NCBI GenBank assembly: GCA_028829895.1
Contig: CM054177.1
Location: 50,453,664 to 50,517,663 of the forward strand
Origin: Sinotaia quadrata
Lineage: Eukaryota; Mollusca; Gastropoda; Architaenioglossa; Viviparidae
Direction of reading: 5' to 3'
DNA: 64,000 bases
Within the stretch, counting starts at the first letter, position 1, and each line of letters starts with the position of its first letter. Shown here in pieces: positions 1 to 64,000 of the stretch. Position numbers and translations under genes: made by a program. Under the pieces are notes generated by a model. That model was not told the origin of the DNA, made no database searches, and was given only the letters and a program-made list of their open reading frames with translations.

Positions 1-485
1 AAAGATAGAATTGTTCAAATGGCCTGTGCCCTACATGCTCTGCTCGTCTGAACATGACAAACCCACATACACATTCATCCAAACAACTCTTTTTTTTTTT
101 TTGGTGAGTACTGCAGCTAGTCTACAACAAATGAGCTAGTCCATGTCTTAACCACTCTTCATACATCTCCCACTTCTAAAAGACATCCGCCTGATCGCTT
201 GCACTGCGTTCTTTTCTTTCAGGCGATCAAACTGCAATCAGCAGGACTGAGATCTGACGCCATGCTATCGAATTTATCGATTCCCAGTTTGAAGATCGCC
301 ATAATGGTCGAATGGCAGGACATCGAGATGGCTGTCATGAACGTGATGTCAGAACCAATGTGGAAGGTGGGAGTCATTAGCTAAGCGTGTGCTGCATAGC
401 TCAGTCCACAAATACACAAATAACAGTGTTTGCTCGAATTAAATGTTCGGTAACTCTCTCGAAAGGAATTGCGTTTCTCCCCTTT
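1..485. other. No recognisable feature
   Basis: A T-run near 90-102 and a 61-codon ORF (199-384) with no recognised similarity. I see no gene. Confidence 0.5.
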
Positions 486-613
486 CTTTTATGATCCGTA
501 AAGATGCTAAACAAGAAACAGATGCACACTGTTTTCTTGATGAGCCAATCTTTTATGATCCGTAAAGATGCTAAACAAGAAACAGATGCATACTGTTTTC
601 TTAATGAGCTAAT
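486..613 (+). repeat. 64-bp tandem duplication
   Basis: Two near-identical copies starting CTTTTATGATCCGTAAAGAT at 486 and 550. Confidence 0.9.
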
Positions 614-1374
614 CGTCTGAATGATATTTTAAATGCGTCTGTTTGATTTGTAATCGGTATCTGAATGATCGTCAGATATCTAACAGAGCGAATTATTTTA
701 ATCTCAAGGCAGTCGTTCATAAGTTCGTGTATTTTTGTATACATTCTGTTGGGAAACAGGAAAAGAAAAAGTTAGCTAAACAGAAACAGAGAAGGAAAGA
801 GATTAGAAGCAGAGATGTGAGATGTCATGTGATGTGAAGCCAATTTTTGTTGCTGATGTTGTTGCAAGCCTGCTTGGCGTCGCCTGTTTGGCCAAATTAC
901 ACAGCCAACTGCTTTACAATGGTGTGCGACATCGGTGTGTGCACCCTATAACGATTTCCACACCAACAACTGTTTTAAGAACGATAATTCTGCAGATTTC
1001 TGTCCCCTAAAACTGAATGAAGCTGCTTACTGGAGCGGACGTGCAATTCACCAACTGATACTTAATTTTTTTAAGAAGTTGTAATGTCCAGATAAAACAA
1101 AAAATAAAGAGAGCAAAAGAAAACAAGTAAGACGAGTTCTTTCAAAGACTTTCGTTTTCGCAAATGCAATCAAACATAGCAATAAAGTAATTTTAAAGTT
1201 GTTGGAGTTCATTTATATTTCGTTGTCTTTCTTTTTTTAAAATCAGGATGCAGTTTCAATCTCTGTGCGGCTTCACATATTGCTGAAGTCAAGGAACTCT
1301 TTGAAGACGCCCTAGTGTTTAGTCCAAATGTGATGCACGATTCTTTCCATTTTTTTTTGCATAGTAATCACCTT
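614..1374. other. No recognisable feature
   Basis: AT-rich sequence with two 62-64-codon ORFs that match nothing I know. Confidence 0.5.
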
Positions 1375-1610
1375 AACTTCGGCACAATGACGTGTCTCGT
1401 CAGTATTGTTCATTTAAATTCTACAAAGCACAGATGAGATTGGAGATAATAGAGTGGTTACAATGACAGGTCAGTACTGTTCATTGAATTTCTCCAAATG
1501 TGCAATGGGATTGGAGATAATAGATTTTGTTCACCAAAACATCGGCACAATGATATGTGTTCAGTACTGTTCATTTATATTCTGAAATGAGGTTGGAGAT
1601 AACAGTTTTC
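1375..1610 (+). repeat. Degenerate repeat of about 80 bp, 3 copies
   Basis: Three diverged copies sharing CAGTACTGTTCATT and GATTGGAGATAATAG. Confidence 0.75.
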
Positions 1611-1677
1611 TGATGTGCCGAAAACCAGGAATAGCTTTTTAAAAGTGTGAAACTGCGTAAAATTACATTTGCTTATT

Positions 1678-1850
1678 TCTGAATTCTCTGCATTAATTCC
1701 TGTATATCTGGGGTTCACTTCTGAATTCTCTGCATTCATTGCTATATGTTTGGTGTTCACTTCTGAATTCGCTGCATTCATTGCTAAGTGTTTGGTGTTC
1801 ACTTCTGAATTCGCTGCATTTATTGCTATATTCTGATGTTCACTTCTGAA
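1678..1850 (+). repeat. 42-bp minisatellite, 4 copies
   Basis: Units start CTGAATTCTCTGCATTCATT. The 75-aa minus-strand ORF here is a repeat translation. Confidence 0.9.
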
Positions 1851-2071
1851 TTCTGAATTATTGTGATAATATGTGGTACTATTTACGATAGGTATTTCTC
1901 ACAGTAATAAGTGCCTCTTAATAGTGGGGGGGGGGGATATTACCTCTCCTATATAACACACTTCTAAATGTGGACTGGGTCTGTGATAGGGCGGCCTCCC
2001 CACACACACCCCCTACCCAATGCATGACATCATATTTCAAATAGATATTTCGAATTATTGACCTTATATAT

Positions 2072-2253
2072 CACCCATATACTCTTGATGAAACACCCAT
2101 GTACTCTTGATGAAACACCCATATACTCTTGATGAAACACCCATGTACTCTTGATGAAACACCCATGTACTCTTGATGAAACACCCATATACTCTTGATG
2201 AAACACCCATGTACTCTTGATGAAACACCCATGTACTCTTGATGGAACACCCA
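2072..2253 (+). repeat. 22-bp minisatellite, 8 copies
   Basis: The unit CCCATGTACTCTTGATGAAA plus CA, with an ATA/GTA variant, at exact 22-bp spacing (2080, 2102 and onward). It is open in several minus-strand frames because three units make 66 bp; not a gene. Confidence 0.95.
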
Positions 2254-2494
2254 CATTCAAAGGTTTTCCGACTTCGTAACCATTATTTAACGCCACCCCA
2301 ACTTGACTGAACCCTTTTCCCATTTTTTTAGGAAGACGTGGATAAGCAATAGAAGAATTAAACATTTACTTTAACAAAATAAATTTACCCCACACAATAC
2401 TTACATATAGCATTGAATTACGATATAAAATTGTTATGTACACAAACTTATAAAAATCAAATGTCACTAATGTCTCAATTTTCTGCACTTGCTT

Positions 2495-2635
2495 AAAAAT
2501 TCAAATTCAGTTGTGACAGCCAAATAGCTATTGTATAGTCATCACTCTTGAAATGTTCATTTCAATATTCAGTTGTGACAGCCAAATAGCAATTGTATAG
2601 TCATCAGCTCTTGAAATGTTCATTTCAAAATTCAC
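2495..2635 (+). repeat. 63-bp tandem duplication
   Basis: Two copies containing CAGTTGTGACAGCCAAATAG at 2508 and 2571. Confidence 0.85.
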
Positions 2636-3216
2636 TAAATAATGCTCTTACAATGTCATCACTATGTCATCATAATAATCAACACACCTTAGCACCTTAA
2701 CATCATGGTAAGGAAAGAATTACGTATATATTTTTAATGTACATTACTTTTGGTGGAGCTGTCATTTCTGGCAATTTGCTGGCAACAAGGGCAATGTTTT
2801 GGTTTGTTGCTTTGCCTCTTGCACTGGCCCCACCAGGTCAGATTTATAGCTGAGTTACTCTGAGCAGTTGAAGTGAAAGTCCGGATGAAAAAACACAGTA
2901 GCTTATCCAAACATGGGCTGGAATGTCGAAAGCCAAGTAAGTCTGCAAGCCAAAAACGAGATGAAGGCACTGCTACAATTCCTGTAACAATATGGTGCCT
3001 ATCTAATAAGATTCCAGTCTCTCACATTATTTATTCTTAAAATAAATTTAACACATTATTCTAGTAAACATGAAATTCTAACTACTTCAATTCTCCTAGC
3101 CTCAGCTGATTAGCATTACACCATTATTATCCATAACATGTATTCAATTAAATTGCATTACACACTTTCCTTGAAGATTACATATATATATAGTTACAAT
3201 AAATGAGTGTAGTGTT
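2636..3216. other. No recognised gene; one open minus-strand frame
   Basis: A minus-strand frame is open from about 3023 to 2734 (about 96 codons) and contains the Cys-rich phrase KHCPCCQQIARND. I recognise no family and see no firm splice signals, so I do not call it an exon. Confidence 0.35.
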
Positions 3217-3603
3217 CTCCATAAAATTAGATTGCACTCCATAATATCTCTACAAGGATTGTAAAGCACATGGTGAAACAATAAATATAATTAAACAAAT
3301 ATAGCATTCGTCACAAAATTAGATTGTACTCCATAATATCTCTACAAGGATTGTAAAGCACATGGTGAAACAATAAATATAATTAAACAAATATAGCATT
3401 CGTCACAAAATTAGATTGCACTCCATAATATCTCTACAAGGATTGTAAAGCACATGGTGAAACAATAAATATAATTAAACAAATATAGCATTCGTCACAA
3501 AATTAGATTGCACTCCATAATATCTCTACAAGGATTGTAAAGCACATGGTGAAACAATAAATATAAATATAATTAAACAAATGTAGTATTCGTCACAAAA
3601 TCA
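3217..3603 (+). repeat. 92-bp minisatellite, 4 copies
   Basis: Near-identical units anchored by AGATTGCACTCCATAATATC at 3229, 3321, 3413 and 3505, exactly 92 bp apart. The last copy has a small ATAAAT duplication. Confidence 0.95.
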
Positions 3604-4155
3604 AACTATGCAACAAAACTCCAGATCAGTATGAACAAGATTCTACAAATCTAAATCTGCCCAGTTAAAATACACTATTAAGCATTCTATCAATGACTGC
3701 AGCTTGCAAAATATTTTTGTAACAACTCATGTAGCACTCTCTACTACTGAATCAGTATATAATAAGAGAATACTCATCAGAGGTTATGGAATATCACAAA
3801 CAATTGTACATATATATTTACAACTTGTGCATATGAAATAGAATAAATTAACTACTGGATGAAAAGCAAATCGAAACATTTTAAAGACTGGAATTTGTAA
3901 CTCTGACTTTGTACTCACAAATGCCAAGCTGCTATCCCACACACTTTAGATGGGAACTGTCACCACCACCCTGCTCCCTTGCGAAAGTGGGGGTGGTTGT
4001 CAACAGCACGTAGGAAACTGTATGGATGGAATTACAGAATCCACACAGAGAAATATCAAAGATGTTTGCCTGGTTTGAGCTTAATTTTATTCTGCATGCT
4101 GGGTTACGTTTGTTGGCATGTATGCATGCGATAATGCAAAGTGGAATGGTAAAAT
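3604..4155. other. No recognisable feature
   Basis: AT-rich spacer ending at a 13-G run (4156-4168). Confidence 0.5.
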
Positions 4156-4183
4156 GGGGGGGGGGGGGATTCACTTTTCGAAT

Positions 4184-4528
4184 TACATCTTCATTCACTT
4201 TTTGTGTTACGTCTTGATTCACATTTTGTGTTACGTCTTCATTCACATTTTGTGTTACATCTTTATTCACATTTTGTGTTATGTCTTTATTCACATTTTG
4301 CATTTCATCTTTATTTACTTTCTGTTTTTCATCTTTATTCACTTTTTGGTGTTACGCCATTATTCACTTTTTGCGTTTCATCTTTATTTACTTTCTGTTT
4401 TTCATCTTTATTCACTTTTTGTGCTTAATCTTTATTTACTTTCTGTTTTTCATCTTTATTCACTTTTTGAGTTTCATCTTTATTTATTTTTTTCTGTTTT
4501 TCATCTTTATTTACTTTTTGTGTTTCGT
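4184..4528 (+). repeat. 24-bp/48-bp minisatellite
   Basis: Starts as a 24-bp unit (TTCATTCACATTTTGTGTTA...) and passes into a 48-bp composite (CATCTTTATTTACTTTCTGT...). Because 24 is a multiple of three, it is open in several frames on both strands; the resulting Phe/His/Leu-rich ORFs are artefacts. Confidence 0.9.
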
Positions 4529-4850
4529 GAGAACAAAATCAATCATTCTTAAATTAAGAGAAAATGGTAGCAAAACAATATTTATGAGGGGGGTGGGGGA
4601 CATTTTGAATTGATTTAGAATTCCTCGAGAATGCAAGCTAAATGAAATTTTGCACTGCTAACACATTTTTCATGACACCCGTGATTCATTTATTGTCATA
4701 ATATAAATTACTTCAATAAAAAGTTTTGTAAATCGGCGAAATTTAAATTAATTTCAAATTTGGATAAGGATTATCTTAATTTACTACTTATTTATTTAAA
4801 TATCCATTATTTGTCTGTAATTATGATATGTGTACTTTTGTGTTTGTTTT
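4529..4850. other. No recognisable feature
   Basis: AT-rich; nothing seen beyond a short G-rich patch near 4588-4600. Confidence 0.5.
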
Positions 4851-5020
4851 AGTATATAGATTTGAGTTTGTTATTAGTATATATATGTGTGTTTGTTTTT
4901 AGTATATAGATTTGTTTTTGTTATTAGTATATAGATTTGCGTTTGTTTTTAGTATATAGATTTGTGTTTGTTTTTAGTATATAGATTTGTGTTTGTTATT
5001 ATTATATAGATTTGTGTTTG
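4851..5020 (+). repeat. 25-bp minisatellite, about 7 copies
   Basis: The unit AGTATATAGATTTGTGTTTG plus five T, at 4926, 4951, 4976 and so on; the earliest copies are degenerate. Confidence 0.9.
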
Positions 5021-5124
5021 ACATAATTTAATACTTTATTGCTGTTTCTCGCCTATTTAACGATTGCTTTTAAAGTTACTTAATAGATTGTTTTTGCAAG
5101 AGTTTGTAATATAATTAGTAAGTG

Positions 5125-5215
5125 CTGGCAGATACATTCAGTATCTATAAGGTTTGTAGAAAGTCTGCGAGTAGGTACACTCAGTAGCTATAAACTTTGC
5201 AGAAAGTCTGCTAGT
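5125..5215 (+). repeat. 47-bp tandem duplication
   Basis: Two diverged copies sharing AGAAAGTCTGC and ACATTCAGTA/ACACTCAGTA. Confidence 0.75.
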
Positions 5216-5666
5216 TTACAGTTTTCTATATAATCAAATTTATTGCTTTCTTATTTCATGAAAAATAGTTCCATTATATCAATATAACTTTTCCTTACAG
5301 GAGGATCATTTACTCATGCATCACGCAGAGTGCAAATATATAATTTACTTCAAAATCAGTCCAGGTACTTTGCTCGTGTGATTTTTTTCTAGCTTTCTCT
5401 ATACAATGCATAATAAAATTACAACTTTCACCTTTCACTGTTTAACAAAAATGACATCAGACCACATAATAATATAAACATTTCGCACTTTATCTTGGTC
5501 AGGTTTCGTAAGATTGTAAGTGTGTTTGTTTACATATGCGTTTGAGTATGTAAGCGTTTGTATTTAAGTGCTAAGTATGAAATTTGTGTTTATATTTATG
5601 TATGCTGTATATATTTGTATGCACTTTTATGTCTATTTGTGCAAATTTATCTCTGTAAGTGTTAGT

Positions 5667-5669
5667 GTG

Positions 5670-5707
<38 letters not shown>

Positions 5708-5712
5708 TGTGT
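5667..5712 (+). repeat. (TG)n microsatellite
   Basis: Nearly pure GT dinucleotide run. Confidence 0.97.
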
Positions 5713-7375
5713 CATTGATAAGGATGAGTTTCTACTCTAAATGCAGACGTGAGAGTGACTTCCAAAGTTTTTAATAAAGTATTTGGTAAAATGATTAAAA
5801 TTGAAACTGATAAAGTGATTTTTTAAAGTAATTAATTTACGCCATTTCTACCGTAAATATTATCTCTAGGTCATTTCCATTTCTTCAACTCGCACCTCAA
5901 GCATATGAGTTTCTGTCCTCACTCAGACCGAATAGCTGACAGCGCTGACACGCGTGAAAGTAACAACTCTGATTGATTTAATCTTAATTAAAGGCACAAC
6001 GACCTTGACAGGAAACTGACAACACGATCTCCACTAATTCACATGGCAAGAAATATGCCCTTTTCATGATTTCTTTCATTTACTTTTAGGATTGATTTCA
6101 AAATTGTCCTCAATGCTCTGAACAATTTCTAAATTAAGTTTAGTTTCTGCAACTGCTATAAATGTTTAGGAATATAAAAAAACAAGAAATTCGGCATACA
6201 TAAATACATGATCGTTTTCTTGACTGGTGTTGTATGTACGTACGCTCGTACATATGTACGATAAAACATAGATAAGTAGATAGATGTTTCCATGGATGGA
6301 TGAAAATAGAGACAGAGAGAAAGGCAATAGAGACAGAGAGAAAGAACGATAAACAGAGGTATGTATATCGCAATGGTTTTGATTGCAAACTGGCCATAAA
6401 TTTTTATTGCTGTTTGCTTCTGCAGTCCTTAGTATATGACGTCATGGACATTTACTCAAGGCTCACTGAGGTAAATCATATTTACATAGTGTTTGCCGAA
6501 GATGACGTCATTTCAACGTAAGGAGATGTCACATGCAACTGTGGTACACAAATCACAGGATTGCTTGTAACGAGTCTATAGTTTGGCATAGGTGAGCACA
6601 CATTATAAAGACTCAAATCAAGGACATAAGTCTCGGCTGGACACTACATTGCACGACCTTGACATTAATATTTGTCCAATTAACTTTAAAGTGTGCTAGG
6701 AATCTTTAGTATTATTATTATTATTATTATTTTGTGAATTTCTGGTTGGTTTCGAGCATCTAATGACAAATCTGGCCTATCTAACATTCAAGTTTTCAAG
6801 TTCTTCGGTAACACTATGGAAATCAGTCCATTTAATATCAAGTGTTCGTTCTAGCGGTCGCCCACTGAAATCAAAGACAGCGAGTGCAATTTTTCAAGTC
6901 ATTCAGCAAAGTCAATTTTATACAGAGCACGCGCGTTCGCACATAAATGAATTTTGACAGGCATACTGCGACAATAATTGCCTGCTTCTCAGCAGACCCT
7001 GTCTAAGGTTTGTCATGATAATAATGTACTCTTCAGACACAGGCGAGTGTCTTTCACTTCAGTCATCAGTATTGTGATCACGTGATTTTCCTCACAGGTG
7101 ATGGAGTGTTAGTTTCTTGAGTCGCTTGGTTTGTTCAATTACTCTTTCTTTTCCTGTCAGAGGATCGGCTGGCTATGTGGTGCGCTACTTCCGAAGTTAA
7201 AATGTACAATCATCTGCAATTGTAATTCAGGAGAGGGGTGGGGGTGGAGATGAACTGAGACTTGTTGATAAAGATCAGATACTTGCTGACAAATGGCATG
7301 GATGTAATGGGTTACAATACTTCAAACCACGTGATTAATTACTTTTAGGGTATCATGTTAAAAGTTAATCTTAGG
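5713..7375. other. No recognised gene; two CRE-type palindromes
   Basis: Contains TGACGTCA at 6437-6444 and 6503-6510, two GACCTTGACA motifs (6001 and 6655) and a (TTA)n run at 6711-6730. ORFs of 64-85 codons match nothing I know. Confidence 0.5.
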
Positions 7376-8570
7376 AACAAATAAATCAAATCATAAATTT
7401 CTTCAAGTTAAAAATCAGAACAACAATTCTTTAAAATAAATAGTCAGAATAATAATTCCTTAACATAATAAATTATAGAAACAATCATTTGAGATAGATA
7501 GTTATAACGCATTTCTTTAGAATAAATAAGTACTTTGAGATAAATAGTAGAACAACAGTACTTTGAGATAAATAGTAGAACAACAGTACTTTGAGATAAA
7601 TAGTAGAACAACAGTACTTTGAGATAAATAGTAGAACAACAGTACTTTGAGATAAATAGTAGAACAACAGTACTTTGAGATAAATAGTAGAACAACAGTA
7701 CTTTGAGATAAATAGTAGAACAACAGTACTTTGAGATAAATAGTAGAACAACAGTACTTTGAGATAAATAGTAGAACAACAGTACTTTGAGATAAATAGT
7801 AGAACAACAGTACTTTGAGATAAATAGTAGAACAACAGTACTTTGAGATAAATAGTAGAACAACAGTACTTTGAGAAAAATAGTCCCAACAACAGAACTT
7901 TGATAGAACAATAGTACTATGAGATAAATTGTCAGAACAACAGTACTTTGAGATAGTACAATAGTACTTTGAGCTAGGACAACAGTACTTTGAGATAGAA
8001 TAACAGTATTTTGAGATAAATAGTCAGAACAACAGTACTTTGAGATAGTACAACAGTACTTTGAAATAGAGTAACAGTACTATGAGGCAGAACTACAGTA
8101 CTTTGAGATAAATTGTCAGAACAACACTGCTTTGAGATAATTAGTCAGATCAACAGTACTTTGAGATAAATAGTCAGAACAACCGTACTTTGAGATAGAA
8201 CAGTGCTTTAGATAAATTGTCAGAACAACAGCACTTTGAGATAAATAATCCGAACAACTCTACGTTGAGATAAAACAATAGTAACTATAACATAAATTGT
8301 TAGAACAACAGTATTTTCAGATAAATAGTCCGAACAGCAGTACTTTGAGATAAAACAACACTCCTTTGAGCTAGAACAACAGTACTTTGAGATAAATAGT
8401 TAGAACAACAGATTTTTTATATAGAAAAACAGTACTTTGAGACAAATTGTCAGAACAAAAACACTTTGAGATAAATAGGCAGAACAGTACTTTGAGTTTA
8501 ATATCAGAACAACAGTAGTTTGAGATAAATATTCAGTACAACAGTAGTTTGAGATGAATAGTGAGAAACA
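7376..8570 (+). repeat. 28-bp minisatellite with perfect core and decayed flanks
   Basis: From 7531 to about 7875, about twelve almost perfect copies of a 28-bp unit starting TACTTTGAGATAAATAGTAG. On the 3' side, to about 8570, the unit decays into variants with indels; weaker traces lie on the 5' side from 7376. The 96-155-aa minus-strand ORFs are three-frame repeat translations. Confidence 0.95.
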
Positions 8571-8889
8571 TAAATCACTGAGACTAAGATCCAACACTTC
8601 CATGAAACTAATATATAAGGAGCTATGACTGTATAAGACTAATAATTTCGGCAATGATTCTATCAGGCTATCACAAGAATAGTTCTATTAAGTTAATAAT
8701 TCCAACAATAGTTCTATAAAGTTCATAGTCATAAAAATAATTGTATAACCCTGACATATAGAGCTACGAATAGTTGAGACTAGAATCATAAAATAATATT
8801 TGTAAGCACAATTATTTCTTGAGGACAGAATTATTTCTTCACAAGGTATTTGAAGGAGAACAGTGTATATATTGAGAGACGAAATAACT

Positions 8890-9310
8890 CTCCTTTATGA
8901 TAATAATTATATAATTTGATATTAGGTAAAACACAATTTCATGAGGCTAGTAATCATATAATTTGGTATTAGGCAAAGCAAGATTTCATGAGGCTAATAA
9001 TCATATACTTTCATATTATGCAAAACAAGATTTCCTGAGGCTAAAAAATTATAATTTGATATAAAAATATTCAAAACAAGATTTCAAACGGCTAATAATC
9101 ATATAATTTGGTTAAAAAAAAATTATGCAAAACAAGAATTCATAAGGCTAATAATCATAGAACTGTTGTGTTATAATAAACAACAATTCTTCCAGCTAAT
9201 ACACAAAGTACAGCTGTGTTATGATATTATACCAAACAATTCTTATAGCTAATAAACAAAGTACAGCTGCGTTATGATATTATACCAAACAACAGTTTTT
9301 GGAGCTAATA
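8890..9310 (+). repeat. Degenerate 47-62-bp repeats
   Basis: Units with ATGAGGCTAATAATCATATA about 47 bp apart (8941, 8988, 9035), followed by two copies of a unit of about 60 bp with CTAATAAACAAAGTACAGCT. Confidence 0.75.
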
Positions 9311-9672
9311 AGAAAGCATAGTAACAAATTGCTGAACAATTATTCTGAAGGCCAAAAATCCTAATAGAGTTTAGTTAACAAAAATAATATGCTAAACAAC
9401 AATTGTTAATGTCAATTGTAAACACATTTCAGTGATGCTATAAGGGTCTTTGCATTAATCCTTTAGACTGAATCCTAACACAAATCCTTCAGACTAATTA
9501 TTTGAACTGTACTTCTCCAGACGCTGGTATTCACAGCAAAGTTATTATTAAAAAGAACAAGAAACATTGACTATTATGAGGAAACAGCAAGAAAAGATTA
9601 ATGTTGCTTGCAACTATTAAGAGTAGCTGTTGTCTTAACAATTTGTCAGTGTACAAGTAAAGAAAGACAGCT
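9311..9672. other. No recognisable feature
   Basis: AT-rich spacer; nothing seen. Confidence 0.5.
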
Positions 9673-9793
<121 letters not shown>

Positions 9794-10011
9794 TAGATAT
9801 GTGTGTCAGTTTGTGTGTGTGTGTGAGATAGAATATGTAACTGACAATGACTGAGTAATTTTATGATATGCAGTTGTGCTTTCATATAATACATTTTTAC
9901 AATCAATCATATATTGGTTTTTACATATCAGAGAGAGTATATGTTTGCATAAATGCAATTGAAGTTAAGGTTGTACGAATTTAAACATTAAGTTATAGTG
10001 TTTGTTTACAG

Positions 10012-10405
10012 AGTAAGTTATTGTGTGTATTTACAGTAAGTAATTGTGTGTATTTACAGTAAGTCATTGTGTGTATTTACAGTAAGTTATTGTGTGTATT
10101 TAGAAAGTAAGTTATTGTGCGTATTTACAGTACGTCGTGTGTATTTAGAAAGTAAGTTATTGTGTGTATTTACAGTAAGTCATTGTGTGTATTTAGAAAG
10201 TAAGTTATTGTGTGTATTTACAGTAAGTCATTGTGTGTATTTAGAAAGTAATTTATTGTGTGTATTTACAGTAAGTCATTGTGTGTATTTACAGTAAGTC
10301 ATTGTGTGTATTTACAGTAAGTCATTGTGTGTATTTACAGTAAGTCATTGTGTGTATTTACAGTAAGTCATTGTGTGTATTTAGAAAGTAAGTTATTGTG
10401 TGCGC
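10012..10405 (+). repeat. 23/25-bp minisatellite, about 16 copies
   Basis: Units of the form CAGTAAGTCATTGTGTGTAT plus TTA alternate with a 25-bp variant carrying AGAAAGTAAGTTATTG. Most copies contain GTAAGT preceded by an ACA or AAA, which resembles a splice donor. Confidence 0.93.
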
Positions 10406-11457
10406 TATCACCTGTCTATATATCAAATACATAGTGTCATTCTGTATTACAAAGCACGTTATCTTAGATCTGAATCTCTACTCGCGCTCGCAACTTTTCT
10501 GAAGTCGTGAAACACTCAATCACTGAGGACACCACTTACAACTGAACTAGGCTGGAAATTATCAAATTATACCAATAATGCGCCTCCACCCCTCTGTGGA
10601 CTTGTGCCGTGCGCACAGACAGCTTGCCTAAATAACTCAGGACCTCCCCGTCGAAACTTGAAGAGGTCCTGGACGAAGTCCATATAAAACGAAAATAACA
10701 GTAGCCAATTCTTTTCATCAGAGTTATTTCTAATGCTAATCGTATGCAAAACAACTGAATGAGCTCACTTCAAAATCGATCTCGGTGACATTATGCAATG
10801 TCGTCTGCAAAATATTGTTGGGAAAGCTGAAATTGAGTTCGCAGTAGTTCATGCACAGGAAGAATAAATTTTGACCTCTTACAGTCGTGAGGCATGCAGT
10901 ACATAAAAAAAATGGTTTTGAAAGATTTGCATATTTATAATTGTATTTTACATAAAAACATGTTTCTGTTTTGTTTTGTATTTTTTCTTGTTGGTGATAT
11001 GATCGTTGAATTGGGTTTCAGAATGTTGATAGTCATCGCTCCAAAGACACCCGTATTCTTCTCACCTTTTCGGACTGTGGCACTTTGGATGGGGGTGGGG
11101 AGTGCATGGTGGAAGGGGAGACGACTAGTGTCAACGATTTACATGAGAAGAACTTTAGAAATCCGAAATCCTTATATTTGCTGAATAGGGACTTAATACA
11201 GTTTGCGAGATTAATTTACATGTGAAGACCTTTAGGAATTTTAAATGTCTTATCTATGTTGTAAAGGGACTGAATACAGTTTGCGGGATTAATTTATATG
11301 TTGGAGAACTCACTGGTTAATTTTATATTTGTATTTTATAAAGTTTGCTCTCATAAATTCCTAGTACTTCGATTTGTATCTTTTCATCTCACTTGCCACT
11401 TGAAGTACGATGTTGTAAGATAGACTATTCGGTTTAGCCATTCTCCGCTTAGAAAAT
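10406..11457. other. No recognised gene
   Basis: Contains a 96-codon ORF (10894-11184) with a hydrophobic start but no known similarity, and overlapping minus-strand ORFs at 10536-10754. TTTGCGAGATTAATTTACAT near 11203 recurs in similar form near 11281. Confidence 0.45.
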
Positions 11458-11540
11458 GACATGCTTATATTGAGATAAAAATAAATGACGTGCTTATATT
11501 GAGATCAACATAAATGACGTGCTTATACTGAGATCAATAA
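11458..11540 (+). repeat. About 29-bp repeat, 3 copies
   Basis: Units starting GACGTGCTTATATTGAGATC at 11458, 11487 and 11515. Confidence 0.85.
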
Positions 11541-11999
11541 TAAAGGAGCATCATCCTAATTGGCGATACAGATCGGAGAGGGGAGAGGGGGGACCACTGA
11601 AGAATGGCCACGTGAATTGGAACAATACATGTAATATTGGTTTCCATTAAGTTGAAAAAAAACACGTTGACCTTTACAGTTTAGAAACATGTTAATTTGT
11701 CTGGTTACTTTCTGTTTAAGTATTTGCTAGTTTCATTCGCCTAATAAGTAAAAGCGATATTTTCAAATGGACCGACACCGGTATTTTATTGGAGATTAAC
11801 TCGAGGTCAGTTTGCTTGTCAGTGTGGTTTCACTAATTTATTATATATTAATCGTATCATTTTCTTTTCACTTATTCTTTCTTTTACTTTGAATGATAAC
11901 TATCACGTTTAACTGTTACCTGAAAGAAATGTACATGGTGTTTTCTAGGATCATAATCTGTTGTTGTTATACTCGAAGTCAGAAACAAGCAATACAAAC
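11541..11999. other. No recognisable feature
   Basis: A GA-rich patch at 11575-11595, otherwise AT-rich; nothing seen. Confidence 0.5.
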
Positions 12000-12232
12000 C
12001 AATCTCGAATAAGCTATACGCATACACTCCACGAATATGCCACACAATCACATACAAGCCAATAACTAGTCAAACACACACACACACACACACACTCACT
12101 TACAAATCATGAACAAGTCACACAATCAAATACAAATCAATAAGTATGCACACACAAGCATACACACACTCTTACAAATACGAACAAACCACACAATCAT
12201 ATACAAGTCAATAACTAGTTATGCTTACTTGC
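12000..12232 (+). repeat. CA-rich degenerate array, left of the LINE
   Basis: Degenerate copies of a phrase like CACACAATCACATACAAGCC, with a (CA)n run at 12074-12098. Similar phrases resume after the LINE (12915-13395), suggesting one array split by the insertion. Confidence 0.7.
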
Positions 12233-12700
12233 TTATTTTCTTGGATTCCTCATGGAACAAAGGACCTCGACAACAGTCCTCCAGCGCTCTCTATTCTGGG
12301 CAGCCTTTTTCAGTTCACCCCATGACAGGTTGCAGCTCTTCATTTCCTCCTCCAGGTGGTCTTAGGACTTAGGGCGACCGATCCGTCTCTTTCCTTGTGG
12401 GTTTCACTGCAAAGCCTGTCGGGTGAGGTCCTATGGGGGGGTTCCACAGGGTGTGTCCTATCCATCGCCATTTCCACCTGGCAATCTGCTGGTCGATGAG
12501 ATCTTGGTTTGTCCGCTGCCACAAATCGGTGTTCTTTATGTGTCTGTCCACCTGATCTTAAGTAGGTTGCGAAGGCAGCCGTTGACGAATACTTGGAGCT
12601 TGTTGGTTTGTTGGTTAGGGTTTGGTGACTCTCTATGTCTATGAACCATAGAGGAGGACAGACTTAACTTTTGTGATGTTTTCCAGTACAGTTCTGGATC
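12233..12700 (-). pseudogene. Decayed non-LTR retrotransposon: ORF2 C-terminus
   Basis: Read on the minus strand, the segment gives in three frames the conserved tail of a LINE reverse-transcriptase ORF: a VLLYGS-like motif near 12645-12665 followed by in-frame stops; KLQVFVNGCLRNLLKIRW (12536-12605); RWKWRWIGHTLWNPP (about 12465-12510); SPKTTWRRK (near 12340-12370); then SWGELKKAAQNRERWR and VLCSMRN, ending at a TAA at 12233-12235. Frameshifts, one at a G-run near 12434, and stops break it. No endonuclease or catalytic RT motifs are present, so it is a 5'-truncated dead copy. The tail resembles those of RTE/CR1-type elements, but I do not assign the clade. The upstream limit is approximate. 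Confidence 0.88.
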
Positions 12701-12807
12701 AATCTCCACCAGTGTGTTAACAAACGTCCTCCTTTCTTGGGCATGTGATTTTTCTGAAAACACTATGTCAGTCTGGTCTATTTGGTCGTTTTTATCGCTT
12801 TTCTTCC

Positions 12808-12910
12808 TACTGTTTGTGTACTGGCTATTTTGTTTTTCTTTGTACTGTTTGTGTACTGGCTATTTTGTCGTTTTTCTTTGTACTGTTTGTGTATTGGCTA
12901 TTTTTCGTTA
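12808..12910 (+). repeat. 35-38-bp minisatellite, 3 copies
   Basis: Three copies beginning TACTGTTTGTGTACTGGCTA at 12808, 12843 and 12881, next to the 5' side of the LINE remnant. Confidence 0.85.
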
Positions 12911-12914
12911 AGAA

Positions 12915-13032
12915 CAATGCTGACACACACACATATCAAGTACTACAGCAGAAACAAGTCAAAAACAAGTTAGATACAAACATACAGGTCGAAAACCAGC
13001 CATACACAGAGATGGAAGTCGGGATGTCACAT

Positions 13033-13072
<40 letters not shown>

Positions 13073-13392
13073 ACAGACACACACTCTTCAAGTCAAAAAT
13101 AGTATAACACAAAACCAAGAAGAAATTTTAAAAAATGCACACATATAAGTCAAGAACATAGCAAGTATACAAGGTCTTGAACAAGCCATACACAAACATG
13201 CAAGAACAAGTCAAACACAAAGTTATAAACAAGTCATACACAATCATACAAGTACAAGCCAAACACACAGTTATAAACAAGTCATACACAATCATACAAG
13301 TACAAGCCAAACACAAAGTCATGAAAAAGCCATACACAAATATACAAGAGCAAGCCAAACACAAAATCATGATCAAGTCATACACAAGCGAA
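12915..13392 (+). repeat. CA-rich array with 48-bp unit
   Basis: Degenerate CAAGTC/CACACA phrases and a (CA)n run at 13037-13069. From 13177 there is a clearer 48-bp unit starting ACAAGTCATACACAATCATA. It is the right-hand part of the array interrupted by the LINE. The small ORFs on both strands here are repeat translations. Confidence 0.85.
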
Positions 13393-14062
13393 TACGCCAA
13401 TACCCATCGTGCAACATTTCAGTTGATTACGTTTCATACTACAGAAGTTAATTTGTTTAGGCTTCGTCAACCCGGAGATCTTCTTATGACTTCGTAAATC
13501 CGGAAATATGGATTAAGTTTCGTAAAACCGGAGGTATTCTGAAAAAAAATTAATCATAAGAAGAAATCGAATACATCGAACTACTGTGACTAACACGGGA
13601 AAAAATATAAATTTTGCCCCGACACATTTCAAATAATTTCTGTCATTCATAGGATTGCGTATGCATAAGAATTTCGTTTGTCTGTTGCTGATTCTAATTA
13701 TGTCGGAAGCAAAATTGCATTAATACACGTTAGAATACATGCACTTTTAATCGACTTAAGAACGCTCGAGAGTAGGAAATCAACAACCAGCTAAATATGT
13801 GTTGGCTGCAGTGTTGCTTACGATATCATGTAATATTAGCCACAATGTTGCTAATATATTAACTACAATGTTGTGTAATATTAATGCAATAAGAAGATAA
13901 ATAAACTGGAAACAGCATTTGTTCCCTGATTATATTTTACAGGGAATAAGCAACCTTTTCTTGTTTTACCTGAATCTTCTGGTTTACTGATTTATAAACT
14001 GCTACAACTGTGGTAGACGAAAGAAGTATCTACCCCAGTGTGTACTTCTGAGGGTACATTGT
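13393..14062. other. No recognised gene
   Basis: Short repeats of CACAATGTTGC-type near 13800-13890, and a small palindrome TTCCCTG...CAGGGAA at about 13921-13946. Confidence 0.45.
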
Positions 14063-14191
14063 ACTCTGTTGGTGTATGCTGGCAATGTATGCTGACCACA
14101 TCATGGAATTTCTGGTACTAGAAAGTTACTGGAAATTGCTACAGTTGTTGTACAGCTTGAGGGAGCTAATATGGCAAAACACCAGATTAGC
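14063..14191 (+). repeat. Unclassified dispersed repeat, copy A
   Basis: About 130 bp that aligns by eye with 43137-43271 in the same orientation, at very roughly 75% identity, from ACTCTGTTG through AATTTCTGGTAC, GAAATTGC and TTGTTGT to GTTAGC/ATTAGC. It has no target duplication or tRNA-like head that I can see. It could be part of a SINE or another old element. Confidence 0.7.
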
Positions 14192-14969
14192 CGTGAGAGA
14201 ATAGCAGCTCATCAGTGTCCTACAACATGCAAGAGAAACATGTGGAGCTGACAATAAGCTTGTGATTTTGTTATGAAAATGCATGAAGACTATTGAAAGA
14301 CTATTACTGCTTCACCTAGACAAGGTTACAAACAAACTATTATTGCTATAATCTCATTACTTAATTTCTGCTCTTTGTAAACATTGAAACTATTTGAACA
14401 TGTTTCGTGGAAATATTGATGTCAAATAATCTTTTCATTGTATTTTATGTATGTAAATTTGATTGTTGATTTAATGAATTTATAGTTAAATGTATTGATC
14501 TTCTTACGCATTTTGATAATTATATGTTAGAGAAGAAAGAGGATACATGGGGGGGGGGGCTTGTTAAATATAGATTAACAGATTAATAGATTAACGGATT
14601 TATCATCTCCTTTGGTAAAATGTTTTTTATCTATGGAAATATTGTGTAACGGTAAATGTTTGTCTTTAATGTTGTGGAAGAGAGAAAACGTTTACAACAC
14701 CCGCATATCCGCCAAGTGAGAGAGACGAGTGGTGTCTTCTGGAGAATTATTAATAACATAAATTAAGATTATCATCGCTTGTAATTATTTATGGATAATT
14801 AATTAATAATAATCATAACCATTAACTAGGTGGCGTTGGTATCACAGAAACAAAACTGAGTTAATCAATATTATATTTTTTTAAACTGAACAAAAAGGCA
14901 ATTCAACAAACGTAATCAACTCTAGATATAAAGTTCATATGATAAAGTGCAATTGCTAATGCTGCTAGT
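14192..14969. other. No recognisable feature
   Basis: AT-rich, with an 11-G run at 14549-14559 and a short AGATTAA repeat near 14570-14600. Confidence 0.5.
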
Positions 14970-14999
14970 GGTGATGGTGGTGGTGGTGGTGGTGGTGAT
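14970..14999 (+). repeat. (GGT)n microsatellite
   Basis: About nine GGT triplets. Confidence 0.95.
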
Positions 15000-15189
15000 T
15001 ACGGTTATCGTTGATCTTGAGTGAAATTTGAAGAGTTAGAACTGTATAAGTAACGATTCCTCTATGCCAAATGACGTCAAAGAGTGTGGGAACATTTCTG
15101 TTTTAATACTGACAGTGCACGATTAATGCAGTGTTAATTGAGGTTATAACACAGTATATTGAAAGAGAAATAGAGAATTAATTCAGAGT

Positions 15190-15410
15190 TAATTTAGGTC
15201 ACAACAACAAAGTAGAGGGGAGGGGTGTATGCATTGAATGCAGTGATAATTGAGATCAGAACAAAGAAGAGACAGATAGATATGCACGTTCTCGTTTTCC
15301 TAGTGTAATTGAGGTCACAACAAAGTAGAGGGGGGAGGGGTGCATTGAACGTAGTGATAATTGAGGTTACAACAAAGAAGAGACAGATAGATATGCACGT
15401 TCTCGCAGCA
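15190..15410 (+). repeat. About 109-bp tandem duplication
   Basis: Two copies sharing ACAACAAAGTAGAGGGG, GTGATAATTGAGGT and AGAGACAGATAGATATGCAC. Confidence 0.85.
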
Positions 15411-15919
15411 CGAGTGACCTTTCACGTCAAACCACTGCACGAGAATTTTAACAGAGATCTATAGTCCATATGAAACTAAAACACAAATGCTAATTGTTTC
15501 AGAGTAGGTCAAGGCATCATTATAATACACTTTCAGTTTCTCTGTCGCGCGCTCACTCTCGTGAAACAAAGAAATGCACATTACTGACAAAAATTAAATG
15601 TAAAAAACATAGCAGTTTTACTTTTGCATCGTAATCCCATTTCTAAAAAAAACTGCTTCCCTATACAGAGGTGAAAGAAATAGTTTATAACATGAATCGG
15701 ACAGAATCCGGGTCGGATTTCAACAACTTACGGAATAAACTAACAATTAAAGGAATCGTGAAAATGAATTTATATTTCAAGAATTCGACAGCAACGATAA
15801 TTTTTCATACAAAATTACTCTCTAAATAAATAGTTAGTATGCTTCTGCAAAAATCTTAGGGTTTTTAATTTTCAGACAAAAATCTAACACACCTCTCAAG
15901 ACATCGCTGCATATAGTTG
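15411..15919. other. No recognisable feature
   Basis: AT-rich; nothing seen. Confidence 0.5.
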
Positions 15920-16325
15920 TTTTAATGATAGCAGGTGTTACTATGTTTTAATGATAGCAGGTGTTAATACTATTAACTATGGCAGGTGTTACTATGTTTT
16001 AATAATGGTAGGTGTTACTATGTTTTAATGATAGCAGGTGTTAATAGTATTAACTATGGCAGGTGTTACTTTGTTTAAAATATGGCAGGTGTTACTTTGT
16101 TTAAAATATGGCAGGTGTTACTTTATTTTATTCATAGCAAGTGTTACTTTATTTTATTCATAGCAAGTGTTACTTTGTTTTAATGATGGCAGGTGTTACT
16201 TTGTTTTAATGATGGCAGGTGTTACTTTGTTTTAATGATGGCAGGTGTTACTTTGTTCAAATGATGGCAGTTGCTATTGTTTTAATGATGACAGATTTTA
16301 CTCTTTTTATGATGGCAGGTGTTTA
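15920..16325 (+). repeat. 26-bp minisatellite, about 15 copies
   Basis: Units carrying GATAGCAGGTGTTACTATGT-type sequence; GCAGG at 15931, 15957 and onward; spacer length varies. Confidence 0.9.
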
Positions 16326-16841
16326 ATATGTAAGTATATACAGTGTCAGACGGCATTCCGAGAGGTTACCATGTCAATGATTCGTCTAAAATATTACTTA
16401 TATTGTTAACTATATAATTCACACAAACAAAATTCTTCTGATGTTCGATGTCTATCATATTATTTCTCAGAATGAACATTTTATTTTAAATTTTTTAAAA
16501 AAATTATGTTAGAGATAGGAAATTTTAGACCGGAGGTTTCTCCGGGTCACGTCTCGTGACTTCCGGCATATTGACGAGATCGGTTGTAGGTTTGTGGGAT
16601 TTTTGTTCCTCCTAACGCAAATTAATAAGTTCTCACATCGCTGGCTTTATGTTTTATTTTCTTCTAGCATATACTGTTTCATATGTTTGAAAGTTATTTG
16701 AGAAAGTGTGGGGAAAAACTTAATGTACATGAATTTTTAAGAAATTAAAAATCATATTGCATTTCAGGATTCTACTACAAATACGTATATCCACTTCCAA
16801 AATGGGAAAACATGCAAGCAAACAAGATAAGAAAGAAAAAA
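16326..16841. other. No recognisable feature
   Basis: AT-rich; nothing seen. Confidence 0.5.
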
Positions 16842-16930
16842 GGAAGGAAGGAAGGAAGGAAGGGAGGGAGGGGGGAGGGAAGGAGGGAGGAAGGAAGGGA
16901 GAGAGAGAGAGGAAGGAAGGAAGGAAGGAT
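16842..16930 (+). repeat. Homopurine (GGAA)n-type tract
   Basis: GGAAGGAAGGGAGG-type purine run. The Lys/Glu/Gly-rich ORF across it is an artefact. Confidence 0.95.
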
Positions 16931-17084
16931 AGTTTTAGAGACAGTGGTGATGTCTTAAAACACCATTGGTATGGTCAGAATATATTAGTTAAGCCTTAAT
17001 GGTACTGGATCTATTGGATAGGCCTCAAAAGATCTTAAGATGTAGGTGATAAGTTTGACAATATCGAAAGATGTTAGTAATAAG

Positions 17085-18060
17085 ACCTGGAGACTCTAGT
17101 AACGTCTAAAATATAGAAACACAGGTAATGTTTAAGACAACCTGGATACATTGGTAAGGTCTAAAATATCTTGAGACACAGGTGATGTTTAAGACAACCT
17201 GGATACATTGGTAAGGTCTAAAATATCTTGAGACACTGATTACATCTAAAATACCTTTAGACTTTGGTAAGGTCTAAAATATCTTGAGAACACTGGTAAG
17301 GTCTAAAATATCTTGAGACACTGGTAAGGTCTAAAATATCTTCAGACACTGGTAAGGTCTTAAATATCTTGAGACACTGGTAAGGTCTAAAATATCTTCA
17401 GACACTAATTAGGTCTAAAATATCTTGAGACACTGGTAAGGTCTAAAATATCTTCAGACACTAATTAGGTCTAAAATATCTTGAGACACTGATTTAGGTC
17501 TAAAATATCTTGTGAGACTGGTAAGGTCTAAAATAACCTGGAGACACTGATAGATATCTAGGAATAGTGGTGAGATCTTTAAATATCTGAAGACACCGGT
17601 AAAGCCTAAAACACATAAAATGTGGAAAAATCTGAAAATGTCTAGAAACATGGAAATATCTTATATAGGTCTGGAGAGACTGGTACCTAACAAAAACCAG
17701 GAGACAGTAGTTATATCTAAACGATCTAGAGACACTGATATAGCCTAAACGACTTGAAGATAAAATGGTAAGGAATCATTTGTTCTGAAGACATTGGTTT
17801 GATCTAATAAAACCTAAAGACATTGTAATGCCTAAAATACCTGGAGATATTAGTAACACTTAAAACACATGGAGACGCTGGCAAAGCCTAAAAGACCTGG
17901 AGACATTGGTAACGCTTACAACACGTGGAGACGCTGGCAAGGCCTAAAAGACCTGGAGACATTGGTAACGTTTAAAATCCTGGAGACGCAGGCAATGCCT
18001 AAAAGACCTGGAGACATACGATTTGATAGATCTGAAAATAATGCCTGCAGAGATACTGGT
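17085..18060 (+). repeat. 28-bp minisatellite passing into a longer degenerate unit
   Basis: At 17085-17560 the unit is 28 bp, starting GGTAAGGTCTAAAATATCTT, with TTGAG/TTCAG variants. To about 18060 it continues as degenerate units with CCTAAAAGACCTGGAGACAT. The small ORFs here are repeat translations. Confidence 0.9.
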
Positions 18061-18871
18061 CAGGATTGACAAATCTGGAGACATTGATAGACATGAAAAG
18101 CTCTATATATCATTATTTTCAAAAGTCTGCAGGTAGACATAAATCATGATTAGATCAGGAGGAACTGATAAAGCATTAAAAGATCTTGACACGTTTGTCA
18201 AAAGAATGCTGACATCAGTCAACCCTTAATAGCTAGAGAAAAAAAGGAAGGGGGGCGGGGTGCATTGGCAAGAAAACTATTTATCAAATGGATACATGGA
18301 TCACGTGACATTATTAAAGTTTGAAAAGTATGAATACTTCGACAAGACCTGACTAAATCTTGAAACTTTGATAACAGCTGAAAATTCTGGAATCATTCAT
18401 AAGATCCGGAATTTTGAGACTTTGGTAAGCAATGTGTAAATCTGTAATTATGAATGGTAAGGTTTGGTCGTAATGCGATCTCTGACAGTTCGAGCGCCAT
18501 CCTCGAAGACGAATCGGTTTTCACTGATTTGTGCAAAGAAACCATGTTTTTGGGGTTTGTTGTTTTTCCGATGTGTGTATCAGCAAACATTAGTTCGTCA
18601 TGTGGAAAGGAATTGACCTTGACATGGCAAATAAATCAAATTCCTTTGTGCAGATTAGACAGTGTGTCTTCTGATCATGCAAGTCATTAATGTATGTAAA
18701 TGCTTTCAAGAACCCTTTCAAGTTTGTCACTATAATTCAATTTTAAAAAATCATGGATAACAATTATTAAAGTTATGAGATTCAAAAACAATTGATAATT
18801 ATGATTGTAAGATTCAGGAATTTATTGGAGACGTTTCTGCGCCTGCTTTTGTTACATCAAAATTTTGTTTC
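18061..18871. other. No recognised gene
   Basis: ORFs of 65-78 codons on both strands at 18393-18690 without recognisable similarity; one GACCTTGACA motif at 18615. Confidence 0.45.
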
Positions 18872-19025
18872 AGTGTAATAACTGAGACAAAGTATTTAAT
18901 TTAAACCTAACATTTATTTTTCAATGTAATAACTAAGAAAAGTACTTAATTTGAACCTAACATTTTCTTTTTAATATAATAACTGATAAAAGTACTTAAT
19001 TTAAAGCTAACATTTTCTTTTCAAT
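18872..19025 (+). repeat. 51-bp repeat, 3 copies
   Basis: Units anchored by GTAATAACT or ATAATAACT at 18874, 18925 and 18976, sharing TTTAAACCTAACATTT-like sequence. Confidence 0.9.
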
Positions 19026-19790
19026 ATATATACATATTAGTTTGATAAAAATAAAAATTGTATATATTCTTCAGCAATTTGCTTTTCTACATTGTAAGTT
19101 CATACTGTCTGCCAGGTGAATGCATCCTAGCAACTTGTCTAAAAGGTAAGTAGACTTTGCGTTCCCCAAAATGTGTATGATGATTAATGATCCTGTCGTG
19201 CAAAATAATGCGTGCTTGTCTGCAGGTAACTCATCCCTAGATAAATGATAACACTCTGCAGCCAGGCGTTTATCGCTGAAAATACTGCTCTCGCTCGGAT
19301 AAAAAACTAGACAACTGAAAGTATTTTACGTTATCAACAAACATTGTATTTATGTAACTTGCATTCTACTTATAGGCCGTCAACAAACATTGTATTTATG
19401 TCATTGCATTCGACGTTATCTTACAAACAAAAACAAACATATTTATTTCACTTGGTGTGAACATTTACAAGCGGTTGTTTGTATTTTCGGAGTTTGATTT
19501 GCTTTTATGTAACTTTTTTATATTGTATTTGAATTTTAAAGATATTATAAAATGTTTGGAAGTATTTGGATTAAGCTCAGGTAAATGTAATTCTAGGCAA
19601 TGGATTGTATTATTATTCTGTTTAGAATCGTCTACACTTTCTAAATGACATTGTTTTACCCACGCGGACGTGATTATGCTTGGGAATAGATGAAAAATGT
19701 TGTATAGAATTATTTAAGTAACAAATTTTGTTTCAATTCTTTTCGTCCTTTAACATTGATATATGTTGTTTGTACATAGATTTCCCTTCA
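19026..19790. other. No recognisable feature
   Basis: A 63-codon ORF at 19457 and a partial local duplication of GTCAACAAACATTGTATTTA (about 19333 and 19379); no gene recognised. Confidence 0.45.
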
Positions 19791-19860
19791 TTTACATGGA
19801 GTTTACATGGAGATTACATGGAGTTTACATGGAGTTTACATGGAGTTTACATGGAGTTTC
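19791..19860 (+). repeat. 12-bp minisatellite, about 6 copies
   Basis: The unit TTTACATGGAGT, one copy with ATT in place of TTT. Confidence 0.95.
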
Positions 19861-19869
19861 AAAACTTAG

Positions 19870-20033
19870 TTGTTTCTAAATACTAAGACAAATTTTCTGA
19901 CATTTATTATCAACGTCGTACAGATAAACACTGAGATTCTGGCCAGTTTACTTGTTTCTATAATTATACTAAGACAATATTTCTGATATTTATTATCAAC
20001 ATCGTACAGATAAACACAGTGATTCTGGGCAAT
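19870..20033 (+). repeat. 86-bp tandem duplication
   Basis: Two copies beginning ACTAAGACAA at 19882 and 19968, sharing TTTATTATCAAC and GTACAGATAAACAC. Confidence 0.9.
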
Positions 20034-20474
20034 GTAGTAGCTTAACTGTGTAAAATGCCAGAAATTTTAATTTGCAGGTGACATATATCCTCTCAGCATA
20101 TTAGTGTGTTCTTGAATTTCTGTTAAAAGTACTTTATGATGTTCCCTTAGTATGAACATCTCAGGACAAAAAATATGTAACCATGTAACTCTGTTACCAC
20201 CGGTGTAGTCCATGTACAAATGCTGAACTTCTGTGGTGTCAACATCTAAGTAGAAATGTTTAACTTCTGTGTCAACATCTAAATACAAATTGCTACGGGT
20301 TCCTCTTTTGTCCTGTGTACACCATGTGAAATGAAAACCACCTTAGAATCAGCATCTCGCATACAACTACAACAGGATGCCTGTTGACCTATATGCTCAC
20401 AAATGCAGAAAGGATTTCCTAATAACAACAATTCACATACGAACTACAAGAGAACGCCTGTCAATCTGTTCATT

Positions 20475-20653
20475 CACTAGTACAATTGCAGTGTTTCCTG
20501 GACTGAACATGTAACGCACACTGTTCTTTGTGTTCATGCAGTAGTACAATTGCAGTGTTTCCTGGACTGAACATGTAACGCACACTGTTCTTTGTGTTCA
20601 TGCACTAGTACAATTGCAGTGTTTCCTGGACTGAACATGTAACGCACACTGTT
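20475..20653 (+). repeat. 64-bp minisatellite, about 2.7 copies
   Basis: Near-identical units with AGTACAATTGCAGTGTTTCC at 20479, 20543 and 20607. Confidence 0.95.
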
Positions 20654-20676
20654 TTAAGTTACTCTGCGTACGTGTA

Positions 20677-21076
20677 CACATCCATTAATAATATAATACA
20701 ATATTTGCAGGGCGTCAACAACTCAAACAAACAAACATCCATTAATAATATAATACAATATTTGCAGGGCGCCAACATCTCAAACAAATAAACATCCATT
20801 AATAATATAATACAATATTTGCAGGGCGCCAACATCTCAAACAAATAAACATCCATTAATAATATAATACAATATCTGCAGGGCGCCAACATCTCAAACA
20901 AATAAACATCCATTAATAATATAATACAATATCTGCAGGGCGCCAACATCTCAAACAAACAAACATCCATTAATAATATAATACAATATCTGCAGGGCGC
21001 CAACATCTCAAACAAACAAACATCCATTAATAATATAATACAATATTTGCAGGGCGCCAACATCTCAAACAAACAC
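20677..21076 (+). repeat. 57-bp minisatellite, 7 copies
   Basis: Units start CATCCATTAATAATATAATA, 57 bp apart, with substitutions only. Because 57 is a multiple of three and the unit lacks minus-strand stops, a 137-codon minus-strand ORF runs through it with a 19-residue repeat (YCIILLMDV...). Probably fortuitous. Confidence 0.95.
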
Positions 21077-21196
21077 CAGTCGCTGTAACTCTGCAGTGCA
21101 GTACATTTCCTGTAGTGTCCATCCCCATTACGTCATTTTTCATATTTTTTTTCCATATTATCGTCATTGCTTGTGAGATTTTATCGAAAATCTCTC

Positions 21197-21250
<54 letters not shown>
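21197..21250 (+). repeat. (CT)n microsatellite
   Basis: CT run with one G interruption, followed by CA-rich sequence. Confidence 0.97.
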
Positions 21251-21334
21251 AAACACACACAAATACACATACATACATACACACTACATGCACATTCACA
21301 TACACATAATCGAAAGCTAATTTTAATATCTTAA

Positions 21335-21755
21335 GTACCTGCAAATGATTAAAATTTCAAGAGATTGAACACATTTTTAAATAAATAAGGCAGCACCTAA
21401 AATAACAAACTTTCAAGAGATTGAACACTTCTTTTAATAAATAAGGCAGCACCTAAAATAACAAACTTTCAAGAGATTGAAATCTTCTTTTAATAAATAA
21501 GGCAGCACCTAAAATAACAAACTTTCAAGAGATTGAACACTTCTTTTAATAAATAAGGCAGCACCTAAAATGACCAACTTTCAAGAGATTGAACACTTCT
21601 TTTAATAAATAAGGCAGCACCTAAAATGACCAACTTTCAAGAGATTGAACACTTCTTTTAATAAATAAGGCAGCACCTAAAATGACCAACTTTCAAGAGA
21701 TTGAACACATTTTTAAATAAATAAGGCAGCACCTAAAATAACCAACTTTCAAAAC
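21335..21755 (+). repeat. About 58-bp minisatellite, 7 copies
   Basis: Units with AATAAGGCAGCACCTAAAAT and CTTTCAAGAGATTGAACAC, 58-60 bp apart. Confidence 0.95.
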
Positions 21756-22899
21756 ATCAGTTATACAGTTTCTTTTCACTCGCCGGCCCAGGTACTTTGA
21801 GAAATGTCACGCATGGGATCTCTCTGTCCACTAGCGGAACAGTGCCAGTAAATCTCGTTTACTTTCCTGTTGTATGTAAATCTACTGTAATCTGGTCCAT
21901 GTCAGATTTGTCAGTCTAAACAATTTTTCGCCAGTCCACATAACTCTTCGTTAACATAAATATTTATCTTTTTTTTTGCTAAAGTACTGTATCCGCACAC
22001 TCAAATCATTCTTCTCTCTGCCGTGAGATCTTACTCGATGAAATAATCTCTTTATCATGAGAGAAAGTGTGAATCTTTGACTAGTTCGGCTAACCGTACT
22101 CAGCAGCAGATCCTTTTTTCCTTAAATTGACCTTTTTTCACAATTAGTGTGGCTGCTAAATTCTTTCCCAAAGATCCTTGTTTAAAGAAAGACGTCCCGG
22201 AATTCGAAAATGAAGGTAGAACTCATTAAAGCAACAAGCTGAATGTAGGCCCTACGTGTATTTTTTAATGTATTTCAAATCGCACTTTAATGAACTCGTG
22301 AAATGATGAGTATTCATTTAATCCTTCAACTTTTTAACCTTATTTCACTTGGATTCAGGAGTCGGTTTATTATTTCAAAACATTTGGCATTCAGCTTTGA
22401 AAGGGTTACTGCCACATCTTTTATTGTTTACATCTTGCTTTGCTTTATATTGATATACACAAAGTGACGTCTGAAGTGGGCATGTCTTTGCGTGTTTTCT
22501 TTAAAACAATGCCTATGCGTTTAATTAAGTTTAACGTGCATTACGTTCTGCTAACAAAATGTAGTAATCAGGTTTGCCGACCGACCATTCAAGTTTGCCT
22601 TTAAATGCTGTATTGAAATGAAATGTGCCTGCGATAATTTTTGCAGTATTTTAATCGGCATTTTCTTTCTTCAATAAGACGCGTTTAAAATAAAGATGTG
22701 TCTTATCCTGTCTTCTTGGTCGTAATGCAAAAATGAATGCTGTAAATTGATCAGTTTAGAATGAAATGAATATTTGATTATTTGGAACTGAGTAGTACAC
22801 ATTTGGCGTTCTTTTACGCTTGCTCGCTCTGACATCATTTCTGCCACTGAATGTCACGCTCCAAAATCAGACAGTGCGCTAATAGAGCCATAGATATGC
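21756..22899. other. No recognisable feature
   Basis: About 1.1 kb of spacer; no ORF or repeat of note. Confidence 0.5.
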
Positions 22900-23035
22900 T
22901 ACAACGGGCAATTCCAACGACTGTCTCAAATGTTACAAAGGCAATTCCCAGCGACTGTCTCAAATGTTACAACGGGCAATTCCCAGCAACTGTCTCAAAT
23001 GTTACAACGGGCAATTCCCAGCGACTGTCTCAAAT
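22900..23035 (+). repeat. About 35-bp minisatellite, 4 copies
   Basis: Units with GGGCAATTCCCAGCGACTGT. The 84-aa ORF at 22851 is mostly its translation. Confidence 0.9.
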
Positions 23036-24590
23036 CTCATACACACTACTTTCAGTAAACAGATGCAAAAGATGCACAATGAAACGATGCGTCACAAACG
23101 TCTAGCCTCTACTAAAACATGTAAATTAGTCTAGCTCTCAAGTCCGAAACAGTTCCTCTTCCTCTTTGCAAATGAAGTCCCTACGGCACACAAAAACGTA
23201 GATGGGACCAGAAAAGTATTCAATAACCAAACTTAACAGGGAATTCAATAAAACTAAACAATGAAATAGAAATAAAAGAAGATAAAATGTCCAAGTGGAT
23301 TAAAATAATTTTAAACTGGTTGCCGCCATCAAGAAAAGAAAAGGGTTTTAGTGCACACGAATAATCATAAGCAATGTGTTTTTGAGTGTTCATAACTTAC
23401 CTCCCTTTGTAGTAGATTTTCGTCTTTGTTAGTGTGACGGCAAGCTATTGTCCTGTCATCTGGTCGAAGCAAAAAGTAGGGGGCGTGGCATGACGTCTTT
23501 GCACTGGCCAGGTAGTGTACATATAGTGTACAGTGTACAGATGGGGTCTCCCCGCAGCCTATTCTTAGTTGGGGTCCACTCGCACAAAATTCGAGCGTGG
23601 AGATAATGGTAGACTTTCTCTTTTCAGACATTACCTAAGATTATATGTTTTAAGTGATGTCATGTTCACCCATTCAGACAAATTTATAGACGACAGAAAA
23701 TGATAGGTCTACAGAAATCCCACACTTTACTCTCGTTCAGGAAATTAACTAAACAGTATGAGATGCTTATGAATACATCACTATATGTGCACAAAAAGCT
23801 GCAGAGTTACGAAAAGATTAGTTAGAAAAAACATTATACTGACCTCTTGCTGGCAAAATTCCCCACTAAGTCCACAAACGTAGTCTGGGAGAAACTACAG
23901 GAGTTCTGTCGCTATAAGAGATGTTAGAGTGTTAGGTCAAAGGCAGTCTAACTTCCACTATTTATACTTTCTAAAACCTGTTGTCCAGATTTGCCCAACC
24001 CTGGGTGACAAACTTCATATCCGGTTTTAACGTCCATCGGTCAGGACTGCGGTCTGCTCTACAGACGATTACACACTAGGTCCTCGTTTGTAGTGGTGAA
24101 GCCATGACAAATTAGACCTGCAATTACACAATTGAGGGAGTTGGAAAATCCAAGGATGGGTTAATTAAATGTTAGAGTAATAAAGTTTGAACTGTTATTA
24201 TTTAAATTATTATTATTAAAGTTTAGAATATTATTATGATTTCAGATATATGTATCAGTAATAATTTTATTATAATTGTGAGACGGTGGACTAAAAAATC
24301 AGATCTACATCATCACCATTATGATAATTGTCATTATTATTGTCGAGGACTTTATTATCAGCAACAACATCATTATTCGCTCTTACAGATTTTTCTAATC
24401 GCTTAGTCGTATCCTGGTCTAAATGACTCTTAAGGGGAACTCTTCACAAATGCAAAGATTGACGAGAAGAAATACCCTAGACAAATCAAATATTTTAAGG
24501 AACAAAATCTCTAGACAGCTACGATTGCTGATCAGAAGGTGCGTATCGGACAAATCAAAAGGATTCAGAGAAGAAACAAGACTAAGAGAA
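23036..24590. other. No recognised gene
   Basis: An 88-codon minus-strand ORF (23365-23631) over a moderately GC-rich patch matches nothing I know. TAT/ATT-rich stretches lie near 24190-24370. Confidence 0.45.
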
Positions 24591-25195
24591 GATACACTCC
24601 TGGCCAATATCAGACACCCAAGACTGAAAGAAGTGACATCCTGGCCAATATTAGACACCCAAGACTGAAAGAAGTGACATCCTGGCCAATATTAGACACC
24701 CAAGACTACAGTGAAATCTGACTAATATCAGACACCCAAGCTAAAAGAAGTTAAATCCTGGCCAATATCAGACACCCAAGACTAAGAGAAGTGAAACCCT
24801 AGGCAATATCAGACACCCAGTCTGAATGAAGTGAAATCCTGGCCAATATCACATGCCCGAGAGTAAAGGAAGTAAAGTCCTGGCAAATATCAGACATCAA
24901 AGTGTAAGAGAATTGACATCCTGGCCAATATCACACACCCAATACGAGAAACGACGTCTTAGCCATTATCAGACACCCAGACTACTAGAAGTGAAATCTT
25001 GGCCAATATCAGCCACAAGGCTAAGAGAAGCCCTGACCAATATCAGACACACAAGGCTAAGAGAAGCCCTGACCAATATCAGACACGCTAAGAGAATCCC
25101 TGACCAATATCAGATACACAAGGCTAAGAGAAGCCCTGACCAATATCAGACACACAAGGCTAAGAGAAGCCCTGACCAATATCAGACAAAGCTAA
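24591..25195 (+). repeat. About 30-45-bp minisatellite, about 15 copies
   Basis: Units share CCAATATCAGACACCCAAGA and a CTAAGAGAAG segment. Spacing is irregular, and the last copies shorten to about 33 bp (AGGCTAAGAGAAGCCCTGAC). The ORFs here are repeat translations. Confidence 0.92.
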
Positions 25196-25624
25196 GTAAC
25201 AGAAGTTTGGGATAAATCTAAAAGACTAACAAAATCTCTGGTCACATAAAAAAAGACTGAAGCTATACACGAATGAGAAATGAGCATTGTGACATGAAAT
25301 TTTGGACAAAGCAAAATGACTGAGAGAAGAAGACAAGAGAAGCCTTCGACAAATAATGGCGGATACACTCCTTGACAGGCGAAATGTCACAACATCGTAG
25401 AGTGTCCGTGTTGAGCACACTACTACTAATCACTGCAATATCAGGGGTCACGTTAGGAGTTGCACAAGAATTTACACTGTTTGTTCAGGACGGTAGGTGT
25501 GGGGAAACCCTATCCGAAGATGGCTCAGTCTTCTTAACTCTCTACCCCAGTTGCGTGTATATACAACAGCTATCGTACCGGAGTACTGACGCTGATCTCT
25601 GTATGCGTCAGCTGTTAGCTTAGG
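25196..25624. other. No recognised gene
   Basis: An 83-codon ORF (25372-25623) begins with a signal-peptide-like hydrophobic stretch (VLSTLLLITAISGVTLGVA) and contains several Cys. No family is recognised and nothing shows it is expressed. Confidence 0.35.
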
Positions 25625-25930
25625 GTAATATTTGTGTCGCTGTAGTCATAGTTTGCGTACGGTAATACTTGTGTCATTATGGTAATAGTTCGCGTAAGGT
25701 AATATTTGTGTCACTATAGTCATATTTAGAGGAAAGTTATACTTGTGTCACTGTAGTCATAATTTACGCGTAAGGTAATATTTGTGTCACTGTAGTCATA
25801 ATTTACGCGTAAGGTAATATTTGTGTCACTGTAGTAATATTTCGAATAAAGTTATATTTGTGTCACTGTAGTCATAGTTCGCGAAAAGTTTTACTAAGTC
25901 ACTGTAGTGATATTTCGCGTAAGATATTTG
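25625..25930 (+). repeat. About 38-bp minisatellite, about 7 copies
   Basis: Units carry GGTAATATTTGTGTCACTGT and AGTCATA with variable CGCGTAA tails. Confidence 0.9.
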
Positions 25931-26124
25931 TTTCATGGTAGTCATATTTTGCTTCTGTTTTGCTTTGCTTAAGAATTCTCAATATTAATTAAAGATCCTT
26001 TGCCCTTGAGTTAAAATATAATTAATATCAATATACATGTATTTGTTCACTTAGAAATTATTTCCGAATGTTTGTGAAATGACGTACTGAGGTGAAAGTA
26101 CTGAGGTGAAAGTCTGGATAATGT

Positions 26125-26290
26125 CATGAAGAACTAGTGTGCCGCACAATAGAATAGACTATTGCGTCACACATTTCGAAAAAGGACTAGTGCGACACGC
26201 AATACGAAGTTAGACTATTACGTCACACATTACGAAATATGACTAGTGTGACACGCAATACGAAGTTAGACTATTACGTCCGCAACCCGT
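26125..26290 (+). repeat. About 56-bp repeat, 2-3 copies
   Basis: Copies share GACTAGTG, CACGCAATACGAAGTTAGAC and ATTACGTCACACAT. Confidence 0.88.
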
Positions 26291-26559
26291 TCAGCGTTAC
26301 GCTAACGATAATTGAATGGGTCATTCTGCTAAAAAATTAAAATCGACTGTACTAATCAATGGATTTTTAAAATTTAAATTACGATTTACTATAGTCATAT
26401 TGATGAATTTAAGAACACATGTTTAATTCAGACTGATTGGTAAAAATTAAAATGTCAAACATGCTAAAACTAAGCCTGCCTGCATGCGTGACCCATTTCA
26501 TCCCAACGACTCTAAACGGGAATTAATACGTACTATATCACAATTAATTAAGTACAAGT

Positions 26560-27190
26560 ATTTCATGAGAATGAACACTAGTGCACAGCATAATAATTCA
26601 ACACATATTTCATAATATATATATATAATGAACACAGTGATAAATCAGCACATATTTCACAATATTAATTGAAAGTAATGTACACAGTAATAATTCAACG
26701 CTGATATTTCACAGTATTAATTGGCACTAGTGTACACAGTAATAATTCAAAGATGATATTTTCACAATATTGACACCAATGTACAAATAATAATTAAACG
26801 CGGATATTTCTCAATACTAATTGACACTGTTGTGTCAAAAACTACACACTAGTGCATCACTTAGCAATGGGGAGCTGGAGTACCATCAGGCAATGGGGCG
26901 CTAGTGTATCACTAAGCATTAGGGCGCTAGTCAATCATCAAACAATGGGACAGAAGTGTTTCACTTAGCAATAGCACACTAGCAAATCATAAAATTAATG
27001 AAATACTAGTGTATCACAATAATATGAACAATATTATGTCTAATGATAGATATTTAAACACTAATGTATCACAATGAAAATTAGACACTAGTATATAATA
27101 TTAATAATTAGACACCAGTACATCATAATAATAATTAGACACCAGTACATCATAATAATAATTAGACACCAGTACATCATAATAATAATT
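26560..27190 (+). repeat. Degenerate repeats, last part 29 bp
   Basis: Diverged units with CACTAGTGTACACAGTAATA, then CACTAGTGTATCAC units. It ends in clear copies of AATTAGACACCAGTACATCA plus TAATAAT near 27110-27190. Confidence 0.8.
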
Positions 27191-28017
27191 GGCACTAATG
27201 CACTATAAGTTATATTGATACTTAGACACCATTTTATTACAATAATGAGTGTGAATCATAATACTGCAATGTCAATTACAGAATAATTTGTAAAAATAAT
27301 TAAAATGTTCACTTGAATTGGGACTTTCCCTGGGGCGTCTGAGGTGTCAATGATAATTGCATAGTTGTAGCAATGGCTTATGCACTGAAATAAACAGCAA
27401 TATACATTATAACTTTCCATGAGGCGTGTGATATTGAACATGATAATTAATGTTGTATTATTGTTTGTTCAGTGAAGTGTGTAGATATATTGCACTCAGA
27501 TAATTAATCAATAACACAGACATGTTAGCCATAGTAGGTCAGACATGGTATATCCATTTTCTTTCTTCGTTTCCAATGGCAGCAAATGACCACTTTAGTG
27601 AAAACTTTTAATTGGAGTAATGCGCTGCTGAACACATTACTACTTGGCCTGGCGCTAGCAATAAAATAAGAGGAGACAATAAACAGCTTGAACTGGCTGG
27701 TTAGAATGACTTTACCCAAGGAGAACTTTTTCAGTCTGTGTGTCTGTGCGTTCGTTCAAATGCAAATTTTCTGTTTAAACATGAACATTAAATCTGTTTG
27801 TCTGTCTTTTCTGTGACTTTTCTTCTCTTCCAATGTCTCTCTATCTCGTTTCTTTTTCTTTTTGCTCCCTTTCTCCTTCATCTGTCCTTATCTTCCCTGT
27901 CTCTTCGTCTCTGTCTCTCTCGCTCACTCCCACCCCCGCTCCAAGTCGATCTCGGTCTCTCTCATTCTCTCTCTCAACAGCCTATCTCCATTGTCATTCT
28001 GTCTTAATGTCTCGGTC
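27191..28017. other. No recognised gene
   Basis: AT-rich, then pyrimidine-rich from about 27800. The ORFs here run into the CT microsatellite. Confidence 0.5.
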
Positions 28018-28128
<111 letters not shown>

Positions 28129-28201
28129 ATTCCCTCTCTGTTGTCATTTTGTCTTTAGTTCTCTCTCTCTCAACATTCCATCTCCATTGTCATTCTGTCT
28201 T

Positions 28202-28234
<33 letters not shown>

Positions 28235-28410
28235 CTCTCTCACACACACACACACATACACATCATGTTATTTATACAATATTTCCTCTATATCTATTTT
28301 TTCAGTTGCTACACTGTATCCAGAGATACAAAATAGGAACGATCACCCATGAGGTATACAACACGCTCCGACCCATAATTTAATATCGCATGTCCATATC
28401 CATGCTTTAT

Positions 28411-28500
28411 TGCACGCGATATTAATATTATCTAAACCTCACGTGACCCGCTGAGCACGCGATATTAATATTGTCTAAACCTTACGTAACCCGCCGAGCA
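28411..28500 (+). repeat. 43-bp tandem duplication
   Basis: Two copies starting CACGCGATATTAATATT at 28413 and 28456, sharing GTCTAAACCT/ATCTAAACCT. Confidence 0.88.
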
Positions 28501-30171
28501 CTCGTGGTTCCGTCTCTTCTGTATGGCATTTCGTGTTCTATTCTATTTCTAGTTACTCTCTTATCCAAGCTTCCTCGTCGTATTTAGTTCGTTCTTGACC
28601 TTGGAGCTGATTGGTGGAAAGTTTACAACAGTAGTACGCTCGACCAAACTTGGTAGTTTGCACGATCGCTTCAAATACAGATATTTATTTTTATTGCGTC
28701 TGTACAGTTTAGTCGTTTAAGTATAGCTCGTTTTATGTCCTCCGAGACAGACTGTTGGGGTTACTGTTCCTAGTTGGATTGGTAATAATGTCTGTAATTT
28801 ATCATTGGCTTTAACTGATTTCAGCACCGTTGTTCCAAGGAGGGGTTGGAAGTGGATGAGAGGGACCTTTAGAAAGGTCTTTTTTCCCCTTGCGTTATGT
28901 AGAAATGATTTCTATACCAGTACTTTAATAAGTATGCATACCTGACAGTGTATTATGGTTAAATGTGTTTACATAGGTGTGATGTCAATACAAACATAAT
29001 GTAATTGTGGCATTAATTATCTTAAATGTGTGATCCTGACAGAATATTCTATACTAAAAATACTTCTATGGCTCGCGGGGCATTTAACTAATTATAGAGA
29101 TATAGAGAGATAGAACAATGTGTATTTTTTCGCACTATGCTGCATTTAGAGCAATGATACAGTCCTTGAAATGTATTTAAGTAGAATTATTTTATAACCA
29201 AACATAGCAATCTGACAGAGAGATTAACAAATCAAGACAGCTATTTATGGTGCAATTATTATAATTATATGACTAAATAATTCCCAATACAATAGGCCTA
29301 TATGTAATTTTAAAACCAGGTTAGGATATAGTAATATTGTGACCTTGACAGTATGGTGACGGTGTGCATACGAGTGTTTGTGTGCATGTGTGTGTGTGAT
29401 GTGTGTGCGTGCGTGTGTGCGTGCGTGCGTGCGCGCGCGCGCACCAGTATAGCTACAAAAGGTATTTCAATAATTTTAAAATAATTTTCCAGACCAATAC
29501 CGGTCCACTAGCTGCCCTGTTTGGTTAATGATATTACTGCTTAGTCGGCCCAGAACGGAAAGACAACTAATCTGTGTGATGCTATGGTTGGCACGTAAAA
29601 GATCTTACCATCTGGAAACAAAAACAACTTTCGCAATTGTCTGGAATTGGTTCCTGAAAATTCTTCACTCCTCAAGATATTTCTGTCAGCCAATTTATCA
29701 GAATCGCTCATCTTTTGACTTGAAAAGGATTTTCGAAATTTCATTAAGTAGCTCTATATTTATCAAAATTAAGCAAAGGAAGTCCAGATATTTAGATCAA
29801 CCTCACCAACAGAAAATGGTTTAATATTCAGATTAAATATTTTCTTGTGAAAACAATAACTGTTTTTCAAAACTCCAGTAATTTACTCTGAAAGTTGAGA
29901 AACTGACAACAAAACTAAAGACAAAGCTGAAGACAAAAAGAAAAACAGAAAATTAATGTGTGATTAATATCGTGAATACGTAGAGAATTATGAATACTCA
30001 GATAAGTAATTTTAGAGAAAAAGTTCTCAACTTGAAGACAAAATCTAATATGTCTTGATCGACAACATATAAATGTTGCATGAATGAGGATACTGTTTCA
30101 AGTATGATTATTCAAACAGATTCTAGAAGCTATAACCTGTTCAAGCTTTCATTGTTTATTTTATTTTATCA
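28501..30171. other. No recognised gene
   Basis: Contains an alternating TG/CG tract (29385-29444) and one GACCTTGACA at 29341. A 98-codon ORF at 29528-29824 is of unknown identity. Confidence 0.45.
29385..29444 (+). repeat. Alternating TG/CG tract
   Basis: TGTGTGTG passing into GTGCGTGCGTGCGCGCGCGC; alternating purine-pyrimidine, a candidate Z-DNA former. Confidence 0.93.
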
Positions 30172-30452
30172 ACACTCAGCCACGTAATAATGTACAACAC
30201 TCAGCCACATAATAATGTACAACAATCAGTCACATAATAATGTACAACAATCAGTAACGTAATAATGTACAACAATCAGCCACGTAATAATGTACAACAA
30301 TCAGCCACGTAATAATGTACAACACTCAGCCACGTAATAATGTACAACAATCAGCCACGTAATAATGTACAACACTCAGCCACGTAATAATGTACAACAC
30401 TCAGCCACGTAATAATGTACAACAATCAGCCACGTAATAATGTACAACAATC
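30172..30452 (+). repeat. 25-bp minisatellite, 11 copies
   Basis: Units CAGCCACGTAATAATGTACA plus ACAAT or ACACT, at 25-bp spacing. Confidence 0.95.
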
Positions 30453-30479
30453 AGATATTCCTTTCAGAAGTACTCCTAA

Positions 30480-30745
30480 TGGCTACTTCTTTTAGTGCAC
30501 GCCCATTGGTTATTTATTTTAATGCACAACAAATTACTTTTTTTAATACACGATCATTGGCTACTTCTTTTAGTGCGCGATAAATAGCTATTTGTTTTTG
30601 TGCACGACAAATGACTACTTGTTTTAATGCACGACAAAATAGCTACTTGTTTCAATGTGCGATAAATAGCTACTTGTTTTAGTGCATGAAAGAGTCAGTT
30701 ACGTGTTTATTGCAACGATAAATAGCTATTTGCTTTTAATGCAAC
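30480..30745 (+). repeat. About 30-bp degenerate repeat
   Basis: Units with GCTACTTGTTTTAATGCACG and ACAAATA-like spacers. Confidence 0.8.
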
Positions 30746-30821
30746 GACAAACAGACCTCCATCCTATAAACTCTGTCTACTGTACTCAACGGTACGATTG
30801 AAAAGCCAATCCCTATTGCAT

Positions 30822-30822
30822 A

Positions 30823-30918
<96 letters not shown>

Positions 30919-30935
30919 GTAGGTAGATAGACAGA
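30822..30935 (+). repeat. (GATA)n microsatellite
   Basis: About 25 GATA units, ending GGTAGGTAGATAGACA. ORFs on the minus strand are its translation. Confidence 0.97.
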
Positions 30936-30994
30936 TGCATGGGTGGATGGATGGATGGAGAGGAATACACTGCACTTAGAGCGCAGGGCTGGTG

Positions 30995-31195
30995 CAAAAA
31001 CCATTGAGGGCAGAGTGAGGGCACAGTATAGAGGAGAGTATGAGGGCAAAATGAGGGCACAATATAGAGGAGAGTATGAGGGCAGAGTGAGGGCACAGTA
31101 TAGAGGATAGTATGTGGGCTTTGTGAGGGCACAGTTATAGAGGAGAGGGTGAGGGCAGAATGAGAGCACAGTATAGAGGACAGGGTGAGGACAGA
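30995..31195 (+). repeat. 36-bp minisatellite, about 5 copies
   Basis: Units with GAGGGCACAGTATAGAGGAG at 31017, 31053, 31089 and 31125. Confidence 0.93.
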
Positions 31196-31499
31196 GTGTA
31201 GAACACAGTAAGAGTGTTTATAAGTGTCTTATAAGGGTTATAATGCAGGTATATTTTCACTCAACAGTGAACAGAAAATGTGGGATCGGGAAGGAATGCT
31301 GTTCTCGGAACACATGATAAAAGAATACGTGTACTTGAACGACTAACATAAATTGCTAGAATGCAGGTGGGTTAGTCAGACTGACATGACTGGCTAGTTA
31401 ACCAAAACAATATGTTTGAATAGAATACTGACGAATTAGTCAAATTGACGTGATTGAATAAATAATCAAAAATACTGACCGATTTATAAGTGAAAGTTA

Positions 31500-31700
31500 T
31501 TTAAATGACTAGTTAGTGAAGATGATGTGACTAGTTTGAGAGGTGAAGTAATTTGTGAATGTGGACTAACTAGTTAATGAAAGAGGTGGGACTAGTTTGA
31601 GAAGTTTGACTAGTATGTGAATGTTGACTAACTAGTTAGTGAAAGAGATTAGACTAGTTTGAGAGATGTAATTAATTTGAGAAGTGTGATTAATTTGTGA
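31500..31700 (+). repeat. About 59-bp repeat, 3 copies
   Basis: Copies share AACTAGTTAGTGAAAGAG and GACTAGTTTGAGA. Confidence 0.8.
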
Positions 31701-32892
31701 ATGTACACGTGAAAGGTAAACGTACGGATCAGGAAATTAAAGTCTGTCTAATTAGGGAAAGTGGTGTGGCCGACTAAATAACGACAGTTTTGGTACTGAC
31801 TATTCGGTGAAGATGTGCAGGCTGGCTAAGGCATGCGGATGTAAAGGGAATTGTGAAATTACCTCCTGGTTAATGCCAGATATTTTTCCACGATCGTGAC
31901 AATCCCACAGGAAGGTGTATGTAACCGATCAGTGAACTGGTAAGTGGGATGAAAACCGCTGAAAACCATCCTGTTTTATGGAATGCCCAAAAATTATATT
32001 TACGCTAAGATAAAAGCTTTTGTTTATGCTATTCTCCTTGTTAGAATATTTATTGGAAATATTAATTTTAAAAATGTCTAGTTTTATGAAAACACTGACT
32101 GAGATTTGGAATGCTTGTGACTTTTGAAAATTCTTCACTGTGTTATTGCATTCACAGCCGTGTTTTCTTTTTCTTTTTTCTTCAACAAATAAAATAAAAA
32201 ATGACCGCTTTAAAAAGAAGTCACCTGTAGATCGGAGGACAATTTTCATAATTTGACACTTCTCTAATGCTAAATTGAGATTTTCTCGATACTGCAGTCT
32301 GTCAGTACATTGAATTTATCATTAAACGCGAAAGAAGTGTTCGGGAGTTGAAAATGGACGAACTTCAGGTAAAAATGCAAACAGGTGTTTATTCAAAGGA
32401 GTTGTTGCTTCGTGTTTATCTCAGCGGCGCTGCTGAACCGTCTGTTGCGTAAAACGTGCGAGTTGTCTCTGACCTTGACATCTGACACTTAATGTAGAAA
32501 GGGGTCAAATGAAGTACAAATGGTTGGCTGACGCGACACTTAGGTACAGGTGTACTTAACTGCATTGAATTCCCTGCACACATTTTTTCATCTTCTAATA
32601 TCTGTGTCTGGCCTTTCATAATAAGTGATATAAAAATTGTGAGGAATAAAAAATAAGGTAAAATATAGTGTACCTAAATACACACAAGTCACACAAGTCA
32701 CACACACACTTACACACAAATTATGTGCTGCTTTTAAGCTAATTCGTAATCACTCATAGATGGCGAGAAATTCTTCTTATGTAAATGTGAGTGACTAGAT
32801 TCAGATTGCCAGTGTCAGTCCCCGTTTTCTTCTGAGCCGAATCTTGGGACGAATGTGGTTATAATATATATCGGTGTTATTAACTGGCTCCG
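31701..32892. other. No recognised gene
   Basis: A 106-codon minus-strand ORF (31929-32249) and a 67-codon one (32416-32619) have no recognised family. GACCTTGACA occurs at 32471 and a CA-rich stretch near 32680-32715. Confidence 0.4.
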
Positions 32893-33066
32893 TAGGCCAC
32901 CGATAAACATACATTACCCAAAGATAAATGTGCATTGCCGACCGATAAACATGTATTACTCACTAACAACTTGCATTGCTCAACGATAAATGTGCATTGC
33001 TGACCGATAAACATGCACCGACAACTTGCATTGCTCAACGATAAACATGCATGATCACCGATAAAA
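32893..33066 (+). repeat. Degenerate 21-29-bp repeat
   Basis: Units with CGATAAACATGCATTGCTCA and shorter variants. Confidence 0.8.
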
Positions 33067-33308
33067 ATATTTGTTTGACAAAGAGTATCTTTTCATGGCT
33101 ATACATTAACAGATCCGAGAGGTATACATAACTGATCATGTATCATGTGTGCCTCATGTTCCCTTGCAGAAATAAATAAATCCTGTTGAGGAAAATGACA
33201 CCATCTATCGTGTGGACACATATTTTAGGATTTAATATTACATTTCTTTCGCTATTCGGTCTGCTTTGATAGCATGATTTGTTCTTTTACTGTTATTGGA
33301 TTGTTAAT

Positions 33309-33309
33309 A

Positions 33310-33352
<43 letters not shown>
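33309..33352 (+). repeat. (TG)n microsatellite
   Basis: About 22 dinucleotides with one CG interruption near the start. Confidence 0.97.
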
Positions 33353-33357
<5 letters not shown>

Positions 33358-33789
33358 AGCCTGCAATCGTAAACTAGAACAGTTTGAAATTTTCTCCCCT
33401 GTAAACACAGCATTTCCACATGATAATGGACATGCGTGCTTTGTTTAACATTGCTTATAAACCAAATGAAATCATATCAACCCAATGCCATTCAAGTCAT
33501 ACCAACTCTGTCATTCAATATGGCAGCATGAAAATTTCTTTGACTCCGAAGAATTCCTCAAGAAAGAATGCAAATAATCATCCTGCAGACCGCCACACAT
33601 TAAAATCTGAATAAAACCCATTAGTTAATTCCTTGAGAACATCTCGCCCACCCACCCACCCTATTTCAGCCACTCTTCCACAGATCAAGCAGTGATTGCG
33701 GATCAGACCCCTGATGTGACAGAGACACAACTGTGGAAATGAAAAATATAATTTGAAGGGGACGCCGAACACCACGCCCCAATTGTAAC
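33353..33789. other. No recognisable feature
   Basis: ORFs of 64-65 codons on each strand; nothing recognised. Confidence 0.45.
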
Positions 33790-34475
33790 AAACAGAAAGA
33801 AACGGTTAAATGTGACAAACTGGGAAACAAACGGTTAACTGTAACAGACAGAAAAAAACGGTCAACTGTGACAAACTGGGGAACAAACGGTTAACTGTGA
33901 GTAACGGGGAAACAAACGGTTAACTGGTAACAAACAGAAAGAAACGGTTAACTGTGATAAACTGTGAAACAAACGGTTAACTGTAACAAATAGAAAGAAA
34001 CGGTTAACTGTGACAAACAGGGAAACAAACGGTTAACTGTGACAAACAAAAAGAAACGGTTAACTGTGACAAACAGGGAAACAAACGGTTAACTGTAACA
34101 AACAGAAACAAACGGTTAACTGTGACAAACTGCGAAACAAACGGTTAACTGTAACAAACAGAAACAAACGGTTAACTGTGACAAACAGAAAGAAACGATT
34201 AACTGTAACAAACAGAAAGAAACGGTTAACTGTAACAAACAGAAAGAAACGGTTAACTGTGACAAACGGGGAAACAAACGGTTAACTGTGACAAACAGGG
34301 AAACAAACGGTTAACTGTAACAAACAGAAACAAACGGTTAACTGTGACAAACAGGGAAACAAACGGTTAACTGTGACAAACAGAAAGAAACGGTTAACTG
34401 TAACAAACGGAAACAAACGGTTAACTATGACAAACAGAAACAAACGCTTAACTGTGACAAACAGGGAAACAAACA
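33790..34475 (+). repeat. About 29-bp minisatellite, about 23 copies
   Basis: Units AACGGTTAACTGTGACAAAC followed by AGAAAGA or GGGAAACA tails. The two tail types are interspersed, so the array may expand in blocks. GTTAAC is palindromic in nearly every unit. Confidence 0.95.
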
Positions 34476-34734
34476 AGACCGTAATCAATGCTATGCAGTT
34501 CTCAGTCTTTACAAGAGTGTGCGATAAGAATTCATCAAATTGAACCTTACTATCACAATAAGAAAACTTTATTTGATTCTTAACCGCTCCTAGAAAGTGT
34601 GCATCAAAGTGTGCAATCCTTGAAGAACGAAATATTAAAGAGTCAGTCGGTACTCTTCACTTTTTCCGGTTACACAGTTCTACTGTTACGCGTTATCTAC
34701 TGTAACTTCCTTCTCGTCATTCTACTCAATTTTC

Positions 34735-35195
34735 GCTCACTGTTTTACTTTCTAACTCACATCTAACTCAATTTTCGCTCACAAAGTCTCGCCTGATCAT
34801 TGTTTACTTTCTAACTCTCGTCTAACTCAATTTTCCCTCACAAAGTTACGCCTGATCATTGTTTACTTTCTAACTCACATCTAACTCAATTTTCGCTCAC
34901 AAAGTCTCGCCTGATCATTGTTTACTTTCTAACTCACATCTAACTCAATTTTCGCTCACAAAGTCTCGCCTGATCATTGTTTACTTTCTAACTCTCGTCT
35001 AACTCAATTTTCGCTCACAAAGTCTTGCCTGATCATTGTTTACTTTCTAACTCACATCTAACTCAATTTTCGCTCACAAAGTCTTGCCTGATCATTGTTT
35101 ACTTTCTAACTCTCGTCTAACTCAATTTTCGCTCACAAAGTCTCGCCTGATCATTGTTTACTTTCTAACTCTCGTCTAACTCAATTTTCGCTCTC
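34735..35195 (+). repeat. 59-bp minisatellite, about 7 copies
   Basis: Units with CTCACAAAGTCTCGCCTGAT and TTTACTTTCTAACTC, near-identical, with CACATC/CTCGTC variants. Confidence 0.95.
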
Positions 35196-35500
35196 TCTCG
35201 ATGTGTACTCTCTAACTCCCTTCTCTATCACTCTTTACTCTCTAACTCCCCCCTCGCACACTCTTTACTCTCTAACTCCCTTCTCTATCACTCTTTACTC
35301 TCTAACTCCCCCCTCGCACACTCTTTACTCTCTAACTCCCTTCTCTATCACTCTTTATTCTCTAACCCCTCTCGATGTGTACTCTCTTAACTCCCCCCTC
35401 GCACACTCTTTACTCTCTAACTCCCTTCTCGCTCACTCTTAATGTATACTTTCTAACTCCCCTCTCCCTCACTCTCAATGTGTACTCTCTAACTCCCAAA
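35196..35500 (+). repeat. 30/60-bp minisatellite
   Basis: Units alternate between TCTATCACTCTTTACTCTCT and CGCACACTCTTTACTCTCT, each followed by AACTCCC. TTTACTCTCTAACTC matches the 59-bp unit next door, suggesting descent from it. Confidence 0.93.
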
Positions 35501-36869
35501 CTCTCATTCTCTTCTCTTCCCTTCTCGCTCATTCTTTACCTTCAATTCCTTTCTCGCTCATTTCCTCTCCTTTTTTTCTTTCTTCCTGCACAAAGTTCAA
35601 GAGACTCTCCAGCAAAATCTCATTGAAAACGTCTGACGACCTTGACAACAAAGACAAAAAATAGATAGTAACCACAGTTTCCAAGAGGTTGAGAAATATT
35701 TATGTCATGGCCGCTATTCATTAAGGACGTTTGCACTAATACTCTCCCAATTTTGTCTATATCTGGTTTTCTCTTTTTTGGGGGGGGGGGGAAATGTAGA
35801 AACCGTTTCCTAAAATGACACTGTGCACATAATAATGACTTGTGGTATTTTGTTACCATGCAAACGAGCCCAAAGTACGTGGTGAAGTGTTTATTGGTAT
35901 TGTTTTCAAAGTTGATTATACACAAAATATTACAATTCTTTCAACTGTTTCTTTCGCTTTCGTGGAAGAGAAAAGAAGTTGCTTTGCAGTGATGCCCTTG
36001 CTTCCAAATGAGAATTTAAGGCGGACACTGAAAACAAAGGATAGCGATGACAAGACAGACTGCGACTTTGGCGGCCTGTGAGATTGGACTGGGAATTACT
36101 GAGGAGGAATGGGGTCCGGGAAAGAAGAGAACAAAAGACAAACCAAACACTTTTTTTAAAGAAAAAAAAAAGGAGGGAACTTTTAGGGCAGGAAAAAAAA
36201 AAGGGAGATGGTTTGGAGACCGGTGGTTTTAAGTTTGCATTCGGCACAGTGAGCCATGTGCATTCCAGCATACAAAGGCGTGACTGGTTTCCTGTCTCAT
36301 AAGAAAGTATAATGACCGAGTATTAGGCTGGACTAGTGACTTCATGTGCTCGTCTGCCTTCTTTCTTCTCTTTGCCCTGAAATATCATTTTCCTCGACAT
36401 TTGAATCTTGCATGCTACAAAGTCGATACTCTGACTATAGGAGATGACAATATTTTGCTATCTTTACTACAAATGTGTTGGGTACCAGTCATGAAAAAAA
36501 ATCTTTACATGACTTAAGGGTCTAACATATTAGCTTTTTTTTCTTATTTTGTAATGGGCGGATTATTGGTATTAATTATTTATTAGTGACCAGTGATGAA
36601 TTATTCTTTGTTTTATGGGTTTCGGGCATTCCCACTATGGCTTGTTACCTATGGAGATTCATTCTTGTTATTCTTTATTTTGATATTCATTTTCTAGTTT
36701 ACTAGATTGTGACACTCAGTGAGGGACACAGAAGTTCATCTTATGGCAAAAATAACTTCTTCCAAGCTGTACTGAGAGTGAGTGAAAAATCTCATTTTCC
36801 CGATGCTTGCAGCTAAATAGGGAACATTTATACAACAGTAACAAAGTGAATTAAGTTTCCTTCACTGAA
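35501..36869. other. No recognised gene
   Basis: A 12-G run at 35780, an A/G-rich patch at 36150-36215 and GACCTTGACA at 35638. The 101-113-codon minus-strand ORFs (35620-36271) match nothing I know. Confidence 0.45.
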
Positions 36870-37095
36870 CATAATGTTTTAATAGCAACACCCTGGTGCT
36901 GTCTACATAATGTTTTAGCAAAGCCCTGGTGGCGGCCGTGTACGTAATGTTTTCATAACAAAACCCTGGTGGCTTTGTACGTAATGTTTTCATAACGAAA
37001 CCCTGGTGGTTTTGTACGAAATGTTTTCATAACAAGACCCTGGTGGCTTTGTACGTAATGTTTTCATAACAAAACCCTGGTGAATTAGTACGGAA
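36870..37095 (+). repeat. About 37-bp minisatellite, about 5 copies
   Basis: Units with GTACGTAATGTTTTCATAAC and ACCCTGGTGGC. Confidence 0.93.
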
Positions 37096-37124
37096 TAATT
37101 TTTCATAGATGTAGCAGTATACGT

Positions 37125-37405
37125 AATGTAGCCGTGTAAATAACGTTTTTCATAGCACTGCTTCTGGACGTGTAAATAACGTTTTTCATAGCACTGCCTG
37201 TCTGGACGTGTAAATAACGTTTTTCATAGCACTGCCTGTCTGGGCATGTAAATAACGTTTTTCATAGCACTGCCTGTCTGGACGTGTAAATAACGTTTTT
37301 CATAGCACTGCCTGTCTGGACGTGTAAATAACGTTTTTCATAGCACTGCTTGTCTGGACGTGTAAATAACGTTTTTCATAGCACTGCCTGTCTGGACGTG
37401 TAAAT
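37125..37405 (+). repeat. 38-bp minisatellite, about 7 copies
   Basis: Units with GTGTAAATAACGTTTTTCAT and AGCACTGCCTGTCTGGAC, nearly perfect; possibly a derivative of the neighbouring 37-bp unit. Confidence 0.95.
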
Positions 37406-37976
37406 ATCGAACAATTTGGCAAAGCAATATATCAGTTACGTTGATTATGGATAACTTCCATAAAAACAAATAATTCTTTCTAAAATAAAAAAATCTCCAG
37501 GTGTAGATTATTACAGTAGTTTTAGTTTGAAGTAGTCTTATCTGGTTTGTACTAAATATTAATTATTAAGTAAGATAGCCCAAAGTATGTGACCTTTAAA
37601 TAATTATTTGTCTGACATGCTATAAACTGTATTTCACGTTAACAATTCTTCTTATCTTGTTCACTTGCTAAATAGGAGCTTGTTATATTTTATATTAATA
37701 ATTTAATTAATTAAAGATACTCATTGAGATTTTTGTTGGGCTTATCCATTGCTTACTGCTGAGTTGTTTGCTTGTTGCTTTGCCTGATTAATTGTTTTGT
37801 TGTTTGCTTGCTTGCTCGTTTGTTTGTTTGTTTGTTTTGTTTCTTCGCTTGAAGTTGTTTAGTAACTGTTTTAAATTTGTCATAGCTAATTACTTCCGTC
37901 GCTGCTGAAACTTTCTTACAATGTTTGAGGTCAGCCTGGGTCGTAACTATCATTAGCAAAGTCTCTCTCTCCTCTC
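37406..37976. other. No recognisable feature
   Basis: AT-rich, with a TTTG-rich patch near 37795-37840. Confidence 0.5.
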
Positions 37977-38000
37977 TCACACACACACACACACACACAA
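37977..38000 (+). repeat. (CA)n microsatellite
   Basis: Short CA run. Confidence 0.95.
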
Positions 38001-38132
38001 TCCCACAATAAAGAACAAGCAGAACAGCTGCTGAAAGAAAAAGAGTGAACGAATGGGGACGAATGCATAGGGAAGATGCATGTTTGAAACAACGAAAGCC
38101 GATGACTTAGAGTTTTGGAGAATTGGATTAGT

Positions 38133-38143
38133 GTATGTGTGTG

Positions 38144-38175
<32 letters not shown>

Positions 38176-38304
38176 TGTGCGTGCGTGCGCATGCTTGTGT
38201 ATAGATGTGTGTGTGTGCGTGTGTGTGTGTGTGTGTGCGTGCGTGCGCATGCTTGTGTATAGATGTGTGTGTGTGTGTCTATGGTGTGTGTGTGTGTGTC
38301 TGTG

Positions 38305-38337
<33 letters not shown>

Positions 38338-38372
38338 CATGCTTGTGTATAGATGTGTGTGTTTGCGTGCAT
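38133..38372 (+). repeat. TG/CG array with GCATGCTTGTGTATAGATGT inserts
   Basis: TG and TGCG runs separated by three copies of GCATGCTTGTGTATAGATGT. It gives Cys/Val-rich and His/Thr-rich ORFs on the two strands, which are artefacts. Confidence 0.95.
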
Positions 38373-38790
38373 ACGTGTGTGCTGATGCTGTGGGTTAGTG
38401 CTTGGATGTCTGAGAAGAACGTTGGAAAGAATGGTAGGAACGATACCAGAGTTCAGGAGGGAATAAAAGACTATCGAACTTTCAGTCTGTGGGCAGAAAG
38501 GAGGCTGGGGGTGAGGGTATAAGTGGGCATGAGGTGGGGTGGGTGAGACCCAGGCCATGTTGTGATTGATTGTCGATCACCTCCCATATCTCGATTATCA
38601 ATCCACGGGATGAGTCAGTCACACTATAGCAGTGGAGATTCCTGTGCTGTCGAGGAGTTGTGCTAGCGTGGCATGAAGTCGAGAAGAGAGTTGATTTCAC
38701 ACAGCACAGCAAGTATGGGTGTCCTGCAGTTTGGAAGGAAATATACAATAAGTGTCCCGTGTTCTTTCTGTCTTATTAATATTATATTGG
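38373..38790. other. No recognisable feature
   Basis: Moderately GC-rich spacer; no gene recognised. Confidence 0.45.
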
Positions 38791-38802
38791 TCTCTCTCCG
38801 CC

Positions 38803-38856
<54 letters not shown>
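38791..38856 (+). repeat. (CT)n microsatellite
   Basis: CT run with a few CC interruptions. Confidence 0.96.
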
Positions 38857-38861
<5 letters not shown>

Positions 38862-39063
38862 TGATATGCTTGTAGATTTTGAAACAAAATTCTATAAATA
38901 ATCAAATTTAAATCTTTTCTTGTTCTCTCTCTTATCTCAAACTTTCTCTTGTTCTATCTTTGGATCCTCTTCCGTCTTTTTGCTCTCTTTCACTCTTTGT
39001 CTTTCTTTCTCACATCTCAATTTCTGACTCCTTTTCAGGGCACTCGTCGCACTCCTCTTCCTC

Positions 39064-39700
39064 TTACTCTCTTTCCCTGCTTTCTCCCTTCTATCCTCCC
39101 TTACTCTCTTTCCCTGCTTTCTCCCTTCTATCCTCCCTTACTCTCTTTCCCTGCTTTCTCCCTTCTGTCCTCCCTTACTCTCTTTCCCTGCTTTCTCCCT
39201 TCTATCCTCCCTTACTCTCTTTCCCTGCTTTCTCCCTTCTGTCCTCCTTTACACTCTTTCCCTGCTTTCTCCCTTCTATCCTCCCTTACTCTCTTTCCCT
39301 GCTTTCTCCCTTCTATCCTCCCTTACTCTCTTTCCCTGCTTTCTCCCTTCTGTCCTCCTTTACACTCTTTCCCTGCTTTCACCCTTCTGTCCTCCTTTAC
39401 TCTCTTTCCCTGCTTTCTCCCTTCTATCCTCCCTTACTCTCTTTCCCTGCTTTCTCCCTTCTGTCCTCCTTTACTCTCTTTCCCTGCTTTCTCCCTTCTA
39501 TCCTCCCTTACTCTCTTTCCCTGCTTTCTCCCTTCTATCCTCCCTTACTCTCTTTCCCTGCTTTCTCCCTTCTGTCCTCCCTTAATCTCTTTCCCTGCTT
39601 TCTCCCTTCTATCCTCCCTTACTTTCTTTTCCTGCTTTCTCCCTTCTATCCTTTCTCCCTTACTCTCTTTCCTGCTCTCTCCCTTCTATCCTCCCTATTC
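39064..39700 (+). repeat. 37-bp homopyrimidine-type minisatellite, about 17 copies
   Basis: Units start TACTCTCTTTCCCTGCTTTC, 37 bp apart (39065, 39102 and onward); almost all C and T on the plus strand. As 37 is not a multiple of three, all frames cycle through the unit, giving the two long plus-strand ORFs (251 and 261 codons), which are not genes. Confidence 0.96.
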
Positions 39701-39994
39701 TCCTGCAGTCTTTAGTTGCTTCATTTTCTCCTAATCGATTTTCTCCCTTTTCACTACCTCTCTCTGTATCATTTCTTTCATCTTCCTTTCTATTGTTTGT
39801 AATACACTCTCCCTCTCTGTGTCTTTGTCTCTTTAATTTTCTCTCGCCTCTCTGACCTTCTGATTTACTCATATAAGTAATTGTTATAAGCAGTATTTAA
39901 CATTCCAGTTGAAAATTTTTTTCATTACGTAATTCAGTCCTACGCTAGTTTAAAAAAAATTCACAGGCGTCAACACGGATATGAACAACGTGCA

Positions 39995-40445
39995 AGACTG
40001 ACAGTAGGACGGTGAGCCAGAAAGTGTACAAGACTGACAATAGGACGGTGAGTCAGGAAGTGTACAAGACTGACATTAGGACGGTGAGTCAGGAAGTGTA
40101 CAAGACTGACAGTAGGACGGTGAGCTAGGTAATGTACAAGACTGACAGAAATACGGTGGGCTAGATAATGTACAAGACCTACAGTAAGACAATTTGTAAG
40201 ACATACAGAAAGAGAGTGAGTTAATGCTGTATTCAAGACTTACAGTAAGACACTGAGCTCGGCAATTTGCAATACTTACAGTAAGACGGTGAGCAAAGCA
40301 GTGTGCAAGACCTGGGGCAACATATGAGTTATGCAGTGTGCAAGATCTGGGGCAACATATGGATTATGCAGTGTGCAAGACCTGGGGCAAAATATGAGTT
40401 AGGTAGTGTGCAAGATTTGGGGCAACAAATGACCTGGGATATGTG
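39995..40445 (+). repeat. 36-bp minisatellite, then a 35-bp relative
   Basis: First units with GTACAAGACTGACAGTAGGA and CGGTGAG, then GTGCAAGACCTGGGGCAACA units; the two forms grade into each other. Confidence 0.88.
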
Positions 40446-41689
40446 CAAAACTTGGGACAATACAGTGAACTAGGCAACAGTCCAGTCAAAATGTATCAGT
40501 CGGTAACCGACTATACAGTAATGCTCTGAACAAACAGTTCTTGAGCTAAGCAGTACAAGACTGTCAACACGTTTAGAGTTATCGATCTTGTTTGGTTTTA
40601 TATAAAATACATGTTGTTTATTAACTATATCAATGAATATTTTAACAGGCTCTCTATTTTCTATGAATAATCTATATACCAGTAAGGCATCTGCATTAGG
40701 TTATTTTATATTATTACAAGGTCCCTTTAATTATAAGAAAATTGTTATCTCCATACCTACGATAATTTGCATCTCTCAGCTTGCAGATGACAGACTGGAA
40801 CTCTCCAGACTAAATTCCTAGAATTTTAATGAACACTAAAGAATACCTCTGACCTGGCACATGTCCAAACAGAGCAGTAAACACCCCCAAAGAAGACTTA
40901 CCACGTGTCATGTTAATTATTAAGCCCCCACACTACTCTAACCTTTCAAACCAGTTATAACACAGTTCAAGGGTGTTAATAAATAAAGAAATAGTATTTA
41001 ATAACAAAAACAATTAACTACACACTACACAGCAATTCAGCATTGATCAAATACAGGTAATAACTTATACAATGAACACACACATAAAAAACATAAACAA
41101 ACATATACTTGTAAACAGTAGATATAGAGTCAGGCCTGAAAAGACTCCTATTAACTGTTATGATTGTGTTCTTGGAATTGACAACAGTATCTGTTAACAA
41201 GGTTAGTTCAATTGATTATATTCAGACGACATGAACAAAATACATCACAAGATAAGAGAGAAGTCAAATAATTTCATGAAAAGAATCAGCATTATGTGTA
41301 CTGAGTTCTATCCTTATTTCTCACTGTGGTAGGTGATATCATGGCTTCATGTGCTGGCCTTCAGGCTCACAAACTATGCACTGGGTGGTTAGTTCACAAA
41401 CTGTGAGTTATCCCATTTACAAGTGAAAACATGTGCCAAGGTAGATGAAATGGTGTCCAAGAAATACCAAAAGAATTAGAGGTACCAAAGTATCAAAGCG
41501 AGTCAGCCAGTGGCTGCAGAAACATGATAATAATTCTTCTGCAGAATTTCAGATGGGCAGGCATTAATTATCACTTTCCTTAATTATCCTTCAGAATATA
41601 TTTACAATTACTGAATACAATCATTTAGTTCACCACAAGTGAACAATGAATTCCTTGTCCTTTCACAAATTGCATGTTTTTTCAGATAC
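40446..41689. other. No recognised gene
   Basis: About 1.2 kb, AT-rich, with ORFs of about 60 codons only; nothing recognised. Confidence 0.5.
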
Positions 41690-41850
41690 AGTTACATGGT
41701 ATTAACAAATTAAAGTTACATTTACAGTGTCCAGAAACAGTTATGCAGTATAAACAAGGCAAAGTTACATTTATATTTTTCCATATACATGTAAGCTGTG
41801 TCAACAAGGCAAAGTTACATTTATATTTTTCCATATACAGTTATGCCTTA
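41690..41850 (+). repeat. 50-bp repeat, 3 copies
   Basis: Units with CAAGGCAAAGTTACATTTAT at 41755 and 41805 and a diverged first copy. Confidence 0.85.
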
Positions 41851-42074
41851 TCAAAAAAGTTACATACCAAACAATGAAAATATAAAATTCTGTGAGTCAT
41901 ATCCAACATTTTACAAATCAAGGTTACAGTTCTGAATCATATTGTTATTCAACAGAGATCCACATTCATTTATCAGACTCACTACAAATTCCCATGATGA
42001 CTAGCATGTTAATTACAAATAAATCAACAAGCATAAATTGCAAATTATTTATACTAAACAAAATAAAAATGATA

Positions 42075-42082
42075 TCTTAGAA
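42075..42082. repeat. hAT target-site duplication, left (TCTTAGAA)
   Basis: Exact 8-bp match to 42556-42563 on the other side of the element. Confidence 0.9.
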
Positions 42083-42555
42083 CAGAGGTCAGCAAACGTT
42101 TTGGACTACTAGGCCATTTTAGGAGGTCAAGAAGGCACACTAGACCAGAAATGGTCAAAAGTACATCATTACTAGTCTTTGCACTTTATTTTGTGCATTT
42201 TAATGTATAATAAAGAGAAGACACTCTACAACTGGAAGGGGTAGAGATGGACAAAAGTTAGAAATAATTTGAAAAAGATTATATATGTGGATTGATTAGG
42301 CCAGTCATACCTACGGTACATACACTAATGTTGAACTTTAACTAAACCAGTGCTTGTACAATTAAAATAATTTTGGCTTTCTTACTTAAAAAAATCAACT
42401 ATATTTAAATTGTTGAAATGAAGGGGAATAAAACCGTGACAATTCAATTAGGCCGAATCCAATAATAAATAACTATGTGGGGGAGGGTCATTAGGCAAGA
42501 CTGGAATACTAGCTAGGCCATATCTAGTTTAAAGGCCAGAATTTGCCGACCCCTG
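42083..42555. mobile_element. Non-autonomous hAT-type element (473 bp)
   Basis: The left end CAGAGGTCAGCAAAC and the right end, read inward on the minus strand, CAGGGGTCGGCAAAT, form imperfect terminal inverted repeats of the CAGxGGTC..CAAA type known from Charlie-like hAT transposons. TCTTAGAA flanks both sides exactly (42075-42082 and 42556-42563), the 8-bp duplication of hAT transposition. The interior is AT-rich with no transposase ORF, so mobilisation would need an enzyme supplied elsewhere. The intact duplication and clear ends suggest a fairly recent insertion. Confidence 0.9.
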
Positions 42556-42563
42556 TCTTAGAA
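42556..42563. repeat. hAT target-site duplication, right (TCTTAGAA)
   Basis: Exact partner of 42075-42082. Confidence 0.9.
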
Positions 42564-43136
42564 TTAAACAGCACACAAGGTACCAAAATGAAAATTGAAA
42601 AACATTGCAACTCAGCTGAAATAGAAAGACATAAAATGTACCTTCTGTTTAGACGCAAAGAAACATGAAAAAGACAGTTTTAGACTTAAAACTCTGGTTT
42701 TACTCACTGTGAGGTCTTTTCCTGTAACTCCCCAATGGAGACAGACAAAAAGGGAGTCCACACTGTATTCTCTTAGCACACATTGATCAGCTCCAGCTTG
42801 CCAGTAGATGGCCATTGTTTATAGTTGACCCATATGGTACCATTGGCTAACTATTAGGAATGCTTGAGCTATGCAGTAAGCCATTTATTTAACCAAGATT
42901 TGGAGTGATTCTTGTGTTCTCTGGAATTTATGCTATTGAATTCTACTAGGAATGACGACCAGGGTCATTCAGTTTTGATGGTACTCTGGGCAATGTCTAA
43001 TAATCTGTTAGAAGGACTAGGTTATCTTTCCGTTATTTTCTACACTGACTGCACTCAACTTAAGTGCATGATGCCTACTTTAAAAAACCGACATATAAAT
43101 ATAGGAAAGACCAGCAAGTGTGTAAGAATATTTGGC
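42564..43136. other. No recognised gene
   Basis: Short ORFs only (42612-42815 minus, 42912-43151 plus). I see no family. Confidence 0.45.
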
Positions 43137-43271
43137 ACTCTGTTGATGTAAGATGGCAGGGTATACTTACTACATCGAGCAATTTCTGGTACAGTCAAGT
43201 TACATGAAATTGCCACAATTGTTGTTCTGCTTGGAGCCGACACGGCAAAAAAAAAAAGGCGCCAGGTTAGC
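43137..43271 (+). repeat. Unclassified dispersed repeat, copy B
   Basis: Partner of 14063-14191; it carries an extra A-run (about 11 A) near 43247. It lies just before the homopurine array at 43297. Confidence 0.7.
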
Positions 43272-43296
43272 TTTAAGTTAATAGTACTTTTATCAA

Positions 43297-43905
43297 TGAG
43301 GGAGAAGGGAGTGAGGGAGAAGGGAGTGAGGGGAAGGGAAAAGGGAGAAGGGAGTGATGGAGAAGGGAGTGAGGGGAAGGGAAAAGGGAGAAAGGAGTGA
43401 TGGAGAAGGGAGTGAGGGGAAGGGAAAAGGGAGAAGGGAGTGATGGAGAAGGGAGTGAGGGGAAGGGAAAAGGGAGAAGGGAGTGATAGAGAAGGGAGTG
43501 AGGGGAAGGGAAAAGGGAGAAGGGAGTGATGGAGAAGGGAGTGAGGGGAAGGGAAAAGGGAGAAGGGAGTGATGGAGAAGGGAGTGAGGGGAAGAGAAAA
43601 GGGAGAAGGGAGTGATGGAGAAGGGAGTGAGGGGAAGGGAAAAGGGAGTAAGGAGGAAGGGAGAAGGGAGTGAGGGAAAAGGGAGCGAGGGAGAAGGGAG
43701 TGAAGAAGAAGGGAGACAGGAGTGCGGGGGGGGGGAAGGGAGCGAGGGAGAAAGGAGTAAGTGGAAGGGAGAAGTGAGGGAAAAGGGAATGAGGAGGAAG
43801 GGAGTGAGGGTGGAGGGAGAAGGGAGTGATGGGGACTGGAGAAGGAAGTGATGGGAAGGGAGTGAGGGGGGAAGAGAGATGGGAGTGAGGGAGTGAGGGA
43901 TAAGG
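43297..43905 (+). repeat. Homopurine minisatellite, about 43-bp unit
   Basis: Plus-strand units such as GGGAGTGATGGAGAAGGGAG followed by TGAGGGGAAGGGAAAAGGGA; almost all A and G with scattered T and C, and a 10-G run at 43726. The 222-306-codon Pro/Ser/Leu-rich minus-strand ORFs are artefacts. Confidence 0.95.
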
Positions 43906-46744
43906 GAAAAACTTCCCGTGGCTTTGTAAATGTAGCGGCAATAAAAAAATAAAAACTAAACGACACAGATATCAATAGAGAAGAGCTCGTATCAGGCAGC
44001 GGGAAGAGACATTAGACTAAACAAAACACATCGCAATTATAAGCGTCAACCGTTTTGTTGTTTCTGTTTAAGTGCTATTTTCCACAGAACTCTATCCTTA
44101 CTGGGACTGTCCTATGTGCAGAAGAGAGACTCAACACTCGACTGACGACTAGAGAAGACAGCGACATATAAGTGTGTCCTCCATTTCTTTTTCGAGGGGA
44201 GGGGATTTTTTTTTGTTTTGCTTCTTTTTTTATTTTTGGCGGAGAGGAGGGGAAGGGGGAGGATTGAGCTGATTTCAAAAACAAATGTTCTAGGACAGTG
44301 CGCCGTAACAAAAACATTCGACTTCTCGTCTTTTATAGGTGGGGGTGGGGGTGGGGATGCGGAGTGGCGGTATTAAATTTGCATTTAGAAGTGTATCTTA
44401 TTTAATCCAGCCAAATCAATATAGTTTCCTACACATATTAAAGTTCGTCTAAAACTTGAGGCCTTAACACCACAGCCTTGTCCGGTTATGTAACGGTCAA
44501 CTGAATCAAAACAGTGTAAAAGAAAACAATATAATCTAATGTGAATGAATATTTGTAATGATAATAGCAAGTGTTAGTTTTTGAATTAATTTATGCATGC
44601 GAACTAGCTGACCTCTCAACTACATGTATAGAGGACATTCGGTGCATTGAATACTTCGTCCTTGAATTATTAGTTTCCTTGCAGAAAACGCTTACCTGAG
44701 TACTGTTGACTTATATGTACTGAGTTCTCAGTAACGACAAATGATCACGTGTTTACATCAAGAGGTTGCATCACGGCTTACGTGCCCAGGAAAATGCGAA
44801 ACGAATATTAAGTTACAAACCTATTGGCATCAAATTTCACGAACGGAAGGTTTTTAGAGAAGAAAGTGAAAGTGACGAAAGTCGATGTCAAGAAAGATTT
44901 AATGAGGATGGTCACACCCAATCAGTGCATTCGTTATAATTCACCTTGCCAGAAGGAACTGATCAATATCTGTGCTAACCCTTGAGTGATCCCCACTATT
45001 TTTTTCCAAAAGCAAATGTGTATTATGCCAGCTATTTAATTTCACTCAGTTCAGCAAAACAAATTCCTTTTGTGCGGTTTCTAAAGAAAATCTTTGTTGT
45101 GAAACAAATAACACCAATGTTTGTATACGTCTCGTTTTAATTAAAAGCAAATCAAAATCTAACATTCTTTCATCTTCCGAAAGACGTATATATTATGCAA
45201 CAAAATATAATGTGTTTCTTTTGTCACTCCATGAATACATAGAAATAAATATATGTACAATGTTATCATCACTCACTTTAAAACACAGGGAAGTTTATCA
45301 AGTAATCTTGAATTTTAGATGAACAAGCCAAACAAGATAATACGTGTGTGTGTGTGGAGGGGGGTGGGTTGTAACGAGCCAAGAACAGTAGAAGACAGTG
45401 ACAACACTGTTTATAGTAGCTATTTAATGTAACCATTGAGTGTTTATTTCATTCACGTTTTCCTTTATATATTGTTTTAAACGTATGGACTGAGTACAAG
45501 CAGGTCATTATTAAGGGTTAATATAAAGGTTGTATACAACAACTTAAAACATCACACTAAGCAAATGGTATTGGATAACGCAATGCCATGCATACTACCA
45601 ACTTGTAGTATATAACACACGGCACGGTATGCAGTAAGCATTTGTTAAATTAATATGATGTATAATCAGCAATAGTCTTTAACGCATTATACAACATATT
45701 ACTCAAACAATGTGTTGTTTTAAACACAAAACCATGTATGTTAATCCAATATAAATAACCTAAATTTTACTAAATCACCAAATCACTGCATAGTAAAACT
45801 TACTATTGTGGGTTACACACTATACAATGCAACCTCGTCAAATTAATTAAGATTTAAACTAACACACACACTAATCGTAAGGAAATCCTTAAACACATAA
45901 ACCTCATAAAAACAAATAGGTAAGAAACACATTACTTTCCTTACTTATAATTTATTGTGTGTGATACTTCAACCAACATTTATCGTCCCTGTGTCATTTG
46001 GTATAACATTTATTTTGAAATGTGGACATCTCTCGGTTGGGCTTTGTACGTAATTTGTCGCGGGGGTGGGGGTGGGGGGCAGTCACTCTTGGGAATCTCG
46101 ATCAATGACAGTTAATCTTATACTGTAGCCATTTGCACAGAAGACTTCCTTTCTCTTCTTCAGAACGGCCTGAAGAAAGTTAGCATTCCACAGACTTCTC
46201 AACGTCTATTTAATAATAAAAGTACGTGCTTGCAATGATGTTCCATCACCATTCCAGAAAGAATGTGCACATATCAGGATTTACAGTGTCATCTGCTACA
46301 AATCACAAGCTGAGTGCCACGCTGTGTACTCAGACTAAATGAGGGCAGAAATTTTGTTATATATTTCCTTCTTCAGAATTTCAACTAAATATGAATATTT
46401 TTGTCAAAGTATTTTCTTTGGTAATATTTTCATGACACATTTTACTTATTATAAAGTTGTATACTTAAATACGGTTTTTGATATCACTGCTGAATTTTCC
46501 AGAAAACATTTCACAAATATTTCTCTATTTCCAAATATTATTTTACACAGGACTCGTAGACACATCTCATTTAATTATGTGTAGCTCAATGTAATTATAC
46601 ACTTATGCGACCATATTATCTATCTATATATTCATGTGACTACATCTGTATAACATTAGTAGTATACTAATTTCTAAGAGTTTTACTGACTACTTAATCA
46701 TGTCACGTACCATACGACTGTGTAAGTACAGATTATGCCTTAGC
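43906..46744. other. No recognised gene
   Basis: Nearly 3 kb, AT-rich, with G-rich patches at 44339-44357 and 46060-46078 (GGGGGTGGGGGTGGGG). No ORF above about 80 codons and no array; one of the cleanest non-repetitive stretches. Confidence 0.5.
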
Positions 46745-47135
46745 CAGCATTGCTTGTTAAATTGTCTGTAGCTACACCTATGATTGCTCTACACATTACA
46801 TTGTCTGTAGCTACACCTATGATTGCTCTACACATTATCTTGTTTGTAGCTACTCTTATCATTGCTCTACACATTATAATATTGTATGTAGCTAAAATTT
46901 TATTAGCTACACGTTATCTTCTGTAGCTATTTTTATGACTACTGTTCATGTTATATTGTCTATAGCTACTTTGCTGTACAAATTGTGTAGTCTGTAACTA
47001 CGTTTATGATTGGGTGTGCATATAATATTGTCTGTAGCTACTTTTATGATTGGGTGTGCATATAATATTGTCTGTAGCTACTTTTATGATTGGGTGTGCA
47101 TATAATATTGTCTGTAGCTACTTTTATGATTATTT
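46745..47135 (+). repeat. About 40-bp minisatellite, about 9 copies
   Basis: Early units with TTGTCTGTAGCTACACCTAT are diverged. Later ones with TGATTGGGTGTGCATATAAT are identical (near 47000-47110). Confidence 0.9.
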
Positions 47136-48299
47136 TTTTTTTGTCTGCAGTTACCTTTTTTAATTGCCGTACATTGTCGTTAATGATTGTTTTATATGTT
47201 AAATATTCTGTAGCCACCTTTATGACGTCAGCCATTATCTTTTGTATGACTGCGAGAGCACAAACATATTTCTCTGTCCGAAAGTGTCAGTATATTTATT
47301 ATAATTTTCAGGATGTGTGTGGGATTTCTATTTTGCTGAAATGTTGAAACACATGTTAGACTTAGACCCACCTCTAAAATATAGAGAGAACAAAACACTT
47401 GAAGTGCGACTACACATATTAGACCCAACCACTGTAGCTGTTTTTCCCTTTCCTCTGTCTTACTCTGTATTAGGTTGTATCTTTCTCTCACACACACACT
47501 CACACACACTGTAGGAAAATGTTAGATAAATGAAGTGTTCCTAATACCCAGACCGTCAGTCACACTGTATATGGTACGTACGGTCACAACTACTGGGCGT
47601 GTCACAAGGAAAGGAGCCAAAAGCTACCTCACGGCTGTTATATGTCGGGGTGCTCAGTCGGGACTGGAGCGTGTGTAAACCAGCGCTGTGCTTTGTGGGG
47701 ACACAAAACATGAACTGGAATAAAGGAATTTGTTGGGTATTGTAGTTAGCTAAGGGGGAGAAGGAAGGGAAAGGAGTGGTAGATTTATAGTGCTGACTTT
47801 TGTTATAGAATGTTGCCCGAAGTGCATACACCAAACCTCAAACTTTCTTTTCCTCCTGGGGAAGGGGGGGGGGGGGAAACAAACTTCTGACTTTGGAATA
47901 CAGCAGTTACGTATGATTTTATGAAAGTTCGGGTTAGATGAGACGAATTAAGGAATGATGATTATATAGTAATACGTGTTCTGATGTAGATATTTATTTC
48001 GGAAAGTGCAAACAAGTGATTGTGCACATTTATGTAAATTCCACAAAGATTTGCAAGCACATACCAACATACATATACATTCTATGCAAAAATGTCAGCA
48101 CTTATCAAAATTATATTGGATTGTTTATTAATATACTCATATATGCATATATATTAATATGCACACTAATACAAAGCTTAATATATTACCTTGTGTGTAA
48201 TTATTTAAGTCTATAGTAAAAGACATTAATAATTTTTGCATCACTAAAGATGTCCCTAATAACACATACATGTTATTATCATCACTGCTGTATTTCCTT
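47136..48299. other. No recognised gene
   Basis: ORFs up to 93 codons without similarity; TGACGTCA at 47223; a 13-G run at 47864. Confidence 0.45.
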
Positions 48300-48760
48300 A
48301 GGCATAGATTATGTTAATGATTGGGATGCAGTAATATATAATTGTTAGTAGACTATGTTGATGATTGGGATGCAGTAATAATTGTTAGTAGACTATGTTG
48401 ATGATCGGAATGCAGTAATATATAATTGTTAGTAGACTATGTTGATTATTGGGATGCAGTAATAATTGTTAGTAGACTATGTTGATGATTGGGATGCAGT
48501 AATAATTGTTAGTAGACTATGTTGATGATTGGGATGCAGTAATAATTGTTAGTAGACTATGTTGATGATTGGGATGCAGTAATAATTGTTAGTAGACTAT
48601 GTTGATGATTGGGATGCAGTAATAATTGTTAGTAGACTATGTTGATGATTGGGATGCAGTAATATATAATTGTTAATAGACTATGTTGATGATTGGGATG
48701 CAGTAATAATTGTTAGTAGACTATGTTGATGATTGGGATGCAGTAATAATTGTTAGTAGT
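48300..48760 (+). repeat. 40-bp minisatellite, about 11 copies
   Basis: Units TAGTAGACTATGTTGATGAT plus TGGGATGCAGTAATAATTGT; some copies have a TATA insertion. Confidence 0.96.
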
Positions 48761-48945
48761 GGGGTCAGTAATATAATAGTGGTAGTTAAGTAGAAATAGT
48801 TGAGTAATAGTTTCAGTAGTAGCTTTATTAGTCAAGTAGTAGCTCACTAATAATAGTAGCAGTAGCAGTAGACAATATCAGAAGTAGAAACAATAACAAG
48901 TATAGTAGAAGTAGTAGAAGTAGAAGTAGCAATACATGTATTATA
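48761..48945 (+). repeat. AGT-rich low-complexity tract
   Basis: Irregular AGTAGTAG and TAGAAGTAG sequence continuing from the 40-bp array. Confidence 0.85.
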
Positions 48946-49159
48946 ATTTTATTTAATGTTTTTGGGTAAAAATGTCTTGTGCGTAAATGCACGTTTATAT
49001 AGTTTCCATTTGATCCTTTCTGTTCATTTAGATTTGAAAGGGGTGGGGGTACTGGAAGATACGTTTTCATGTACTGCTTGTAGTGTTTACGCAAGGTTAT
49101 GCTTGTGGAGTTTTAACGCAATTTAAAATTATTTTTTTCGTAAATCATACTAGAATACC

Positions 49160-49395
49160 GTATGTGGCCACATTACAGTCTTGGTATTGTATTGCTGTAT
49201 TAATACGTGGCCACATTACACTATCTTGTTATTGTATTGCTGTATTAATACGTGGCCACATTACACTATCTTGTTATTGTATTGCTGTATTAATACGTGG
49301 CCACTTTACACTGTCTTGTTATTGCATTGCTGTATTAATACGTGGCCACTTTACACTGTCTTGTTATTGCATTGCTGTATTAATACGTGGCCATC
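49160..49395 (+). repeat. 45-bp minisatellite, 5 copies
   Basis: Units TATTGTATTGCTGTATTAAT plus ACGTGGCCACATTACACTAT plus CTTGT. The 45-bp length keeps ORFs open in two plus-strand frames; not a gene. Confidence 0.96.
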
Positions 49396-50374
49396 GAGTA
49401 TTGAACTCATTGCCAAGCTTTCGATGGTGGTTCCTCCTGTTTCAATGTTGAATTTTATTTTTTTTTAAATAAATTTCTCTCTCCATCTAAATCACTAATG
49501 GTGACAGTGCTAGCAGACGTGTGCTACATTGCCATAACTCATGGCAAAAACGTCAGTTACATCTGTGCTACAATCAACGTAATTCATGGCAGACAGCGTC
49601 AGTTGGACGATTGAAAAACATGAATTACGAATATATAATTGTCACGCTTGGCTAGTTTGCATTGCCGAGAACAAAATTACTCTTTCAGCGGTACGTGAAA
49701 TAGCTGGCATCAAGACCGTATGACTGTGTGTACTGCTATTACTCAACCGACATCGCCATCATTGTGTTACTCGGTGTCAGTAACTGACCTACATACTTCA
49801 ACATTCAATGACGCCAGATGTCACAGGTCTAACTAGTATGTGTGTACTAACAAAACAAGATTCTGTGCACATCACCTGTCAAGACAGGCATTCGTGGCTG
49901 AGGGCGCACACGACACACGACACACGTGTTACACACACAAGCGCGCGTGCGGTGCAAAGTTGTATTTGTTTGGGAACAGAAAATACTATAATTCGCTTAA
50001 ATGAAAGAAAAGTACTGTAAAAGTATCCCCAAGGAGAGATAATTGATACAATAAACCTAATTTGACTTCATGAAATAAGTATATACTTTGTAATCGAGTC
50101 TTAAGAATACGAGTTCAAATATACTCATTTTTTTGTTTGTTTGTTGTTGTTTACATTATTCATAGTGGTGCATTAAAGTCCTCTTACAGAATATCTTTTT
50201 AAAATGTATAATGACTAGTCGAAACATTCTGTAAGTTTGTCCAGATTATTGCTCTCTTTAAATTAAAGTATTAGATGTTTAAATTATTTTTTTATATGAC
50301 ACCAAAAGGCATGTGTAAGTTCAGGGGATACTATTTACGAGTTATATAGCAAGCAGTTAAGAAAACATTGGGCA
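49396..50374. other. No recognised gene
   Basis: A 70-codon ORF at 49808 without similarity; nothing else seen. Confidence 0.45.
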
Positions 50375-50750
50375 ACCACCTGCGTCTAACAACCACTTTA
50401 TGTCTCACAACCACCTGTGTCTGACAACCACTTTGTGTCTCACAGCCACTTTATGTCTCAGAACCACCCGCGTCTAACAACCACTTTGTGTCTCACAGCC
50501 ACATTATGTCTCACAACCACCTGTGTCTGACAACCACTTTGAGTCTCACAGCCACCTGCATCTAACAACCACTTTGTGTCTGGCAACCACCTGCATCTAA
50601 CAACCACTGTCTCACAATCACCTGTGTCTAACAACCACCTGCACACTTTGTGTCTGACCACCTGTGTCTAACAACCACCTGTATCTAACAACGACGTTCT
50701 CTCACACCACCCGCAACCAATTTGTGTCTCACAACCACATGCGATTGACA
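50375..50750 (+). repeat. Degenerate 17/31-bp repeat
   Basis: Units ACAACCACCTGTGTCT and ACAACCACTTTGTGTCTC interspersed. Confidence 0.88.
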
Positions 50751-50894
50751 ATTCAGACTGTTCATAAACAACGAATCAGTTTTACTTTGTATATTTACAT
50801 TTGATCGACATAAAGATTAGAGATTAAATTTTATTAACATTAACATGCAGCATTAAAGCATGAAAACATAACCATTTAGATCTGTACGTGAAAG

Positions 50895-51035
50895 TTCTAA
50901 GCATAGAGAGGAATACGTAAAAGTTCTAAGCATACAGAGGAATACGTAAAAGTTCTAAGCATACAGAGGAATACGTAAAAGTTCTAAGCATACAGAGGAA
51001 TACGTGAAAAATCTAAGCATACAGAGGAATACGTG
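50895..51035 (+). repeat. 29-bp minisatellite, 5 copies
   Basis: Units AAGTTCTAAGCATACAGAGG plus AATACGTAA. Confidence 0.95.
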
Positions 51036-51778
51036 GAGTAAAAAACCTTGCATTCATTCCACCACAATTCTACACTAACAGCAACATTCCTTCTTAAAAG
51101 ATTTCTGTGGGCATTAATTCAAGAAAGAATACGAGGGACTGTCACCGTGACCGTAGGATGATGTATCTACGTCACGGGTCTCCGTGAGTGGGATAAAAAC
51201 AGGATATCTTTTAGCTAGCTCTTTTAACAACATTTCATACGGGTTTCGTCATATTTCATAGGCCAAGCTCACCCGCCCATCAAATGAAGGCAGTAGTGCA
51301 TGACAAGATTTAAATAGAAGGTTTTAATAAGTCACTTGGGGTCTAGTCAAAATGTGTAGAGTCTCTTTTCACTCGGGGCTAGTAAAGTCCTCAAGGTTTT
51401 CCAGCCACATGCCCGAATATAATAATAAAAAATAGCGTCTCAAATGTAACTCAGAGTGATTGCCTTTTAAAAAAACTGGAACGTGTGTGTTCATGCTGTA
51501 GATGTTTTGTCGACACCTGCCTGACAATATAGGAATTTTCGCGTTCACGCTAAAGACATTTGTTGACGTGTCTTACTCTGTTAACAACCTTCAAAATACT
51601 CCAAGATTTCTGGTACATTCAACAGACATTCGTTGTCGTGTGCTATTCTCATGCAACATTTAATTCTTGGATATGAAACAGTGAAAAAACTGTCGACGTT
51701 TATTTTCACATGTTAATATTATTTGATATCGCCTTGAGAATCACTGCCCCTGTGATTGCCGTTTAGCAAACAGTTTGT
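51036..51778. other. No recognisable feature
   Basis: Spacer before the satellite and retroelement; nothing seen. Confidence 0.5.
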
Positions 51779-51831
51779 GTGACAATCTACTCAAGCAGTT
51801 TACAGCTATCAGTTAAGTTCGACAGTCTACT
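51779..51831 (+). repeat. Left remnant of the 40-bp satellite
   Basis: About 1.25 units of the satellite seen at 60440-60815, beginning near GACAATCTACTCAAGC and interrupted at CTACT by the retroelement. The insertion therefore fell near the left edge of the array. Confidence 0.9.
51827..51831. repeat. Target-site duplication, left copy (CTACT)
   Basis: CTACT lies immediately before the 5' LTR and is matched by CTACT at 60440-60444 immediately after the 3' LTR. A 5-bp duplication fits gypsy-class integration. The pentamer belongs to the 40-bp satellite unit, so the element landed inside that array. Confidence 0.93.
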
Positions 51832-52226
51832 TGTCACAGGAAATGAGGGACAGAAATTATATTTTATTTCATTTTAAAAAACCGCTAACAAAACTAATTG
51901 AAGTAATCCGAGTTTTGTTATTTTACATATGTAGCATGTAAATTCCAGTAACGGTCACCTAAGATCTCTTTAGTAGACAGACGTTCGTGACGCAGTGTGT
52001 GTTAATTATCATATTGAATATATATATTAGTTTATGAAGAATATGTATATTAAATAAATTGGGACAACTGCGCAATACCGTCACGTGTTGTTGACGAGTG
52101 AAATGGCCAGTGCGCATTAGGATTGACCACAGAAAAGCGTGCATCACGATTACCACTATATATCCAAGGCAAAAATCATGTCACAGGACATAGCTTCTGG
52201 AAGTTTTGGAAACCTTCAGTGAGAGC

Positions 52227-52234
52227 TATATAAG
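52227..52234 (+). promoter_or_regulatory. LTR TATA box (TATATAAG)
   Basis: A strong TATA consensus about 395 bp into the 5' LTR, repeated at 59115-59122 in the 3' LTR. By the usual spacing, transcription would begin near 52255-52262 (inference). This would make a very long R region. Confidence 0.7.
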
Positions 52235-53328
52235 AGGCAAAATGAAGACTTTTATTCTCAATGTTGAAAACGTCGATTCGTCTGAAGCCAGTCTAACTTC
52301 ACGTATGAATTATCTCATGTACAGAGATTTCATAAAGGAAAGCTGCAATAATCTCTTTCCATCCGTTTTCCATCCGTCTGATGCCATATATTGAGTAACG
52401 AGGCAAAATTACTCAGTATAACTTTTGGCAAAGTGGAAAGTTCGCTGTCAAGAAAAACCCATGCACGCGACGCTGGTTGTATGCAGTTAACGACGCGAGG
52501 GACCAACTTGTTCGTCCCCCTGCCTGAGTTCGTTTTGGCAGTCTATCCCGCAAATTGAGGGGCTAGCGTCGGAGATACATATCCGGATTTCTACACTCAA
52601 TGTAATGCGACGACACATCCCACTGGACGACTCCATCCGATAATGCTAAACGTCGTTGAGGTGTCCGTGTCCACGACAAACAACGATAATTATCGAGGCT
52701 GACAGCAGTCAGCTAAATTTCAGATTTCTCCCCAGTGATAATCTGAAAGTGGTGCCTAGATTCTGCAGAGTCTTCACCTGTAATGCGACGCCTCAATTGC
52801 GTCCCGTCTTCACTTTGAAGTGCCGCTTATAAGTGACGTGTGAACTTACGTCATCTCCTTGGAACTCTGACATTAATAGTGAGTAATCATTAGCACGGCT
52901 AACGCGCACATACTTAAGTCTAGGACTCTTAAGAAAATGAACACTATTATATCGTTTGCAAAATAAGAACTCTAATGTTAAAAGTAATGCTTATTTTACA
53001 TGTCAACTATTGTTAAAGCGGCCCCATTTGCCGCATAAGAATTGTATAATTAATCTTTATTTTATATTTTGAATTTCATCATTTTCATCTCCCCTTATTT
53101 CCCACAGAGTGTATGACATTGGAAAGTTGAATGAATGATTAATCACTGTGCGAAAGAGTAGTGCCCCTTTTAAATCGGGAAATAAATAACCTGATTTAAA
53201 CATCTTTCAACTCTCTTGTTATTCATAGTTTTTGAGAGGGACGAAAGAATTTGTACTATTGTTTTGCACCGTTCGTCTGTTCGTCCATTTATTCACATTT
53301 ATGATACACACTCACAACACACACCGCC

Positions 53329-53360
53329 AATAAAACGTTCCTTGGCATGACATTAATAAA
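53329..53360 (+). terminator. LTR polyadenylation signals
   Basis: AATAAA occurs at 53329-53334 and again at 53355-53360, followed by a GT-rich stretch (ATGTCATGTGTGTCTATG). The copies in the 3' LTR (60217 and 60243) would be the ones used for the genomic transcript. Which hexamer is used cannot be decided here. Confidence 0.6.
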
Positions 53361-53551
53361 GTGGGCCCCACCCAAACATCAATGGAGTATGTCATGTGTG
53401 TCTATGTAACAACTGACGCGACGTAGTACTGGCATACGTCACCGGGCTTTTCTTGGAGGTGCACCGGAGCAGGCCAAAATTAGACTCTCACCCCTTGCAT
53501 CTCTAACTTCAGCTCGAGGTCGGCTTGTAACGAGCCTCCCGTTTTGTGACA

Positions 53552-54013
53552 TCTGGTGACCACTGACCGTGATCTGACAAGGTAAATTGTGTTGTTGTAA
53601 GAAAGTGTCATCTCTTTCCTGCTTTTCTATCTCATCACCATTATGCATTGTTTATTGCATGTTAGGGCTTGCTATTGAGACTTAGGTGAACTGGATTTCG
53701 ATAAGACTTATTATTGTGTTGAAATAAGTTTTATAATCTTTACGCTATTATCGTTAACGCGTACCGACTCGTGTTTAGACGTACATAGATCGATATTTTG
53801 TACGCTACATTAGCAACTGTTGTTTTGCTAATTTTGCTAACTTTGCAAATTTCCGATTAGGATTTCTTTTACTCGTGTTTGTAATAATCCTAATCACGTG
53901 GTGGCTGGTGTTCATACGCACACCATTGCACCACTTGTGACCTACAGAGGTCAAAATCCCGCGAATATTCTAAGTCACTTTAACCATACTCGTGATAACT
54001 AGCAATTTTAAAA
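53552..54013 (+). other. Retroelement 5' leader between LTR and gag
   Basis: 462 bp of untranslated leader starting with the primer-binding site. The gag ATG at 54014 follows an A-rich stretch with A at -3 and G at +4, a good initiation context. A donor-like GTAAAT at 53582 and an acceptor-like CTACAG ending at 53946 could bound an intron, but nothing else supports splicing. I see no conserved ORF here. Confidence 0.7.
53554..53577 (+). promoter_or_regulatory. Primer-binding site, probably for tRNA-Trp
   Basis: Two bases after the 5' LTR the sequence TGGTGACC begins. It is complementary to a tRNA 3' end reading GGTCACCA, as in animal tRNA-Trp, and equals the first eight bases of the tRNA-Trp site used by avian retroviruses (established knowledge). 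After a mismatched spacer, CGTGATCTGA (53568-53577) again resembles the complement of the tRNA-Trp T-arm region. Position and TGG start are typical; the tRNA assignment is inference. Confidence 0.65.
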
Positions 54014-57000
54014 ATGGCCGAGCTAGTAAACATAAAGAAAGAACTCATGGCTATGGGTAGAGAATTCGGGTATGAAAAAGCCGAGTTAAAGGAATACGTG
54101 GATGAGGAGATAGCTAAATGGTATGTTGCGAAAGAAAATGAGGCGAAAGAGGCGAGAGAGCTAGAAGAAAAGAGACAGGTAGCTAAGGATTTAGAGATGC
54201 GAACTTTGAGAGAGCTAGAAGATAAGAGAGAGTTAGCTAAACATCTAGAGATGCAAACTCTGAGAGAGCTAGAGGAAAAAAGATCGAAAGAAGCTATAGA
54301 GTTAGAAGATAAGAGAGAGTTAGCTAAACATCTAGAGATGCAAACTCTGAGAGAGCTAGAGGAAAAAAGATCGAAAGAAGCTATAGAGTTAGAAGATAAG
54401 AGACAGATAGCTAAACAGCTAGAGATGCAAAACCTGAGAGAACTAGAGGATAGGAAAAATGAGCTAGAGGAAAAAAGAGCGAAAGAGGCAAGAGAAATAG
54501 AGTTATTAAAGATTCAGTCTGCTAGGGATTTAGAAGATAAAAGGCAGGAAGTAGAAGAGAGAAAGCTTAAGTTAAAAGCTAGAGCACATCAGGAACAGCT
54601 TGAGTTAGCTAAGCAAGAGGTAACAGCTAGAGAGAAGTTGTTAGATGGGACTGCTAAGCAACAGGCCGAATTAAATAAACCCCGTACACGGCTAGCTTTC
54701 TTCAACCCTGAAGTCGAGACGATTGACGAGTTTTTGACACGCTTTGACAGTTTCATTGCCAACTTTAATTACACTGACATTGAAAAGAAACAACAACTCG
54801 GTCAAATACTTCAAGGTGAAAGCTCGCGCGCATTTACTGATCTAACGCGCGATCCCGCTATTACTTATGCAGATCTCAAAACGGGTTTGATGCGTACTTT
54901 TCAATGTACAGCAGAAGGCTTTCGAAAAATGTTTAGGAGAGCCATACCTAAAGCAAATGACACCATGCAAGCCTTCGGTACCCGGTTACGCCATTATCTT
55001 GATAGATGGATTGATTTGACAGATATCCAGAAGACATATGAGGGCCTATTTGATTTGATATTAAGAGATCAATTTCTCCATATTGCTCCGCCTGCAATGA
55101 CGACATATTTGCAGCGAAATCCCCCGACTAACTTCTGTGATATGTTGAAGTTAGCAGACACGTATAATGATTACCCTGATCCGGTAATTACGAGGAGTGC
55201 GCCACGCCCTCCTCTTACAAATCGGCAGAAGTATACACCGAAATCGAACCGACCAATGACGAAATCGGAAAAACCCGAACCGGTACAGCGGACATATACT
55301 AAGTCACAAGACGTACGACGTCACACACGTGACCCCCCACCTATGACATGTTACACTTGCAAAGGGAAGGGGCATAGTTCTCAGAACTGTCCCAGTCCAC
55401 GTGATGTAAAAGTATGCACTGAAACAGGTGCAACTCTAAAGACCCAACAGGCTACAGTAAACGGACAAAAAGTCAAAATACTGGTCGATACAGGCGCGTC
55501 CATAAGCTGCATAAATGCTAAACTTGTACGCCCTGAACAGTATCTAAGGGGTAGTGTCCGCATTCGATGTGTTATGGGACACCTTAGTACATGTCCAAGA
55601 GCCACTGTACATGTTACGTCATCCGTATTTTCCGGTACAGTCACCGCCGCAGTAATAAGAGACATGCAGTTCGGATTCATACTATCACCCGAACAGTGTG
55701 ACGCACACACTGATGACATCTATCCTGTTCTCCCCGTAACCACTAGAGCACAACGGGAACGTAGTAAACAAGGACCCCCAGCTCTAAAGATAGTCGAGAA
55801 CACATTTCCGCAGTTGACCCCAAGTCAACTCAGTCACCTGCAGCAGGAGGACAAAAGCTTGTCCTCATTGCTAAAGCTGGCACGGAAAAACACTATTACG
55901 TCCAGCAAGTACGCGACAATTACGTATTTCCTGAAGGACGGGCTAGCGTTTCGGCGCACCGACTATAAGGAAAATGATACTAGAAGCACCACGTGTCTAT
56001 TTACTCCTACACCACTCAGACCGCTGATTCTAAGCTTTGCACACGACTCAATCATGTCCGGACATCAGGGCGCGCGTCGCACTGAGCAGCGAGTTCGTGA
56101 AGACTTCTTTTGGCCAGGCCTGAGTAGGGATGTTCGCTCGTACGTTCGTACATGTACGCAGTGTCAACAACATATTGACCGAGGGCGTGTCAGTCGAGTT
56201 CCCCTCGAGATAGTACCAACAGTAGAGGAACCCTTCCTAAAAGTCGCAGTAGACATTATTGGCCCAATCATTCCCGCGGCCGAAGGAGGATATCGCTATA
56301 TCCTAACAATCGTGGATTTTGCAACGCGATATCCAGAAGCAGTCGCATTAAAGGGCATCACAGCAATCGAAGTCGCAGACGCTTTAATAGACGTATTTTC
56401 TCGTACTGGTGTACCTCGAGAAATATTGAGTGACCAGGGCACTCAATTCACCTCAGCAATGATGGCTGAAACAATGCGTCTACTAGCGTGTAAACAGTTG
56501 TTCTCATCACCATATCACGCTCAGTCTAATGGTGCCGTTGAACGTTTCAACGGTACAATAAAGAAAATGTTAATTAAAATGGCCTCGGAACAACCCGACC
56601 AGTGGCCGCGTTTTCTAGCACCATTACTCTTCGCGTATCGCGAACTCCCACAAGAGAGTACGGGCTATTCACCGTTCCAACTACTATACGGCAGGCAACC
56701 TCGTGGTCCCCTTAAGCTAATTAAAGAAACATGGGTCAAGGGAGACACTGTGACCGATAGCAAAGATGTTCACACGTACGTAGCCGAACTACGTCAACGT
56801 CTGACCGAAACGTGTCACTTAGCACAGGAAAACGTTCGCGAAAAACAACCCCGATACAAGCGAAATTTTGACCGTACGGCTGTGGAACGTGACCTCGAAC
56901 CAGGTCAGCTCGTGTTACTCTTGCGGCCCACGCATAACAACCGCATGCAAATGCACTGGCGTGGACCCTACCGCGTTATTAAGCGTGTGAAGCAGAACGA

Positions 57001-58591
57001 TTATAGCATACAGATAGGAAATAAGCAGAAAACCTATCACATAAATATGCTAAAGCGTTACTATGAACGCAGCGACGAACCGATACAAAACGTGAATGTC
57101 GCACTGATACAATTGGAAGACTCCAATTTCAGAACAGACATGATGTCCGCCGAAACCCAGCCTAACTCTGCAGTTACAGTCGATCAAGTCGAGATTGACT
57201 CAAACTTAACTGTCGAACAGCGCGACGCAATGTCAAACCTCTTACACAGACACGCGCGCATATTCACCGACCAACCGGGCCACTCAGATTTGGTTGAACA
57301 CCGCATCAAACTTTTAAGTGACAAACCGATACGCTTAAAACAGTACCCACAGAAATATGAGAGCACAAAGTACATAGCAGAACAGGTGCGTGAAATGCAA
57401 AAACAGGGCGTGATTGAACAGTCAATCTCCCCATATTCATCACCGGTCGTCTTAGTTAAAAAGAAAGACGGTACGCTTCGTTTTTGTGTGGACTACAGAC
57501 AGTTAAATGAGATAACTGAATTCGATGCGGAACCTATTCCAAATCAGGACGAATTATTCGCAAAACTAACCAAGGCACATTACTTTTCAAAGTTTGACAT
57601 GTGCAAAGGGTACTGGCAACTGTCAGTTGCTATTGACGACAGACCAAAAACAGCCTTTCCAACCCCGCTAGGCTTATTTCAGTTTTCCCGACTACCGTTC
57701 GGACTAGCGAACGCACCCGCAACATTCGCGCGCTTCATGCGAAAATTACCGTTAGAGAGCGTTAACGCATTGAATTTCTTTGATGACATACTGGTAGCAA
57801 CAGGAACATGGGACCAACATTTATCCTCAGTGGATGGTCTACTTGACATTCTCGAGCGCCATAGATTGACCGTGAAACCCTCCAAAGTTCGCGCGGGCTT
57901 TCGAGAGATTGAATTTCTTGGCCATATCATAAGTGACGGACAAATAGGCCCAAATCTAGACTTGACTGCAGCCATTCGTGACATGACCTTACCGACTACA
58001 AAGAAACAGGTCAGGGCAGTTTTGGGGCTAGTGGGGTACTACCGAAAATTTGTCCCAAACTTCAGTACGCTTCTTAAACCACTGACGGACTTAACTGGAA
58101 ACAAACAACCCACGAAAATACGATGGACGGCAGAGTGTAGCACCGCCCTCGAAAAAGTGAAGGACATCTTGACCAGTAAACCCGTCCTACAGTTACCAGA
58201 CTTTGACAAGAGATTTATTGTCAGGACCGACGCATCAGATGAAGGCCTCGGTGCCATACTTCTCCAAGAGACAGATGACGAATACCTACCGGTAGCATAC
58301 GCGTCTAAGAAACTGTTAGATCGTGAGACACGGTACTCTACGATTGAAAAAGAGTGCTTAGCAATCGTATGGGCACTCAAGAAATTTAGTGCTTATCTGT
58401 ACTCTAAACCATTCATCCTGCAGTGCGATCATAAGCCGCTGACATATCTGCGCACTAGCATGTATGATAACGCTAGGCTAACTAGATGGACACTCCTGCT
58501 ACAGGAGTATAGCTTCGTTGTCGAACACATCGCGGGCAGAGAAAATTCGGGTGCCGATGCATTATCCCGGCATGCCATAACCGCGATATAA
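54014..58591 (+). CDS. Gag-Pol polyprotein, order gag-PR-INT-RT-RNase H, 1,525 aa
   Basis: Polyprotein of the retroelement, with gag and pol in one frame. Residues 1-220 are an E/K/L-rich coiled coil with near-exact 29-residue repeats. About 222-400 is the capsid; its C-terminal part (about 300-390) is SCAN-like. A CCHC knuckle (CX2CX4HX4C) uses C446, C449, H454 and C459. Protease: DTGAS with catalytic D492. Integrase: zinc finger H677, H684, C714, C717; core D747, D807, E843 (DX59D, DX35E); GPY at 984-986. Reverse transcriptase, about 1090-1330: D1195 and the D1257-D1258 pair in an FFDD box where gypsy enzymes usually have Y-x-D-D. RNase H: D1406, E1447, D1472, D1515. There is no chromodomain and no internal stop. 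The linker before integrase resembles the one that in canonical gypsy elements joins RNase H to integrase. The start is the first ATG after the leader. The minus-strand ORFs inside this span are shadows. Confidence 0.96.
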   Translation: MAELVNIKKELMAMGREFGYEKAELKEYVDEEIAKWYVAKENEAKEARELEEKRQVAKDLEMRTLRELEDKRELAKHLEMQTLRELEEKRSKEAIELEDKRELAKHLEMQTLRELEEKRSKEAIELEDKRQIAKQLEMQNLRELEDRKNELEEKRAKEAREIELLKIQSARDLEDKRQEVEERKLKLKARAHQEQLELAKQEVTAREKLLDGTAKQQAELNKPRTRLAFFNPEVETIDEFLTRFDSFIANFNYTDIEKKQQLGQILQGESSRAFTDLTRDPAITYADLKTGLMRTFQCTAEGFRKMFRRAIPKANDTMQAFGTRLRHYLDRWIDLTDIQKTYEGLFDLILRDQFLHIAPPAMTTYLQRNPPTNFCDMLKLADTYNDYPDPVITRSAPRPPLTNRQKYTPKSNRPMTKSEKPEPVQRTYTKSQDVRRHTRDPPPMTCYTCKGKGHSSQNCPSPRDVKVCTETGATLKTQQATVNGQKVKILVDTGASISCINAKLVRPEQYLRGSVRIRCVMGHLSTCPRATVHVTSSVFSGTVTAAVIRDMQFGFILSPEQCDAHTDDIYPVLPVTTRAQRERSKQGPPALKIVENTFPQLTPSQLSHLQQEDKSLSSLLKLARKNTITSSKYATITYFLKDGLAFRRTDYKENDTRSTTCLFTPTPLRPLILSFAHDSIMSGHQGARRTEQRVREDFFWPGLSRDVRSYVRTCTQCQQHIDRGRVSRVPLEIVPTVEEPFLKVAVDIIGPIIPAAEGGYRYILTIVDFATRYPEAVALKGITAIEVADALIDVFSRTGVPREILSDQGTQFTSAMMAETMRLLACKQLFSSPYHAQSNGAVERFNGTIKKMLIKMASEQPDQWPRFLAPLLFAYRELPQESTGYSPFQLLYGRQPRGPLKLIKETWVKGDTVTDSKDVHTYVAELRQRLTETCHLAQENVREKQPRYKRNFDRTAVERDLEPGQLVLLLRPTHNNRMQMHWRGPYRVIKRVKQNDYSIQIGNKQKTYHINMLKRYYERSDEPIQNVNVALIQLEDSNFRTDMMSAETQPNSAVTVDQVEIDSNLTVEQRDAMSNLLHRHARIFTDQPGHSDLVEHRIKLLSDKPIRLKQYPQKYESTKYIAEQVREMQKQGVIEQSISPYSSPVVLVKKKDGTLRFCVDYRQLNEITEFDAEPIPNQDELFAKLTKAHYFSKFDMCKGYWQLSVAIDDRPKTAFPTPLGLFQFSRLPFGLANAPATFARFMRKLPLESVNALNFFDDILVATGTWDQHLSSVDGLLDILERHRLTVKPSKVRAGFREIEFLGHIISDGQIGPNLDLTAAIRDMTLPTTKKQVRAVLGLVGYYRKFVPNFSTLLKPLTDLTGNKQPTKIRWTAECSTALEKVKDILTSKPVLQLPDFDKRFIVRTDASDEGLGAILLQETDDEYLPVAYASKKLLDRETRYSTIEKECLAIVWALKKFSAYLYSKPFILQCDHKPLTYLRTSMYDNARLTRWTLLLQEYSFVVEHIAGRENSGADALSRHAITAI

Positions 58592-58602
58592 ACAAGAGAG
58601 AG

Positions 58603-58647
58603 GATAGTCTCTCCACAGATGCGCATATAATTCCTGTGGAGACTATC
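58603..58647 (+). other. Stem-loop directly after the gag-pol stop
   Basis: The left arm 58603-58618 (GATAGTCTCTCCACAG) pairs with the right arm 58634-58647 (CTGTGGAGACTATC): 14 base pairs with a 2-base bulge and a 15-base AT-rich loop. It begins 11 bases after the stop codon and is followed by AATAAA (58654) and a T-tract. Possible roles are RNA stability, export or packaging; none is shown by the sequence. Confidence 0.75.
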
Positions 58648-58708
58648 GTGTGAAATAAAATTTTTTTGTTCCTAATTGATTTCCACTCTGTGAGCTCCAA
58701 TCAATTTT

Positions 58709-58719
58709 AAGAAGGGGGT
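58709..58719 (+). promoter_or_regulatory. Polypurine tract
   Basis: AAGAAGGGGG followed by one T ends immediately before the 3' LTR. Position and composition are those of the plus-strand primer of LTR retroelements. Confidence 0.85.
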
Positions 58720-60439
58720 TGTCACAGGAAATGAGGGACAGAAATTATATTTTATTTCATTTTAAAAAACCGCTAACAAAACTAATTGAAGTAATCCGAG
58801 TTTTGTTATTTTACATATGTAGCATGTAAATTCCAGTAACGGTCACCTAAGATCTCTTTAGTAGACAGACGTTCGTGACGCAGTGTGTGTTAATTATCAT
58901 ATTGAATATATATATTAGTTTATGAAGAATATGTATATTAAATAAATTGGGACAACTGCGCAATACCGTCACGTGTTGTTGACGAGTGAAATGGCCAGTG
59001 CGCATTAGGATTGACCACAGAAAAGCGTGCATCACGATTACCACTATATATCCAAGGCAAAAATCATGTCACAGGACATAGCTTCTGGAAGTTTTGGAAA
59101 CCTTCAGTGAGAGCTATATAAGAGGCAAAATGAAGACTTTTATTCTCAATGTTGAAAACGTCGATTCGTCTGAAGCCAGTCTAACTTCACGTATGAATTA
59201 TCTCATGTACAGAGATTTCATAAAGGAAAGCTGCAATAATCTCTTTCCATCCGTTTTCCATCCGTCTGATGCCATATATTGAGTAACGAGGCAAAATTAC
59301 TCAGTATAACTTTTGGCAAAGTGGAAAGTTCGCTGTCAAGAAAAACCCATGCACACGACGCTGGTTGTATGCAGTTAACGACGCGAGGGACCAACTTGTT
59401 CGTCCCCCTGCCTGAGTTCGTTTTGGCAGTCTATCCCGCAAATTGAGGGGCTAGCGTCGGAGATACATATCCGGATTTCTACACTCAATGTAATGCGACG
59501 ACACATCCCACTGGACGACTCCATCCGATAATGCTAAACGTCGTTGAGGTGTCCGTGTCCACGACAAACAACGATAATTATCGAGGCTGACAGCAGTCAG
59601 CTAAATTTCAGATTTCTCCCCAGTGATAATCTGAAAGTGGTGCCTAGATTCTGCAGAGTCTTCACCTGTAATGCGACGCCTCAATTGCGTCCCGTCTTCA
59701 CTTTGAAGTGCCGCTTATAAGTGACGTGTGAACTTACGTCATCTCCTTGGAACTCTGACATTAATAGTGAGTAATCATTAGCACGGCTAACGCGCACATA
59801 CTTAAGTCTAGGACTCTTAAGAAAATGAACACTATTATATCGTTTGCAAAATAAGAACTCTAATGTTAAAAGTAATGCTTATTTTACATGTCAACTATTG
59901 TTAAAGCGGCCCCATTTGCCGCATAAGAATTGTATAATTAATCTTTATTTTATATTTTGAATTTCATCATTTTCATCTCCCCTTATTTCCCACAGAGTGT
60001 ATGACATTGGAAAGTTGAATGAATGATTAATCACTGTGCGAAAGAGTAGTGCCCCTTTTAAATCGGGAAATAAATAACCTGATTTAAACATCTTTCAACT
60101 CTCTTGTTATTCATAGTTTTTGAGAGGGACGAAAGAATTTGTACTATTGTTTTGCACCGTTCGTCTGTTCGTCCATTTATTCACATTTATGATACACACT
60201 CACAACACACACCGCCAATAAAACGTTCCTTGGCATGACATTAATAAAGTGGGCCCCACCCAAACATCAATGGAGTATGTCATGTGTGTCTATGTAACAA
60301 CTGACGCGACGTAGTACTGGCATACGTCACCGGGCTTTTCTTGGAGGTGCACCGGAGCAGGCCAAAATTAGACTCTCACCCCTTGCATCTCTAACTTCAG
60401 CTCGAGGTCGGCTTGTAACGAGCCTCCCGTTTTGTGACA
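58720..60439 (+). repeat. 3' LTR (1,720 bp)
   Basis: Same length as the 5' LTR with one noticed mismatch. It starts directly after the polypurine tract and ends TGTGACA just before the CTACT target duplication. As the downstream LTR it would supply the polyadenylation signals (AATAAA at 60217 and 60243). Its TATA box at 59115 could drive read-through into the flanking 40-bp array. Confidence 0.97.
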
Positions 60440-60444
60440 CTACT
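60440..60444. repeat. Target-site duplication, right copy (CTACT)
   Basis: Right-hand partner of 51827-51831. It is also the first five bases of the next 40-bp satellite unit. Confidence 0.93.
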
Positions 60445-60815
60445 CAAGCAGTTTATAGCTATCAGTTTAGTTCGACAGTCTACTCAAGCAGTTTACAGCT
60501 ATCAGTTTAGTTCGACAGTCTACTCAAGCAGTTTACAGTATCAGTTTAGTTCGACAGTCTACTCAAGCAGTTTACAGCTATCAGTTTAATTCGACAGTCT
60601 ACTCAAGCAGTTTACAGCTATCAGTTTAGTTCGACAGTCTACTCAAGCAGTTTATAGCTATCAGTTTAGTTCGACAGCCTACTCAAGCAGTCTACAGCTA
60701 TCAGTTTAGTTCGACAGTCTACTCAAGCAGTTTACAGCTATCAGTTTAGTTCGACAGTCTACTCAAGCAGTTTACAGCTATCAGTTTAGTTCGACAGTCT
60801 ACTCAAGCGAATATA
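60440..60815 (+). repeat. 40-bp minisatellite hosting the retroelement
   Basis: About 9.4 copies of a 40-bp unit starting CTACTCAAGCAGTTTACAGC. Copies differ by single substitutions (TTTACAG/TTTATAG), and one lacks a base. The array continues the partial unit on the other side of the element. Confidence 0.95.
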
Positions 60816-61010
60816 AACTTACCAATCAGGTACTAATAATCAAACGAATTTAAACTCACTAATCAGCGACTAGTAATCAAACGAACATAAACTTACCTAT
60901 CAGGTACTAGTAATCAAACGTACACAAACTTACTGATCAGTAAGTGGTAATCAAACAAGCACAAACTTAAGAGTCAGTGGTTGGTACAGAAACGAACACA
61001 ATCTTACTAA
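60816..61010 (+). repeat. Degenerate 40-45-bp repeat
   Basis: Diverged units with AATCAAACGAACATAAACTT and TAATCAGGTACTAG, directly after the 40-bp satellite. Confidence 0.78.
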
Positions 61011-61374
61011 TCAATTGTTGAAACATACTGCAACAGTAACAAACTGCTCACAACACTATTCCACTTTGTTACAAAAGCTATAATATGACTACTACTACAC
61101 TCATCAGCAATATAAAAACTACATCCACTCATCCCACTTAATTACAACAACTATAGTACACCAGCAACTACCATCACCACTGCACTCACCAAACAATAAC
61201 AAACTTCCACATACTAAGCACACCATTAACCATACCAACTACCGCAATAACAAACTATTACAATCGACAAACCTCAAACACACCAACAACAAATATAGTA
61301 GAGTAACATCACCAAAATTGCCAACAAGATGTTTAATACATTACCATCGACAAACTTACTACATCAGGTACAGC
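61011..61374. other. A/C-rich spacer, nothing recognised
   Basis: Low-G sequence rich in CAACAA and ACTACCA; no ORF. Confidence 0.5.
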
Positions 61375-61470
61375 AAACCACCCCCACCATTCTCACATAA
61401 ACCTAACCACCCCCACCATACTCACATAAACTAAACCACCCCCACCATACTCACATAACTAAACCACCTC
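61375..61470 (+). repeat. About 28-bp repeat, 3 copies
   Basis: Units ACCACCCCCACCATACTCAC plus ATAAACTA. Confidence 0.85.
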
Positions 61471-61765
61471 CACTACATCGTATGATCACAACTGATCACA
61501 AAGGTTTTAACACCACACTCGAATATATATTATCTATAACAAAAGACTATAAATACATCACATTAATTACTACATGACATAACAACAAACACACATCACT
61601 TCAACATTGACACGGCATAACAACATACACACATCACGCCAACAAGGACACAACAACAAACACACAAACCATATCAACGACTTTCGTTAACTAATCTAAG
61701 TAAAAGTGTTCCTGGCCTTGCTCTTCCAGGGACTCGTCACCGCTTCAAGGAAAATATTTATCATT
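61471..61765. other. No recognisable feature
   Basis: A/C-rich low-complexity spacer with CAACAAACACACATCA-like phrases. Confidence 0.45.
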
Positions 61766-62052
61766 TACCGAAACTGTGACACATAATTATGTGACCCGGA
61801 TATAAATAACTAAACGATATTTTATGACACATCATAATAACCATGCTCCTGGCCATAATCTGCATCTTGAGAGAAAATATTACGTTTGTCATTAGCCGAA
61901 ACTGTGACACTTGATTATGTGACCCGGATATAAATAACTAAACGATATTTTATGACACATCACAATAACCATGCTCCTGGCCATAATCTGCATCTTGAGA
62001 GAAAATATTACGTTTGTCATTAGCCGAAACTGTGACACTTGATTATGTGTGT
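61766..62052 (+). repeat. 127-bp tandem repeat, about 2.2 copies
   Basis: Copies anchored by CCGAAACTGTGACAC at 61768, 61896 and 62023; the second and third match almost perfectly. Confidence 0.93.
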
Positions 62053-62411
62053 GATCTCAGACAGAAGTCTATCTTTCAGAAGGAAATATGTGGCTTACTT
62101 GCAATTCCTGGTAGGAGTAAATCTAATCTTTCATAAGAGCTAATTCTCTCTCGGTATGACTCGCAGGGATGGATATTCCAGTGATTAGCTCATTGTTTTC
62201 ATGCGTTATATCAGTTATTTTTATTTCAGTTTATTTCATATTTTTGGTTCGACTCATTTATTTGGAATACCTACTATTCGCTTCACACAGTCATTAGTGT
62301 AGACATAGAAATTAGTGTTCATCACTGGTCGACTGATTGCACATATACGTAATAATTGTCTCTATTACTACACTCATTAATATACTAATACTATCATATC
62401 TATTACTTATA
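62053..62411. other. No recognisable feature
   Basis: AT-rich spacer; nothing seen apart from the start of the ORFs that cross the next array. Confidence 0.5.
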
Positions 62412-62830
62412 TTACTTGTAATCTTTGGTATACTAACCGGTATTAGTGTCTCAGTTACTAAAATCTTTGATACACTAACCGGTATTAGTGTCTCAGTTAC
62501 TGAAATCTTTGGTATACTAGCCGGTATTAGTGTCTCAGTTACTGAAATCTTTGGTATACTAACCGGTATTAGTGTCTCAGTTACTGAAATCTTTGGTATA
62601 CTAACCGGTATTAGTGTCTCAGTTACTGCAATCTTTGGTATACTAACCGGTATTAGTGTCTCAGTTACTGAAATCTTTGGTATACTAACCGGTATTAGTG
62701 TCTCAGTTACTGAAATCTTTGGTATACTAGCCGGTATTAGTGTCTCAGTTACTGAAATCTTTGGTATACTAACCGGTAGTGTCTCAGTTACTGAAATCTT
62801 TGGTATACTAACCAATATTAGTGTCTCTGA
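62412..62830 (+). repeat. 42-bp minisatellite, 10 copies, open on both strands
   Basis: Units ACCGGTATTAGTGTCTCAGT plus TACTGAAATCTTTGGTATAC plus TA. The 42-bp length equals 14 codons, and one copy has lost exactly 3 bp, so a 176-codon plus ORF (14-residue repeat GISVSVTEIFGILT) and a 196-codon minus ORF (VSIPKISVTETLIP) both stay open. Probably fortuitous. Confidence 0.95.
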
Positions 62831-62904
62831 AAGTGCAGACATTGAGAAACTGAAGTACTGTTCCTGAAACTGCTGTCCTTCGTACACATTTAAATGCTGC
62901 ACTC

Positions 62905-63545
62905 TCTATAACTGTTTGTCTTGGTATTCAAACACATACTACTGTCTCTATAACTGTTTGTCTTGGTATTCAAACACATACTACTGTCTCTATAACTGTT
63001 CGTCTTGGTATTCAAACACATAACTACTGTCTCTGTGAGTGTTGTCTTGGTATTCAAACACATAACTACTGTCTCTATGAGTGTTGTCTTGGTATTCAAA
63101 CACATACTACTGTCTCTATGAGTGTTGTCTTGGTATTCAAACACATACTACTGTCTCTATGAGTGTTGTCTTGGTATTCAAACACATACTACTGTCTCTA
63201 TGAGTGTTGTCTTGGTATTCAAACACATACTATTGTCTCTATGAGTGTTGTCTTGGTATTCAAACACATAACTACTGTCTCTATGAGTGTTGTCTTGGTA
63301 TTCAAACACATAACTACTGTCTCTATAACTGTTTGTCTTGGTATTCAAACACATAACTACTGTCTCTATAACTGTTTGTCTTGGTATTCAAACACATAAC
63401 TACTGTCTCTATAACTGTTTGTCTTGGTATTCAAACACATAACTACTGTCTCTATGAGTGTTGTCTTGGTATTCAAACACATACTACTGTCTCTATGAGT
63501 GTTGTCTTGGTATTCAAACACATACTATTGTCTCTATGAGTAATA
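62905..63545 (+). repeat. 41-bp minisatellite, about 15 copies
   Basis: Units TTGGTATTCAAACACATACT plus ACTGTCTCTATGAGTGTTGTC, with a TATAACTGTTTGTC alternative ending; the two endings occur in blocks. Confidence 0.95.
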
Positions 63546-64000
63546 CTAATAACATGGAAGGATGGTGTTGAGGTAGAACGTACACAGCATGGAAGGGTTG
63601 AATTATGTACTCGAGCATGAAGTGTTAAACAGCTATCCTTTGTCGGTGTAGGTGTTCAGTGCATCATCACTCTGCCCTTTGAATCATATTCAGTTTAATG
63701 ACTTGCGTTACCGTACTGTCCTGGGCGGAGGTCTGACTGAACGAGGATGATGAGCTTGGCGAGCTTCGCTTGATTCTGACGTCACAGTGTTTGAAGGCTT
63801 TCGGGCACCCAGACTTGAAATGAAGACTGAAGACATTAGAAATTTGCCTCTGCCCATGGAGAAAGAATGAAGCTTAATGCTGACCATTGCAGACTCGCGC
63901 TTGGACCTGCCACGTAATCGCACACGTTGACATACACACAATCACACGAATAAACGCGGATGCAAATTCAGTGAAATCATTGCAACATTTATAGGTCCAC
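63546..64000. other. No recognised gene
   Basis: TGACGTCA at 63777 and a 77-codon minus ORF without similarity. Confidence 0.45.

Follow-up and report, generated by a model that had tools for sequence, protein, structure and literature searches.

The window, by which we mean the whole 64,000-nt stretch of DNA that was analysed, contains a complete LTR retrotransposon at 51832-60439, precisely the coordinates given in the original prediction. Its features are, in order along the window:

51827..51831, unstranded: left-hand CTACT of the target site duplication, repeated at 60440-60444
51832..53551, + strand: 5' LTR, 1720 bp, TG...CA, 1 difference in 1720 from the 3' LTR
53554..53573, + strand: predicted primer-binding site, two-insert form TGGTGACC-A-CTGAC-C-GTGAT, related to tRNA-Trp
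54014..58591, + strand: single gag-pol ORF in one frame, 1525 codons, 1525 aa
54080..54598, + strand: gag N-terminal coiled coil, a repeated unit of copy-variable length (87-nt repeats; one long helix, residues 23-195)
54695..54904, + strand: gag capsid N-lobe
54902..55183, + strand: gag capsid C-lobe, SCAN-like
55349..55390, + strand: CCHC zinc knuckle, CYTCKGKGHSSQNC (PF00098, 18.7 bits, under the cut-off of 20.8)
55448..55555, + strand: aspartic protease, LVDTGAS (PF13975)
56006..56173, + strand: integrase H2C2 zinc-binding domain (PF17921, E 2.1e-20)
56231..56587, + strand: integrase catalytic core, DD35E (PF00665, E 3.2e-11)
56729..57088, + strand: integrase C-terminal (GPY/F) domain, WRGPYRV motif (PF22938, 24.7 bits, under the cut-off of 27)
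57455..57931, + strand: reverse transcriptase (RT), FFDD active site (PF00078, E 3.2e-25)
58124..58510, + strand: RNase H (PF17917, 3.9e-38; PF17919, 2.7e-36)
58709..58719, + strand: polypurine tract AAGAAGGGGGT, by sequence; the same tract precedes the 3' LTR in L003 and L005
58720..60439, + strand: 3' LTR, 1720 bp, direct repeat of the 5' LTR by self-comparison of the window
60440..60444, unstranded: right-hand CTACT of the target site duplication, where a 40-bp minisatellite begins

The LTRs have the termini TGTCAC...GTGACA, and their single mismatch sits at 52467. Target duplications are 5 bp long in all four insertions read, the window copy included, the other three being TACAT, ATATG and TTTAG; TG...CA LTRs together with a short target duplication are characteristic of Ty3/gypsy (Metaviridae) elements. 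The minisatellite extends over 60440-60808 to the right of the element, and since its unit is also present at the left edge, the element inserted within the array or at the edge of the array. A leader of 462 bases leads from the 5' LTR to the ORF, and a tail of 128 bases, with the purine tract at its end, leads from the ORF to the 3' LTR. The element had been described as intact with all its signals, and the LTRs, the CTACT duplication, the polypurine tract and the open ORF bear this out. Many other long frames in the window are translations of tandem repeats. Rfam, used at gathering thresholds, gave no match in the 64,000-nt window, and no tRNA gene was found in it.

The ORF reads gag, CCHC knuckle, protease, integrase, RT and RNase H; the Pfam matches fall in the same order (protease, H2C2, rve, GPY-type C-terminus, RVT_1, RNase H) and, together with the catalytic motifs, agree with the single reading frame originally proposed. 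The H2C2 residues are H677, H684, C714 and C717, and the DD35E triad consists of D747, D807 and E843, with 35 residues separating D807 from E843. For the protease, the zinc knuckle and the GPY domain no profile score exceeds its curated cut-off, and motifs were used as well; in a scan of the first 635 residues PF13975 reaches 28.2 bits, which is at its cut-off, and in the whole protein 26.8 bits. A gypsy-class RT is thus accompanied by an integrase with H2C2, DD35E and the GPY/F motif (the GPY/F profile being sub-cut-off), the combination seen in Ty3/gypsy (Metaviridae). Among Pfam matches to E 0.01 there is neither a copia-type RT family, the mark of Ty1/copia (Pseudoviridae), nor the chromodomain at the integrase C-terminus that distinguishes chromoviruses. 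An env gene, typical of errantiviruses and endogenous retroviruses, is not seen after pol: between 50500 and 62000 the + strand has no further ORF of 100 aa, and the stop codon lies 128 bases from the 3' LTR. The best PDB relative of the protein is Ty3 (7q5b), compared with which the homologous blocks are swapped, the window integrase aligning to Ty3 residues 1092-1500 and the window RT-RNase H to residues 597-1004. Pfam, motifs and this block swap all uphold the central claim of the original prediction, that gypsy-class enzymes are here encoded with integrase upstream of RT.

The gag region is distinctive in its own right. In three other copies the coiled coil carries 7- and 11-residue indels relative to the window, and the length differences among the four compared copies fall in this segment. 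Judged by a family profile and a model, the capsid C-lobe is SCAN-like, which adds a second hallmark of the Gmr1 lineage; the window gag by itself matches SCAN weakly (E 0.16, ranked behind a globin match at 0.15), and Foldseek against viral structures returned no match at E <= 0.001. According to the available text of one study, more than half of the Gmr elements of frogs carry SCAN, and elements of other types do not (PMC4131045).

The primer-binding site exists in two forms. The 5' LTR of the window element is followed by two bases and then TGGTGACCACTGACCGTGAT; of five host tRNA-Trp(CCA) genes that were read, four have TGGTGACCCTGACGTGAT as their 3'-end complement, and the fifth, on contig C26, differs from these four at that end. 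Exact-form sites match these four of five genes at 18/18 bases. The two-insert 29-mer occurs at 643 genome sites and the exact 27-mer, which lacks the extra bases, at 44, both figures counting sites that are not all full copies; reversed-sequence controls for the 29-mer and the 27-mer found no genome match. When 26 copies were read regardless of primer-site form (two of them by eye from printed letters), 24 had the two-insert form and 2 the exact form. Small trees of LTRs and leaders, which comprise ten copies and carry little support, do not group the copies by primer-site form. No tRNA gene found so far matches the 643 two-insert sites. A 14-base pattern that excludes C as the next base, used as a probe for such a tRNA, had 5 genome matches, none called a tRNA by ARAGORN. 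tRNA genes with a C directly after them escape this probe, and at least three of the five tRNA-Trp genes are of that sort. On our reading, the primer would be tRNA-Trp, with the first eight bases sufficing to pair, and the rest of the site would usually be inherited from the element RNA and sometimes be reset from the tRNA. We propose tentatively, and with more doubt than conviction, that in this family the primer tRNA does not usually serve as the template from which the site is renewed.

The host assembly that was searched (984 Mb, 26 contigs) contains nuclear copies of mitochondrial COX1, of which L015, read in the invertebrate code, has its nearest match (92%) in a gastropod cluster, with the best 15 of the 120 matches listed all gastropods; the host is a gastropod and therefore a protostome. 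In a protein search of this genome, 31 of 31 scored copies were colinear with the window protein and without a stop, 28 as a single stretch over residues 1-1525, the other 3 as two overlapping stretches split in the coiled coil. This uniformity excludes chance. The scored copies are 31 of 14,381 first-look candidates, and copy figures are lower bounds; the host assembly, which the original prediction had proposed to search for further full-length copies, holds at least 31 open, colinear frames. Four LTR pairs differ by 1, 0, 0 and 0 positions, and the LTRs of seven copies differ from one another by 2-5%, which together argue for recent insertions from several established subfamilies. The protein is under selection, with dN/dS between 0.07 and 0.13 (6 pairs of 4 copies, 1290 codons). 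Some copies are arranged in tandem arrays at constant spacing.

The integrase-first order is common among relatives. Two sets of relatives were assembled, with only 2 proteins common to both. For the first, RT-RNase H served as query and separate domains were compared by BLAST; among the best 120 of 3816 proteins, the integrase core lies upstream of RT in 69, is missing in 42 that keep the integrase C-terminus, and the others comprise 5 without integrase, 2 of ordinary order, P0002, which is limited to RT-RNase H, and P0003, a fusion that carries ordinary-order pieces. The count of 69/120 considers the catalytic core alone; a query that included the integrase C-terminus gave 111/120 and was discarded. 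For the second set, queried with the distant member P0026, the core precedes RT in 100 of the best 120 of 2787 proteins, the remainder being 16 with the C-terminus only and 4 with integrase but no matched RT; RT-first order was found in 0 of these 120, some of which are fragments. Relatives without an integrase core recur. Named hosts of integrase-first proteins include gastropods (Littorina, Gigantopelta), bivalves (Pecten, Crassostrea, Ostrea, Pinctada, Ruditapes) and, among deuterostomes, the echinoderms and hemichordates Diadema, Patiria, Antedon and Glandiceps; the deuterostome integrase-first proteins are P0261, P0318, P0324, P0349 and P0352.

Domain trees were built with 28 proteins picked from 238 distinct ones, namely 24 integrase-first and 4 exceptional (the 2 of ordinary order, P0002 and P0003), and with the host integrase-first loci L032 and L034; the ordinary-order side consisted of the four exceptional proteins, Ty3 and the assembly loci L027 and L029. 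Gmr1 itself is outside these trees, no protein of that name being among the best 120 of either search. Integrase-first and ordinary-order rows are separated at 100/100 in the RT tree (38 rows) and at 92/96 in the RNase H tree (35 rows). Integrase behaves less cleanly: a first tree of 34 rows separates the groups weakly (65/81) and puts the fragmentary ordinary-order row P0004b, whose branch has a length of 7.6, among the integrase-first rows; with P0004b, L027 and P0261 removed there is no clean separation (16% of bootstrap trees) and one clade is not rejected (AU p 0.292); and with P0004, P0004b and L027 omitted because they are fragments or have very long branches, a choice made after the trees were seen, the groups of the 31-row tree separate at 96/98. 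In the joined alignment (31 rows, 655 columns) separation is 100/100, with all 27 integrase-first rows on one side of the branch. RT, RNase H and integrase each group with integrase-first rows, deuterostome ones included, in keeping with the Gmr1-like grouping that had been predicted.

Within the joined tree, the window element and P0001 belong to a nine-row sublineage (99/97) that is sister to all remaining integrase-first rows (87/79); the five deuterostome rows are nested on the other side, and so is the second host integrase-first family (L032, L034), whose union with the window family is rejected on the joined alignment (AU p 8.7e-5). In the integrase-only tree, P0047, one of the nine, falls outside the sublineage, and a tree constrained to unite all nine is not rejected (p 0.28). 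The five deuterostome rows were also considered as one clade, which was not recovered, P0073 lying inside it (AU p 0.054).

An order so unlike that of ordinary Ty3/gypsy elements could suggest a chimera, in which RT and integrase of different classes were brought together by recombination, nested insertion or assembly error. This is very improbable: the frames are unbroken in all 31 scored genome copies, the same order recurs in 69 of the best 120 of 3816 relatives and in 100 of the best 120 of 2787, and the domain trees are concordant, integrase and RT distances among the 27 integrase-first rows being correlated (r 0.60; 0 of 2000 permutations as high). A recent chimera is refuted; the ancient swap from which the lineage arose is not questioned. 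Domain order alone would also fit a Ty1/copia element, arranged like copia because it is copia, a reading that we find hardly credible given RVT_1, Integrase_H2C2 and the GPY-type C-terminus, the lack, down to E 0.01, of any Pfam match to a copia-type RT, and Ty3 as the best PDB relative. The original prediction had named a superfamily chimera of RT and integrase, or placement in copia, as fatal to it, and neither occurred.

A separate second origin of the integrase-first order within gypsy, which would make the element not Gmr1-like by descent, gains something from the position of the window sublineage as a deep side branch, sister to the other integrase-first rows (87/79 for the other side), from the rejection of a single clade with the host's other integrase-first family (AU p 8.7e-5) and from the lack of Gmr1 itself in the trees. 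We nonetheless regard it as very unlikely, as 27 of 27 integrase-first rows lie on one side of a 100/100 branch, so that one origin is enough, and as a SCAN-like capsid is shared, SCAN being Gmr-specific in frog elements according to the available text (PMC4131045). The locus is therefore very probably occupied by an LTR retrotransposon that is autonomous, inserted recently into this gastropod genome and belongs to the Gmr1-like (integrase-first) lineage of Ty3/gypsy.

We infer from sequence each biochemical step of its life cycle, and any current activity. Transcription would start from the long LTR and yield one gag-pol polyprotein cut by its own protease; the capsid, with its SCAN-like C-lobe, would assemble; host tRNA-Trp would prime the minus strand and the purine tract the plus strand; and the DD35E integrase would insert the element by 5-bp staggered joining.

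The kind of element is already known, and its spread to protostomes is in print: in the text available to us, crustacean elements were termed the first Gmr1-like ones in protostomes in 2013 (PMC3587641), an annelid Gmr1 family, LGF3, followed in 2021 (PMC8220671), and Gmr1 was counted in the same year among clades found in several phyla (PMC8556966). The expectation that a protostome host would bear on the distribution of the lineage thus stands as to the host and is anticipated as to the spread. A mollusc survey, in its available parts, has a gypsy-clade table without Gmr1, which it mentions once, in the Background (PMC6238403); among the titles listed for Gmr1-like elements in molluscs and for Gmr1 in gastropods, none is on the subject beyond this survey and PMC3587641. 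The integrase-first order may therefore be unremarked in molluscs, although elements of this sort may sit in the survey's Cigr-1 or MolGy clades. New details are the two primer-site forms, the tandem arrays at constant spacing and the recurrent core-less relatives. The element can serve as a full-length and probably young reference copy of its family, which is molluscan, integrase-first and present at hundreds of sites in a single genome of chromosome scale; in this host two deeply split integrase-first lineages coexist. Its value as a reference lies in its intact state and in the large copy set, which opens primer-site inheritance, array formation and integrase loss to study by sequence alone.

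Gmr1-like Ty3/gypsy elements reportedly go back to Goodwin and Poulter in 2002. The window element shares with them the integrase upstream of RT and gypsy-class enzymes, but differs in the long, variable coiled coil before the capsid and in its deep, separate sublineage. With Ty3 (7q5b) it has homologous RT-RNase H and integrase, but Ty3 has the ordinary order, RT before integrase. A close relative, P0001 (an ENA contig of 4581 bp), has the same order and is 96% identical over RT-RNase H, but at 1191 aa lacks the gag N-terminus; P0009 and P0012 of Littorina saxatilis share the order and the nine-row sublineage (99/97), yet are 57% and 53% identical to the window element over RT-RNase H. Crustacean GyRex4 and GyRex5 and annelid LGF3, likened here by their descriptions in the available texts, were published as protostome Gmr1-like elements (PMC3587641, PMC8220671), GyRex4 and GyRex5 being known from fragments (PMC3587641). 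As far as the available text describes them, Gmr elements also have SCAN in gag (PMC4131045), and the four pufferfish Gmr families, in the portion of their description at hand, likewise have a single gag-pol frame, of 1506-1634 aa against 1525 here, with LTRs of 337-518 bp in contrast to the 1720 bp of the window element (PMC11117352).

Copies of the element are arranged in tandem in five regions of the host assembly, where its LTRs or primer sites repeat at fixed spacing:

C3:92106345-92135675, tandem array, spacing 6903-6907 bp
C5:71110521-71125770, tandem array, spacing 6764 bp
C1:14694881-14708537, tandem array, spacing 6814 bp
C1:129649176-129662740, tandem array, spacing 6768 bp
C6:50405259-50411459, tandem array, spacing 2237 bp

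The spacing is as if neighboring copies, lying head to tail, had LTRs in common, and the single 2237-bp array junction that was read (locus L058) retains the LTR and the RNase H tail alone. The primer-binding site (window positions 53554-53573) occurs in two forms, the assembly-wide counts being 643 sites with two extra bases and 44 with the exact tRNA-Trp form. Tandem repeats are dense in the window (positions 1-64000; 97 overlapping rows with a score of at least 150), many with periods of 20-130 bp and several open on one or both strands.

Some integrase-first relatives, typified by protein P0084, have lost the catalytic core of integrase while retaining the frame and the integrase C-terminus; they make up 42 of the 120 proteins that are the best of 3816 matches. 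A locus in another family of this host (L036) likewise lacks this core and retains the frame and the C-terminus. Insertion of such elements would require integrase supplied from elsewhere. Two integrase-first retrotransposon proteins (P0244 and P0246) are filed under a bacterium, Candidatus Thiodiazotropha, from metagenome-assembled genomes; their source is probably the DNA of the animal that hosts the bacterium.

Five full-length COX1 copies (L015-L019) lie in the large contigs C2, C5, C6, and C7. Their only in-frame stops are TGA, which encodes Trp in mitochondria, and the copies are probably recent large mitochondrial insertions. A divergent COX1 on contig C26 (L020, C26:13744-18078) differs from the gastropod copies and follows a gene taken for ND1; because the surrounding gene order presumably resembles that of flatworms, C26 may be parasite contamination.
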